Of a stretch of DNA of 64,000 nt, positions 1 to 64,000 are shown piece after piece. The stretch is from assembly GCA_963575745.1 (NCBI GenBank), contig CAUYUJ010001754.1:1-64000 (forward strand). Reading direction: 5' to 3'. The notes beneath the pieces are model-generated. The model was not told the DNA's origin, ran no database searches, and saw only the letters and a list, made by a program, of their open reading frames with translations. This DNA is from Prorocentrum cordatum (lineage: Eukaryota; Sar; Dinophyceae; Prorocentrales; Prorocentraceae). How positions within the stretch are numbered: the first letter of the stretch is position 1; each line of letters begins with the position of its first letter. The position numbers were made by a program, and so were the translations under genes.

Positions 1-59
1 AGCCTGAGGCGCTACCATTGCGCCACCCTTCCGCAGCCTCTTTGGCACAAAAGTTATCA
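1..59 (+). repeat. 3' end of the 5' LTR
   Basis: Bases 1-59 repeat 5,582-5,640 with changes at positions 12, 20 and 55. The segment ends in CA, the usual LTR terminus, directly before the primer site. Only the tail of the LTR is in the window. Confidence 0.85.
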
Positions 60-71
60 TGGTAGCGGAGC
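60..71 (+). promoter_or_regulatory. Primer binding site, initiator-Met tRNA type
   Basis: TGGTAGCGGAGC follows the LTR terminal CA at once. It resembles the TGGTATCAGAGC primer site of many copia elements, which pairs with the 3' end of initiator tRNA-Met. The dinoflagellate tRNA itself is not in the window, so pairing is inferred. Confidence 0.65.
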
Positions 72-177
72 TGGCCACGGCCAAGTCCCGGTGGGCGCCC
101 CTCCCCGCGCGTAGGCTGGCCATAGCTCCCGCCGCCGCGGCCGCAGGACGTGCTTTGATCCACGGCGACGCGCTGAC

Positions 178-595
178 ACAGCAGTTGGCCAAGGTCTACG
201 TGACCAAGCAGCTGAACGAGGTCTACGTGGCCAAGCAGCTGGACAGGGTCTACGTGACCGCAGGAGTGTTGAACGAGGTCTGCGTCACCACAGGAGCGTT
301 GAACGAGATCTACGTGACCACAGGGCAGAAGAACGAGGTTTACGTGACCACGGAGCAGAAGAACAAGGTCTACGTGACCGCAGAGCTGAAAGACGAGGTC
401 TACGTGACCACCGACGAGCAGAACGACGTTCCGTGACCGCAGACAAGCAGTACAAGGTCTCCGTGACCACAGACGAGCAGGACAAGGTCTACGTGACCAC
501 AGACAAGGAATACGACGTCTACGTGACCACAGACAAGGAGTACGAGGTCTACGTGACCACAGATAAGCAGGACGAGGTCTACGTGACCATGACGG
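178..595 (+). repeat. Decapeptide-coding minisatellite in gag
   Basis: About 14 tandem copies of a 27-30-bp unit encode variants of EVYVTTDKQD. Unit lengths are multiples of three, so the array stays in frame except for a frame change near 430 where a unit has lost a base. The array forms the start of the gag-like frame. Its role is unknown. Confidence 0.8.
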
Positions 596-1584
596 AGCCT
601 GGTGCTGAGTGGCAGGGCTTCGGGCTGAAACCACCGACGTTCGACGGCCACGACGAGACGTGGACGGAATGGAGTTTCGTGATGAGGGCTTACCTGGGAG
701 GTCAAACGGCGCAAACGCTGAACCTCCTGGAGGCGGCTGAGCAGCGAGGAGATCCAGACATCTGTATGGCAGAGACCTTGCATCGTCTGGGAGCGAAGGA
801 GTTGCGGCGACGAAGAGGATGCTCTTCGCGCTGGTCATGGCAGTGAAGGGCAGCGCGCAGATGCTGATCAGGAGCGTAGAAGATCAGAACGGAGCGCTGG
901 CATGGCGAGCGCGGATCAAACGCTGCGAGTTTGCGACGACAATGAGGGCTCAGAGTATCACGACGGCAATTCTCAACGTGAAGAATTTCCTCTCGGACCT
1001 GGCAGGGTTCGAGCAGTGCCACTCAGACTGGGAGCGCGACATCCGGCGCTACGAGACGGCGTCGGGAGAAGTGTTGAATGCAGGAGTCAAGAAGCGCATC
1101 TACCTACAGAAGGCGCCGAATCACATCAGAACGATACTACAGATGCAGTACGACTGATCGGCACCACGATGCACGCGCACCAGCGGCGACGGTGCACGAG
1201 GGCGGGCACCAGCCGAAGTGTGCAAGCCCAATACAGGACTTGGAGCCGAAGGCAGTAAAGGAAACTGAACCTCAGGAGCCATGGGGGTGGACGCGCTGAC
1301 GCGACAGCATCCCGAAGGCAAGGGCAAAGACGGCAAATGTTAAGGTGGAGACAACAAAGGCAAAAGCAGCGGCAAAGACCAGAAGGGCAAGGGCGCGGAT
1401 CCCATGGCGAGGGCAGCATCAGCACGACAGCCAGCCTGGAATATGTCAGGAGAACCTGGGGCGAGGCCATGCTACGCACGTGGCCAGGGGGGCACTGCGC
1501 AAGGGATTGCCGGCGTCGAAAGGAGAACCCCAACTGCGACAAGGGTGAGCAGAAGGCCAGGAAGGAAGGGCGAACGAGATCGCG

Positions 1585-2298
1585 ATGTACGACGGCTGGA
1601 GCAAAATTATCACACCACCACCACGGAGTCCAGCACCCTCGACGGCAGGACCTTCAGTCAGCCACGTGGGAGCAGGAGTCCGAGCGACCACCGCGATAGA
1701 CGAGCACGCGACAGAGCGGGGAAGTGGCTTCATCTTCGCAGTTGCGAAGGACTGGAAGCCAAAGGTGCCGGAGAGAAGGATCTACAGCATGATGGGGAAC
1801 GGCGCGCGGCGTTCGTTCTGGATGCTGACGGGCAACTGCGCACATGAGCACGCGCGCGGCATCAGGGGCTTCCCGAACGTGGAGCTCAGACCAGGACGCA
1901 ACCCCAACCTGGCGGTCGCAGACGGCGCGCCGCTGGGGTACTACGCATCGAAGACGATGACACTCTACATAGCAGGCGACAGTATGGAGTTCCAGGTCAC
2001 TGACGTGAAGCAGCTCACCAGGAGCGCGGGCAAGTTCTGCAGCAGGGCGGAGAATAGCGTGGCGCGGCACGACGGCAAAGGAGGGCTGCCGAGGCGCGAG
2101 ACGGCAGGATTGGTCAAGCTTAAGACTATCAACCACTACGCATTAGAGCGCTGGACCAATATGTTCGACGACATGGAGGAGGTCCACCGGGAGATGGCGC
2201 TGCCAGCGCCGATCGGGGCAGCAGTCGCAGCAGCGCGACCAGGTGAAGAGGGCGAAGACGGAGGCGCAGTCCAGCGAGCATCGGCAGGAGGGCCTTGA
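1585..2298 (+). pseudogene. Protease-like segment of copia polyprotein
   Basis: The frame 1,585-2,298 encodes a segment with NLAVADGAPLGYYASKTMTL and MEFQVTDVKQLTRSAGKF, the pattern seen where the aspartic protease of dinoflagellate copia elements normally lies between the zinc knuckle and integrase. I see no clear catalytic D-S/T-G triad, so it may be inactive or too diverged. The 3' part (2,150-2,500) is Glu/Gln/Arg-rich linker broken by a stop at 2,298. Confidence 0.5.
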
Positions 2299-2519
2299 GT
2301 TCGACCGCCAGGAGAGCGGCAGCAACCACGGGTCGTATCTCGAGGAGCTGCAGATGCACTGGCGGATGCGCCGCCAGAAGGGCCAGTGGCAGTTGCCGAC
2401 GATCGCGAGACGGTAGAGCCCCAGACAACAGCCAGTGGACTACCTGAGAGCCAAGTGCGGAGGGGGTCGAGAGGCACTAGCTGACGCACTACCCAGCTGA
2501 ACCATGGCGTGAGATCTGC

Positions 2520-3179
2520 ATGCAGGCGAAGGCCAACGACGTAGCCCACAAGAAGAAGGATAGACGCGACGAGCTGATCCCACTGCTGAGCTTCGACTAC
2601 GGCCAGGCGGGCATCGAGGGGGGCCCCGTCAACTTTGAGTTCGCGGTGGGCAGCGACGACGCTTCGACAGGGGGCATCTGGAGCACGGCCATCATCCAGA
2701 AAGGTCGAGGCGACGTCTACACAGTGGCCTCGGCGGTTTCGCGGCTAGCCGAATTGGGGCCCTCGCGGGTGGAACTAAAATCAGGAGGAGCCGCCGGGTT
2801 CTCATTCATCATGGCAGCCAGGGCCAGGGCGATCAAAGACGGCATCTGTGAGACGATCCTCATGGGGCAGTCGGAGAGGTACAACAGCCAGGCGAACGGC
2901 AGGGCCGAAAAGGGCCATCCAGACGGTGAGGAAGCAAGTGAGGACGCTGATGCTGCAGGTCAACAAGAAGCTGAACCACGACCTCAAGCCCGACACCCCA
3001 TTCCTTACGTGGTTGCCAAGGCATGCAGCGTGGCTCTACAACAGATGCATGGTGGCATTAACCTCGTACCCTACGGGAAGACCCACATGCTCAAGCACCA
3101 GAAGCCCATCGTCGCAGCCGGCGAGGCAGTGATCTGCAGGAGGCCAGGAGCCCAGGTCAATAAGCTGGAGTTGTCGTGA
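2520..3179 (+). pseudogene. Copia integrase core, inactivated
   Basis: The integrase fold is recognisable from LLSFDYG (first catalytic Asp), through VSRLAELGPSRVELKSG, to SERYNSQANGRAEK (catalytic Glu region). The second catalytic Asp is missing: the expected K-x-D-G reads KSGG. The reading shifts near 2,910 into the next frame (AIQTVRKQVRTLMLQVNKKL, then DTPFLTWLPRHAAWLYNR) and returns near 3,060 (YGKTHMLKHQKP). A TGA at 3,177-3,179 stands where a Trp codon is expected (LELS-stop-LEGIWLGR), separating it from the RT frame that continues in phase. Two compensating frameshifts, a lost Asp and a nonsense codon make it dead. Confidence 0.8.
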
Positions 3180-3212
3180 CTGGAGGGCATCTGGCTAGGA
3201 CGCGGCGCGAGG

Positions 3213-3437
3213 GTGGACGAGCACCTGATCGGAACGCCGACGGGAGCGCGCAGGTCCACGGCGGCGAAGAGGAAGATGGAGAGCCGACGCTGGGACAAGG
3301 AGCTGTTCGACAAGATGAGGTGGGCACCCTGGGGGCCCGCGCCAACCGCGAGGGGTGGGCCGCCAACGCAGAGGCCACCACAGAAAACGATTCTACACGG
3401 GCCGCTGTTGAACTACCTGGGCCCGAATTCGGCAGCC

Positions 3438-3478
<41 letters not shown>

Positions 3479-5338
3479 AGAACCGCAACCAGCACCACCA
3501 CAGCCAGCAGCAGCAGCAACGGCGTCAGCACCGCACGTCGACGTGGACATGGACAAGAAACGATTGGGGGCGAAGAGGCCCAGGGGCGAGGCGGCAGGAC
3601 CGTCAAAGCGGAGGGCGGCACCACCGCAGCCTGTGGGCATTCCGCTGGCAGAGAGGAGCCCCGGGCGAGAACGCGAAGGCGGAGAAGGAAACGAAGGCAA
3701 GAAGTCCAGGGTCACTACCATCCAGATGATCAGCGCGGTCAGGGAGATGCGCGAGAAGCCGCAGGTGGAGGATGATGAGACGCGCCCGCTGGAGGACGAC
3801 TTCACGGAGGTGAGGAAGGAGCGCTTGGAGAAGATCGCAGGAGACGGCAAGAAGATCGCACAGGCAATCCCGATCAAGGACACGACGTCCAAGATCCCGA
3901 CGGGGAAGTGGGTCGACATCTACCAGGCGGACGGCAGCAAGAAGAGTCGGTGGACCACGAGGGGCTTCGAGCAGCAGGTGCACGGGCACGAGAACTTCGT
4001 AGCCACGACTCCCTCACTTCCGCACCTGAAGGCGATGCTGGCCAACGCGGAGTTGCACGACCACGTGGTGGCGCTTGGCGATTGCAGTGGAGCGTTCTAC
4101 CAGGCGCACCTCGCCGAGGACCGCATCTTCCTGGAACCACCACCAGAAGTAGGAGTACTTGAAGGGCATGTTCGGGAGGCGATGCGCGCATTTCCAGGAC
4201 CCAAAGGAGCGCCGAAGGCTTGGGAGGACCACAGTGCGAACACCATGGAGGAGCTTGAGATGGCCAGGGGCCACTACGACGGGTGTCTCTTCATGAAGCT
4301 GAGCAATAGGATGAAGGCTGGGAGGCGCGCCGACGACTTCCTAATCGCTGGGCCGAGCGGCGACGTGGACAAGTTGTTAGATGCAATGGGAGAGAGACTG
4401 AAGTCACTGGACGCGGTGGAGCTCACCAAGAACGGAGATCAGGCGACGTTCCTGAACATGCAGGTGGGGAAAGTCGAGGGCGGCTACACGATCAGCGGCA
4501 AGACGAGCTTGATCGACGATATCCTGAAGGAGCTAGGCTTGGACACGGCGAAGCCATCAGTACTGTTCGAGACCAAGAACGAGATGCGCATGAAGAACGA
4601 CGAGCTGAAGGTAGACACGGTGGGTCACAGTCGCTATAGGACCTGTGCGGGGAAGCTGCTACAGTTGGCGATCCGCCGTCCTGACATTCAACATGGAGTC
4701 GAGGGCCGAGTTCAACAGCAAGTGCATGTCAGGACCGACAGAGAAGGACCTGAGGAGGTTGAAGAAGATGGCTCGGTACCTCGCAGGCACGCGAGACTAA
4801 GATATGCAGTTGATTCCGAACAGAGGAGGTATTGCAGTGGAGTGCTGGTAGACGCAGACTGGGCCGATGACAAGACCGACAGGATCTCGACGAGCGGCGG
4901 CATCCTGAAGTACCGCGGATGCACCGACCTGTCGTGGTCCAGACGCCAGGGCTGCGTGGCATTCAGTTCGGCGGAGAGCGAGCTATATGCGCTGGGATCG
5001 GCTATCGTTTTCGTTTTTTGTTTCTTACCTATCATTTAGCGGGATCGGGGGCAGCGGAGGCTCTCGGACTAGCATCACTACTCGATGAGTGGAGGAAGAA
5101 GACGAATCCGCTCGTGATGAGCGACAGCAGCAGTGCGCTACACATCGTGAGGAAGCGCGGGCCAGGAAAGATGAAACACGTGGAGGCTCGTTTCCTGGCG
5201 ATGCAACAGTGGCGAGAACAAGGGCGGTTGAGTTTCGGCAACGTATGCACTCACGAGAACCCGAACGATATGATGACCAAGCCGATGACAAAGGAGAAGC
5301 TGGATACATTATCGGAGATGGCTGGCTCGGTACGCTAG
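3213..5338 (+). pseudogene. Copia reverse transcriptase (RVT_2) and RNase H
   Basis: The frame continues in phase from the integrase. The linker holds a polyalanine run (3,435-3,470). RVT_2 starts at about 3,900 with KWVDIYQADGSKKSRWTTRG and includes VVALGDCSGAFYQAHL, carrying the first polymerase Asp. The signature second box, usually HVDD or YVDD, reads RADDFLIAG at about 4,325-4,350, so one key position has changed. RNase H follows (VDADWADDKTDRISTSGG, CVAFSSAESELYAL) but is cut by a 47-bp insertion at 4,994-5,048 that introduces a stop. The remainder (EALGLASLLDEWRKKTNPL to MMTKPMTKEKLDTL) lies in another frame up to 5,338. Confidence 0.87.
4994..5048 (+). mobile_element. Small insertion in RNase H with 8-bp direct repeats
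   Basis: GGGATCGG occurs at 4,994-5,001 and again at 5,041-5,048, flanking 39 bp of T-rich sequence unlike its GC-rich surroundings. Ignoring one repeat and the 39 bp brings the RNase H reading back into one frame. This is the picture of a short insertion with a target-site duplication. Its class is unknown. Confidence 0.6.
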
Positions 5339-5356
5339 CAGGGAGAGAGAGAGGCT

Positions 5357-5640
5357 TGAGCCCAGGCGGGTGAGACATGAGTGAGAAGGTTACCTGCCTG
5401 TGTAGTAGAGCATCGGAAGATGAATGTTTGAGGGGAGGAGGACCTCAGTGGCCGAGCTACCCCCCCCTTCCATTTTAGAGGCTATTTTGATAGCGTTTCC
5501 TTCCGAGGTCTGGGTCCAGAGTGGACCTGGCGCCCTCGAGGGCGTGTTGAAGGAAACCGAGGAGAGGGGAGGTTCAACCAGAGCCTGAGGCGTTACCATT
5601 TCGCCACCCTTCCGCAGCCTCTTTGGCACAAAAGTCATCA
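5357..5640 (+). repeat. 3' LTR with upstream polypurine tract
   Basis: The RNase H frame stops at 5,338. A purine run (5,341-5,354) follows, and LTR-type TG starts are possible at 5,357 or 5,371; the latter follows a second purine-rich stretch. The LTR ends in CA at 5,640. If it starts at 5,371 it is 270 bp. Only its last 59 bases can be compared with the left LTR. The sequence carries a polyC run at 5,461. Confidence 0.65.
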
Positions 5641-5690
5641 AAACGCCCAGCTCGAAAAAATTCAGTCGCCAGGTCCCCAGACCCCCCACG

Positions 5691-6460
5691 TCATGATTTT
5701 TTCATTGCGTCGACCCCTGGAGGTCTCGACCCATTCCCTGGACCAGTTTTTTATCCCGAGTCGTTTCTTGACGGTCCCGAGGGCCGGTAAACCCCAGAGA
5801 CCGAAAATAGCGAAAAACTTGCCGCCATGATTTTTTCATTGCCCGAGGGGGTCTGGGACTTCAAAGGAGGCGGGGTGCAGGGAGGCGCGCCGGCCCGCGC
5901 CCGGCCCGGCGGGCCTCGGCCCCAGCGGGCGCGCGCCTCTATAGACGCCGGCCAGCAGCTCCGCTCTGCAGCCCGCGCCGGGCGGCAGTGGAGCGGGCCG
6001 CAGCCAGATGCGGCAACCCGGCAGGCCGAGGTGGCGCGCGGCGGCCCCCACCTCCGGCCAGCCGCCGCGCTGGAGGAGGGCGTGCACGTGCACGCCCTCC
6101 ACCAGTGCACGTGCGCGTGTACGTGCACGCGCACGTGCACGAGGCCGCGCCCGCGGCAACGGCCCGAGCCACCGCCTGCGCCGCCTCCGCGGCGCGGGCA
6201 GCCGCGGCGCGCGCGGCGGCCTCGGCGGGCCTGGCGCCCCCGGCCCCGAGCACGGGGCGCGGTCGCCACCGCGGCGACCGCCAGCGCGCGCCGGGGCGCT
6301 TGCCCGTGGCCCTCTGGCCCCCCAGACCTCCTGCGGTAATGATTTTTTCATTACGTGGGCCCCCGCATGAAAAAAAATCATTACATACCCAAAAAATCAT
6401 TACATACCAAAAAAATCATTACATGACACATGTATCCGAAAAAATCATTACATGATATGT
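5691..6460. repeat. Cassette of AATGATTTTTTCATT-type motifs with GC-rich core
   Basis: ATGATTTTTTCATT occurs at 5,692 and 5,827, and with TA in front at 6,338. From 6,366 to 6,450 the reverse-oriented form AAAAAATCATTACA repeats four times. Between 5,850 and 6,330 is a GC-rich stretch open on both strands, with CGTGCACG repeats near 6,080-6,140. A plus-strand frame there ends PPDLLR-stop at 6,337-6,339, and the stop is the TAA of the TAATGATTTTTTCATT motif. The same stop context (YPDLLR-stop) lies in opposite orientation at 30,880-30,900. No function can be assigned. Confidence 0.6.
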
Positions 6461-6463
6461 TAC

Positions 6464-6464
<1 letters not shown>

Positions 6465-6513
<49 letters not shown>

Positions 6514-6515
6514 GG
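6465..6515. repeat. (TA)n microsatellite
   Basis: A nearly pure TA run interrupted by single C bases. It adjoins the AATCATTACA cluster, as does the TA run at 30,712. Confidence 0.9.
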
Positions 6516-7530
6516 AAGCAGAACGGGTTCCAGGTCGTCCTGCCCTGCTCCGACCTTTTCCGCCTATTGATGCATCGATATCCCAGTGTAGCCACACGCA
6601 ACGGCGGCACTGCCGTGCGCTCCAGATTAGGACCTGGAACGGGAGGAGGCGGAAGGATGGAAATAGAGGGGGGGTCGCTATTTCCTCAAATGCATGCGAT
6701 GTCGCATGTCTGCGCGGAGGCGCGCCACCCCATTCCAGCCCCTAATTCTGCCTCGCGGGCACTGAGCAGCCGGAAGGGGGAGGGAAGCGAAAAGAAAGTC
6801 GAAGAGATCCCGAGTGAGGCGGAGGTGGAGGGGGGGGATGGGCCTTATTTCCAAACGTTCATGAATGGTCGCAATATGATATCGGTGACGCTGATCTCGT
6901 GCGCATCTGCGTCATCACAGTGGCGCCGAGGTGGGAGGATGGAATAGGAGGGTGGATCGTCGGAGGAGGCGGTGGAGGAGGATGCAGGGAGGATTATTTC
7001 CAAAGCGTATGGTCGCAATGCGATATCCTTGGACGTCGACTGATCTCGCACTGCGTCCCGCGGCACGTGTGGCTGCATCGGGAAAGCGATGCGGGGGACG
7101 AGGAAGGGGGATGGAGGAGGGTGGGTTTCCTCGAAGATTGCAATGCGCATGCGCATGCGAACGCCACGCGTCGGCGCACGCCCCCGCGCCAAGCCCTCGC
7201 TGCACGCGATGAGCCGATCGAAGGGGGGGAGGGGGGGGGGCGAGACAACTGATCGCCAGGAGCGTGGGCGGCCCATCTGCAATAATGCAGCGGCCAGCTT
7301 CACGCGCTAATTGTCTAGAGGGGAAAGGAGAGGATAGTATATAATATGAACAATCAGGGGCGAAGGCGTGGATGTGGAGATTGGCGGGGAGAAGGCGGTG
7401 ATTCCAATCGAATCGTGTTGGGCAAGGGGGGAGAGAGGCGGCCTGCGGGCCTGCAGCTCGCTCGAGCAGTGCCAGCCAGCAGTGCAGAATAATTATTCTG
7501 CCGCCAGCGATCGAATTCGGAGTGGGATAA
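6516..7530. other. Non-coding, degenerate tandem units
   Basis: No convincing gene. Three diverged units of about 150-170 bp (near 6,660, 6,845 and 6,995) share a purine-rich lead (GGAGGATGGAA-like), TTATTTCC, and GGTCGCAATRYGATATC followed by CTGATCTCG. The rest, to 7,530, shows nothing I can identify. Confidence 0.5.
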
Positions 7531-7534
7531 GGAT

Positions 7535-7640
7535 CCGCGTGTGCGCGTGCGTGTGTGCGTGTGCGTGCGCGCGCGCGCGCGTGTGAGTGTGTGTGTGTGC
7601 GCGCGCGCGTGTGTGCGTGTGTGTGCGTGTGTGCGCGAGG
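7535..7640. repeat. (GT)n/(GC)n microsatellite
   Basis: Alternating GT and GC dinucleotides over about 100 bp, a possible Z-DNA-forming run. Confidence 0.9.
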
Positions 7641-7731
7641 GAGGGAGGGGGCGATGCAAAGCGAGGGAAGCGGCGCCGCTCTCATCAGAGCGGCAGCTAA
7701 CTTCGAAAAGTATGCAAGGGCGTAAAGGCCG

Positions 7732-7875
7732 AGAAGCGGCGCCGCGCTCCGATCGGGGGCGGCAGCAGGCCTCTCGCACGCCAGCGACAGAATAAGAATT
7801 ACGGGATGGCCCAAGGCGAGAAGCGGCGCCGCGCTCCGATCGGAGGCGGCAGCAGGCCTCTCGCAAGCCAGCGTC
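7732..7875 (+). repeat. Tandem 87-bp duplication
   Basis: GAGAAGCGGCGCCGCGCTCC begins at about 7,732 and again at 7,819. About 50 bp are nearly identical, including GGCAGCAGGCCTCTCGCA. Confidence 0.8.
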
Positions 7876-7910
7876 GAGAGTCACAGGATCGAGAGTGTGC
7901 GTGTGTGTGT

Positions 7911-8355
7911 GCGTGTGTGGCCACGTGTGTGAGAGATCGAGAGAAGAGCGTAAAGATGCGTGTCGTGCGTGCCGGAGGGAGGGGGAGGAACGGAGGGAGA
8001 AAGGGATCCCGAGGGAGGGAGGGGCGACGGAGGGGGGATAGGGCTGTATAGGAGCTCGTATCTTAAACATCGGTTCGGTCCTCTCCGAGGTTGGCTGATC
8101 AATAGTTGAGCGTGCGTGCATGTGTGCGTGTGTGTGTGGCCACGTGTGTGAGAGAGATCGAGAGAAGAAGAGCGTAAAGATGCGTGTCGTGCGTGCCGGA
8201 GGGAGGGGGAGGAACGGAGGGAGAAAGGGATCCCGAGGGAGGGAGGGGCGACGGAGGGGGGATAGGGCTGTATAGGAGCTCGTATCTTAAACATCGGTTC
8301 GGTCCTCTCCGAGGTTGGCTGATCAATAGTTGAGCGTGCGTGCATGTGTGCGTGT
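7911..8355 (+). repeat. Recent tandem duplication, about 220-bp units
   Basis: Unit 1 (7,911-8,130) and unit 2 (8,131-8,355) are almost identical, differing mainly by 2- and 3-base indels in the GAGAGATCGAGAGAAG stretch. Both run from GGCCACGTGTGTGAGAGA to a GT-rich tail, so the junction probably arose through the GT repeat. Confidence 0.9.
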
Positions 8356-9284
8356 GTGTGCGTGTGTGCACTGTGCGTGCGAAGGTGGGGAATCAGCGCC
8401 GCCGCCCTCAAGCGACGCTCGTGGCCGCCGACGCCTCGACCTGAGGAGAATTGGAGAGTGGAGGGTGGATTGGGGAGGGTGGCGGGGGATTGAGAAGGAT
8501 TGGAAGGTGGAGGGTCCACGTGGAGGGACGCCTGGAGCACCATCACCATCATGAGGATGTTCACCTGCATGTGGAACTTGAATTCCAGGATGATGTGGAA
8601 ACCGAGGGTCCACGAACACAAGCATGGCCCCGTGCGAGGGGAGTCGGCGAAAAAAAAACAGTCGCTCGAGCCCTGCGAGCGGCCAATCGCTCCAGGGATC
8701 GAGGTTATAATGCGATTGAGTGGGGTGGAAGGGGAGAGGTGCTGAGAGGGGAAGGGCGAGGGGAGGGGAAGGGAGAGAGCAGGAGATAGAGGGGAGGAGA
8801 AGAGGATGGGAGGAAGAGGGGATGATTGCGGACTGATCCTCCGATCCCATATATACACGCACACGCGAACGCACGCACACACACACGACCACGCATGCAC
8901 ACGCCACGCAATCATAAACCCTCCCCTGCTCCATCCGCCTCCGAGAAGGGAAGGGGGGAAGGGAGTAATCAAACATCGCCCGTGGTTCTGGATCACAAGC
9001 CCTCGAGAACTATATAATCGAACTGCACCGCCACTTCTCGAAACCATGCGCTGCCAGACATCTCAGGGATCCACTCCGAGAGGCGGGTCCATGTCGGCCC
9101 TATTGATGCTATCATTCGCTCGTTCGGTCTGAGGGGGGCTGAAAGACCTTTTCCTTCGAAGGCCAAGGAAGACAGTCAGTACTCGAGCACGCAGAAAAAG
9201 GGGAACCCTCACTCCCTGGCCCCCTTCCCGTCTTTCATCCACCCTTCTTTTTGGTATTCGTTTATGTCCACCATTGCCTGCGCC
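8356..9284. other. Non-coding stretch with purine-rich and CA repeats
   Basis: GGGGAGG-rich runs (8,440-8,510; 8,720-8,820) and a CACACG run (8,855-8,900). I see no gene-like segment. Confidence 0.5.
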
Positions 9285-9515
9285 TGGATAGCCCCGACGA
9301 GAACGAGAACCGACCGATGGGCACCGTGACCAAACCACTCCCTTAAGACAGCAGTACGCCCGCGCAGCTCCCTCGAAAAGTGACTCCCCAGACATCGAGA
9401 TGTCTAGGGGATGACCTTTTCGAGAAACCTGACGTAGAACGTACTGCCGCCATGGAGCGACTTGGCCACAGTGCCCATGAGCCGATTCTCATTCTCGTCA
9501 GGGTACGTCCAGTAC
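9285..9515. repeat. Long imperfect inverted repeat over a gene 3' end
   Basis: Arms of about 105-110 bp (9,285-9,390 and 9,405-9,515) meet at the perfect 16-bp palindrome AGACATCGAGATGTCT (9,390-9,405). The right arm encodes, on the minus strand, the last 35 or so residues and the TAG (9,404-9,406) of the transposase-like gene. The left arm is a diverged mirror copy: read on the plus strand it gives PDENENRPMGTVTKPL against PDENENRLMGTVAKSL of the gene. Confidence 0.85.
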
Positions 9516-11807
9516 GCCGCTGGGTTCCCCTTTTCAGCGCACTGCTCAGCTAAATGCCAGCACATGTGACACTTCGGGGCCTGGTGCCCTCTATACGAAG
9601 ACCATGCACGCAAAAATGACGTCATGTGTGTCTTTGGCGAGGTCTGATGGTGCTGATGGTTCCTCCTCATCATCCTTCTCCTCTTCCTCCTTTTCATCCT
9701 CCTCCTCTTCTTCCCTCCTCGAGCTCATCCTCTTCCCCCTCTTCCCTCATTGAGTTCCTCCTCCTCCTCCGCTTCCCTCCTCTTCACCTTCACTGGCATG
9801 CGGCGGCCTGCCTTGCCCGACGGGGGGGCCGCCGTTCCTCCCACCGCGGCGCGGGGGTTGCTCGGGTCCCCACGCGAGGATAGCGGTTAGGCCGCCGAAC
9901 CTTGTGAAAGGGAGCGGGAGAGCTTAACATCAGACCTCGCCCCTGGAAATCTGACACCTGCAAGGGCGTCAGTCGACGATGACCCCGCAAAAAACTGTAC
10001 ACCCTGCTGAGATGTTCCACGGCTGTTACCAGGAGCGCCGCCCGAGGCCCCAGGAACGCAAAACTTTCCTGGCAAAGCTGGGGTAAAAGTGGAACGATAT
10101 GCCGCGTTTCTGCTGCCTTCGCCTTGAGGCGAGGGTATTTGACAGACTTGCCTGCGGGCTGAAACATTTTGTATGACAGTCTGCCGATCCTGGACGATCG
10201 GCGCCCGAAAGCGATGTAATAGGCTTTGATTCTCCTACGCAGGTGCCACAAATTATCTTTATTGCGCCCCGCCTTTGTGCGTTTCGAAGATCGGGCGAAA
10301 TTGCGCGAGCAAAGTTCCCAAAACACCCTGCCCACGACAAGCTGCGTCACACCTAGATCGAGAATGTGCATTGCATCAAGGTGCACGGTTTCGATGCTGA
10401 CGCCATCGATGGCGAACAGGTTGCATAGATGATCTAGACCATTGCGGTTCAAGGCGTTAAAAAATAAAATATCTATGCCAGTTTCTGGCACGTCCAGGTT
10501 ACTTAATTTGTGAATGTCCGTGACATGCTGGTTCACAACAACGCGCCACCCGCGTGTCAACCCAAACTCTGGCATAGCTTTAAACGTGGCGAGCCCACTA
10601 AACTCATCATCGAGCCGCAGCCCTTTCTCGAGGCGTTTCAAGGCTGCGCGTGACGGCACATGTACAGTCTTCACAGAGGCTGCCAACATGGCGTCATACA
10701 CAACGCTATCTTTTTTGGCCCAGCGGCAATCCTGCATTGTAGCAGGGAAATCGTAAAGTTCTGTTTTCTTTGCTGAACAACAAAAACACGGGTGCTCGAC
10801 ATTGTCCCAACGTTTTACGCCGAGCGTGCCAACGAGCTCCAATAAATCGAAACGAAGTTCCGTCAACGCAGCAATCCACCCTTCAGCAAGGTCAAAGCCG
10901 CGTTTCATGAGGCGCTCATGGTCTAAGGGGGACCCATCAAATGAAGCGGACGGCCAGACACCCCGTGCCATAATATTAAAGGACCAAGCCAAGACTTGAC
11001 TGAGAAGCCCAAGTGAGCATTCGCCTTTGCAGCCGCAACGGCACACATCAGATTTTCTGATGGTCGGGCGGCTGTTCATGGGGTGCGACCCTGATGTGGG
11101 GTGAAGGCGAGCACCCAAAAAGGTTCTTAACACCACCCCCATGAAGGTCACACACCATGAACGGCCCCCCGAAATAGTATAAAGCAAATACCGTTTGCGA
11201 GTCAATGAGTTGCTGAGGTACGCAACAACAAACGAATCCTTCTTCGTATGAGGAACCCCATCCATGTAAAACCCGACAGGGGCAGTGCGCCCAGGACGCA
11301 ATTTTGTGACCATGTGGTCTCCAAAACGTGGCGGCAAATCCTCAGGATCGAAATTGACAGGGTCCCAAGCAGCTGGACTTAAAGCCCACTCGTCAGCGAA
11401 CACCTCATGTGGCAATCGTACTGGGAAGCTAATGTGATGACGTCGCTCGGCGGCGGCGTCCCAGACTGGCAGCTGGATCGTAAAAAACGGCTTGCGACAT
11501 CCTCACTTTGAACAGCACGGCGCACGTGTTCTGCAGCATGCGCGTTGCACTCTGGGTCAAGGGCCAAATCAGCTATCCCAGTTCCTCCAGACCTCACGAT
11601 GTGATAACAAAGGCTGGTTAGTTCCGAGGCGGCCATGGCGCCCGATCTGTACTTATCCAACAGGTACGTTCGGAGGCCTTGCCCACGATCGCCGACGCCA
11701 GCAGCAGAGGCCACGAGCGCCGCAGGTCTTACACGTTGCCCGCGGTCGGTGGCAGGTGCAGGTGGCGCTGCAGCCGCAAGTTGTGCGGCAGCCGCTCTCC
11801 CTGCCAT
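9404..11807 (-). CDS. DDE-transposase-like protein, one intron, one frameshift
   Basis: Two coding blocks. The main block (11,807 to about 9,943) starts MAGRAAAAQ and includes YLLDKYRSGAMAASELTSL, then changes frame at an A6 run (11,482-11,487) into PFFTIQLPVWDAAAERRHHI and FADEWALSPAAW. Seen motifs: a CRCGCKGEC cluster (about 11,015-11,045), HPCFCC (near 10,790), and HLDAMHILDLGV (about 10,350-10,385), which resembles the D-x-MH-x-x-LG box of CACTA/KDZ-type DDE transposases. A GC- or GG-type donor at about 9,943 joins an acceptor TATAGAGGG near 9,590 to a last exon (9,590-9,404; GHQAPKCHMCWHLAEQC to FYVRFLEKVIP-stop). The intron carries a CTC-rich run. The two blocks together match the order of a protein family I associate with many copies in dinoflagellates, but its function is not established here. 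The frameshift may be real or an assembly error in the homopolymer. Confidence 0.65.
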
Positions 11808-12461
11808 GGCAGGAACCTCACTGGAAAGAAATGCCGAACCACTCGATCGAGAGGATGGCTACGGACGATCGACCAAGCAATGCAATTGTAAGCGCACTGA
11901 TGATGTTAACCACTGGCCATCGTTTGGACGTCCATTCCTTGCCCCTCCTCCCTTCGGTCCCTCGAGAAAGGAGGAATGACGTCTGAGAAGCGGTGTCTTA
12001 GGCTGGAACTTGCCCCCCTCCGTCCAAGCTCCATGCTCTGAAACTTTGCCAGCCGAGTCGCTCGCGCGCACGGGTCCTCTCCAAGTGCGCGCGCAGTCCA
12101 ACGGCGACCGCCCGCGCGAGGAGGGGGCAAAGGAAACCAATACCGCTCCACTCCTCAAATTTCCACTCCTCTTGTGCCTCTTGTGTTTCCTCTCCCCTCC
12201 TCCCGATCGGCATCTCATAATTTCTCCTCCCCGCTCCTCACAGCTTCTATCGTGAACACCGTCCTCTAGCTAGTCCTCCCCCCGTCAGCCTGTTGGCCCC
12301 CTTTCATGGGGAGTGTCTCGGGGATCCCTAGGGATCCACGAGACATCCTTGTTTCACCGAGGGGCCCCGAGCTCGGGGACTCTCGATGAAAAAGATGTCT
12401 GATAGCTAGGGTGGAGCGGTCTCAGGCCTGACGCGGGCCCCCCGCGTCGGCCGCGGGAAGC
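11808..12461. other. Intergenic stretch
   Basis: No gene-like segment. Moderately GC-rich sequence lies between the start of the transposase-like gene and the stop of the next minus-strand gene. Promoter elements of dinoflagellate genes are not recognisable by eye. Confidence 0.4.
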
Positions 12462-14831
12462 CTAGGCTGCCTTGAGGTTCGCCGTCGCCCTCGTCATGGT
12501 GTCCATGACAGGCTTGATGTTCGACCACACCCGCTCGGCCTCGACATGGGTCATCACCATCATCGCCAATCGCCACCATCACCACCACCACCATCGTCAC
12601 CAATATCATCACCACCGCCGTCAGCATCACCGTCATCATCATCGCGGCCATCATCGTCATCGTCCTCATCATCATCACCATCGTCCTCATCACCTCCTTC
12701 ACCACCACTGTCAGCATCATCAGCATCATCATCGGCATCACCATCAGCACCATCAGCATCAGCATCATCACCATCATCGTCATCATCAGAATCATCATCA
12801 TTATCACCGTCATCATCATCATCAGCATCATCGTCATCATCATCGTCACGACCACCACCACCACTATCAGAATCACCATCATCATCAACATAACCGTCAT
12901 CATTACCATCATCGGCATCACCATCAGCATCCCCGACCCCTGCTGCAAGACGCCTCCTGAAGCGCCGCCTTCGCGTCCGTCTCGACATCCGCTGCGTTCA
13001 GGTCCGACCTCAGAGCGCAGTTTTCATCAAGCGAGCCTTCGCCTCTTCCCCCTCGAACTGTCATCCAAGGCATCTCCTGCAATTCGGGCCGCCTCGAGCT
13101 CCAGCGCCCTTCGTTCCCTTCGCCCTCTTCCTCGCTCCCGCCCTCCTCTGCCTAGTCAGTGCCTACGTCCCTCTCTTCCTCAACCGATTCCTATCTTCGC
13201 TTGCTCTCCTGAGCAGCGGACGTCCCCTGGATCAACGAAGTGAGGGAGTCCTTCGTCTCGCGCAGGCTCGAGACCGCGGAGTCAACTTCCGTCTCGAAGG
13301 GGCCGAACCACGGGTAGGACTTCGCCTACAGGTCTGATCTTTTTCCTCCACCTCCGATTGCTCATGCTGATCAGCACTGCACCCTAATCCGGCCACCACC
13401 TCCTCTTCCTTCCCTTCCCCCCCGCGGATCTGATATGATCCCACTCCAGTCTCCATCATCGATCACATTTCACATCTCACTCGTACGTCCCCTCCTTGTC
13501 CCGATCCTGCCCCTCCCCACTTCGATCGCCCGATCTTTGTTTAGATTCGATCCGACCATGCTCACTACATGTGCTATCGCACCCTGCAGAGAAACATGTG
13601 AGGCAAAACACGTCGCCTGCAAGCCCTCGAGCGCCGCCAAGTAGGTCGTCGCCTCCCCCAGCTGGCCAGCGACCGCGCCAGACAGCCAGTCGGACCCGCT
13701 CGCCTGGCCCTTGGGGTTCTTCTTGATGTTCGACTGCTTGGCCTCGTAGCTGCTGTCCTCGTCCTGGGAGCTCGGGGCAAGCAAAGGAGGGGGGTGGGCA
13801 GGATGCGTGGAAGGCCAGTTCAATGAGATGAGCCTGAGGAGATGGCCAACACGATGAAAGCGAAAACTACCAGGGCGAAGCGGGGCTTCGGAGGTGTGGT
13901 ACCCGTGCACTGACTATGAATATAACTCGAATGCGTCGCCGATCAGCCATCACATGCCATCTCTATCAGCAATCAACTGCCATCTCGAAGCATGTGAAGC
14001 GAGTGCGACCTTTGAACATAGCAATCACTCAAATGAACATGATCAGACAGCGTGGCAGCACCGCAGCAACTGAAGGCAACGCGTGTCCGAGTCGGTGCTC
14101 GAGTAGGTGTACGACGATGATGAGACCGCTGCCTTCCCCTTCTTGGCGCGCGTGGACTGGCGCTCCTTCTCGACGGCGTCGACTGCCAACTGGCCCGTGC
14201 TGAGGACCGTCTCGAGCTCGCGCTCGCGAGACTGCGAGCGGTCGTTTCATCTCACCAATCCTTCTTATGCAACAATGCTAGCACCCCAAACCTCCTCCAT
14301 CGACCTCCCTCTCATCTCCCCCCTCCTCATTCCAGATCCGCTGCGTCTTCTTCCTCAGACAATTTGTCACGCACTGGCTGCCCTTGGCGACCATACTCGC
14401 ATCCACCTCTCCGCTGCAGTCACCGCTCAACTCACGATGCATCGTTCCGCCCGTCCACTCACCCGCCCTTCCCAAGCACACACCGCTAAACTGGCGTCCT
14501 GGATCCCCACCTCCTCCTTCCTGATGCGTTTGTACAGGATGTCGCCAGACTGCTCGTCCGTGCTCACGTGGCCCTTCATGGCCTGGCAGCTCTGGATGAT
14601 GGCGGTCACTTTCATCATGGCCCTGCCGATAGAGAATGCTGAGAGGGCTACGAGGACGATAACAATATGACGAGCACAGCATCGACTCCATCATCACCAC
14701 CAACATCACAATCTCCCGTTGCACCAGCATCACCATCAACATCACCAACGTCAGCAATATCATCGGCATCACCGTCCTATCGCCGTCCTCATTGCCACCA
14801 TCATTAGCAACGCCATCTACATCAGCAGCAC

Positions 14832-14866
<35 letters not shown>

Positions 14867-15926
14867 GCAGCAGATTCCCTCCCCCATGCGTCCGTCCTCA
14901 TCGCAATCCTGGCCTGATCCTCCTGATCAACCCCCTCCTCACCAGGATAAGCACTCATGGGGACCCCCCTCGCCAGACACCAAAATAGGCTCCTCTGGCC
15001 GAATGGCGTGCTCTGGTTATCCTCGGTCCAGCCCGCCTGCATGAGCAACTCGTCGCGGCTCATCCAGCAGCTCTTCCTCTTCTTGGCCTCGATCTTCCTC
15101 TCCTTCTCCCTCTTGAAGGACTCGCAGAACTCGAAATTGCCTCTGCGAGTAGGCGGGCGCGCGCATCACGTCATCACCACTGCCCGCGTGCTCTTCCCTG
15201 ACATGCGCCTCGGGCAGGTCCCCTCCCGCGCTCATCTCCCAGATTCGTTTCCTCAGTGCCTCCTTCCATCGCTCTCCCTCTAAACCCCCTCCCCCCTCTC
15301 CAGGAGCAGCGCCTGGCCTGTCTGCAGCCACATGGCCAGCCATTTCTTCTTCTCCTTCTGGCTGGTGATGTCGAATTCCTGCTTGACGTGTTTGGGCTCC
15401 CTCCGCAGCGCCGTCCTCCCAGGGGCGAAAAGGATCGGCACGAGAGGTTGTTTATCCCGAAGCCAATTTACCTTCCTCGGAGATCTGTCGGTGCGAGTTT
15501 CTAGTCTCACTTTTCCTTCCCATTCCCTTTTTGGTGGTTCCCCTTCTTTATATATGTATATATATACGTATGTATATCTATACCTCTATCTATACACGTG
15601 TGTATATATATGTGGTGTCCACTACTGTCCTCAGCCTTTATATTCCCCCCTCCAATCCTTGCCTCCTTGGTTTCATAACCTCCCCTCTTGTGCCCCTCGT
15701 ATCATCCCCTTTCTCTTTGCCTCCTTCGGGTCCCCTCCTATCCTCAGGCCCTGGAGCCCACTGGCCCCATCGGCCCTGTCCCCATGCGCTGCATGGCGTT
15801 CTCGTGCTCCTGGTTGGCAAGGCGCCGGACGCGAGCTGCCTCCTTTTTCTCCTCCTCGGACATCTTCGGCCCCGCCTTCGGCTTGGCCTTCTTGTCCACG
15901 CTATTCTTGTCGCTCTTCCTCGGCAT
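12462..15926 (-). CDS. Nine-exon gene, charged protein of unknown function
   Basis: Exons with frame-consistent junctions: 15,926-15,775 (MPRKSDKNSVDKKAKPKAG), 15,475-15,318 (NWLRDKQPLVPILFAPGRTA), 15,140-15,013 (GNFEFCESFKREKERKIEAK), 14,622-14,499 (AMMKVTAIIQSCQAMKGHV), 14,231-14,133 (SRERELETVLSTGQLAVDAV), 13,763-13,617 (DEDSSYEAKQSNIKKNPKGQ), 13,325-13,209 (AKSYPWFGPFETEVDSAVSS), 13,057-12,957 (FEGEEAKARLMKTA, then LRSDLNAADVETDAKAALQ), 12,539-12,462 (AERVWSNIKPVMDTMTRA, stop TAG). The product is about 350-370 residues, rich in Lys, Glu and Ala and probably largely helical. I recognise no domain. Donors are mostly GC or GA and acceptors AG. Exon 8 needs a one-base frame change near 13,015, so it is either mutated or misassembled. 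Introns hold CAT repeats. Confidence 0.75.
12550..12935 (+). repeat. (CAT/CAC)n repeat in intron 8
   Basis: Trinucleotide run of CAT, CAC and CGT units. It fills most of the last intron of the nine-exon gene and creates spurious His-rich and Asp-rich frames. Confidence 0.9.
14675..14880 (+). repeat. (CAT/CAC)n repeat in intron 3
   Basis: CATCAC and CATCAT units within the intron between exons 3 and 4 of the nine-exon gene, the same kind of array as at 12,550. Confidence 0.9.
15545..15620. repeat. TATA-rich microsatellite in intron 1
   Basis: TATATA/TATACGTATG-type alternation in the first intron of the nine-exon gene. Confidence 0.75.
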
Positions 15927-16701
15927 GGCTTGCCTGGGCCAGCGGGCGGGGTGGCGATCGCGTCTGCCCCCCCATGCATGGTCGACCTACCTGCAGGCGG
16001 GCCCAATTTAACGAAGGTCGACACCCTGGCCCCTGCGCGCAGGATGTGTATACGTCGACGTCGTAGAGTCTGGAAGGCCCCCTGGCCCCTCGCGCGCGCG
16101 CAAGGCGCAACCCTGCGCGCCAGGGTTGTGCCAGGAGCCAGGGAACCTTCCAGATCCTAGGGGCCGACCCTGCGCGCAGCCAGGAAATATACCTCGCAGG
16201 AGACTCCTGGCGAGCGACGCAGGGTTACCTGACGCGGCGCTGCTGGCAATATCCAAATCGGTCGTCCTAGGGCCCTGGTCCTCTTCGTCAGCCTCCTCCT
16301 CCTCCCCGTGCACCCTTCCCTGGGTTTCCCTGCGCATTCTCATCCTCGAGTTCCTCGGTCCTCCTCCCCGCGCCTTCCTCGATCTCCCCCCCCCTTCCAT
16401 CCATTTTTTTCAACGGGGCAATATCCAAATCGCCCCAGCGACGCCCTTTTCGCCAGGTGATCGCGCGCCACGATACGCAGCGGGCCCGCTGGCGGGCCCG
16501 CGTGACCACGGGCGCCGACGAACGGGCGCTAGCGGGTGTCTGGGGCTCCCCCTACGCGCGCGCACGGGGCCCAACGAGGGAGCGAAGCCATCTGCGTCGG
16601 CGGGGGGGGGGGGGCGGGGGGGCGGGCGCGGGGGTTCCCCCCCCTGGGTTAGCCCCAGGGGAAGGGCGAGGGGGGGTATCTCGGCGTCAGACTGAACAGG
16701 G
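15927..16701. other. Upstream GC-rich stretch with short direct repeats
   Basis: No gene is supported. GGCAATATCCAAATCG occurs at about 16,244 and 16,419, and CCCTGCGCGC occurs several times near 16,030-16,170. Poly(G) interruptions occur at 16,605-16,680. Confidence 0.5.
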
Positions 16702-17700
16702 GAAACGAACATTAAAAACATTAAACGAACATTAAACGAACATTAAACGAACATGAAAAACATTAAAAACATTAAACGAACATTAAACGAACATTAAACG
16801 AACATTAAAAACATTACGAACATCAAAAACATTACGAACATGAAAAACGTTAAAAACATTAAACGAACATTAAACGAACATTAAACGAACATGAAAAACG
16901 TTACGAACATTAAAAACGTCACGAACATGAAAAACATTAAAAACATTAAAAACATTAAACGAACATTAAACGAACATTAAAAACGTTACGAACATTAAAA
17001 ACATTACGAACATGAAAAACATTAAACGAACATTAAACGAACATTAAACGAACATTAAAAACATTACGAACGTTAAAAACGTTAAAAACATTAAACGAAC
17101 ATTAAACGAACATTAAACGAAAAAAAACATCACGAACATTAAAAACGTTACGAACATTAAAAACATTACGAACGTTAAAAACGTTAAAAACATTAAACGA
17201 ACATTAAACGAACATTAAACGAACATTAAAAACGTTACGAACATTAAAAACATTACGAACGTTAAAAACATTAAAAACATTAAACGAACATTAAACGAAC
17301 ATTAAACGAACATTAAAAACATTACGAACATGAAAAACATTGAAAACATTAAACGAACATTAAACGAACATTAAACGAACATTAAAAACGTTACGAACAT
17401 TAAAAACGTTACGAACATGAAAAACGTTAAAAACATTAAAAACATCAAACGAACATTAAACGAACATTAAACGAACATTAAAAACGTTACGAACATTAAA
17501 AACATTACGAACGTCAAAAACATTAAAAACATTAAACGAACATTAAACGAACATTAAACGAACATGAAAAACGTTAAAAACATTAAAAACATTACGAACA
17601 TGGAAAACGTTAAAAACGTTAAAAACATTAAACGAACATTAAACGAACATTAAACGAACATGAAAAACATTACAAACATTAAAAACATTAGAAACGTACG
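16702..17700 (+). repeat. 1-kb AT-rich minisatellite, GAACATTAAAC units
   Basis: A continuous array of 9-11-bp units (variants CGAACATTAAA, AACATTAAAA, GTTACGAACATT). Units group into a higher-order pattern of about 130-140 bp: three AAACGAACATT units, then alternating AAAAACATTACGAA units. Strand composition is strongly skewed, with very few G on the plus strand. No coding potential. Confidence 0.95.
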
Positions 17701-18635
17701 TGCGGTACGTGTTCTTTGTTTCTGTTTCGGGGGTGTGGGGGGGGGGGGGTGATGGGGGGGCTGGGGGTAGGGGGGGGGCATGCGCGCCGCCGCCCCGCCC
17801 CGCCGACGCAGATGGCCTGCCCCTCGTTGGACCACGTGCGCGCCGTAGATGAGCCGCCTAGTAGAGTTTGCCTTGTGTGTCCTGCCGTGCGCCGTCGGCG
17901 CTGCCCAGGTGACCTGGGCGCGCGCGCGCGCTCTCTCTTGCCCCCCCCCCCCGCCGCGGCCTGCCCGCGAACCCCCCAGACACCCGCCCGCGAGGCCCCC
18001 GCCCCCCCCCCCCACCCCCCCCCCCCCCCCCCCCCCCCCACTACCGCGACTTCCACCCAAAACGGTCATACTGGTCCTCCCCCCCACCACCACCGCGACT
18101 TCCACCCAAACGGTCACCCTGGTCCGCGAGCCCTTGTCGCGAACCCCCAGATCACACACCCGCGGGCCCTCGATTAACGGGTGGGGTGATCCTCGTCCTC
18201 GTCCTCTTGGTCCTCCTCCTGGCTCTGCGTCCTCCTGGTCCTCCTCGGCCTCGTCCTCTTGGTCCTCCTGGTCCTCCTCGTCCTCGTCCTCGTCCTCCTG
18301 ATCCTCCGTCTCCTCGTCCTCCTGGCCATCCTCTTGGCGGATCCGCGTCCCCCTGGCCTTCGATCGTCGAACTATCGGTCGATCGAGGGTCATCCTGATC
18401 GATCCTCCTGTCCCCCATGCTCATCCGATTGGTCTTCTGGTCTATCATCTGGCCCCTTCCTCCTGGTCCTACGGGCCCCTCAAGACCTCCCCCCATCGGT
18501 CCATACGTGTATATACATATATACATGTATGAATCGCTCGTTGTTTTCGTGATCCCTTTTCGCCAGGTGTCCAGCGGCGCCCCGCGGGCGAGCACGGCGC
18601 GCAGGGGCAGGGCAGGGGCACCTGGACCAAGAACC
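17701..18635. other. Homopolymer-rich non-coding stretch
   Basis: Poly(G) near 17,735-17,780 is followed by poly(C) near 17,941-18,040, so the strand could fold back. CTCCTGGTC-type repeats fill 18,180-18,330. No gene is supported. Confidence 0.6.
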
Positions 18636-18837
18636 TGCGAGGTCAATTTCAGTGGCCGTGGCACCGTCCAGATCCTCATCCTCGGCGCCCTCGTCCTATC
18701 GATCTCGCCTCGAGTCCGCATCGATCCACCATGGCGCAGAACAGGGCTGCACGGACCAAGAACCTGCGAGGTCGATTGCCGTTACCGTGGCATCGACCAG
18801 CCAATATTGATGGCTGGCTTTTTTTTTTTTATTTTTT

Positions 18838-18916
<79 letters not shown>

Positions 18917-18996
18917 CATTTTCTTTTTTTTCTTTTTTTTCTTCTGTTTTATTTTCTTTTTTTTTTTTTTTCTTTTCATTTTTATTTTTTTTTTTG

Positions 18997-19070
<74 letters not shown>

Positions 19071-19310
19071 TTTTTTTTTTTTCATGCCACGGCAACGGCG
19101 GTCGACCTCGCAGGTGACTTGTCCAGGTGCACTTTGCCCAAGTGCCAAACTAATCGATGGAGGATTCGAGATCTCGCATCCTCGATCTTCGGCCTCCTCC
19201 GACCGATCCGCTTTCCTCAGCATCCGCCCTGCTCTCCTTGGGGCGCGACACGTGCACTTTGACAACACACCTGCGAGGTCGACCGTCGTGGCCGTGGCAT
19301 CGACCAGCCA
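18636..19310. repeat. Four copies of an ACCTGCGAGGTCGA repeat around poly(T)
   Basis: A unit of about 40-60 bp (ACCTGCGAGGTCGA, then CCGTGGCATCGACCAGCC) occurs in direct orientation near 18,633, 18,757 and 19,270, and inverted near 19,083-19,115. The copies at 18,757 and 19,083 form an inverted repeat that brackets the poly(T) tract. Confidence 0.8.
18816..19084 (+). repeat. Poly(T) tract of about 270 bp
   Basis: Almost pure T, with scattered A, C and G. On the minus strand it is a poly(A) of unusual length. It gives Phe- and Lys-only frames that are not genes. Its exact length in the genome is uncertain because assemblers handle such runs badly. Confidence 0.9.
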
Positions 19311-20500
19311 TCTCCTCATCCCCCTCGAGCCTCCGACGATCACCTGCGTTCCCCTTGCCGACGGTGTCCCGCGTGCAGCCCTCGGTCCCCAGGGGGGTCG
19401 GTCGGTGCAGTCGACGGCACCGCGTGGGCAGTCCCAATCGGCTCGATCCTTTGGGAACCGACTGTCGGTCCCGCGCGCGCAGTCCCAGGGAGCCTACGGT
19501 ACTGTGCCCAGCCCCAGCCGAATCGATCCCAAGGGAGCCGACGCAGTGGCCAGTCCTTTCAGTCAGTCCGACAGCCGTGTGTCAGTCAGTCAGTCAGTCT
19601 TCCCCTCATCCCCCCCCCTCCTCGATAGATCCGCCTCATGGCGTGGACCGCCAGACACCATGGGGCGCTCTCGATCGAGCAGGCGCGACCCAGGCATGCT
19701 GACTCGAAGTGGTGCTACGCCTCGCGCCTCCTCTTCCTCCTCCCTCCGCCCTCTCGTCTTTGATAGCATCGATCCTCCTCGAGATGGTAGGAATATCACT
19801 CGGGCTGCATCGCATCTCATGGCATGCACCTGCATGGCCAACACTCAAATGTCATGGTCTGCTTATCTGTACCTGTCTCGCCTAGCCTGTACGCCTGCAT
19901 GGTCTACCTATCCATTAGTGTACCTCCTAGCCGATATATCCTAGCCTGCCGATCCTGAGCCAGCATTTCAAGTCTCGAAGTCTAGAGATGCATGGTTGCA
20001 TTAACGAGTCGACGAGGTACACGCACGTTTGTGCAAGTGGCCGCAGCTTAGTCTACTGTATATTTATATGTATCCAGCCTTACCCCCTGGCCTGCATCTC
20101 CAATGCTGCATCTCCTAGCCCGTCGAACCAAGTCTGCATCTTCACGCCTGCTCATCTGAAGCCTGCACCCCCCTGCATCTCACCGACTGCCGAGCCAAAC
20201 TCGGAATCTTGTGTCGGCAGGCGGCGCCGAGCTGACTCCTGGCTGAAGTGCCCAGCCGCGCAGCTCGAACGCGGCGCCGCTCACCTGGGCACGGGGGGCG
20301 GAGGGGCGAGGAGCTGATCATGAACACCCTGAGTGCACGCTAATGGGGTCGGTGGGTGGAGGACTCGAGCGGGAGCGCTCAAGGCTGACATGTTCGGATC
20401 AGGGGGGGCACTGCTGAGGGGCACGAGCTTGGATCTGCAGTAGCACGGTGGGAAATCGTCTCCCAGGTCCTAGCCCCCGTTCCGATATAGGGAGGGGGCG
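19311..20500. other. Non-coding stretch
   Basis: Frames are open on both strands but none looks protein-like over a convincing length. A CAGT tetranucleotide run sits at 19,560-19,600. Confidence 0.4.
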
Positions 20501-21024
20501 GAAGGGGGTGGGGGGAAGGCGCGGTCGAGTGTGCTGCATCGATGGTGTACGAACTCAACCAGGTACATTCGGTGGCCATATCCGATTTGTTTGGGCGAGG
20601 GGTCGGGAGCTCAAGGGAGATGCAACCAACGCCGACTACTATAAGGATGAACCCGTGTACGATCGGAGAGGGCATGCTAAGACCAATGAGGAATCGGGCT
20701 CCCGTTATTAGGCATCTCGGTGCCTCTACTGTTCCGTCGCTCGCAGCGGGTGTCGTGGAGCCCATGCCCAGGATGAAGCCACCCCCGATCGAGAGAGCCG
20801 AAGCACCTGTCCGAGGTGAACCCGCCCCCGAAGATGAGTATTCGCGCATATGGCACCGAGCTCTCTGGGCATTCCTGGGGCCCTCGGGCCCGAAGAAATC
20901 GTCCTGGGTCCGAAGGGCGTTCGACGCGGGCCCTTCGAGCAGGCCCATTCGGGGCCCTCCTCCTCCTCCTCCTCCTCCGCCTCCTCCTCCTCCTCCTCCT
21001 CCTCCTCCTCCCCCTCCTCATTGA
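20450..21024. other. Antisense pair of open frames, coding strand undecided
   Basis: The plus strand is open 20,542-21,024 (MVYELNQVHSVAISDLFGRG) and the minus strand 20,948-20,379 (ALSIGGGFILGMGSTTPAAS, ARFLIGLSMPSPIVHGFILI). The minus frame has a more natural hydrophobic/polar mix. Neither matches a family I know, and only one, or neither, can be a gene. Confidence 0.3.
20955..21020 (+). repeat. (CCT)n microsatellite
   Basis: CTC/CCT trinucleotide run at the end of the plus-strand frame. Confidence 0.9.
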
Positions 21025-21354
21025 GATCATCATCGATCCTCCTCGTCCTCGAGGCTCATCTTTCATCCCAACGATCAGGGTGACACTGACGAGAACAGTG
21101 GGGGGGGGCACGATAGGGAGGATTACGGAGAGGACAGGAGGAAGGCACATTGAGGATGCGAGTGGGGAGGACCGAGTTGCGATACGAACAAGGGCGGGTG
21201 GCTTCCCAGCCAGGGGAGCAGTGGAGGACCGAGAGGCTGGAGCTCAAGGCGGACGCATGCGGAGCAGAGCACGGGTGAGGGAGTACGATCGAGGAGGACA
21301 TGATAGGGACAAGGATACGTAGGTGGCCCCGTTACCGCAATTCCGTCGCCCGCG

Positions 21355-21525
21355 CGGGGGCTGAAGATGAAGCCGCCGCCGACGAAGCCGCCGCCGACGA
21401 CGAATTAGATGAAGCCGCTCCCGTCAAGGACGAAGCTGCCGCCGAAGATGAAGCCGCCCCTGCCCCCGAAGACGAAGCCGCTCCCGATGATGAAGCTGCC
21501 CCCGAACATGAAGCCAACATTAATG
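21355..21525 (+). repeat. Acidic Glu/Ala/Asp repeat
   Basis: Imperfect 12-24-bp units (GAAGCCGCCGCC, GATGAAGC) encode DEAAAEDEAAPAPEDEAAP on the plus strand. Whether it is translated is unknown. It is the only protein-like feature between 21,025 and 21,790. Confidence 0.5.
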
Positions 21526-21789
21526 CTGTGCATGAGGGGGCCCTGGGGCGGGGCCTGCCAGCTCGAGGTTGAATAACTGGCGATCGCCCTGGCAGGCCCT
21601 GGACGGGGGGACGGCGGGGGGCCTAACCCCCCGCGCCTCGCACAGAGGCGGAAACGCGAATCCCCCACCCCCCCAGGCACCCCCAAATATAGCAGCCAGC
21701 CTGAACGGAGGTTGGCCGCACGCCAAACAGGCCAGCTTGCGGTCAGCCACCCTATTCGAAATTGATGAACAGCGAGCTCCTCGGCCGAG

Positions 21790-23610
21790 CTAGTGATCTG
21801 CCAGGATCTGGTTCCTGATCTGCTTGGCCTGCTCTTTGTCGGTGATCTTCTTGGCCTTCAGCTCGACCCAAACCATCCGCATGAGCTGCCACGACGCCTC
21901 CCTGCCGTCGACGACGCCTAGCGGGCCCATGCACTTCTCCGCCATCCTGTCCGTCAGCATGACAAACTGCTTGAAACCTCCAGGCTCCCAGCTTTTGAAG
22001 TCGATGCAGGTGGTCTTCTCGCTCTCCCTGCGCCTGAGGTGCAGCCAAATCTCCTGCCCCGACTCGCCGACGTAGGACGTCTTGGTCTCGTCCTGGGCCA
22101 CCTCTGGCGCCTCGTTGTCCTCGTCTAGAGCTTCCACCTCGGCATCTGCCCCCTCGCCGTCCTCGTCGTCAACCTCTGGATCGTGCTCCTTGGGCGTTTC
22201 CTCCTCTGCTTCCTCGGCCTCGTCGTAGTCCTCCTCCTGGTCTACCTCCTCCTCCTCTTTCTCTTCCTCCTCTGCTTCTTGTTGTTCTTCCTTTGTGTCG
22301 AGGTCGATTCCCGCAGGCCTCTTCATCGTAACTTTCGAGATCGTCTTCTGCACCTTGCCTGAGCCCTTGCCCTTGCCCGAGATCACGGCGCCCTTGCCCT
22401 TGCCCGAGATCATCGCGTCCTTGCCCTTGCCCGAGATCATCGCGTCCTTGACATTGCCCTTGCCCTTGCCCGCTGCTGCGGAGCCTCCAGTCGACTTGTC
22501 CTTGCCCTTGCCCTTGCTCGAGATCGCGTCCTTGACCTTGCCCTTGCCCGCCGCAGAGCCTGTCGACGTCGGATCCTTGCTCTTGCCCATCGCGGCACCT
22601 CCAGTCTTGCCCTTGCCCTTGCCCGCTGCGGCGGCCCCAGCCTTGTCCATGCCCTTGCCCTTGTCCGCTGCGGAGCCTCCAGTCTTGCGCTTGCCCTTGC
22701 CCTTGCCCGCAGGCGCCGTGTCCTCGGAGCCCTTGCCCTTGCCCTTGCCAGCTGGCACCGTGTCCTTGCCGGAGCCCGCCGCCGCGATCTTGACCTTCGC
22801 CTTCTTGGCTTTGGGGGGCGGCGTGGCCGCGGGCCAGGCGGGCAGCGCACCTGAAGAACTGGCGGCCGCAGATGTCTGCGGGGCAGCAGCATTCTTCTTC
22901 TTCTTCTTCTTCTTGGAGTTCGCCGTGCTCTTCTCCTTGCTGTCCCGCTTCTTCTGCTTCTTCTTCTTCTTCCTCTTGCCCGTCAGGCTGCGGTAGAACA
23001 GGATTCCGCGTTTGACTCGCATGGGCCCCCGAGCTTCTGGCTCCTCATCCTTGACCTCGTCGTGCTCGGGCTGCTGCTCCTCATCCTTGACCTCGCCGTC
23101 GTCCGCGGGCTGCTGCTCCTCATCCTTGACCTCGCCGTCCGCGGGCTGCTGCTCTTCGTCATTGACCTCGCCGTCCGCGGGCTGCTGCTCCTCGTCTTTG
23201 ACCTCGCCGTCCTCTGCGGGCTGCTGCTTCTCGTCATTGACCTCGCCGTCCTCGAGGGGCTGCTGCTTCTCGTCGTCATTGACCTCGCCGTCCTCGAGGG
23301 GCTGCTGCTTCTCGTCATGGACCTCGCCGTCCTCGATGGGCGTCGGGCACCCCTCGTCGTCCTCCGCAGTGCCGTCCTCGAGGGGCTGCTGCTTCTCGTC
23401 TTTGACCTCGCCGTCCTCGAGGGGCCGCTGCTCATCGTCCGAGTCGGTCACGTACACCAGCATCGCCTACAGGCGATTCGTTTAAAGATGTTGGGCGATG
23501 GGGAAGGGCGAGAAGAAGGAACGATGAGAAAAAGGAGAGGAGGCTGGATACAGGAAGACGAGGAGGAGATGAAGGAGGAGAAGTAATGAAGATGAGCGGA
23601 TGATGATGAT

Positions 23611-23641
<31 letters not shown>

Positions 23642-26600
23642 ATGATGATGACGAGGATGATGATGATGATGAGGAGGAGGAGGAGGAGACGGACCATGAT
23701 GATACTGGGAAGACGAGGCACATGCATAATCAGGATGATACTGGAGGGATGCTGAAGGAAAAGATTAAGAACGTGGATAAGGAACAGAGGAATAACAGAC
23801 TGAACAGTGGAGATGTGTAAGGATACGGACGGAAGAGGCTCGAGCCGAGGTGGGCCTGAACTGATGGAGGAGGAGCCCCTCCCCACTCCCACACTCACCA
23901 CAACCTGAAACCAGAGAGCGCACCCGTCTCCGTGGTTTTCAAGTTCACCCCCCCCCCCATGTGGGGAAGGAAGAGGAGAAATGGTGATGGAAGGAATCTG
24001 AAACGAGATGAGGAGGAGGAGGAGGAGAAGAAGCAGGACGAGAAGGTAACGTCGCCTTCTGCAAGTGCTTTGACAGCTCGTTCTCGTCGATGTCGCTGTC
24101 ATCGCCCGACTCGTCGACTGCAATCATGGCCTCGCGCGGGAGCACAAGGGACGAGGCTCCCGTTCGAGCGTATACCCCCATCCGACAACACGAACCTAGC
24201 AGTCCCCTCTTTACGGGTATGGGTGTGTGTGTGTGTTGTTTGTTCGTCAGGAGGGGGGGGGGGTCTTGGCGTTGTTGGTGCATCTTGAATTTCTGTACGA
24301 GGTCGGACTTCGCGAGCGAGATGTGGTATCTGCCAACATTAATGCCCAACACTTTCTGCCAGGGGCTGTACCACGGGTGCTTATCAGAATATGTGAACGG
24401 CTTCGGGGGCCCCTGGGAAATGAGCGGGAGAAGGCGGAGGATGAGGCGACGGAGAAGGATGAGCAGGAAAAGGTTGGGCGAGGAGCCCAGCTGGATAGGG
24501 AGGAGGATGACGGATTCCAAATCATTATTATTTACATCCCCCCAGCCCCATATGAGTTGTGTCCGCGTGACCTCGCCGCCAGTCTGGGAGTCCGTCTGCA
24601 TGTAGCGCTTCCAGTGGCTGTGCATCATGCGGATGCTCCTGGCCTGCACGAACCTGGGCGCTACTCTCTCGAAAGCGTTCGTTAAGCCCCGAGGGGGCAC
24701 CCGAGGCCCCCCCCCCCCCCCGATGGGGATTTCGAGGGGCCCTCGAAGGGGCCCTCGAGGGACGGGGGGGGGCTCGAGGAGGCCGCCAAGACCCGCAAGG
24801 GGGGGGGCACAGCGAGCTCCCTGGGGAGGACGATGAGAACGGTTCGTTAACGAGCCGTTCTCCTCGTCTTCTTCATCATCATCACCACCGCCATCACCAT
24901 CACCACCAGGATACCAATTGCCACCATCACCAACATCATCCCCATCATCAGCATCAGCATCATTAGCATCATCGTCATCAGCAGCATCATCGCCACCATC
25001 ATCATCATCATCATCACCAGCATCATCATCACCATCACCATCATCATCATCATAATCATAATCATCATCATCACTATCATCATCATCATCATTATTATCA
25101 TCACCAGTAGCAGCATCACCATCATGATCAGCACCACCACCATCACCATCACCATCACCAGCACTGCACTGTCAGCATCATCACAGTCGGTCAGTCTCAT
25201 GAGCAGCACCATCATCCTCATCACCGCCACAAGCATATACGTCAACAGTATCAGCCTCATCATCACCATCAGCATCAGCATCAGCAACATCAGCATCACC
25301 ATCACCGTCAGCACCATCATCATCGTTAGCATCGTGTTCATCCCCGTGGCTGCCTCACCGCGTCGAGCTTCGCCTGGCTGGCCTTCCTGCCAGTTGCCTT
25401 TCGAATCGATTCTACCATGAGCTTCTGGTAGCACAGCCGCCACGCATCCTCGGCGCGGGGGAGGAGGAGGAGGAGGAGGAGGAGGAGGAGGAGGAGGAGG
25501 ATGAGGAGGTGGAGGAGGAGGAGGAGGAGGAGGAGGAGAATCGAGGAACAGGACGGGGAGGAGTAAGAGGATGAGGAGGGGGATGAGGGGGAGGAGGGGT
25601 GCTCCCGTCGGATCCCCGAGGAGCCTCGAGCCTCGTGCATGGGCCCACGGGCCCGTGAGCACGGGGCTCGAGGCGGGATCTAATTTCCGAGTCCCCTGCC
25701 TCGATCTTGACACCCTCGAGCCTCAGTTTTCCCCCTCATCCTCCTCCTCGAGCCCCCCCTGGGTGCTGTACCTCCTGGAGTACAGGGACTGGGCTTTCTT
25801 GGATTTCACGGTCCTCCGTGCTGCAGCCTACTCGCAGTCGTTCGCACCGCCCGAGTTCACCCCAGAGGCCCCCGAGGTCCCCGAGGAGGAGGAGGAGACG
25901 GCCCAAGAGGGCCAGTTCATCTGCCACATGGTGCTCAGCACGGGCGCCAAGTGTAACGAGAGGTTCAGCACCATGAAGTCGCTCCTCCTCCACGCAGGGC
26001 GGGCACACAGAGTGCGAAACGAAGCGTCCCTCTTGACTGTTACAAACCAGTGCTTTCGCTGTATGCAAGTTCTGAGTACAAAGGAGAACGCCGAACGCCA
26101 CGTCATGAGATCCTACAAACGTAACATCTGCAGTCGGGGGAGGAGCTCTTTCTTAGCGCAGGACGTGATTATACCTGAAGAGTTGCATTGCCCAGTCTGT
26201 TGGCATGAGGCTCAAAGTCTACACGACCTTCAAGTCCACATCAGGTCTCATTGCTCTCTCCCACAGCCGGTCATCCACCAGCGTCGCCTTCTCGATGGCG
26301 GCCTCCACCGAAGGCGAAATGATGGACCTCGCGGCTCTCGTGGAACTGGGCAAGCGCAAGAACGAGGACCCTGGTGGCGGCGGCGAGGAGGGCAGGGGCG
26401 CAAAGTCTCGGAGGTCGGTGGCCGAGGCAGCAGACGCAGCAGAGGACACGCTACACCAGGTGGAGGGCGCGCTCAAGGCAAAAGACGTTGCAGCGGCGCT
26501 GAGCCTCCTCCTAAAAGGTTTCTGCATGCACTCTCAACTTCTACGAGACCTCGCATCGGTGGTATGGGTGAGCGTGATCCTGCCGACGCTGTCCCCGATT

Positions 26601-29593
26601 ATCGTGGCCTGCAGGGCCGCTGGCAAGCTCTACGCGGAGGCGGCTGGGCTCCCGACGGTGAAGGACAAGCTCGGACCTCCACATTTACACATAGCGCGCG
26701 CAGGATTCAAATGTCTAGTGGAGGCGGAGACCAGTATCAAGATCGGCGGCGAGGCGATGGACTGCGTGAAGTCGTTCTATCAGAGGTTCGTACTGAGCGC
26801 GCGGATGCAGGAGCTCGGATTATCAATCCGACACTTCCGCTGCAAGAAATGCTACAACGAGGACATGACGAGACTACAGTTCGCCGTGGTGACGGTGTGA
26901 GCCTTCAGTTCGACTCGGGAGGCGAGCCAGTCACGTACTCCAAGCTGATGATCGAGAACGCAGTCGTGGTCCTCCTTCGCGGCATGGGCGGCACGCTCAA
27001 GCAGGGGACCGCCCCACAGGGCCACCTCGAGACGCTGGCGCAGAAGATGCTGGACCGTCACAAGCTCGGCGGCAAGGGCAGGGGCAAGGACAAGAAGGAG
27101 AAGGCTTGACGGAACCATGGCGTGCTCGTATGGAGGCACTCAGAGAACGTATCGCAGCAAAGGAACGAACGTCAAACACACGTTCGGGACCGCACCAGGG
27201 CTTCGGGACCGTGTAGGCACCCACGGGTGGCCTGCAGCTCAGGGTAGGGGACTATAACGCTCTGGCCTTTGTGCCTGCACCCTAGAGTAGTCCCGAGCCC
27301 TCGGTAGCATTTCGTCGCCACGTGACCATGGTGGTTATTCATATTGCATCGACGCTCCAGATATATAGTTCACGCTCGCAGATGTTGTGCAGCGGACCTC
27401 CACAGAGTCATTGAATGGGATTTCTGAGCGTAACCTCCTGCTCCGCTCCCTCTGCGACTCGATGGGCATGGTAATGTACTTCATCGCGAGTGCCATCTCT
27501 ATGCAGAATACAGACGTGGGATTGCCTACCCAACGGGGAGCGCGGTGCGAGTGGGGACTGCCCGGCGGTGCGCCGTTAGTGACCCTCGCACCGTTGCTCC
27601 CCGGCCCCAGTGGTTATTCTTATTGCATCGACGCTCCAGATATATAGTTCACGCTCGCAGATGTTGTGCAGCTGACCTCCACAGAGTCATTGAACGGGAT
27701 TTCAGAGCGTAACCTACTGCTCCGCTCCCTCTGCGACTCGATGGGCATGGTAATGTACTTCATCGCGAGTGCTATCTCTATGCAGTTGCACACTCTGATT
27801 GAGGCCCGCCCGACCCTCGCGAAGGCAGGCTGTCCGCGTCAGCCGAGATATACATATCCCTTGCTCCACGGGTCACCCCTTCGCTGAAGGCGCCTCGCTG
27901 TTGCCTGCCAATCGGATGCCTGCGGGGCCCGAGTGTCAGGTGATAGGGGGGCCTCTTCGGTGGAGGGTGTGGATCCGTCTTGACTGTTTTGTTTTTTTTC
28001 TCTGGGCTGGGTAGATGCCTCGGGAGCCGACCTGGCACACGCAGTGCCGAGAGGTTTTGGCCCCACGGGGCCAGAGGGGTGTCCCCCCCAGCCCGCGTGC
28101 GAAAATTCACACTTGCGCACAGCCCCGATACTAGAGTGTCGAGCGCTGCACGGCGCGCGTTACCATTGACCTCGTATAGTAGATATACGATTGTCAGAGG
28201 TAGTAGTTGTGCACGCGTGTCTCACACAGTGCATAGCTGCGTACTCCCAGCACACGCGCAAGGCCGAGTCCTATCCTATCCTATCCCCCCTGGGGGCCCC
28301 CACCCACCCACCCACCACCCCACCCCCTCCTCACCCCCCCTCACACTCCTCCTCCAACTCCTCTTCCTCCTCCCTCTCCCCCTCGCGCCTCCCTCCTCCT
28401 CGCGCCTCCTCTCCCCTAGGCTAACCTCTCCTCCCCTCCTCGTGATTATCCGTTCCCTTTCCCGCCTCCATCAAGCTCTGCTTGAAGCGCAACCCGCCCG
28501 ACACTCCGTCCAGGGCGGTGACCAGCGCGAGGAATGGCTGGCGGCAGAAGGGGAACGCAAACGGGTGTCTCTCTCTCTCTTTCTCGCTCTCCCTCTCTCT
28601 CTCTCCCTCGCTCTCCCTCTCTCTCTCTCCCTCTCTCTCTCTCTCGCATAACTCCTCCGATCCATCTCCCTCTCGCTCCTCACCCTCCCCCTCGAGATAC
28701 ATGTACAGATACATGTACACGTATATGTGCCCATATATAGTTAGTATAATCAGGAACGTATATTGAGTTTCCACCCTCCCCCTGAAGACTAGGGACTTGC
28801 GCGAGCCATTGGATTCTTGAAGGGGGGCCGCGCCTAAACTAGATTGCAGCTTGGGCGTCAAACACATGTGTTCAGTCTCCCTCCCTCTCTCCTTTTTTTC
28901 TCGCTCGCTCTCTCTCTCTCTCTCTGGCGCCTCTGGCCTCCGAGGCGGAGGATGAGGAGGAGGAAGGGGTGGGAGGAGAGGGAGGGGGAGGAGGAGGAAG
29001 AGGAGGAGGAGGAGGAGGAGGAGGAGAAGGAGGAGGAGGAGGAGGAGGAGGAACTAGGAAGAGGATGAGGGGGAGGAGCCTGGATCTCGTCCTCCCTGTG
29101 CCTGTCCGAGAACTTCGCCGCGCTGTAGCTGAAGTCTGGGATCCCGCCTCGAGGCGGCGGCGCTCCCCGTCCGCCCGCCCTACCTCGATCCTCTCCCCCT
29201 ATGCTTCCCCCTCCTCCCCCCCGCCCTCAATATACGGCTCCTCATCGGATCAGTTTTCTCCTCTTCCTCTTCCTCTTCCTCTTCCTCTTCCTCTTCCTCT
29301 TCCTCCCCCCCTCCTATTCCTATTTCTCCCTGCTCCTGGCCTCCGCCGTCGATGCCGAGCTGGGGCCAGTCCTCGATGAAGCTATTCCAGAGGACCTGCG
29401 GAGGTCCGACACTATGCGCCCCTCATCCTCCTAATTATTTTTCGATCCTCCTCCTCTTCTTCCTCCTCCTCCTCATTTCTCATTCCGCCGCCCTCCTCGA
29501 TCCTCCTCCTCATCCGCCTCCTCCTCCTCCTCCTCCCCCTCCTCCTCCTCCTCCCCCTCCTCCTCCTCCTCCGCCTCCTCCTCCTCCTCCGCG

Positions 29594-29628
<35 letters not shown>

Positions 29629-30104
29629 GTCATCATCATCAGCATCATCATCATCATCATCAGCATCAGCATCAGCATCAGCATCAGCATCAGCGTCATC
29701 GTCATCATCATCATCAGCAGCAGCAGCACCATCAGCATCATCATCATCATCATCAGCATCATCATCACCGTCATCATCAGCGGCATCAGCATCAGCATCA
29801 GCATCACACTCACCATCAGCATAACCATCACCATCATCACCATCATCATCAGCAGCAGCATCATCCTCATCAGCATCATCATCATCATCACCACCACCAT
29901 CCTCCACCGAGGAAGGATGAGGAGGAGGAGGGGGAGGACGAGGAGGCGATGTGCTCGATCAGCACTTGCCAGAGGAACGGGAGAAGGGGAGAAGGGAGGG
30001 GAGGGAGGAGAGGGGGGATCTGATTCCCCCCCCCCTCGGACGTCGGCGACGACGTCCGGGTCGACCACGCAGGTCTTCTGATGCGTGAACGTCTTCGGCG
30101 GCAT
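21790..30104 (-). CDS. Ten-exon gene, repeat-rich nuclear-type protein of unknown function
   Basis: Exons: 30,104-30,035 (MPPKTFTHQKTCVVDPDVVA), 29,964-29,948 (VLIEHI, 17 nt), 29,395-29,341 (VLWNSFIEDWPQLGIDGG), 29,147-29,080 (GIPDFSYSAAKFSDRHREDE), 28,537-28,466 (PFLALVTALDGVSGGLRFKQ), 25,448-25,354 (DAWRLCYQKLMVESIRKATG), 24,665-24,572 (VAPRFVQARSIRMMHSHWKR), 24,379 to about 24,310 (HPWYSPWQKVLGINVGRYHI), 24,117-24,056 (DESGDDSDIDENELSKHLQK), 23,466-21,790 (AMLVYVTDSDDEQRPLEDGE to stop). All junctions but exon 8/9 preserve frame. The last exon holds acidic PLEDGEVKDEKQQ repeats, then Lys/Gly AGKGKGK repeats, an acidic stretch, and a conserved-looking C-terminus (GQEIWLHLRRRESEKTTCID to IRNQILADH). 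Highly charged repeats suggest nucleic-acid or protein binding, but no family is recognised. The 3-kb fifth intron contains an opposite-strand retroelement fragment. Confidence 0.75.
22100..23440 (-). repeat. In-frame peptide repeats inside the last exon
   Basis: Sense-strand GGCAAGGGCAAGGGC units encode GKGKGK (about 22,340-22,780), and a unit of about 42-48 bp encoding QPLEDGEVNDEKQ repeats roughly ten times (about 23,040-23,440). Both stay in frame, which supports translation of this exon. Confidence 0.85.
24855..25335 (+). repeat. (CAT/CAC)n repeat in intron 6
   Basis: Long run of CAT, CAC and CAG units inside the ten-exon gene, between exons 6 and 7. Confidence 0.9.
25455..25550 (+). 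repeat. (GAG)n run beside exon 6
   Basis: GGA trinucleotide repeat next to the acceptor of exon 6. On the sense strand it is a polypyrimidine CTC run, which may serve as, or have grown from, the pyrimidine tract. Confidence 0.9.
25700..27109 (+). pseudogene. LINE-like 3' fragment with zinc fingers, in an intron
   Basis: The plus-strand frame 25,571-26,260 encodes EYRDWAFLDFTVLRAAAYSQ, then three Cys/His units: CHMVLSTGAKCNERF with a later LLLHAGRAH, CFRCMQVLSTKENAERHV, and CPVCWHEAQSLHDLQVHIRS. I associate such fingers with the C-terminal part of dinoflagellate LINE reverse transcriptases; that link is from memory. The reading then shifts to 26,280-26,890 (MAASTEGEMMDLAALVELGK, KGFCMHSQLLRDLASVVWVS, LGPPHLHIARAGFKCLVEAE) and shifts back to end GGKGRGKDKKEKA-stop at 27,109. 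It has two frameshifts and no RT domain upstream, so it is probably a truncated copy. It lies antisense in intron 5 of the ten-exon gene. Confidence 0.5.
27332..27506 (+). repeat. 175-bp direct repeat, copy 1
   Basis: Matches 27,611-27,785 with 6 differences. Both copies contain an open segment on the plus strand reading STESLNGISERNLLLRSLCD and MGMVMYFIASAISMQ. Homology ends exactly after ATGCAG. Function unknown. Confidence 0.85.
27611..27785 (+). repeat. 175-bp direct repeat, copy 2
   Basis: Second copy, 279 bp downstream of copy 1. Of the five differences within the shared frame, four are synonymous and one changes Arg to Leu. A further change lies upstream of the frame. Confidence 0.85.
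27786..28465. other. Rest of intron 5 of the ten-exon gene
   Basis: GC-rich sequence with short GGGGCC-type palindromes near 28,045-28,090 and C-rich runs at 28,290-28,440. No gene is supported. Confidence 0.45.
28565..28655 (+). repeat. (TC)n microsatellite
   Basis: TCTCTC/CCTCTC run upstream (in gene sense) of exon 5. A second, shorter run is at 28,900-28,925. Confidence 0.9.
28960..29075 (+). repeat. (GAG)n run in intron 4
   Basis: GGAGGA repeat right after the GC donor of exon 4, a CTC run on the sense strand. Confidence 0.9.
29500..29910 (+). repeat. (CCT)n and (CAT)n repeats in intron 2
   Basis: CTC/CCT units (29,500-29,590), then CAT, CAG and CAC units (29,595-29,905) between exons 2 and 3 of the ten-exon gene. 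Confidence 0.9.
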
Positions 30105-30708
30105 CGATCTGGCCTGGCATCTCTTTCCTCTTTCTCCTCCCCCTGTTCCTCGGATCCTCGTCCTCCTCCACCTCCTCCACCTCCTGGGTGCTCCTCGCAT
30201 CCTCTTTTTTCATCCCCCTCCCCCTCTCCCTGCCCCTGGGGCGCCAGGACACCAAACCTTTACAGTTCCTTCCTCCTCCTCGATCCTCCCTCCCCTCCTC
30301 CTCCCGCTCCTCCTCGAGGAGGATCGCGGAGGAGGAGGAGGAGGAGGAGGAGGAGGACAAGAGAAGGATGAGCAGGATGCATCCTGCCCACCCTTCTCTT
30401 CTCGCTCTTTCTCTCCTCTTGCCGAGCTGCGCGCCTCTGGGCGCGCCCGCGCGCGCTCCCTCGCGCGCCGGCGGGCGCGCGCCTGGGCGCGCTCGGCGCG
30501 CGCCGAGCGCTCGAGCCCGCGGCTGGGCGCGCGCCGCCCACACCCCACCCCGAACGACGATAAAAATCGGGTCTTATACGCGAGATGGCATAGCGCGCGG
30601 ACCGTCTGCGCGACGCGCCACATTGGAAACGAGGGCACTTACGCGTGACCTTTACGCTGTCAGACGCGCCAATGGCGGCGCAGACGTCCCCGTTTTTTCC
30701 GCCGCTCG

Positions 30709-30711
<3 letters not shown>
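30105..30711. other. Region upstream of the ten-exon gene
   Basis: Pyrimidine-rich, with a CTC/GAG inverted pair (30,290-30,355), then GCGCGC-rich DNA to 30,540. No independent gene is supported, and no promoter is recognisable. Confidence 0.4.
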
Positions 30712-30752
<41 letters not shown>

Positions 30753-30900
30753 AATATTACATACATCGACATATGCATATATATATGATTTATATATATA
30801 TATATATAACAAAAATCATTACAGCAAAACGTGAAACAACAAAATATTACAGGCGAAAAAATCATTACAAACCAGCCGCATGAAAAAAACATTACCGCAG
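30712..30900. repeat. (TA)n plus AAATCATTACA motif cassette
   Basis: TA runs (30,712-30,805) adjoin AAAAATCATTACA (30,810), AAAAAATCATTACA (30,857) and CATGAAAAAAACATTACCGC (30,878). This is the arrangement at 5,690-6,515 in the opposite orientation, including the CGCAGGAGGTC that follows. Confidence 0.75.
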
Positions 30901-30990
30901 GAGGTCCGGGTAGAGCTCGGCGAGACGCTCGGCCTCGGCCACCCTCGGGTCGAGGAAGGGGTGCTGCAGGAGGGCGGGGTTGACCTGGCC
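30892..30990 (-). CDS. 3' end of an unrecognised gene
   Basis: On the minus strand LLQHPFLDPRVAEAERLAEL continues to YPDLLR and a TAA that is also the start of the TAATG(T)-rich motif. The segment is protein-like and helical. Upstream (to 31,626) the frame is open but made of Gly/Pro/Ala repeats, so the upstream limit of true coding is unclear. The frame at 6,300-6,339 ends in the same way. Confidence 0.4.
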   Translation of the reverse strand, partial: GQVNPALLQHPFLDPRVAEAERLAELYPDLLR

Positions 30991-30999
30991 TGCTCGGGA

Positions 31000-31750
31000 C
31001 CGGTAGGCCGCTGCACTGCGCCAGGTGGCGGAGGGGAAGGGGGCGCTCGGGGCTGCGTCACCTGCGTCTTGGCGCGGCCGCAGCGCTGGGGGCACTGCCG
31101 AAGCCGCTGGGTTGGCGTCCGGCCGCGGCCGGGCCGCCGCCAGGGCTGTCCAGGGGCCCGCCGTTCTCCGGCCGCGGCCAGCGGCCCCCGCAAGGGGGGC
31201 GGACGGGTCCCCTGGACCGCCGCCGGAGCCCCCCGGGCCGCCTCCAGAGCCGCCGCCAGGGCCTCCGGGGCCGCCGCCAGGGCCCCCGGTGCCGCCTCTG
31301 ACAGCAGCCGAAAGGAGGTGACACCTGGTGTCACCACCGACCGCCTGGGTGACACCCGGTGTCACCCAATCGTGGGGGCCGCCGGGGCCGCCGCCGGAAC
31401 CTCCCGGGCCGCCTCCAGCGTCGCGGACGGGCCCCTCGAGGGAGGCGGGCGAGTCCTCCGGGCCGCCCCCGGCGGCGCCCCCAGCAGCTGCGCGGCTGGC
31501 GGCCTCTAGAGGGGGGGGCGGGCGGGCCCCGCGGGCGGCCTCCAGCGCCAGCAGCAGCGTCGCGGGCGGCCCCCGCGAGGGAAGCAGGCGAGCCCTCCGG
31601 GCCGCCCCCGGCGGCGCCCCGAGCACCAGCAGCGCGGCCGGCGGCGCCCGAAGGGGGATCGGGCGAGCCCCGCGGGCCGCCCCCAGCGCCCCTGGCAGCA
31701 GCGTCGCAAGCGGCCCCCCCGATGGGGCTGGGCAAGCCCCCCGGGCCGTC
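31000..31750. other. GC-rich Gly/Pro/Ala-type repeat region
   Basis: CCGCCGGGGCC, CCGGGCCGCC and GGCGGGCGAG units repeat irregularly. All frames look repetitive and no gene can be called. Confidence 0.5.
31317..31367. repeat. Pair of 19- and 21-bp palindromes
   Basis: GGTGACACCTGGTGTCACC (31,317-31,335) and a one-base-variant perfect palindrome of 21 bp (31,347-31,367), 11 bp apart. Each has a single central base. They could be a dimeric protein-binding site or hairpin tips. Confidence 0.8.
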
Positions 31751-31970
31751 CAACGGGGCGCCGATTTGCAGCCAACACGGCAGCCCTCTTGGCTGATAAT
31801 CCCGCGGGCCGCCGGGGCCCGCCGCCGCCGCCGCCAGGGGGCGCCGATTTGCAGCCATCACGGCCGTCTTCTTGGCTGAAAATCCCGCGGGTCGCCAGGG
31901 CCCGCCGCCGCCGCTGCCAGGGGGCACCGATTTGCAGCCAACGCGGCCGTCCTATTGGCTGATGGCCCCC
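31750..31970 (+). repeat. Tandem repeat, about 84-bp unit, three copies
   Basis: CGCCGATTTGCAGCC recurs near 31,759, 31,842 and 31,926, each followed by CGGC, TTGGCTGA and CCGCCGCCGCC elements. Confidence 0.85.
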
Positions 31971-34900
31971 TGGCCCACTGGGGCCTGTGAGTGGACTGAA
32001 GAACTGGCTGGCCTGCCCGTGTAGTTGCAGCCAGCCTGGGATGTCGCAGAGCTCGGCCCCTCTCCACCAGCGAGGGCGCCCCTTTCATCAGGCGGGCCGA
32101 CCTGGAAATGAACTGAAAAACAGGGTGGCCTGCCCGTGTAGCTGCAGCCCCCATGGGATGTCGTCGAGCTCGGCCCCTCTCCACCTGCGAGGGCGCCCCT
32201 TTCAACAGGCGGGCCGACCTGTGAATGGACAGAGGCACTGGCCGGCCTGCTTGTGCACGTGCAGCCTGCCTGGGAGGTCGAGGCGCTCGGCCCCTCTCCA
32301 CCAGCGAGGGCGCCCCTTTCGTCAGGCGGGCCGACCTGTGAATGAACTGAAGAACCCAGCACGTCACACCAGTGGTCGGCAGGAGGCCCTTCCTCTGGGC
32401 CAGCGGGCGGCGAAGTTTCCAGAGCATCGTGGAATTCGTCGCCGAGGTCGTCGAAGGGGTCCCATACGCCGCTGAGGGTGGACAGCCCTGGTGGCCCAGA
32501 ACGCGGCGGGGCGATTCGGCAAGATGCCTCCGCGGCGCCGCCTGGCACTTGGCACGGCTGGCAATCGAAGAAAGTCAGAGGGCCCCCCTCGGGCGCCGGT
32601 GCCGCCTGCAGTACCTCGCAGGGCGGGGCCGCCAGGGCCGCGGCGGGGGCCTGTCCCGACCCTCCGCGAGCGCCGCAGGCACCGGTGAGGTCGCCCGTGC
32701 GCGGCGGATCCCCGCTGCTGGCCCGACAGACGGCCAGGTGGGCGTCGAGGAAAACGCGGCCGAGCTCCGACGGGGGCATGGCCGCCCTCTTCGCCAGGGC
32801 TGCCTGGCGCTGCCTGGTCCGCTTGCTGTCAGGCCGCGCCTCGGCCTTGGGGCGCTGGGCCGCGGGCAGGCTGCGAGGGGCGTCCAGCGCCTGGTACCGC
32901 CATCGCTGGCGGGCGCCTCGCAGCGTGAGCTGGAGCCCGCAATGGGTGGCCCACGGCACCTGCAGGTAGGCCTCCAGCTTGAAGAGGTGCGCGTGCCCTT
33001 CCTTGGCAACGCCGAAGTCGAGGAGGCGGCCTTGGCCCTTGTCGCAGGTGGCGGCCACGTCGGGCAGGACGAGCTCCCCGCCGAGCTTGCCGATCCACTG
33101 CGACTGGGTGAGCTGCTGCGGGTCGTGGTTCCAGTCGCCGACCACAATCCACGGGGCGCGCTGCGCCGCCAGGAAAGCCCCGAGGGCGACGAGCGTAGCC
33201 TCGTTGCGCTTGCCGAAGCCCAACGCAGGGTGGAGGTAGAGCACCGCGACCACGATGTTGCCCGCAGCGGTGTGCAGGACCATGGGCGCGAACCCGCGCA
33301 GCGCGTCGCCCTTGGGGTCGCGCCAGTGGTCGAAGGTGGTGGCCTGGAGGTGGGCGCGGACCGCCATCACCTCGCCACCCGTGACGCCGCCCTTGCCCGT
33401 GGAGACACCCGGGGAGTACGTCGCCTTCCAGCCGTCCTTGCGGAAGGCCTTGATGATGGTCATGGCGTGGCTCTCGGAGCGGCGCAGCTCCACGAACCCG
33501 ACGCCGTCGAACCGCTTGGCGCGGTCCGACTGGAGGAAGCCCTGCGCCTGCAGACCCCACTCCGTGATGTTGCCGTAAAGGATGCTGATGTCCGAGCTGC
33601 TGCTAGGTACGCTGCGGGACTCCGCCCCCATGCCCCGGCAGGCCAGCAGCAGGAGGAGGCGGCACAGCGTCCAAAGGCTGGCCGGAAGCCGCCTGCCGCC
33701 CCATGGCCTCGCGCCCCTGGGCTTCGGCATGCTCGCCCGCAGCTCGGATGGCCTCCTTGGCCTGCTGCTGCTCGTCGGCGTCGTCGACCCTGGCGCGCTT
33801 GGCTGCAAGAGTGGCCGCCTGGCGAGCTTCGGCACAGCGTTTCGCAGGGTTCCGCGCTTCCTCGTCGTCCTCGGGGACCTGCTGGCCGAGGGATTGGAGG
33901 AAGGCTCGGCTGGTGGCTGCCGTGTCCCAGACCGTGGTGGTGGGGGCCTGGGCGACCGCGGGCTGCGGGGCCTCGAGGGGCGCCGGTGGGGCGCGGTCGC
34001 GTGCCGCCTTGGCCTCCGAGATCTTCTGGAGGAGGCGGTCCTTGGCCTCTTGGAACTCCTGGCTGATCTCCAGCGCGTCAGCCCCGTCGAGGCCCTCGTC
34101 GTAGAGGTGGTCCTCGAGCTTCGCGACGACGTTCTCGAGGACGGGGATGACCTCCGGCTCCTTCCCGCCCTGGAGCCGCTGCTTGCCGATGTCGCCGAGG
34201 AGAGCGCGCGCCGCGGTGAGGTCCTTGTCGTGCTTGGCCTGCTGCTCCTGCTGCAGGGCCAGCTTGACCTCGAGCCGCTCGATGTCGGCCTTGGTGGTCG
34301 CGATGTCCTTGGCGACCGTGGCCGCGAGGCCCTCCAGGCGCTTGATGTCGCGGTTGCAGGCGGCGTAGCGCTTCCCGATGGAGAGGGTCTCCTGGCGCTT
34401 CGCCCGGAGGGCGTCGAGCTCGGTCCAGCGGAGCACATTGTCCTTCTCCGTGTCGCCCATGTGCTCGCCCGCCTGGACAAGGGCCGTGAGCCGCTTGATG
34501 CGTGCGAGATCCTCCGCAACATCGCCTTGGGGTTCGGGCGGAGACGGGGCGGCCGCGGTGTCGCCGACACCAGCACGCGCGGCGCCTTCACGGCGTGCCT
34601 GCTCGAGCTCCTTGCGGTGCTTGGCCTCGAGCTGCTGGCGGATCTTCTTCTCCATGGTCTCGTACTGCCAGGGAGCGAAATCCCCGGTGGGCTCGGACTG
34701 CGACAACTTGGGGCTGCGGTTGCGGGGGGCCGCGGGGCTGCCGCCCCCGCTGGGCGCGACCTCCCCGAACGAGATGCCCTTGTGGAGCTTGCAGCCGGCG
34801 CATACGAGGCTCCAGCCGCTGTTGCGGAACCGCGTGCCCTTGCTGGTCTTGCGGGCTCGCGTTCCGTGGCCGCCCGAGCTGTCGGACGGGGCGAAGCTGC

Positions 34901-35051
34901 CTGGGCCGCTGCAGCAGCCCTCCCCCTCTCTGGGGCCATGCCGTCGCGCGCGGGCCCGCAAAACTGTCGGGCTGAACAGCCCTAGCGCTCGCTCGGGAGA
35001 CAGAGCGATCCCAGTCTGGCCTGGAGGCTGAGAGCCCCCCAAGCATCGCAT
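31952..35051 (-). pseudogene. DinoSL-tagged LINE-like unit: coiled coil plus EEP endonuclease
   Basis: Translation can start at the ATG (35,051-35,049) directly after the spliced-leader sequence (MRCLGGSQPPGQTGIALSPE). The first frame (to 33,603) has a Cys pair (WSLVCAGCKLHKG), then a long coiled coil (METMEKKIRQQ-type, about 34,650-34,050) rich in Lys, Glu and Ala. The second frame carries an endonuclease/exonuclease/phosphatase domain at about 33,600-32,870: ILYGNITEWG, FVELRRSES, VVGDWNHDP, LLDFGVAK and THCGLQLTL supply the Asn, Glu, Asp/Asn, Asp and His positions of the fold. The order zinc site, coiled coil, EEP suits the 5' half of a non-LTR retrotransposon. No RT follows. The frame ends in tandem peptide repeats at 31,952. 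The two frames join by a shift between 33,600 and 33,700, so this copy is broken or has an undetected intron. Confidence 0.7.
31985..32345 (-). repeat. Tandem repeat, 114-117-bp unit, in the EEP frame
   Basis: Three and a fraction copies encode SVHSQVGPPDERGALAGGEG followed by variable residues. Units are multiples of three and stay in frame. Confidence 0.85.
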
Positions 35052-35073
35052 CTTGAGCCAAAATGGCTACGGA
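35052..35073 (-). other. Genomic dinoflagellate spliced-leader sequence
   Basis: The minus strand reads the full 22-nt DinoSL without mismatch (core CCGTAGCCATTTTGGCTC, ending AAG), directly followed by ATG. DinoSL is normally added to mRNA by trans-splicing from a separate small RNA, so its presence next to a coding start is the mark of an mRNA that was reverse-transcribed and inserted into the genome. Confidence 0.95.
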
Positions 35074-35943
35074 GCGCAGATGAAGGAGGAATGAGGAATG
35101 AGGGAGGAGGGGGAGGAGGAGGAGGAGGAGGACGAGGAGGAGGAGGAGGAAAGGGAGAGAGGTGGTGGGAACCCCTGTGCAATTGAGTATCACGAGTGGC
35201 GAACTCGCGGTCTGAATTCCGGGGCGCGATCTCGTGGAATCGCAAACAAAACTAGCTTTCCCAGAGACTCGATATTGCCCCAGGAGAGCTCCAAGTGCCA
35301 AGAGGGCCTGTGATGGCCCCAAGACGGCCCCAAGAGAGCACCGCGAGAGCTCCAAGAGTGCCTTGAAAACGAGATGCCCCACAGCCGCGCGCTGGTCCCC
35401 GAGAGTCACCGCCATCGCAATCATCATAGTCGTCGTCAGCCAGCTGGTCCGCCGCCCACCCGTTCGTCTGTCAGGGCTCTCCGGCCTAACCTCCCACCCA
35501 CCTGCCCGCAAGCAAGTGAGGGTCCGCCCGCCTCGACCCGCCCACCCGGCAGAGTCGACCCACCGACCTGCCCGCTCGCTTGCCTGAACCCCCGCCCTGC
35601 CTGCCTGCAAGCCCGTCCACCCGCCCGCCGACCCGACCCGCCCGCCTGTCCGACGGGGCCCGCCCGCTCGCTTGCCCGAAAGTCCGCCGCCCGTCTTCGA
35701 GACCCGCCTGCCCAAGTGTCCGCTCGCTCGCTTGTCTGAAAGCTCACTCTCCCACCTTCCTTGGTGCCCCGCCCGGCGTCGAGGAAGGGATGGTGGAGAC
35801 CAGAATGAAACTCGCTCCTGCGACTACTTTGCCACTTCCTGGTATCACTCTCTCTCTCTCTCTCTCTCCCTCTCGCTCTCTGTCCATTTTGTCTCCGCAC
35901 TCCATTCTCAATTCGGTAGATGCTCTGACGTGGAACCGCGCCG
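35074..35943. other. Repeat-rich intergenic stretch
   Basis: GAG repeats (35,100-35,155), a CCCAAGANGGCC-type island (35,275-35,360), CCTGCCCG/CTCGCTTGCC-type short repeats (35,440-35,745), and a TC run (35,845-35,885). No gene is supported. Confidence 0.6.
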
Positions 35944-37327
35944 TCAGTCGGAACTCGCCTCCGCGACCGAGACAAATGCATGCTGACCAGACCCGTCCAC
36001 GCTTTGAATGAGAGAAACGCGCTCAACACACGCCTCCGAAGGCGTCGTTGCATCCATGTGATCATCCTCTCCAAGCAGCCCTCCGACGGCAAAGCCAGTG
36101 TGCCCAAGATGCCTGACGTAGAAATTCAAATACGAGAGGCCCTGCTGCGTGATCCCATGGACAACCTTCAATTCGACCTTCCCGATTTTCATCCAATCCG
36201 GATGTGCCTCGTGCATACCCTGATGAGGGGGGAACGGTTAAGGGTACCGGCTCAGGGGGGAGGACATCGAGCTGGGTTGGCGATACATCGCCGATGGATC
36301 GGCGAGTGGCCCCAGATAGCCAACCCGGACATACCTGCGTAGGTTGGACTAGTCGGACCGAGGACAGAAGAACGTCGTCCAAGAACATGAGACCATCCGC
36401 TGGCCAAACTACACAGAACAGCCAAGCAACCTCCCCAGGATGCACAAGAACAGAACATCAGGGCACCTTCCCCGAACCGAATTCGATCTTAGACCTCGGT
36501 CCGACTGTAGCCCCCACCGGCGATGAATGGGCGATTGAGGTCGATGCGTCCTGCCTGAGCCTGGCCCCTAACGTGGCCCCCGACCTGGGCGCGGAAGAAG
36601 AGGCCGCCGCTCTCCTCCGCCTCCAGAAGGCTGAAACCGCTGGCCCGCTGCGCCTCCACCCACACCCCCGTGATGTTCAGCGCCTGGAAGTACATGTCCG
36701 CACACTGCCCACCCAGCCGGCGTGCCTCGGCCTCGACGCGAAGCAGCGCGCTTTCGGCGGGGTCTCCCCGCGGAATGTGGATCAGGACGTGCCTGCCGGG
36801 CCTCTGTAGGAGAGGAGCAGCAGCGGCATAAACGTACACTGTCGGAGGACAGCGCGGATTTTTTGAGATCGGCGCTGAACCCCCCCTCCCTGGCGCGTGG
36901 AAGTCGCCCAGCGCCGATCCGTAGAATGCGCGCGGAGCTCTGAAAGCGCATGCTACGTGTGCTTCTCTCCGCCGAGCCTCATCAGGTCGAACTTCTCGCC
37001 GTGGACGTTCTGCAGGTGCGGGTCGCCGGTGGCGCTGGCTCCGGTGGGCGGCGGCAGCCCTCCCCCCGTGGGACCCGTGGGCCCCCAGCCTGGAGGGTAG
37101 GTGGGGGTGGCAGCGCGCTGGGGCGTCGCGCTCGCCCCGTCGGCGAGGTCCGGCACGCTGCTGTCCTCGACGTAGAGCGATTCGGAGGTGGCCCCGTGGA
37201 GCACGTCGGGGGGGTGCTCGAAGGCGAAGGTCGCGAAGGAGGGCCCCTCGTCGGAGCTCATCGGCACCTGGAAGGACGCGGCGGGCGCGCAGAGGCCGAG
37301 CAGCGCCACCGGCCACGCGGTCCACAT
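35944..37327 (-). CDS. Secreted vWD-like protein, three exons
   Basis: Exon 1 (37,327-36,978) begins MWTAWPVALLGLCAPAASFQ, a good signal peptide, and ends in GDPHLQNVHGEKFDLM, like the start of a von Willebrand factor type D domain (GDPH-x-x-x-x-G-x-x-FD). Exon 2 (36,801-36,585) gives PGRHVLIHIPRGDPAESALL and ARRLGGQCADMYFQALNITG. Exon 3 (36,177-35,944) gives VELKVVHGITQQGLSYLNFY and GFAVGGLLGEDDHMDATTPS, then a stop. Both junctions keep frame: ATGAG|GC with AGAG|GCCC, and CCCAG|GTCG with GGAAG|GTCG. The product is about 265 residues and is probably exported or membrane-lumenal. I recall similar short vWD-like proteins as multicopy in dinoflagellates; the role is unknown. Both introns are foldback elements. 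Confidence 0.78.
36178..36584 (-). mobile_element. Intron 2 of the vWD-like gene: foldback element, family B
   Basis: The 407-bp intron holds an inverted repeat from about 36,557 to 36,249. Outer ends are GGCTCAGG...CATCGA and TCGATG...CCTGAGCC, and inner ends AGTCGGACCGAGG and CCTCGGTCCGACT. The CATCGCCGATNNATCGGCGA core and GGCTCAGGGGGG end recur at 41,113-41,397 and 50,213-50,385. Confidence 0.75.
36802..36977 (-). mobile_element. Intron 1 of the vWD-like gene: foldback element, family A
   Basis: The 176-bp GC-AG intron is dominated by an inverted repeat (about 36,846-36,945): an arm with CGGAGGACAGCGCGGATTTT...ATCGGCGCTG pairs with CAGCGCCGATCCGTAG...GCGCGGAGCTCTGAAAG. The same element with the same flanks recurs in the intron at 37,864-38,080. 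Confidence 0.8.
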
Positions 37328-37639
37328 CGCTGCCTTCTGGGCGGCCCTCTGGCGGAGCGGATCGAAATAGAGAGGCGCTGCTGTATGCAGTGTGCAGGAG
37401 TGTGCGCTGCGTCTCGAGGAGGGTGGCAACGAGCAGCAGGCGGGCGGCGATGTGGAGAAAGGCGAGAGGGACGAGGAGGAAGGAGGATGACAGAGGAGTG
37501 TAGGGAGGAGGGACGACGCAGGAGGTTGAAAGGAAGGACGGAGGAGGGAGGGAGGAAGGAGGGAGGGAGGGGGAGGGAGCGGAGGGTGAAAGCAGGGCGA
37601 AGGGCATTTGGCCCCACGGACAAGGATGACCCAAAAGAC

Positions 37640-38102
37640 TCCCCCTGCCCCTCGCCCTGATCCACCTTCAGACACTCGCCTCCCCCATCAAGGAACATCT
37701 TGGGCATGCGTGCCATGTGTTCTCGTATAGTCTCGTCGTTCCCATTGCTCGTCCTGCCCCTCCCGTGGGCCCCCCAAAATGTCATCCTTTCAATCATCTG
37801 ACTCCCTGTCCTCCCCCCCATCCTCGCTCTTCAACGCTCCTTTCCAAAACTTCCCCACGTGGCCTGCGGCACGCGTGCAACCTGGTCGGACGTGGGTTGG
37901 CGCCAACAGAAGAAAAACAACAACACAGACAGGAACGTTCGGAGATCCGTGCGGATTTCTTGGATCGACGCTGGATCCCCATCCCTGGCGCCGAAGGGGC
38001 CCAGCGCCGATCCATGAAATCGAGGCTTAGCTCCGAAAGTCTATGCTTACGCAGATGCTCTTCCTCGAGTCTAACCCTGCCTCTGTCCAAGATCGGGCGC
38101 AA
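37640..38102 (-). CDS. Exons of an unrecognised spliced gene
   Basis: Minus-strand segments MRPILDRG (38,102-38,081), HVGKFWKGALKSEDGGEDRE (from 37,863) and NDETIREHMARMPKMFLDGG (about 37,742-37,640) are protein-like. The first junction keeps frame across a 217-bp intron (38,080-37,864) with AGAG|GC donor side and GCAG|GC acceptor side. Start, end and the second junction are not resolved. No family is recognised. It lies upstream of the vWD-like gene on the same strand. Confidence 0.5.
37864..38080 (-). mobile_element. Intron with foldback element, family A second copy
   Basis: The inverted repeat (about 37,938-38,050) has arms GTTCGGAGATCCGTGCGGAT...GGATCGACGCTGG and CCAGCGCCGATCCATGAAAT...GCTCCGAAAG. 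It aligns to intron 1 of the vWD-like gene through both arms and through the outer flank (GAAGNNCANNTGCGTAGCAT-like). Confidence 0.75.
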
Positions 38103-38149
38103 GGTGGGGAAAGGGGGATATTCGCCACCGTGCAGTGTGCACGCTGGGG

Positions 38150-38550
38150 CATGTGGTCATGCTCCTATGCTGTCTGGAAAAAAAGGTCTCACTTGCGTTT
38201 CCCTAACCAGCTTGTCCGTGAGGGTCCTCTACAATACTTCTCAAAAGCTGAATACAGGGATCGCCAGACCTAGAATCGATGGGGCGCCGATTGTCTCCCG
38301 TTGTCTCCCGGTGTCCCGCTCCGACTGTCTCCCGTTGTCCCATGTTGTCTCCATGATCACTCCAGGTGTCTCCGTACATGCCCCTCTCCCCGCCAGAGCG
38401 TGCAGCTGTTGAGGGTCTCCTGCTGCAAGCCAGGGCCGGTCCCCCCCGGCCCCTAGTCGTACGCGTCGCTCGAACAGCCGACCCCCTGGGGCCCACCCTG
38501 GGGTTGTCTTTTCGGCGCTCTGTTTGACTTCCATACGGCGCCATGACAAC
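38150..38550. other. Short TGTCTCCCGT repeats, no gene
   Basis: TGTCTCCCGTTGTC-type units repeat at 38,290-38,370. The rest shows nothing identifiable. Confidence 0.5.
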
Positions 38551-38554
38551 TGAG

Positions 38555-39030
38555 GGGACCCACTATAGCCTCAGGATGCCTCCAAGCTGGTCCAAGATGC
38601 CTCGAAGATAGCCCCAATTGCCCCACGACGGCCCAAGTCAAAGAGGGCTCCAAGAGGGCTCCCCAGGCGGGCCTAAATAAGCCAACAGAAAGGGTGTCAA
38701 ATTAGTTTTGCACATGTGATCGCATTCCCGCCTTTCGGGCTTCCGACAGCCCAAGACGGCTCCAAAGGCCTCCGAGACAGGCCGAAATGCCCCCAAGACG
38801 ACCGAAGAGGCCCAAAACATTGCCCGAAGAGGGCCCGAGATGGCCCAACAGGCCTCCCAAACTGGCCGAAACCCCTTAAGATGGCCCCAAGACGACCCAC
38901 AAAGGCCCCCAAGACAACATCCGAAGATGTCAGACGGGCCAAGAGAGCCCCCAAACGGCAAGAGGCAACAGATACAGCCAACGAAGGCTCCGAGAAGCCC
39001 TTCAGGCGGGCCCGGAGAAGCCAAAATCGA
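38555..39030 (+). repeat. CCCAAGANGGCC island 1
   Basis: Degenerate short-period repeats of CCCCAAGANGGCC, GGCCCAA and GGCTCCAA over about 470 bp. Similar islands are at 35,275-35,360, 39,715-39,875, 53,700-54,300 and 57,640-57,860. Confidence 0.7.
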
Positions 39031-39217
39031 TTGCACCCCCTCCACAGCGCAACAACCAGCAAACGAAGCATCGAATGCCTGAAGTGCCGCGCGCAGCAGC
39101 TGATTCTGGCAGCCACGCTACCCAGCGCCCCTTCATTCCTCTCCCTTCGCATTCCTCTTTTTCTTCTTCTTTTGACTAGTATTTGTGCTCTTCTTGTTTT
39201 TCCTCCTCGTGCTCTAC

Positions 39218-39440
39218 CCTCCTCCTCCTCCTCCTCCTCCTCCTCCTCCTCCTCCTCCTCCGCCCATTCCTCCTCCTCCTCCTCCTCCTCCTCCTCCTCG
39301 TCCTCCTCCTCCTCCTCCTCCTCCTCCTCCTCCTCCTCCTCCTCCACCCCCTCCTCCTCCCCCTCCCCCTCCTCCGCCTCCTCCTGCTCCTCCTCCTCCT
39401 CCTCCTGCTCCTCCTCTTCCTCTCCCTCTGCCTCCTCCCC
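39218..39440 (+). repeat. (CCT)n microsatellite
   Basis: About 220 bp of CTC/CCT units with few interruptions; spurious Pro, Leu, Ser, Gly and Glu frames on both strands. Confidence 0.95.
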
Positions 39441-39449
39441 CCTCCTCAT

Positions 39450-41112
39450 CCTCCACAGATGCTGCCCACTGCTCCGTTAGCTAAAAGAACGGGGCCAGGA
39501 CTAGGAGGCAACTACTGGGAGGTATTCATTGGATCGACTGGCTGCTAGGTTCAATCATGAGGCTACTGAACCGATGTTGATCGGATTTAGCACAAGACTA
39601 AGCCGAACTAAGCAGGATTGAGCGGGATTCGGCTAGCTTAGACTGGATCTCCATCAACGATATATCAGCGTCGGTGCTGAATGTGACCTCCCACGAGTTG
39701 CATCCCAGGACCCCCCATGCTTCGACCAATGCCCGAAAACAAGCCCCAAGAGGGCCCCAAAAGGCCCACAAGGAGGCGCTAAGAGGGCTTCGACAGCTCC
39801 CAGAGTGGCCCCAAGATGGCCCCAGGACCGCTCTGAGATGGCGTCCAAGATGCTTCGGAGAGGCTCTTAGAGCAGAAGGGCCGCCGCAGACGCCTTCATG
39901 GCGAACGCCTGCCGCCGTCGCCGTCGTCGCCCCTTTCCTCCCCTCCTCCTCCTCCTCCTCATCATCATCCTCTCACCTCACTCTTTATCCTCTCTCCGCC
40001 CCGTCCTCGTTCTCCACTTTCTCCATTACCTCCTCCTCCTCCTCCTCCTCCTCCTCCTCCTCCAACGGCAGCCTCACAGACTGCGATCGTTTCTGGATGG
40101 ACTTGCCGGCATCAGCGAAGCGCCAACCAAAAGGCATGTGGCTCTCGCCCTAGCGCATCGCACATTCGTGTCCACCATTGCCAACCGAGCGGATGGAGGA
40201 TAAGTCGGTCTCGAAGAACGTGGCTGCCGCCTTTGGCACCGCGCACAATCGCCGTGAACAGCGCCAAACTGACCGGAGGGAGGGCGGCACCCTGCCAGAG
40301 GGGGGCTCCCGCGGGATGCTGCCTCCAGCTGCCTGCCACGGCACGCGCGCCTCCACAACAGCTCCACGGACGGAGAGCGGCTCGCTTGAAGCTTCCTCCG
40401 ACCTGATGGCCCAAAGCTTACTACACGTCGGCACGAGTGCTCCGCTCACTTAACACATCCTGAAACTGCTATGATCCTACATCTTGACGTGCCCCAAAAC
40501 CACGAAGGTGGAAGCAAACCGTGTTCGAACGGGGCTATTGCCTGAATCGCAAGCCCAGAGGGCATTCGTCTGCAATTAGGGCGCACCCTTGTTTGACAAA
40601 GAATACAAATCAGGACTGATGAGGAGGCGGCTCGGAACGGGAAGGCACTGCAACATCGTCGATGTCGCATCCTTTGTTTACCCTGACCATCCTCCTCCTT
40701 GGCACGTCGCTGAACAAGAACCCTCCTCGAAATGTGCGTGTAATCCTTGCGCAAGGGCCACGCTAGTCGTCGATGTACCGTTCCAATGCTAGCGGATGGC
40801 CTCCCATGGGGGTCCGCGATCCCTGAAGAAAATCCAGTGATTCTCGAAGGGAGTCCTCTGATCCCCGAAGGGAACCCTATGATCCTCCTTCAATCCTCCT
40901 CCTCCTCCTCCATTTTCTCCTCCTCCTTCTCGTCCCGCTCCGACGAGAATGACGACGGACGTCGCCAGGAGGCCACTGGGGGCCCCAAGAGGCCCCCGGA
41001 GGTCCCCAGAGGTTCCCAGAGGCCCCCAGGGGCCAGAAGCGTCCAGCATGCTCGAGGCCTTAGACCCTCGAAGTCATCGCGAAAGCTCCCCGAATGAGGA
41101 GGAACGAGAAGG
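39450..41112. other. Non-coding stretch
   Basis: A CCCAAGANGGCC island (39,715-39,875), CTC runs (39,940-39,965; 40,030-40,068; 40,890-40,930) and CCCCNAGAGG repeats (40,970-41,040). No gene-like segment is convincing. Confidence 0.5.
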
Positions 41113-41397
41113 AGGAACTGGCGCACAGGGACCAACGCAGACTTGGCGATCGGCGATACCCTGCCGATAGATCGGCGACAAGGCCCCGATGGCCAACCCC
41201 ACCGTTCCTGGTCTTGCCGTCGCTCGGACGTCCATTTCCGTTGCATTTGTCGGTTTCGTGCGTGTTTTTTTGCTCGATGGTCCAGGATGATCCTCGATGG
41301 TCCTCGCCGAGAAAAAAATACACACGTCCGAGCGATGCCAAGTGGTCCAGTGAGGAATGGGTGGTTGGGAGCTGATGCGCCCCCCCTGAGCCAGGCC
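41113..41397. mobile_element. Foldback element, family B
   Basis: Arms of about 130 bp face each other around AGGATGATCCT (about 41,283). Matching pieces include CTGGCGCACAGGG with CCCCCCTGAGCCAG, CAACCCCACCGTTCCTGG with CCACTTGG...CACCCA, and GTCGCTCGGACGT with ACGTCCGAGCGAT. It shares the CGATNNATCGGCGA core with the element in intron 2 of the vWD-like gene. Confidence 0.75.
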
Positions 41398-42111
41398 CCC
41401 CCCGCCCCCGCTGCAGTCCGCACCGAAGGTCACACGGGCGAAGGGCCACTCGGCTTCCGAGTCATAACCCGGGTCTCCGGGAGGGGCTCGTGACGATCCA
41501 GGACCCTCTGGAACGCCCTCGGCGAGGCGCAGCTGCGGAAACACGTCTCGGGGCTGGAAGGAGGCCGACAACCGACGAACACGTGCGAGAGCTCGGGCAG
41601 CAAAAGCAGGACCAATGAGAAGGCCGTGGGAGCGCATCAGCGTGCTGCTGTTGGAAACGCCAGGCCTTCGAGCAACAACGACGGAGTCACACGCTGACGG
41701 GATCCCAACGCCGGCGTGCCATTGCCAGTCTCCTCCCTGCCGGGAAGAACTCGAACCTCGAGCCTCGGAGCCCCGCTTTCCGTTGACATCCACCGATCTA
41801 AGTTTTGGTCTGTCCGCAGAAGTCTAGACCGCTCCCCGGGGGTAGCTCTTCGGCCCACAGACCTGTTCTTGGTAGACCTTGCCCCAAAGACTTGGTCTCA
41901 GAGGCTGAGATGTGGAAAACACGCCCAGATTGAAACATTATCTCACTGGAGATCTGGGAACCTCGAACCTCGGAGAAAGGCGGTTTGACAGTGGATTGTT
42001 CGCACGGCCTCGGCCGATCAGGAGTGGCTCCTCCCAAGGGTGAGGAACAATGATCTCGCCGCTGCTTCACATGGAACGTCGAGGCGCGAATGCCGCTGCA
42101 TTTCCACGCTG
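41398..42111. other. Non-coding stretch
   Basis: AACCTCGNNCCTCGGAG appears at about 41,753 and 41,952. A plus-strand segment ALGEAQLRKHVSGLEGGR (about 41,505-41,570) shares ALGEAQL with the minus-strand exon at 42,590, but no gene can be assembled. Confidence 0.4.
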
Positions 42112-42640
42112 CTACCACAACGACCCCTCGAACCGCACAACCTCGAAGCCCCCCCGTGGTTGTCCCTGACTGAGCCCCCCCGCCCGAGCGGAGGCCCCGC
42201 GCGCCTCCTTCTGCGCCGCGGCCTCCGCCTCGCGCACGGCGGCCGCGACGTCCGCGTTGGCCTTCGTGCGCGCCTGGGGTGCGAAGGCGCTCCCACGCGC
42301 AGCGGCAGCGGCAGCGCCGCCGCGCGCACGCGAGGGCGTCGGCCGTGTCCCCCGACCCACGACCATCCTCGACTCTTCTCCCTCTGCTCGACCTTCCTCT
42401 TCCTCATCCTCGATCTTCCTCCTCCTCCTCCTCCTCCTCCTCCTCCTCATCATCCGCGATCCTCCTCCTCCTCCTCCTCCTCCTCCTCCTCCGCCGCCTC
42501 GTTCCTCCTCGACCCACCTCGATCCCTGGATCCGTCGATTCCCAGCAAGTTCCCCAGGCTCGGGGCGCTCTCCAGCAGCTGCGCCTCGCCGAGCGCTCTG
42601 GGAGTGCCCGGGCGCGGCCCGAACGGCCGTCGGAGGCCCC
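42112..42640 (-). CDS. Coding-like exons, Ala/Glu-rich, unrecognised
   Basis: Minus-strand RALGEAQLLESAPSLGNLLG (about 42,605-42,535) and, after a CAG acceptor followed by GC, ARTKANADVAAAVREAEAAA (42,277 to a stop at 42,112, ending VVRFEGSLW). The intervening sequence holds CTC repeats like other introns here. The donor is not fixed and no start is seen. The second segment is probably helical. Function unknown. Confidence 0.45.
42415..42505 (+). repeat. (CCT)n microsatellite
   Basis: CTC/CCT trinucleotide runs separated by ATCATCCGCGAT. Confidence 0.9.
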
Positions 42641-42717
42641 GGCTGTGACCCGACGGCCACCCAACATCCCAGAATCCTCAGCATGCAAGACTCGGGGGCG
42701 CGCAAACATGGATTAAC

Positions 42718-42759
42718 GATCCGTGGATTTGGCGCGCGGTCGCCAAATCCATGGATCGG
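42718..42759. repeat. Short inverted repeat
   Basis: GATCCGTGGATTTGGCG and CGCCAAATCCATGGATC, 17-bp arms with one mismatch and a 6-bp loop. Could form a hairpin. Not followed by a T run. Confidence 0.75.
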
Positions 42760-43620
42760 GGGAGGTGCCCTCCGCAAAATGCGGCCGGTGCCGCCTCGTT
42801 CGGCGGCGGAAATCCGCGATTTCCCATAGAAACGGGACCCGTGTCGCTAATCCACGCCCCCTTGATCCATGCTTGCGCTCGCCTGTGAAAGAAGCGGATC
42901 CTGAGGGATACGAGTCCTGGGCCCTGGGCCGTGCTCGACGGTCCCGCGGCCTGTGGAGGGCCCCGGGAGGCGGAGAACGGCGAAACCCTCGCGACCCACT
43001 CCCCTCGGGGACCGCGCGTCCTTCCCGGCGGAATCCGCACGCCCAGTGCTGCGAGAAGGCACTGGGGCGGCTGGTGTGCCTCTGGGGGGCCTCCTGGGGC
43101 CCCCTGAGGCGACGGCCCTGGGTGGAAGAGCCGGCCCGAGAAAGGGGTCGAGAGATTCGGGGGCCCCTGCAGCAAGAGGTTCGGAACGCTAGGTGCTCGC
43201 GGACCGCCGACGATGTGATACATGGAGCTGTGAACCCCTACAGGAGAATCGCGAACACTCGCGCCACATCAGATTCTCCCTTCCCGCATGGTCCATGTTG
43301 GCGGGGAAGCCTGATTTGCGCTTCGCCACGGTCGTCCCCCGACGTGCCAACTTTGAATTTCGGGGGAGAGGGGGCCGTTCCCTAATTGTATACGCCGACC
43401 ATGTCCCTAGAAATCCCGACCGCCGCGACCGACAACAAAAACACGTCCTCTGATGACATGTTCCACAACATAATTCTCCGATAGATCTGGGCCCCTTCCT
43501 TGGGACCCACCTGTCATCCTGGTCACCTCTTTACGTCCCTGGCGCACGGCAAGGGCCTCTGGAAGCGCAAGGCAGCTGAGAACCTTCCAGTCGCATTCTT
43601 TCACGGCGCGAGAAGGTCAG
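42760..43620. other. Non-coding stretch
   Basis: GC-rich, with no convincing coding segment. CGAGAAAGGGGTCGAGAGATT near 43,137 is similar to sequence near 46,006. Confidence 0.4.
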
Positions 43621-43830
43621 GGGTTGGAGGCCTGGAAATGGGCACCAACACCAACACAGGGGGCTGCCTCCACGGGGGGAAGATGATCCTAGATTTCGGT
43701 GGTGGTGGCAATATTTCGGTCACCTTGGAAGCCAGAATATTACCACCATCACCGACATTGGGATCTTCATCCCTCGGTGGAGGCACACCGCCGATATTGG
43801 TGTTGGTGTCAACCTCTAGGCCTCCGAAGG
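43621..43830. mobile_element. Foldback element, family D
   Basis: Arms of about 98 bp (43,621-43,718 and 43,733-43,830) with roughly 75-80% match by eye. Examples: GGCACCAACACCAACA with TGTTGGTGTC, GCTGCCTCCAC with GTGGAGGCA, GGTGGTGGTGGCAATATT with GAATATTACCACCATCACC. The loop is about 15 bp. Confidence 0.85.
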
Positions 43831-44934
43831 GGACGTCTCGGGAGTAGGCAAGAGGCCCTGCAGCAGTACACCTCCCGAGCGGAAGCGGCCGAGGGCCCGG
43901 CCCGGCGGGCGCAGGCCCGCGGGAAACATGTTGCGGCCACAGCGCCCTCCGGGACACCGAAGCACAAACCATTCGCCAGTCGACTTGGCAGGGTGGGCGT
44001 TGCACCAACCTCTGTGTGTCTCGGTTTACGTAGGTGGGCGACGTCCGAGCCCCTTCCCCCCAAACCATCGATGTTCCTGAAAATCGATAGGACAGGGTAG
44101 CTCTCGGATCGAGCCGCGTGCCCCACAAACTCCGAGCCTACCCGCGCCGCCCATCGAGTTGCCCGAGTCGTTGATCTGCGGGGGCTCGGATTCCGCCGCC
44201 GAATCATTGGCAACACCCGACCTCGAGATACGCCCCCCCCCCCGCCACGCCCCCTGCGGGGCTCCAGTCGTGCTGGACGGGCCAAGGCGATGCTGGCCGC
44301 GGGCTGGGTCTGCAAGCTGAGAACACGAGGGCGCCGCTTGTCCCCCCTCCGAAGGGCCACCTCGGACCCCCAGCCGACTCCAACTTGGCAGGGTAGGCGT
44401 TTTGCATTAGCCTCCGAATTCCTGGGGTCGGAGGGGAGGGCGGCATCGGCGGCCGACGCAGCAACGTCGGCGCCCAGCACGGCTGCGTCGGCGGCGACGA
44501 AAGGGTTGCGTCGGCCGGCCGTGGGCGCCTCGGCGTCTCGGGGGCCCTGGAGTGCGAGACGGATGGGAAAACCAACTCAAAAAAGAGGCAAGAAGGCTCC
44601 GTCTATGTGGATTTGCGGTTATTTTCCCCTTCTGAGGCTTGGAGGATGAGGCGGATGGGCAAACCACATGTGGGCAACAAAAACCACAACTAGTCTTACG
44701 GTCTTACGCGAGAAAACGAACCGACCTTACGCCGCGGCTTAGGCGGGCCGCTAGTGTGGCACTCCGCGTGGAAAAGAGGGCGCTTATGCGCGAATGTCCG
44801 CGCAGTCGGCCCAACTCCATCCATCGCTAACAAGCGATCTCTACCCCTACAGGTCCGAGCTCTGGAACACCGACCGGACTCCATAACTCGAAAGGTATAG
44901 CGTCAAGTTGAGCGGTATGGAAGTCAATGACAAA
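43831..44934. other. Non-coding stretch with a direct repeat
   Basis: ACTTGGCAGGGTGGGCGTT near 43,983 recurs as ACTTGGCAGGGTAGGCGTT near 44,381, within about 35 bp of similarity. ACGGATGGGAAAACCA (44,558) and GCGGATGGGCAAACCA (44,650) are also similar. No gene is supported. Confidence 0.5.
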
Positions 44935-45110
44935 CTAGAACACTTCCTCGCCCTCCGAATCCGAGACATCCTCGGGACCCTGGGGGGCCTTCCTGGCGTC
45001 CTCGCCGCAGGCCCTGACCCTGTCAAGGTCGCCCACCAGGAGGCCGAACGCGGGAGAAGGAGGAGGAGGGCGGGGAGGGGGAGGAGGATGATGGCACAAG
45101 ACGAGATTAG
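44935..45110 (-). CDS. Possible last exon, unrecognised
   Basis: Minus-strand FGLLVGDLDRVRACGEDARK and PEDVSDSEGEEVF end at a stop at 44,935-44,937. The acidic Ser/Asp/Glu tail is typical of real C-termini. The acceptor and upstream exons are not clear, so the gene cannot be assembled. Confidence 0.4.
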
Positions 45111-45419
45111 CGCCTGAGTTGGGCGCGATCCGCCAGGAAGCCCGCCCGTCCACATCAGGCCTCAGCTTTGGTGAAGGGGCCCAGGGACACACAATGAAAT
45201 AGAAATAAATCCCAGGATTCCCTTTATATTCAACTTTTTCTGGACGTTCGTCTTCCCTCAACTTCCCATATTTTCCCTTTTCCGGGGCATCGACGATTAT
45301 TAGTGTATCTGTGATGGTTTCCCTCCTACTTTGGCGCTGGAGCCTCGGCAAGGAGGAGGAGGAGGAGGAGGAGAAGGAGGAGTGTAGGAGTGTCCAGCTA
45401 AAAGGGGGTGATGCAATAG

Positions 45420-45600
45420 ATTTGGGGCAATTGTATTGCAAATGTATTGCGCCGGGGAATTGTACTGCATTGTATTGCAACTAATGTATTGCACGCGAAA
45501 ATCCAACAATATATTTGCGCCCTGGAATGTATTGCACGCTCCAAATCTATTGCAACCCACAAATCTACTGCACCAGATCTACTGCACCACCCCCTTGTAT
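45420..45600 (+). repeat. Cluster of TGTATTGCA motifs
   Basis: TNTATTGCA or CTACTGCA occurs about a dozen times at 10-25-bp spacing (AATGTATTGCA, AATCTATTGCA, GTATTGCAACTA). The spacing is irregular, unlike a plain satellite. Confidence 0.8.
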
Positions 45601-45629
45601 CTGAACCCCCTTTTGGGTCAACCAGAGAG

Positions 45630-45720
45630 AAGGAGGAGGAGGAGGAGCAGGAGGAGGAGGAGGAGGAGGAGGAGGAGGAGGAGGAGGAGGAGGAGATGGA
45701 GGAGGAGGAGGGGGAAGGGA
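45630..45720 (+). repeat. (GAG)n microsatellite
   Basis: GGAGGA trinucleotide run. The minus-strand CTC run follows a coding-like Ala/Glu segment (45,830-45,760, EAKAAAERAVQEAQPPL). Confidence 0.9.
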
Positions 45721-46330
45721 GGAGAAGCAGCAGCGGCAACGGAGGCGGCGGAGGCGGCGGCGGAGCAGCCAAGGGCGGCTGGGCCTCCTGCACGGCGCGC
45801 TCGGCGGCCGCCTTCGCCTCCTGCCGGGGAGCGCCGGCTGACCACCTCGCCGATCCTTGCCAGGCCCTTCCCGGGCCCGGCACCGGCGCATCCGGCGCTC
45901 CGGAAGAAGCGAGGCGGCCGGCCGGTTGCCGTTCGTGGCCCCCTGGAGGCCGGCTTCGGCCCCCGGGGCCGTCAGAAGACGGCCCAGGATGCAGGGCCGG
46001 CCCCCCGAGGGAAGGGGTCGAGAGGCCTGGGAGCCCGCGCACCGAGAACACCAGAGCGCCGGATGTCTGGATACGCCCTCCTGGCTCGGCCAGGAAGGCA
46101 TGCGCCCAGACATCCGCTGATCTGATCGCTTCAACCGCAGCCTTAGAAGTCCCGACCGCTTCCCCGGGGGCAGGTGTCCGTCCCAGATCGGTTTCTGTTG
46201 ATGCTCCTGGGGCCCGATGACGGGCCCCAGAGGCAAGGAGGGAAACACGCAGCGATTCCAAGTTGAATCGCTGCGTTCTTCTTCAGAATTCTTCAGAATT
46301 GAACCGATGCGATGTTTTGATCAAAAAGTC
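45720..46330. other. Coding-like remnant and two hairpins
   Basis: The minus-strand EAKAAAERAVQEAQPPL (about 45,830-45,760) looks like a helical exon remnant. Hairpins: 46,058-46,118 (GGATGTCTGG...CCAGACATCC, arms about 29 bp with interruptions) and 46,247-46,275 (CGCAGCGATTC...GAATCGCTGCG). Confidence 0.5.
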
Positions 46331-46495
46331 TCGGCGGTGAACCCCGCGGGAAGTGAGAAGGAGAAGGCCCTCTCAGCAGGCTCGGAAGTTTCCAGGCCGT
46401 GTGAGAAATTTCCTGAGCTTTCTCCGAAGACACGCAAGACCCGCCTTCTGAGAAGGCCTTCTCCTTCTCACTTCCCCCCTCGCTCGCCGCCGAGA
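46331..46495. mobile_element. Foldback element, family E
   Basis: Arms of about 80 bp with almost no loop: GGGAAGTGAGAAGGAGAAGG pairs with CCTTCTCCTTCTCACTTCCC exactly, then CTCAGCAGGC with GCCTTCTGAG, and GAGAAATTTCCTGAGC lies at the centre. The element is bounded by GGCGGTGAAC and CGCCGCCGAG. Confidence 0.85.
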
Positions 46496-47399
46496 GGCGA
46501 GAGCCACAATTTGAAGACCGGCCGCCCCCTTGGAGCCGGCAGGGGCTCTGTTGCCCACCACTGGCTCCGTCCAACATGAAGTCTGCCTCGGGGGGCCGTG
46601 TTCGGGCTCCAGAACCGTCAAAAACAGATCCAGGGTGAAAAACTCGGGCCGCCATGACAAGGGGCCCGAAAGGGCTGCAGACAAGGGGCCCGAAAGGGCC
46701 CCTGAAGGAGCCCTTTGGGACTCCGAAGGGGCACGTAAGGGCCCCCCAAGGGCTGTTCTCTCCCTCCCCATCTATCATCTGTCGACCCCCCAGAAGTTCG
46801 CGCCGAAACAACTGCACCAGATGGACACCGGGAGGGGTCCGGGACTTGCCCCGCTCGCTCGCCGCCGAAAATCGGATCGTCGGAGTTCTGATCAGGGGCG
46901 ACGATAGGGGCGAGTAGCCCAGGGGAGAGCAACACATGTACTCAGGTGCGCCGATGATTTATGTCTTCGGAAAGGCTCCCGGGCGAATGCGCGTAATGCC
47001 CGCCCCTGGGCTGTTCGCCCCTGTCGTCGCCGCCGATCTGGGCACACCGACCCCGAGCCCAGAGCATCGGCCTGGCCAGGGCCCGCGTGGTGGCCCGCCG
47101 GCGCGCCCCGCTGGCTCCTCGGGCTCCGCGGAGGAGGACCCGCTGTCGCCTCCGGGGGGGCAAGAGGGCAGAGTCGCAGAGGGCGGGGTAGAGAAGCAGC
47201 TCAGGGTATGGCAGAGGACAGGCTAGCAGAGGATAGCGAAAAGGACAGGGTAGGACAGCAAAGGGTAGGATAGCTGGTTTTCCTTGCGCCTCCTGGCACC
47301 GGGAGGCGCCCACGTATCGAGGAATGGGCCAGGCGGCGGGACCGAAACCAGCTGCATGCGGCAGATTTCGCACCCCCCCCCTTTCCCTATCCCCTCCTT
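46496..47399. other. Non-coding stretch with short tandem repeats
   Basis: ACAAGGGGCCCGAAAGGGC is tandemly repeated at 46,657-46,700. The 47,190-47,275 stretch repeats ACAGGGTA/AGGATAG-like units. A minus-strand Ser/Gly/Glu-rich segment near 47,150-47,070 might be a further exon of the next entry. Confidence 0.45.
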
Positions 47400-47716
47400 T
47401 CGTTCGACCCGCTGTCGCCGCTGGCGGCGGCCTCAGAGTCGGAGGAGGACTGCCTGCGTTTGGAGCGCCGCCTCGTAGCAGGCGAAGAATGGTATAAAAT
47501 CAACTGTTCCGCCGTCGGAGACGCCTGCCCCCCAGGCAGCTGGAAATTGATACCCCTACGTTGCGCCGCAAGGGCAGAAACTTTGCAGCCGCCCAAGGGG
47601 CAAGCGTCCCTGGCGGCGGAATAGCTTATGTTACACCTTCGACCCCCAAGCCTCGTCTTCTTCTGCCTCTCCCTGGCGCCCGCGGCCTTCTTCGAAGACC
47701 TCTTGTCCTCTCGGTC
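47400..47716 (-). CDS. Two exons of an Arg/Ser-rich protein
   Basis: Exon 47,716-47,652 (DREDKRSSKKAAGARERQKK) joins exon 47,471 to about 47,400 (RRSKRRQSSSDSEAAASGDS) in frame. The donor side reads GACGAG|GCTT and the acceptor side TACGAG|GCGG, the boundary repeat used by other introns here. Basic, Ser-rich sequence suggests a nuclear or RNA-related protein, but this is composition only. Start and end are not found. Confidence 0.5.
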
Positions 47717-47888
47717 CTCGGGTACGAATTTTCTTCTTTGAGAGGAAAAGGAGATATGCGCATTGACTTAACTGTCGGAGATCCGTGAGTAGGGCTGGGG
47801 GGTCAGGTCTGCAGAACACCCCAAACGGACGTCAAGGGGCGCAACCAACCTATTCGGTCGAGCTGAGATTGCTGCACCACACCCGGCG

Positions 47889-48034
47889 TCAAGCCAAAAC
47901 TTTGGACAGGTAGGCAAGGGCTGGATTTTGCACATCTTCGTCGGCTGAATCGGCGAGGCGTTTGACCACCGTGACGTCCCTTTCTTGGTGATCCTGCGGA
48001 GGAAGGAGCTCTCCGACCCGCAGCCCTACTCAAG
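47889..48034 (-). CDS. C-terminal coding segment, unrecognised
   Basis: Minus-strand VGELLPPQDHQERDVTVVKR and LADSADEDVQNPALAYLSKV end at a TGA (47,889-47,891). The composition is that of a real helical protein end. A possible acceptor precedes it near 48,035. The upstream part is not resolved. Confidence 0.45.
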
Positions 48035-48167
48035 AGATCCGCGATGACTTCCTGCATATGCGCTGGGCCCCCGCCCCTAGCGCACGGCGCGCGCCAGGGG
48101 GAGCGCGGGAGGCGCCGCCGCCAGAGGGCTTCAGCGCAGAACCGCCCGCGCGGAGCTCAGAAAGAGA

Positions 48168-48245
48168 ACATCACGACGACGACGTCGACGACGTCAACGT
48201 CAACGTCGACGTCGACGTCGACGTCGACGACGACGTCGACGTCGT
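48168..48245 (+). repeat. GACGTC/GTCGAC repeat
   Basis: ACGTCGACGTCAACGTCGAC-type alternation over about 75 bp; self-complementary and able to form hairpins. Confidence 0.85.
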
Positions 48246-48349
48246 CGGCCGCAGCCCCGACGGACTGTGTTCGGCCGCTGTCTGTCTCGGGCGGCCCTCG
48301 CGCCTCCTGGGGCCGTCGAAAGGGCGGCACGGAATGAAGAGCTGGCCCT

Positions 48350-48590
48350 GGGGAGTAGAGGCCTCCTGGATGGGGTCGGAGTAGATGGGGTCGGAGGATC
48401 GCGCCGTATCGCCGATACATCGGCGATACATCGCCGATGCATCGGCGATGCATCGGCGACACCGGCGATGCATCGGCGACGCCAGCGTGGAGGAAATCGG
48501 GATCCGCATTGAGCCGCATCGCTGACGCATCGACGATGCGGCGCGATCCTCCGACTCCATCTACTCGGACCCCATCTAGGAGGCCTAGAG
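48350..48590. mobile_element. MITE-like foldback element, family C copy 1
   Basis: Terminal inverted repeats of about 60 bp: AGGCCTCCTGGATGGGGTC, then GGGGTCGGAGGATCGCGCC, mirrored by GGCGCGATCCTCCGACTCC and GACCCCATCTAGGAGGCCT. The core is built of CATCGGCGATGCATCGGCGA palindromes. Copies 2 and 3 lie within 2.2 kb. Confidence 0.88.
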
Positions 48591-49179
48591 GGAAGGCCTC
48601 GGGGCTCCCGGGCACCCCGTACGAGGCAAATCTGAGCATCGCATGCCTGGGTCTGCATCGCAACCATCCGAGGGATCCAGGAATCGCAGGTTTTCCATGC
48701 CGGGCACTTTCGCCCAGTCTCGGGCCCGGGTGCCCTCACAGATCGGCGCGGCTCGAGAAATGCCACGCGGAGATGGGTTCAGGGCTCCGGTCGTGACGCC
48801 CCACGACCCAGATCCTCGGCGTCACGCTTGTTTGGTCGCGACGTGCCCCCTGGAAATCTCGACCTCGGACCGGCTCGTCAACTCGAGGCGTTTTCTGACG
48901 GTCCTGGGTCCAGGCGAGGCCCCCAGACTCTGACAATAAGTAGCCAAAAACCTTCGGCCATGTTTTTGTTAACGACGCGAGAGGCTATGGGGATGCTATT
49001 TTTTCGCGACGTCGGATCTGGGCCGCACCACTGGTTCCAGGACGTGAGACTGAAGACCGCAGGGCGAGCTGGGAGCGTCACACGAGGCGTCGGCGCGACA
49101 CAGGCACAGGCCAGGGCAGGGAGGAAGCCATGAAGGCCGGGGGCAAGAGGGGCAGTCAGCGGAAGGCACGAGCAGAGGC

Positions 49180-49415
49180 GAGGCCTCCTAGAAGGGGTCC
49201 GAGTAAAAGGGGTCGGAGGATCGCACCGCATCGCCGATGCATCGGCGAAGCACCCGCGACGTCTGCGATGCGCCGGGGATGAGTCGGCGACGTCGGCGTG
49301 ACGTCGGCGTGGGGAAAATTGGGCTCCGCATCGAGCGCGTCGGCGAGGCATTGGCAATGCGGCGCGATCCTCCGACCCCATCTACTCGGACCCCGTCCAG
49401 GAGGCCTGGAAACGA
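49180..49415. mobile_element. MITE-like foldback element, family C copy 2
   Basis: Same ends (AGGCCTCCTAGAAGGGGTCC and GACCCCGTCCAGGAGGCCT), same GGGGTCGGAGGATCGCACC arm and a CATCGCCGATGCATCGGCGA core, about 235 bp in all. Confidence 0.88.
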
Positions 49416-50212
49416 GCTAGAGGGCATCTTGGCAGAAGCGGATCCTGGACCAAGGGGAGGCTTTCCTGGGGACACGTTCCCCATCCCGAGCCGTTTCTTG
49501 ACCGCCCCGGGAACCAGGAGAGGGCCCCACAGGGGCCGAAAACTGCGGAAGACCTCCATGGCAATGGCAGGGATTTGTGCACAATGTGTGGGGGATCGAG
49601 CTGCGGGGTCTTCGGCAGGCGGTGGGCACGGATATGTTTGCCCCCCCCCCCAAGGTGCGAATCTATCCGTAGCCACTGCCCGCCGAGGCCCCCGAAACTC
49701 GACCCCCAGGCGGCGGTTATGGTCAGGTCGGGCACGTCCCCCTACAGGCGGATTTTGGGCGAAACATTATCTATAGTCAAAGCACATTCAACAAAGATTC
49801 AAAAAGTCGTTCCCATACTAGTTCTGGACTATTCTTGAACATTCCCCATGTAGAGGGACAGGCCCGGCTGAAAGTTATGGATACATCCACGCCTCGGATC
49901 CAGGACCCCATCCCTCCAGGACCTTTTTCACACGACCAAAGTCTAGGGACACCTGCCAGTGAGTTCCTCTGGTACCTTCTTGGAGCGCGGCGGTGCCAAA
50001 AGCCGCTGCTGGCTCGTAATCAACAGCGACCTATACACCGCCACCCCGCTGTGAGGCCCAGAAACAAGCCTCTTTGGGGGGCGGGGGGTCCGTGACATCA
50101 TACACTTCTGTGGCGGACCCTTCGCCACTGCGGCTCCTTCTTGCCGCCCCTTTTCGCCTTCTTGTTGTCGCGCCCCTTCCTGTCCTCCTTCGGGGGGAAC
50201 GCCAAGGGGAGG
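49416..50212. other. Non-coding stretch
   Basis: No convincing coding segment and no strong repeat. GC falls near 49,740-49,860. Confidence 0.35.
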
Positions 50213-50385
50213 GACCACCTCAGGGGGGAAACATCGACCTGGAATCGACGATACATCGCCGATAGATCGGCGATAGGCCCCTGATAGCGAATCCGCACGT
50301 TCCTTGCCGGGGGTGGACCATCAGGCCCCTGTCGGCGATCGGTCGGCGGGTGGGGACCGATCGATGAACTCCCCCCCTGAGCCTG
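50213..50385. mobile_element. Foldback element, family B
   Basis: Ends CTCAGGGGGGAAACATCGA and TCGATGAACTCCCCCCCTGAG, inner GATAGGCCCCTGATAG and CCATCAGGCCCCTG, and centre CACGTTCCTTGCCGG. Same family as intron 2 of the vWD-like gene. Confidence 0.8.
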
Positions 50386-50399
50386 TCGCCCCCCGACGT

Positions 50400-50540
50400 T
50401 GCTAGAGGCTTTCCCTGTGGGGTCCGAATAGATGGGGTCGATCGCGCCGCGTCGACGAGACACCTCCGATGTACCGGCGACGTCAGCGATGCGGCCCCGC
50501 GATCCTCCGACCCCGCCTGGACCCCGCCTGGGATGCCCAG
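50400..50540. mobile_element. MITE-like foldback element, family C copy 3, degenerate
   Basis: AGAGGCTTTCCCTGTGGGGT, ATAGATGGGGTCGATCGCGC and GCGATCCTCCGACCCC keep the family C arms, but the core is shorter and the right end is altered. Confidence 0.7.
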
Positions 50541-51829
50541 GACTTGCCGCGGACTCCTGCGCGTCCGAGGAGGCGTCGGAAGCGGAAGCCTCCTCCTCCT
50601 CCTCGGCGCCGGACGAGGGCTCCGAGTCCGAGCCCATCGCGCCGCCGCGCTCGGCGGGCGCCGCCGCCAGGCAGCGGCCGGGGGCTCAGTCCTCCCCAGG
50701 CATCCCGCGGCCGGCAAGCCCAGCGGCGGGGCGCCACGGGCCGGCCCGCCACGGATGCGGGGCCGAGGGAGCGGCCCCCCCTCGTCAGCCAGGGCGACGC
50801 GGCGGCCCCCGGTTCTTTGGGAGGGCAGAAGGACCTGAATACCTGCCAGGCCATCCCAGCCGAACCCGAAGAACCAGATTTCGGGTTGGGGGCGGTACGG
50901 GTTCCATACGAGCGACGAGCAAGGACGGGGTTCACGCGAGATGACGTGGCGACCTTACGCGGTGGCCCAGAAGGGCCGCGAGCGCGGCACGCTGCAGTGG
51001 AGCCGAAGGCGCTTGCGCGCGACCTTGCGCGGCCAGCTTGCGCGCCACTGTCGGCGAAAACTAAATTTTCTGTGTCGTTCATCTGTTTTTTTTTGGGGGG
51101 GGTCCCATTTTCTCCGACGCCCCCCGCTGGGAATGGCGGGCAAGGTGGGGCCTTCTCGTTGGGTTTGGGTGGTTTGGTGGGTGGTGACTTCAGTGGAGGG
51201 CAAGAGAACCACCCTCATAATAAGCAGCCCGACAAGCTAAGCCCTTTTTGGCAAGCGCGCCCAAAATTGAATCGAACAGCGCAGGGCTGTCTAGAATATG
51301 CCCAGGGCCTTTTTACTAAACGGAGGTTGCGAATGTCGGGGTTTCCCCCCGTGGTTATACTCAACAATTTGTTCCCTGGCGGCGCGATGTGACAACTGTA
51401 TCATTAAGAGGCTGTGCGGCGAAAGCTGCCGTCCAGAACTACCCTTAGAATCGAGTTGGACATGCATGTAGCGTCTCAAAATGTATTTTTTTGGGGAAGC
51501 GTGTTTCGAAGGATGGCGATATTGGGTCCTGCCCGCCTCCCTACAAGGATGTCTCGGGTGCGCGCGGGGCCCTGGATCCACTCGCGCCCGACGCCCTCGA
51601 ATGAAAATACCGCCCCCTGAGCCACTTGACCTCGAGCCCCACGCCAAGCCCAGCGCGCCCAAGAAGCTTCAACCGCGCACGGCGCTTGAGGATGCGCGCG
51701 CCCCCCCCATTTCTTCTGCGAGGCCGTCGTCGCCGCGCAGGGCGCCCATGAAGTCGAAACGCTCGTTGTAGAGGCCCCATCTGCAAACCTTGGATTCTTG
51801 ATCATGGGCTTGACCGCGTGCTGCGATCG
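50541..51829. other. Undecided acidic frame and non-coding DNA
   Basis: Near 50,637-50,555 the minus strand reads MGSDSEPSSGAEEEEEASAS, while the plus strand reads EEASEAEASSSSSAPDEGSE. Either might be part of an exon. From 50,900 to 51,829 I see nothing gene-like. Confidence 0.35.
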
Positions 51830-53600
51830 TGACGTCCTGGAAGGGCTAAGCTACCTTCCTGACTGATGCCACGCATGGCCTTGATCACTTGCCCGCGATA
51901 GCCTTTGTCCTGGGTAGCATCAGTGCAGTCGGCGCGCCCTTCGTCGAGTCTGCGTGCCGAGAAGCGCCCCTGCGCGTCGCGGATGGCACGCGGCCGCTTG
52001 AACTCGCCGCCCCCGCTGGCGACGCAGGCCGCCCTGCAGATCGCAGCTTGGCGCGCTTCAACTCGATCGAGCGCGTTGAACTCCAGAGCCGCATGGCGCA
52101 GTCTGACCGCCATCGCACCGCCCCCGTCGAGCTGGACACCTTCTTGCTGGCTACCTTGCAGCCGTCGGATGTGACCGGCCACGTGCCAAGCGCATCCCTG
52201 CCTCGGGCACCCCTGGCAAGCAGCCCGCGGGGCGCGCCGCGCACCGCCATGGGCCTGGGCTCCTCGGCCAGCCCAGCGCGCGCCGGCGCGGGGTCGAGCT
52301 CGCCGTCGCCCTCGAGGTCGCGCGCGGGCTCGTGCCCAACGTCGCGCGTGGCTTCGTCTTGGATGGGCGCAGGCCCTTTCTGGCTCCTAGCTGACAAATC
52401 GGACTCGCCAGAAAAAACAACGCGGGGCCCCAATCGCCCTCGGTCGGCTGCCTGGCGGCCCGCCCTCAGGTGCTGGGCGCTCGAAGCAATCCCGACGCTC
52501 GCGGAGTTGCGGCAGCTGGGTCGCTTCGCCCATGCGGGGGTCGCCTGCGCCCGCTGCAGCTGCCCCTGGATTTCCGAGGCCAGGCTCGCGCGCCGGCTGC
52601 GCAGCTGCCGCTGCTGCCGGCGCGCGCTGGCTCCATGGGCGCGTCGCCACCGCTCGCTGAATCCTGAACTCCCTTGGGGGGCGCCGCTGGCGCCGGCGCC
52701 GCTGGCCCTGTCGCAGAGGGCCCGCCAGGCGGGCCAGCGGGCGTCAGGGCTGGAGCCGCCCTGACACGCGGCGCCCTCCGGTCATGGATCGCCGCGAACC
52801 ACGTCTGCGCATCGGGCAGCGGTGCGCAGGCGTTCCCCCCGCCCCCCGCGACCAGAACATTCTGGGCCCTGTCCGCGCATCTCGACCAGTCTCTCAGAGA
52901 TGCACCTGCCAGGTCGCGCGGCCGAAGATGCCAGCGCAGCCTTGGCTTCAGAAGTGCGACGAGGACGCTCTCGGCCAGCATCGTTTTCCACCGGTTGTTT
53001 GGCCTTTTCGGAGCACTGCTCGCGCGCGTGCAAGCTCCTTTCTCTGAGTGCCAGAGATGCGCCCGCCCCTCTTGCGGGCCATGCCGAGCCGCGTCGCCGA
53101 GGCCCGCCGCCCGCCAGGAGAGGTCGCGTCAATCGAATGCGAACGCTCGCGCCGAACTGCCTGTCAGAACATCGCCAATTTCGCGCCATATTGCCAACCC
53201 CATCCGTCGCTCGCGCCCTCCCCGGAAGCTCGGAGTCAGCGAGCCGCGCTGCTGCGCGGGCCAGTCGAAGAATGAGGAAGCGATCCTGATATCGAGCTTC
53301 ACTGAGGCCGTCAGCCAGACAGTGCACGCCCTGGGCAAACTCGCCATTTCTACGTTAAAATTCTCGACTGAAGCCATGAACTGCGGCGAGTACCTGGTCT
53401 TCACATCGATGCGGCGAGCGCATGTCGAGCCGTCCTGGTTGTCTCGGCCAGCGTTCCGATCGAAAGCTCGCCGTCGACCCCAGGCGAGATCCCCCGCCTG
53501 CCCGAATGATCCCGCCAGCCCTCTGGGCGACAGGCGGTCCAACGAGATCTTTCTTTCCTCTTCCAGAAGAACCCTTTCTTCCCCTTCGGAGGAACATGCC
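51830..53600 (-). pseudogene. Degenerate coding region, frame broken, unrecognised
   Basis: Minus-strand pieces in differing frames look like one decayed protein: RIDVKTRYSPQFMASVENFN, ACTVWLTASVKLDIRIASSF and MGLAIWREIGDVL (53,440-53,130), ARKRGGRISGTQRKELARA (near 53,080), MLAESVLVALLKPRLRWHLR and DAQTWFAAIHDRRA (52,981-52,780), and RHAALEFNALDRVEARQAAI with ATQDKGYRGQVIKAMRGI (52,110-51,850). No domain is recognised. A retroelement remnant is one possibility. Confidence 0.35.
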
Positions 53601-53699
53601 CGCCCCCGCGCCCCCCCCTGGACCTGGGCGGGGGGTGGTCGCGAGCGGTCATGGCGTCCCTGATGGCCTGAGGCGGCTCGAAGGGGGCCTCAGAGAGCC

Positions 53700-54300
53700 C
53701 CCCTAGACGGCCTTCCTGATCCCTCAAGATAGCCCATCATGGCTCAAGATAGCTATCAAGATAGCCCATCATGGTTCAAGATAGCTAACAACATGCCTCC
53801 AAGAAGCCCCCAGAAGGCCGCGAGACGCATCCAAATGCGCTTGGAGACCCCCCAGGACCCCCCGGGCAGCTAACGCCCTTGTAGAACCTGTGGATAACAA
53901 ATGAGTTTGGCCGTGTCGCCTTTTTTTCGCTTCCGATGCGCTTCCAAGGACTCAAGGCGGCCCCAAAATAGCCTGAGACAGCTCCGAAAAAAACCTGGGG
54001 GGCCCTTGGGCGGCCCCGAGAACGCCCAATATCGCCCCCAGAGGGCCGCGGAAACGCCCCGAAAGGCTATTTCTTTCGATGGCCCCGGGTCGGGCGCCAA
54101 ACGATACGACCCCCCCTCTTTCGATCGACGGTCTCCAAGATGGCCCTGGGAGGCGCCCCATCGCTGCCATGAGGGCGCCGAGAGAGCCTCGAGAGAGCCC
54201 CGAGGGAGCTCCACGAGGGGCCCCAAGACCTCCCAAGGAGCCTCAATGGGGCCCCGACAAGCCCCAACAAATCCACAGGAGACCCGATGCTCCAAGATAG
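53700..54300 (+). repeat. CCCAAGANGGCC island with CAAGATAGC repeats
   Basis: Begins with three CAAGATAGCYMATCATGGYT units (53,725-53,790), then GGCCCCNAGA-type units to 54,300. Same class as the island at 38,555. Confidence 0.7.
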
Positions 54301-54319
54301 CCTCCAGCATGGCTCAACG

Positions 54320-55185
54320 CCTTCCTCTCCGTCCTCTTTGACCGCTTTGTTTCGCTATATGCATCTCTGCTTGCCATGTTCCGTCAGCCCTCGTGGGCGC
54401 CGCTTCTGACTGGGCTGGCGGGCATTCGCGAAGCGTGGACAACGGCCGTTCTCGGCGCAAGGCTCGATGGCGCACTCGGTCGGGCCGTCGACGTCGCGCC
54501 GACGGGGGCCGCGACGCCGCGCCCCACGCCCAGCGCGTCGCCGAACGGACGGCGCAGCGCAGGACATCGCTGGCGCCCAGATCGCCCAGGAAGGCGCAGT
54601 CCATCATGATGATCGGCTTCGACAGCCCAGTCTTAGTGGGTCGGCTGACGCGCGGGCCATCTGGCGCGCGCCCTCGCGCGCAGCAGCTGCGCCGCAATCG
54701 GAGCTGCAAGCGGGCCAGGTCGCGAGTTCCCCTTTCGGCCACCGTTGGCGTCCGAGGCCCTGCAAGGCGGCGCGGAGCGCGGACGTCCTCTGTGATAGAG
54801 AGCCCTGCCCGGCGCAGGGCGCGACGTCGGGCGCCGGCGCGCAAGCGCCCGCCGCTGCTTCATCCGCGATAGTCCTGTCACGATTGATGCCCGCGCCAAG
54901 CTCGACTGGCCAGGCGCACTGGAGTGCTGGTGATGTTGAGACGGCTGCTTTCGGCGGCGAGCAAGAGCACCGGCCCCGAGTAAAAAAGAGGAATACTCAA
55001 ACGGGAGCGATGTAGTTGTTGGGGGGCCTGTTATGGCGGTCCCCCAAACCGCTTGAGAGTGAGCCTCATTTTCAAAGAAAGTACAACCGGCTCCCCGGCG
55101 AGAGCGCCAGGGCGCCTGTAAGGGGTCCAACAATAAACATTGTTTAGTAATTAACACTCTACAACAACAATAATTCTAAGACTGT
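54320..55185. other. Possible coding remnants, not resolved
   Basis: Minus-strand segments KTGLSKPIIMMDCAFLGDLG (about 54,640-54,580) and ECAIEPCAENGRCPRFANAR (about 54,470-54,410) look protein-like but lie in different frames. No gene can be assembled. Confidence 0.3.
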
Positions 55186-55379
55186 TACCTCTTACTTGCC
55201 CGCGTGTCATTCAAAACGAATTCCCCACACCCTCGATACCCGCCCTTTTGTGGTCGATCACAACCTTGTGCTGAGACAGGCGGGCGGGCAAACCTGAACG
55301 GGCGGACAATCCTTCGTGGGCGTACATGTGCCCGCCATTGGAATTGGTGTGGGCCCTGCAACAAGCGGAGGTGGAGAAC

Positions 55380-55690
55380 GATGGAGAGTGGGAGGAAGGG
55401 AGGGGGAGGGACGAAGGAAGAGGGAAAACGCCAGGATAGGAGGAGCGAAAGAGGGAGGCGGTTGATTAGAGGCAGAGAGAGAGAGAGACAGAAAAAAGAG
55501 AGAACAACAGGTAAGAGAAGTAGAGAAAGAGAAATAGAGGGGAGAGAGAGAGAGAGAGAGAGAGAGAAAGAAAGAAAGAGGGAGGGAGGAGGCAGGAGAG
55601 GGGAGGGAAAAGGGAGGAGGGAGAGGAGGGAGAGGGAGAGAGGCATAAGGATGAGGGAAGTGAGGGGGGAGAGAGAAGGGCGCAAGGGCG
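55380..55690 (+). repeat. GA-rich low-complexity tract
   Basis: GAGAGA, AAGAAAG and GGGAGG units over 300 bp, purine-only for long stretches. Confidence 0.9.
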
Positions 55691-56222
55691 TTCGAATGAT
55701 TTCAACATGCGCGCGAGAGGCACGCTTGGTAATATTTTCTGGACATGTTGAAACACCAATGTTTTTCTTCAACATTTACAAAAACGCACGCGCAGACTGT
55801 TTTGAAACAAATCCGGTTGCAACACCAAGTGAGTTTTACATTTGTTAGGAATTCTCAATATAAAATACTGACGGGGCATCGAGTGTGTTGAGGGATTTCG
55901 GCATGCGCTTGCGACAACGCGCGCGTGTGCTCTTCGTCATTTACTTCCAAAGTGATTCTTGACAAATAACAAATTTTGATAAGCAGATGTGCGCCCATGG
56001 TACTACTTGAAACTTGGGTCGATACCGCTTGGGTTGGGATGATATGAACTCATATGGAAAACGAGCGAAATACGAACGAAGGAGCTGTGCCATATGCAAT
56101 TTGCACTATGCGAGGGTGCGGGTTTAAGACCAGCCTCGGTGGGGTGGTGGACCTTTGTTCTCTAAGGAGAGAAAGCATATGTTGCCAACGTAGTTTATGC
56201 AATCGATGTGGTGCAACCAATG
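55691..56222. other. Lower-GC intergenic stretch
   Basis: A less GC-rich stretch than the surroundings, with no gene and no strong repeat. Confidence 0.4.
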
Positions 56223-56425
56223 TGCTGGCGATGAGGCGGCGACGGGACGGCGATGGCGGCAACAAGGCGGCGGAACAGACAATCGACCACAGACGACGGC
56301 TGGCGACGAGGCGGCGACGGGGAGGCAACGGCGGCAACAAGGCGGCGGTCCCGACAGACGAACCCAAACGCTGGGCGGCGACGAGGCGGCGACGGCGGCA
56401 ACAAGGCGGCTGACCCGACAAACGA
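56223..56425 (+). repeat. Tandem repeat, about 65-75-bp unit, three copies
   Basis: GAGGCGGCGACGGG, GGCGGCAACAAGGCGG and GACAGACAA/GACAAACGA recur three times. Confidence 0.85.
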
Positions 56426-56569
56426 GCCCAGTTGTTTGGAAGACATGTACAGAACCCTACGTGCAATCACTGCTTGGGAAGCAATGCGACGCACACGTTG
56501 TGGCAAAATCTTGGACCATGCACGGGCCCCCGCGATCAATTTGTACGATGTTCGATAAACATGGGGGAG

Positions 56570-57545
56570 GTGACGGCATACTGACTGGTGCGAACGGGCC
56601 CACCACCCCTGTCACAAAGAAATGCACAGCTGCACTTCCCAGCTACATGTTGGACCATGCGCGCCATGCTGACCACCCCGCCTCCATTTCGCATTCGCGT
56701 TTGGCAAGGCTGCCTGGGGATCGACATGAATCCCGCAGTGTGCTGCCACGTGAACTGGCGCGTCTGGTATGCTCTGCCAGCGCTGCACACGTGGCGCACG
56801 TGGCGCGGGTGGAGCACTTGGCACACTTGGCGCATGTGGATCCCGCAACACATCTGGCGCACTAGGCGCGCCTGGAGCGCCTGGGCCCATGGGGCGTATG
56901 AAACACCTGGCGCGCGTGGCGCGCTTGGCACGCGCGGGCCACCTCGCAAGCATAGCGCGCAAGCGTCGCGCACCTGGCGTCGGTTTTGATCCTAGTGGCT
57001 GTCCATGCAACGCACAGGCTGTGCCGAGACCCGGGTGCTACTTCATGCGGTGGGAGGGCGGGTGCGAATAGCGAGACAAGACGGCTTGCGGGGGCAGGGT
57101 GGGCAACTTGATCACTGCTCACTATGAATATATACCCCCCTGCCCCGTCCGACTGGCGACGAACCCGGGACAATGCGGACACCCACCGCCATCCCTGTCA
57201 AAACCAAGCAATGCTAACTGCACCTTGCGGTAAAACATTGGGTCATGCTCGAGAGCCCCAAGCACGTGGAACACGGGGCGCATCTGGCACAACAGGCGTG
57301 CCTGGCACGCTTGGGCCCCATAGACGCCTGGCGCGCCTGGTGCGCGTGGCGCGCATAGCACGCGTGGCGCACCTCGCCCCAGCGTCGCGCAAGAAGGGCA
57401 ACCGGGGCCTGTATTGGTCCCAGTATAGCTGCTGCCCATCCAAAGACGACCGCTGAATATGCTGAGACTCGGGCACTACTTTCTGTGTTGGGAGGGCGGG
57501 TGGGAGTGAGCCAAACAGTTTGCGTTTGGGAGAGGTGTCTTGACC
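56570..57545 (+). repeat. Diverged segmental tandem duplication with GGCGCACGT minisatellite
   Basis: Two units (about 56,580-57,125 and 57,140-57,545) share the order: CCACC-CCTGTCA, GCACTT/GCACCTTGC, TGGACCATGC/TGGGTCATGC, a TGGCGCNCNTGGCGCG minisatellite, GGTCC/TGGCTGNCCATCC, GAGAC-CGGGC-CTACTT, TGGGAGGGCGGGTG, and CCCCCTNCCCCTCC. Internal 9-12-bp units are GGCGCGCGTGGCGC variants. Confidence 0.7.
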
Positions 57546-57639
57546 CATCCCCCTACCCCTCCCTCAGGTCTGGACGGTGGATGTCTGAGCCCTCTGGCCG
57601 ATTCAAATTGCCCAGGATTCCTAGAGGACAGTTCCAATG

Positions 57640-57860
57640 GACTCAGAGGGTCGAAGAGGCCTCCAAAGCGCTACAGGACGGCCCATAGAGAGCCCCAACA
57701 GCCCAGGACAGCCCAAGATGGCCTCAAGTCGGCCCCCAAGCCCCAAGGCGGCCTCCAAAGACCCCAAGACGCCACCATGATGTCCCACGGCTCCACGGCC
57801 CCAAGCCGGGCCCACGATGCCCCAAAGAGTCCCCAAGATGGCCTCAGGCCCCCTTCGGGG
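57640..57860 (+). repeat. CCCAAGANGGCC island
   Basis: AGGACAGCCCAAGATGGCC, CCCCAAGGCGGCC and CCCCAAGATGGCC units, the same class as the island at 38,555. Confidence 0.7.
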
Positions 57861-58669
57861 ATGGACAGACTTCCCTTTAGTAAAACGTGGTTTAGTGAAA
57901 ACGACCTGCGGCCCAAACCTGGCGGGCAAAAGCCTGAAAAATAGCGGCCGCGGCGCCCTCTCGAGAACCGAAAACGGACAATTCACTAATCGACGTGTCA
58001 CTGTTGGGGGTTCTGTTCGCCCCCGACACCTGATAGCTCGAGTGGTGCCCCAAATGCACCCGACTGTGGCCCCCCCGCGAAGCTCCGTGCTTCGCGGGCC
58101 CTGGAGACGACAAAACTGCTGTTATTTGTCTTGCTCCCTTGCTCATAATTGGCCTGGCCCCTCCGGCCTCATCTTTTCCGGCTCCGGCTCTGCTTTCGAT
58201 TCCGGCGCCGTTTTTATTCAGCTTTGATGAGCAGTTTTTAGCATGTCATTCTCCGACTGGGGGGTCGACTAACCGCATCAAGCAATGAAAACCCCCCCCC
58301 GCTCTCCGGCGAAAGTATAACGCACCCGGCACCCCAGAAGCGTTACCCTGGCACCTCGCACCTTTATGTGAACGCAGACGAGTCTGCTCGCCGAAACAAG
58401 CAAACCGCCTGAGACATTCTCGCAATATGGTCTCCTTGTGGTTCTGAAGCAAGCGCCTCGCCTGAGACATCCTCAGAAACTGCTCTGGACGCAGACGAGT
58501 CTGTGTCAGGTGGTCGGTCTGGGCGAGAACTGGAGTGGCCGCGCGTCTTCCCAGCGCTCGGCCTTCCGAGCAGGGGTCTTCTTCCTCTTCCTCTTCGTCC
58601 TTCTCAGGGGTCCTCCTCCTATTCCTCCTAATCAGGGGTCCTCCTCCTCTTCCTCCTCCTCCTCCCCCT
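57861..58669. other. Non-coding stretch
   Basis: A hairpin GCGAAGCTCCGTGCTTCGC is at 58,076-58,094. CAGGGGTCCTCCTCCT recurs at 58,600 and 58,630. ACGCAGACGAGTCTG occurs at 58,370 and 58,489. No gene. Confidence 0.5.
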
Positions 58670-58686
58670 CGTAGCCATTTTGGCTC
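58670..58686 (+). other. Partial spliced-leader relic
   Basis: CGTAGCCATTTTGGCTC matches 17 consecutive bases of the 22-nt DinoSL. The terminal AAG is replaced by TTA. No protein-like frame follows, so it may mark the 5' end of a decayed retroposed copy. Confidence 0.75.
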
Positions 58687-58799
58687 TTATTCGTCATTAC
58701 GGATCAAGCCGAGGGCCAAGGCCTCAGTCAAGAGGCCCTGAGCCAGCTAAACAGACAAAATCCTCCTCCTGCTCCTCCTCCTCAAGACTCCCTTACGGC

Positions 58800-58950
58800 A
58801 CGGCACCAACACGAACAACGACAATAACACCAGCAATTAAAATTATATCTAGAACAACAAGGCCAATAACAGCAACACCACCAACAACATGAACATCAAA
58901 AACACCAACAACACCGCCAACACCAACAATAACAACATGAAGTCCCGCGC
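58800..58950 (+). repeat. AAC-rich trinucleotide stretch
   Basis: AACAAC, ACCAAC and AACACC units without coding potential. Confidence 0.8.
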
Positions 58951-59003
58951 AAGGGAGAGCCCAACTTTGAAGAGGAACCGTCCGTACCTACGATGGGGGG
59001 CGA

Positions 59004-59160
59004 GTAATTTTGGCGGTGCGGGTGCTAAGACAACGCGCCGTGCGTGGCGGGTGCGATATCCTCGGATCTCCACACGACGGCCGGGACGAACCATCTTTTC
59101 AATAGGGGTGATAATAATAGTCGTATAGGACAAGGATGATGAAGAACATGAGAAACAAGG
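59004..59160 (+). repeat. Array-associated segment, copy 1
   Basis: About 160 bp similar to 60,776-60,945: GGTGCTAAGACAAC, GCCGTGCGTGGCGGG, GCGATATCCTCGGAT, CACACGACGGCCGGG and CGTATAGGACAAGGAT are shared in order. It precedes the first satellite array. Confidence 0.85.
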
Positions 59161-59335
59161 AGGGAGGGAGGAAAGAAGCAGGGGGCCCGTCTGTTTTCGC
59201 ATTGTTACGTGTATTATTATCTTGGCTACGAGTCGCATTATTATTATTCGTCTTATTTCCCCACATCCTGAGTGGGGTTCTTGTTTTTTTCCCAGAACAC
59301 CCTCTCCTTCTCCTCCTCCTCCCGCGTCCTTCTCC

Positions 59336-59560
59336 TAAACCATACCATACCAAGCCATACCATACCAATACCTTACTATACCAATACCATACCAAGCCAT
59401 ACCAAGCCATACCATATCAATACCATACCATACCATACCAATACCATACCATACCATACCATACCAAGCCATACCATACCATACCAATACCATACCATAA
59501 CCCCTACCAAGCCATACCATACCAATACCATACCATACCAATACCCCTCCCACCCCTCCC
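59336..59560 (+). repeat. (CCATA)n pentanucleotide repeat
   Basis: CCATACCATACCAAGCCATA and CCAATACCATACC units. Confidence 0.95.
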
Positions 59561-60605
59561 ACCCCTCCAGGGAGGCCCCGCCTGAGCGAGGAGGGTATTC
59601 GCATCACCTGTTATTTCTCAGGTTTCGTGCCCCTCCCACCCCTCCAGGGAGGCCCCGCCTGAGCGAGGAGGGTATTCGCATCACCTGTTATTTACAGGTT
59701 TCGTGCCCCTCCCACCCCTCCAGGGAGGCCCCGCCTGAGCGAGGAGGGTATTCGCATCACCTGTATTTATCAGGTTTCGTGCCCCTCCCACCCCTCCAGG
59801 GAGGCCCCGCCTGAGCGAGGAGGGTATTCGCATCACCTGTATTTATCAGGTTTCGTGCCCCTCCCACCCCTCCAGGGAGGCCCCGCCTGAGCGAGGAGGG
59901 TATTCGCATCACCTGTTATTTATCAGGTTTCGTGCCCCTCCCACCCCTCCAGGGAGGCCCCGCCTGAGCGAGGAGGGTATTCGCATCACCTGTTATTTAT
60001 CAGGTTTCGTGCCCCTCCCACCCCTCCAGGGAGGCCCCGCCTGAGCGAGGAGGGTATTCGCATCACCTGTTATTTCTCAGGTTTCGTGCCCCTCCCACCC
60101 CTCCAGGGAGGCCCCGCCTGAGCGAGGAGGGTATTCGAATCACCTGTTATTTATCAGGTTTCGTGCCCCTCCCACCCCTCCAGGGAGGCCCCGTCTGAGC
60201 GAGGAGGGTATTCGCATCACCTGTTATTTATCAGGTTTCGTGCCCCTCCCACCCCTCCAGGGAGGTCCCGCCTGAGCGAGGAGGGTATTCGCATCACCTG
60301 TTATTTATCAGGTTTCGTGCCCTTCCCACCCCATCCAGGGAGGCCCCGCCTGAGCGAGGAGGGTATTCGCATCACCTGTTATTTCTCAGGTTTCGTGCCC
60401 CTCCCACCCCTCCAGGGAGGCCCCGCCTGAGCGAGGACGCTATTCGAACACAGTGTTATTTATCAGATTTCCTGCCCCTCCCACCCTCCAGGGAGGCCCC
60501 GTCTGAGCGAGGAGGGTATTCGCGAACAGTGCTATTTATCAGGTTCCGTGCCCGTCCCACCCCTCCAGGGAAGCCCCGCATGAGCGAGGAGGGTATTCGC
60601 AAACC
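59556..60605 (+). repeat. 77-bp satellite array 1, about 14 copies
   Basis: Unit of 76-78 bp: CCCCTCCCACCCCTCCAGGG, AGGCCCCGCCTGAGCGAGG, AGGGTATTCGCATCACCTG, TTATTTATCAGGTTTCGTG. Units differ mainly by one-base indels in TTATTTATC. The last three are more diverged. Confidence 0.95.
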
Positions 60606-60775
60606 ATGTGATAGAAAAGGATGGAGAGGGCGAGGGCAGGTCGGCAATTTCTCTACAAAATGTTGCTTGATCCCGCTAGCCCAAAAACATCATTATGTGG
60701 GGAACTCCGTTAGCATAATTTTATTTGTATTATTTTTGGTATTATTGTACTTCTTGCCTTTTGGGGCAAGCTGAC

Positions 60776-60945
60776 GTAATCATTTTATGCGGGTGCGGTG
60801 CTAAGATAACTCGCCGTGCGTGGCGGGGGCGATATCCTCGGATGCACTACCCCACACGACGGCCGGGAAAAAACAATGTTGCAACAGGGGTAATAATACA
60901 AATCGTATATGATAAGGATTATACAGAGAATGAGAAACATAGTTT
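60776..60945 (+). repeat. Array-associated segment, copy 2
   Basis: Second copy of the 59,004 segment, placed before the second satellite array. It differs by small indels (for example an extra CACTACC). Confidence 0.85.
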
Positions 60946-61084
60946 ATCATGATTCGCACTCTTATTTTTCCCAACCATCCTGTGGTGTTGGGTCCTCGTT
61001 TTGAAGAGACGGTGCCCCGCGTTTCTCCTCCTCCTCGCCCTCCTCCCCCTCCTTGCCTCTGCTCTCGGCACACCTCTCACGCGT

Positions 61085-62885
61085 TTCGTAGCCCCATAGG
61101 GAACTCCACCGAAGGCCCCAGTGGGGGTGTCCACATGCGGTTCCCCCACCCAGGGCAGCGTTTCGTAGGCCCCATAGGGAGCTCCACCGAAGGCCCCAGA
61201 GGGGGTGTCCACATGCGGTTCCCCCACCCAGGGCAGCGTTTCGTAGCCCCATAGGGAGCTCCACCGAAGGCCCCAGTGGGGTGTCGCATGCGGTTCCCCC
61301 ACCCAGGGCAGCGTTTCGTGGCCCCATAGGGAGCTCCACCGAAGGCCCCAGTGGGGGTGTCCACATGCGGTTCCCCCACCCAGGGCAGCGTTTCGTGGCC
61401 CCAGAGGGAGCTCCACCGAAGGCCCCGGTGGGGGTGCCCGCATGCGGTTCCCCCACCCAGGGCAGCGCTTCGTAGCCCCACTCCACCGAAGGTGGGGGTG
61501 TCCACATGCGGTTCCCCCACCCAGGCGTAGCCCCAGAGGGAGCTCCACCGAAGGCCCCAGTGGGGGTTCGCATGCGGTTCCCCCACCCAGGGCAGCGTTT
61601 CGTAGCCCCAGAGGGAGCTCCACCGAAGGCCCCAGTGGGGGTGTCCACATGCGGTTCCCCCACCCAGGGCAGCGTTTCGTAGCCCCATAGGGAGCTCCAC
61701 CGAAGGCCCCAGTGGGGGTGTCCACATGCGGTTCCCCCACCCAGGGCAGCGTTTCGTAGCCCCATAGGGAGCTCCACCGAAGGCCCCAGTGGGGGTGTCC
61801 ACATGCGGTTCCCCCACCCAGGGCAGCGTTTCGTGGCCCCATAGGGAGCTCCACCGAAGGCCCCAGTGGGGGTGTCCACATGCGGTTCCCCCACCCAGGG
61901 CAGCGTTTCGTAGCCCCATAGGGAGCTCCACCGAAGGCCCCAGTGGGGGTGTCCACATGCGGTTCCCCCACCCAGGGCAGCGTTTCGTGGCCCCATAGGG
62001 AGCTCCACCGAAGGCCCCAGTGGGGGTGTCCACATGCGGTTCCCCCACCCAGGGCAGCGTTTCGTGGCCCCATAGGGAGCTCCACCGAAGGCCCCAGTGG
62101 GGGTGTCCACATGCGGTTCCCCCACCCAGGGCAGCGTTTCGTAGCCCCATAGGGAGCTCCACCGAAGGCCCCAGTGGGGGTGTCCACATGCGGTTCCCCC
62201 ACCCAGGGCAGCGTTTCGTAGCCCCATAGGGAGCTCCACCGAAGGCCCCAGTGGGGGTGTCCGCATGCGGTTCCCCCACCCAGGGCAGCGTTTCGTAGCC
62301 CCATAGGGAGCTCCACCGAAGGCCCCAGTGGGGGTGTCCACATGCGGTTCCCCCACCCAGGGCAGCGTTTCGTGGCCCCATAGGGAGCTCCACCGAAGGC
62401 CCCAGTGGGGGTGTCCACATGCGGTTCCCCCACCCAGGGCAGCGTTTCGTAGCCCCATAGGGAGCTCCACCGAAGGCCCCAGTGGGGGTGTCCACATGCG
62501 GTTCCCCCACCCAGGGCAGCGTTTCGTAGCCCCAGAGGGAGCTCCACCGAAGGCCCCAGTGGGGGTGTCCACATGCGGTTCCCCCACCCAGGGCAGCGTT
62601 TCGTAGCCCCATAGGGAGCTCCACCGTAGGCCCCAGTGGGGCTGCCCTCATGCGGTTCCCCCACCCAGGGCAGCGTTTCGTAGCCCCAGAGGGAGCTCCA
62701 CCGTAGGCCCCAGTGGGGGTGCCCGCATGCGGTTCCCCCACCCAGGGCAGCGTTTCGTAGCCTCACAGGGAGCTCCACCGAAGGCCCCAGTGGGGCTGCC
62801 TGCATGCGGTTCCCCCACCCAGGGCAGCGTTTCGTAGCCCCAGAGGGAGCTCCACCGAAGGCCCCAGTGGGGGTGTTCGCATGCG
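61085..62885 (+). repeat. 77-bp satellite array 2, about 23 copies
   Basis: Unit of exactly 77 bp in most copies: AGGGAGCTCCACCGAAGGCC, CCAGTGGGGGTGTCCACATG, CGGTTCCCCCACCCAGGGCA, GCGTTTCGTAGCCCCAT. Some units are shortened (61,480-61,560). Because 77 is not a multiple of three, each minus-strand reading cycles through three peptides, and all three minus frames remain open for about 540-660 codons. Translation is not supported by any other evidence. Confidence 0.97.
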
Positions 62886-62989
62886 TCTCCACTACCCAGA
62901 GGTAGCGCCGCCGAAAACGATATTCACACTTGCGGTATTCACAGTTGCATATGGTTGGGTCCTTCGCCAGGCTAATTTTATTTCCAGTA

Positions 62990-63380
62990 TGTTTCTTACT
63001 ATTATACGTATTATTCTTATTCTTCGTAGTAGGATTATTGTTCGGATTATGATTATTATTGTTATGGCAACTACGATTCGTAGTCTTACTCGTATTATGT
63101 TTTTGTTACTCATATTCGTGTCATTGTTACTATGATGATTCGTAGTATTACTACTATCAGTATTACTCTTCTGAGTATTCGCATTATGATTGTTAGTTTA
63201 TAATACGTATTATTATTCGGAAGACTATTCGGATTATGATTATGAATCTTATGTTTATTCATACTATTACTCTTATTCTTACTCTTACTAGTATTATTAG
63301 TGTTGATATTCTTCCTCCCATCCTTATTAGTACTCTTAGTCTTATTACTCGTATGCACTCCTATTCTTATTCCAACTCCA
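62990..63380 (+). repeat. ATT-rich degenerate trinucleotide region
   Basis: TATTATTCTTATTC, ATTACTCTTATT and similar units follow array 2. The sequence is much more AT-rich than most of the window and has no gene. Confidence 0.7.
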
Positions 63381-63563
63381 ATTGGGATACCAACCGAGCC
63401 GGGTCGCGGGAATTATGTATGTTCGTTCCATTTGCGCGGTGCTAATCATATCGTTCGGTGAAAACCCCCCAGGAATTATCTGATTACGGTGCTGTGCTAA
63501 TGATAGCCCCGGGGGGGTCCTTAATGGCTTGATGGGGTTGCAGAATTGATTTGCCCCAGACTT

Positions 63564-64000
63564 GATTTTTCTTGTCGAATCCACGGGCAAATCGTAGAAC
63601 TTTCGCAGATCTACGAATGGTTGACGTATGTTCGTTGAAGAATCGACGTGAACATCGATTTTGGGGTAAATCAATTTTGGAACCGATCTCCCAAGCGAAT
63701 TCTCAGGAACTGATTCAAGAATCCCAGTCTACCCGGGTAGCCCTAAGATGTGCCCGATGTGGCTTCGTCAGGGGGGCTGGCTGCAGAGGCAGCGGCCCGC
63801 CAGATCGGGCCGCCCCCGCCCGCGGCGTGGGCCGTGCAGAGCCCACCTTGCCCAAGTGCTCTTGGATTCGAATATGGGATCGACTACAGAATCTATTTAC
63901 CCCAAAAATCGAGTTTCTCGCCGAACCCGAGACAAATGCGTGGAATGTTCGTAGATCTATGTCGAATTCTACGTATCTTGAACGGACTCGACGAGAAAAT
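63564..64000. mobile_element. Foldback element at the window end
   Basis: Arm 63,564-63,690 pairs with 63,876-64,000: CGATTTTGGGGTAAAT with ATTTACCCCAAAAATCG, CAGATCTACGAA with TTCGTAGATCTATG, and CTTGTCGAATCC with GGACTCGACGAG. The loop of about 185 bp is GC-rich and contains CTACCCGGGTAG. The right arm may continue past the window. Confidence 0.85.

Follow-up and report, generated by a model that had tools for sequence, protein, structure and literature searches.

Two probable introners of different foldback families in one gene copy of the dinoflagellate Prorocentrum cordatum

Background

Introner elements have already been reported from the genome of Prorocentrum cordatum, where they were defined by a pattern search (PMC10666404). 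The passages of that paper that concern us describe a genome of 4.15 Gb with 59.7% GC, in which 51.4% of donors are GC, 24.7% are GT, and 79.7% of acceptors are AGG. Related systems are known from other dinoflagellates. The introners of Symbiodinium microadriaticum are described with terminal inverted repeats and 4-bp duplications, the 3' splice-site side coming from the element and the 5' site from the target duplication (PMC9860276). Those of Amoebophrya are described as introns that fold into hairpins and carry direct repeats of 3-5 nt across the exon borders; for the most part they belong to a subset of introns whose splice sites are non-canonical (PMC7789003). Roy et al. 2023 reportedly analysed introner families in five dinoflagellate genomes and, as summarized in PMC11453091, these are many, recently gained, and present several to a genome.

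The two introns we describe here are closest to these systems. They share terminal inverted repeats, boundary direct repeats, GC or GT donors and AGG acceptors with the published P. cordatum introners (PMC10666404). The inverted repeats, the short target duplication and the division of the splice sites between element and target are as described for S. microadriaticum, but the duplication is 5 nt rather than 4 bp, a comparison made by description and not by sequence (PMC9860276). They are hairpin introns with short direct repeats over the exon borders as in Amoebophrya (PMC7789003), but the splice sites in our set are GC-AG, GT-AG and GA-AG. As in the genomes of Roy et al. 2023, more than one family is at work in one genome (PMC11453091). 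It is important to realize that introner-type intron gain is already in print for dinoflagellates, P. cordatum included, and that what we offer is a well-supported new example. Where PMC10666404, in the passages we cite, defines elements by a pattern search, we can assign named copies to families and give their 5-nt target duplications, their nesting and the paralogous sites that are empty. In the passages cited here we saw no description of these two families.

Results

A gene in three pieces

The window, meaning the whole stretch of 64,000 nucleotides that was analysed, lies at the start of a contig of 97 kb and has a GC content of about 60%. The assembly that was searched comprises 4.13 Gb in 21,875 contigs. 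Loci fetched from it carry L numbers below, and the features of the window are collected in Table 1.

Table 1. Gene structure and foldback elements discussed in the text, in window coordinates
Feature	Position	Strand	Remarks
Exon 1	36978..37327	-	begins with the ATG at 37327; hydrophobic leader at the N-terminus; GDPHL domain begins here
Intron 1	36802..36977	-	GC-AG, 176 nt; family-1 foldback element from end to end
Exon 2	36585..36801	-	
Intron 2, corrected	36220..36584	-	GT-AG, 365 nt; family-2 foldback element from end to end
Element nested in intron 2	36351..36505 (approximate ends)	-	second inverted-repeat element, inside the family-2 element
Exon 3	35944..36219	-	holds the stop codon (ending 35944); begins 42 nt earlier than first drawn
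Upstream foldback	37909..38068	-	family 1; upstream of the gene; proposed earlier as a third intron (38080-37864)
Family-2 copy, 41.1 kb	41113..41397	-	another inverted-repeat element nested in it
Family-2 copy, 50 kb	50194..50402	-	un-nested
Family-2 element ends			TCAGGGGCAACG..CGTTGCCCCTCA

The gene on the minus strand (37327-35944) encodes a secreted-looking product of 280 aa. A Pfam search of it gave just one match, DUF3303, which is below threshold, and a Pfam search of five paralogs gave none. A weak PDB match, to Fc fragment of IgG binding protein (E 0.0022), was obtained. Together with the GDPHL motif, which is typical of VWD domains, this match suggests a VWD-like domain, an assignment on which we do not rely.

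A single open frame is regained once 36977-36802 and a second stretch starting at 36584 are removed. Both elements are flanked by AG|G, and their removal leaves 280 codons that match paralogs on either side of each junction, with no further frameshift or stop. This argues against the idea that the gene is a pseudogene whose frame was broken by unspliced insertions. The idea does draw on the facts that no transcript was seen and that 143 scored relatives manage without the elements, but the same families also occupy frame-restoring sites in an ankyrin gene with eight introns, and we consider it highly improbable.

The ends of the introns

The earlier note proposed introns at 36977-36802 and 36584-36178. 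The first is borne out: its removal restores the frame, it folds well, and the paralogs lack it. The start of the second also stands, but its 3' end lies at 36220 and not at 36178, so 42 coding bases had been wrongly included. Bases 36219-36178 encode GMHEAHPDWMKIGK, and paralogs match these residues (for example GVHDEQPKW in L048). Because of this match we place the acceptor at TCATCAG, at 36220. Most of the fetched paralogs have residues after the end of exon 2 and ahead of VELKVVHG that the splice first drawn would drop.

These ends also fit the elements. Intron 1 has the 5-nt direct repeat GAGGC at each junction (36980-36976 and 36804-36800), within which its splice register is ambiguous. 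The repeat around intron 2 is not exact, with CCAGG (36588-36584) preceding the element and TCAGG (36223-36219) following it, 4 of 5 positions matching, and this arrangement agrees with the target-repeat frame of family 2. Intron 1 folds with a z of -3.38 (one of 200 shuffles is equally stable) and corrected intron 2 with a z of -3.31 (none of 100), while with the 3' end first drawn intron 2 folds less well (z -2.08, four of 100). The outermost pairs of the hairpins join nucleotides 2 and 176 of 176 in intron 1 and 4 and 358 of 365 in corrected intron 2. Pairing between the terminal 45 nt gives p 0.004 for intron 2 with the corrected end versus p 0.83 with the earlier one; for intron 1 this pairing taken alone gives only p 0.051.

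Foldbacks are common in the window, with 26 loci of at least 40 bits against 0, 0, 0, 0, 0 and 1 in six shuffles. The mere presence of one in an intron therefore proves little; what matters is how well it fits the intron's ends.

This abundance is one reason to consider that old introns were later invaded by foldbacks, the intronless paralogs being retroposed copies that lost their introns. Retroposition of dinoflagellate genes is in print, reportedly in work by Song et al. in 2017, and the fourth intron of the ankyrin gene (below), I4, is unlike any other fetched sequence, nor is the pairing of its termini significant. Against this, the elements fill introns 1 and 2 from end to end with a target duplication straddling the splice sites. 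A later insertion would leave flanking intron sequence, so an element that fills the whole intron speaks against invasion. Both introns are also absent from all 29 fetched paralogs, which belong to several clades. We regard the invasion of old introns as very unlikely and continue with the reading that introns 1 and 2 are themselves inserted elements.

Paralogs that lack both introns

The assembly was searched with the spliced protein as first drawn, and 144 of 6750 candidates were scored, including the window's own exon 1. The other 143 all read through the two intron sites in a single frame; 128 contain no stop and 15 contain one. Some are near-identical, so not all are independent. The 29 fetched paralogs likewise cross both junctions, 28 of them without a stop and L060 with one. 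The 30 fetched loci include the window itself, and its copy alone comes in three pieces. Absence of an intron from the gene's relatives, one mark of an introner, is thus found in every scored and every fetched copy, all of them in the same genome. L056 reads GATGAGGCCCGG at the first site, a single-copy site in which the window's flanks are joined. The nearest copy, L046 (71% identity), has neither intron and is sister to the window copy with moderate support (86/91) in a tree of the window copy and 28 of the fetched paralogs.

Since 143 other scored copies cross both sites in one frame, both introns were probably gained, and judging from these sequences gain in this gene copy is the most likely history, given a search that favours uninterrupted copies, under-samples intron-bearing paralogs and may include some retroposed intronless ones. 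The family of GDPHL-motif proteins (L046-L074) is seemingly very large, judging by the same search, and in places several copies lie on one contig.

Family 1

The earlier note held that intron 1 and the upstream foldback carry the same repeat, and comparison of the window with itself confirms it (74% over 113 nt, E 1.7e-10). Family 1, to which both belong, recurs in no fewer than 39 further places, none of them on the window's contig (40 scored of 895 candidates). The arms of intron 1 match the family profile, which includes the window copies, at 7.1e-10 and 5.4e-16. Both ends could be placed in 16 of the 41 copies tried, and 5 of these 16 have direct repeats of at least 5 nt against about 1.7 expected from mismatched pairs. 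We dropped the idea that family 1 inserts at TA, as the flanks indicate repeats of about 5 nt. No Pfam domain was found in two 10-kb family-1 loci, each searched on one strand (L042 minus, L043 plus). Codon-usage scoring of the flanks at 26 loci was too weak and was not used.

Family 2

Self-comparison also upholds the claim that intron 2 is related to copies at 41,113-41,397 and near 50.3 kb. A Pfam search of both strands from 41.5 to 51.4 kb of the window, which holds the 50-kb copy and flanks one side of the 41.1-kb copy, gave no match. Searching the assembly with the family-2 copy of the ankyrin gene scored 40 places of 3190 candidates, so that the family occurs in at least 39 other places, most of them matching positions 1-211 of 213 at 80-86%. 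All of the 39 but one, a partial match, were fetched together with flanks of 150 nt.

Target repeats were counted outward from the element ends TCAGGGG and CCCCTCA. At the best of 77 offset pairs, exact 5-nt repeats flank 10 of the 38 copies, where 0.08 would be expected; repeats matching in at least 4 of 5 positions flank 17, where 0.7 would be expected. A G follows the terminal CA in 16 of the 38, making CAG. Both families are short, have terminal inverted repeats and are present in many copies, as MITEs are. The constant-length target site duplication of MITEs is 5 nt in family 2; in family 1 its signal is weaker.

An ankyrin gene with introns of both families

Locus L041 holds an ankyrin-repeat gene in which removal of eight introns gives a 556-aa frame without a stop (Ank_2, E 1.8e-69). 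We chose this locus by hand, on account of a flank that looked like ankyrin sequence, so it is not a random sample, and its splice points were placed by eye using the reading frame and AG. Five of the eight introns belong to our two families: I1, I5 and I7 to family 1, the last of these by a single arm, and I3 and I8 to family 2. Two more, I2 and I6, match neither family but carry inverted repeats at their ends that test as significant (p 0.003 and 0.007). The terminal-pairing test was not significant for I4, I5, I7 and I8; the last three of these were assigned by similarity.

The ends of family 2, set at positions 1 and 211 of 213 by copies elsewhere, coincide with the ends of I3, while I5 is flush with its element at the 3' side only. 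Element ends that are also splice sites are therefore found in introns 1 and 2 and in ankyrin I3, and similar sequences stand as introns at unrelated sites in different genes for both families. The donors of this gene are GC, GT and GA, in agreement with those given for the species in the published passages (PMC10666404). When the window gene and the ankyrin gene are taken together, AG|G stands at both ends of 8 of the 10 introns. Direct repeats of at least 5 nt occur at 6 of these 8, versus 23.5% by chance (tail 0.003). The earlier note thought it unusual for two unrelated families to act in one small gene, a view that this single ankyrin gene, with introns of both, does not support.

A separate observation concerns positions 4909-5114 of L041. 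A 19-nt piece of exon (CACGAGGGCGC.GTGCTCG) recurs about 190 nt downstream, 18 of 19 positions alike, directly before a family-1 element. This may reflect a second insertion that left a long duplication, and given this repeat ahead of the element I5 could be two introns.

The upstream foldback

The earlier note read all three foldbacks as introns of coding sequences, the third interrupting a sequence different from that of the first. The third is a real family-1 element and it folds well (z -3.09, 2 of 200 shuffles equally stable), which together with its kinship to intron 1 speaks for that reading. However, its hairpin spans nucleotides 15-172 of 217 and is not flush with the proposed intron ends, 45 nt lie between the outermost pair and the proposed acceptor, and terminal pairing with the proposed ends gives p 0.77. 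A further 537 nt separate the proposed end from the ATG at 37327 downstream, and inspection by eye of the joined frames around the element found no conserved protein, which leaves the third intron without coding support. We consider it quite unlikely that all three are coding introns. The upstream element may be intergenic or lie within an untranslated leader, where it could still be an intron.

Nested foldbacks

The element nested in intron 2 has relatives at L005, L022 and L012, the last in two places, one of them nested in another foldback. The 41.1-kb family-2 copy contains a different kind of nested inverted repeat (about 41213-41342), and other nested foldbacks lie at window 50836-51187, in L012 and in L021. 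The relative positions of these inserts in their outer elements are about 0.36-0.43 (intron 2), 0.29-0.46 (41.1 kb), 0.49-0.56 (L021), 0.47-0.52 (window 50836-51187), and 0.58 and 0.36 (both L012). All six counted inserts fall within or close to the central third of their outer elements, in a count that uses 5 of 21 listed rows (three for one insert) and leaves out 16 as ambiguous repeated-arm matches. Of the rows left out, two concern a single 380-nt insert (0.25/0.75), three concern inserts of 475-497 nt (positions 0.45, 0.51 and 0.28), and the other eleven concern inserts of 53-77 nt (0.13-0.80).

One could speculate that foldback introners attract further foldbacks into their loops, so that introns would grow from inside while the paired arms bearing the splice sites stay whole. 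We think this unlikely, as a post hoc reading made with a method that detects inserts near element ends poorly.

The window also holds another foldback family, with two copies 79% alike at 48359-48586 and 49181-49407, each self-complementary over its full length. Self-comparison further reveals, at 59553-60612 and 61081-62907, long arrays in which a unit of about 77 bp is repeated in tandem.

Discussion

We believe that introns 1 and 2 are very probably introners, that is, MITE-type transposons that inserted into exons and would be removed by the spliceosome, with splicing as drawn predicted from the genomic sequence. The earlier proposal of introner-like gain is sustained for these two by intronless paralogs, dispersed families, flush ends, target duplications and recurrence in the ankyrin gene, but not for the third.

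The likely course of events can be sketched. A short non-autonomous DNA transposon, with terminal inverted repeats and no internal gene, would enter an exon of one copy of the family, presumably moved by an unseen transposase. Insertion would copy about 5 nt of the target and, where the target holds AG|G, both junctions would then read AG|G. If each target copy is cut at the equivalent point, the original message would be regained. The donor G would be the target's duplicated G, followed by element sequence, and the right-hand inverted repeat, which is rich in pyrimidines (..CCTCTCC in intron 1, ..CCCCTCA in family 2), would serve as the tract before the acceptor AG. The arms are predicted to pair end to end, and this hairpin may keep the splice sites together.

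If foldbacks do insert into the loops of others, intron 2 would be an intron of two layers, a family-2 element around another inverted-repeat element. Both families are now described right up to their ends, and for family 2 the target duplication is described as well; this gives a basis for genome-wide counts, for transcript checks and for a hunt for the transposase. One copy of this gene family would carry two transposon-made introns while scores of others keep the empty site, and this makes the family a clean natural test of intron gain.
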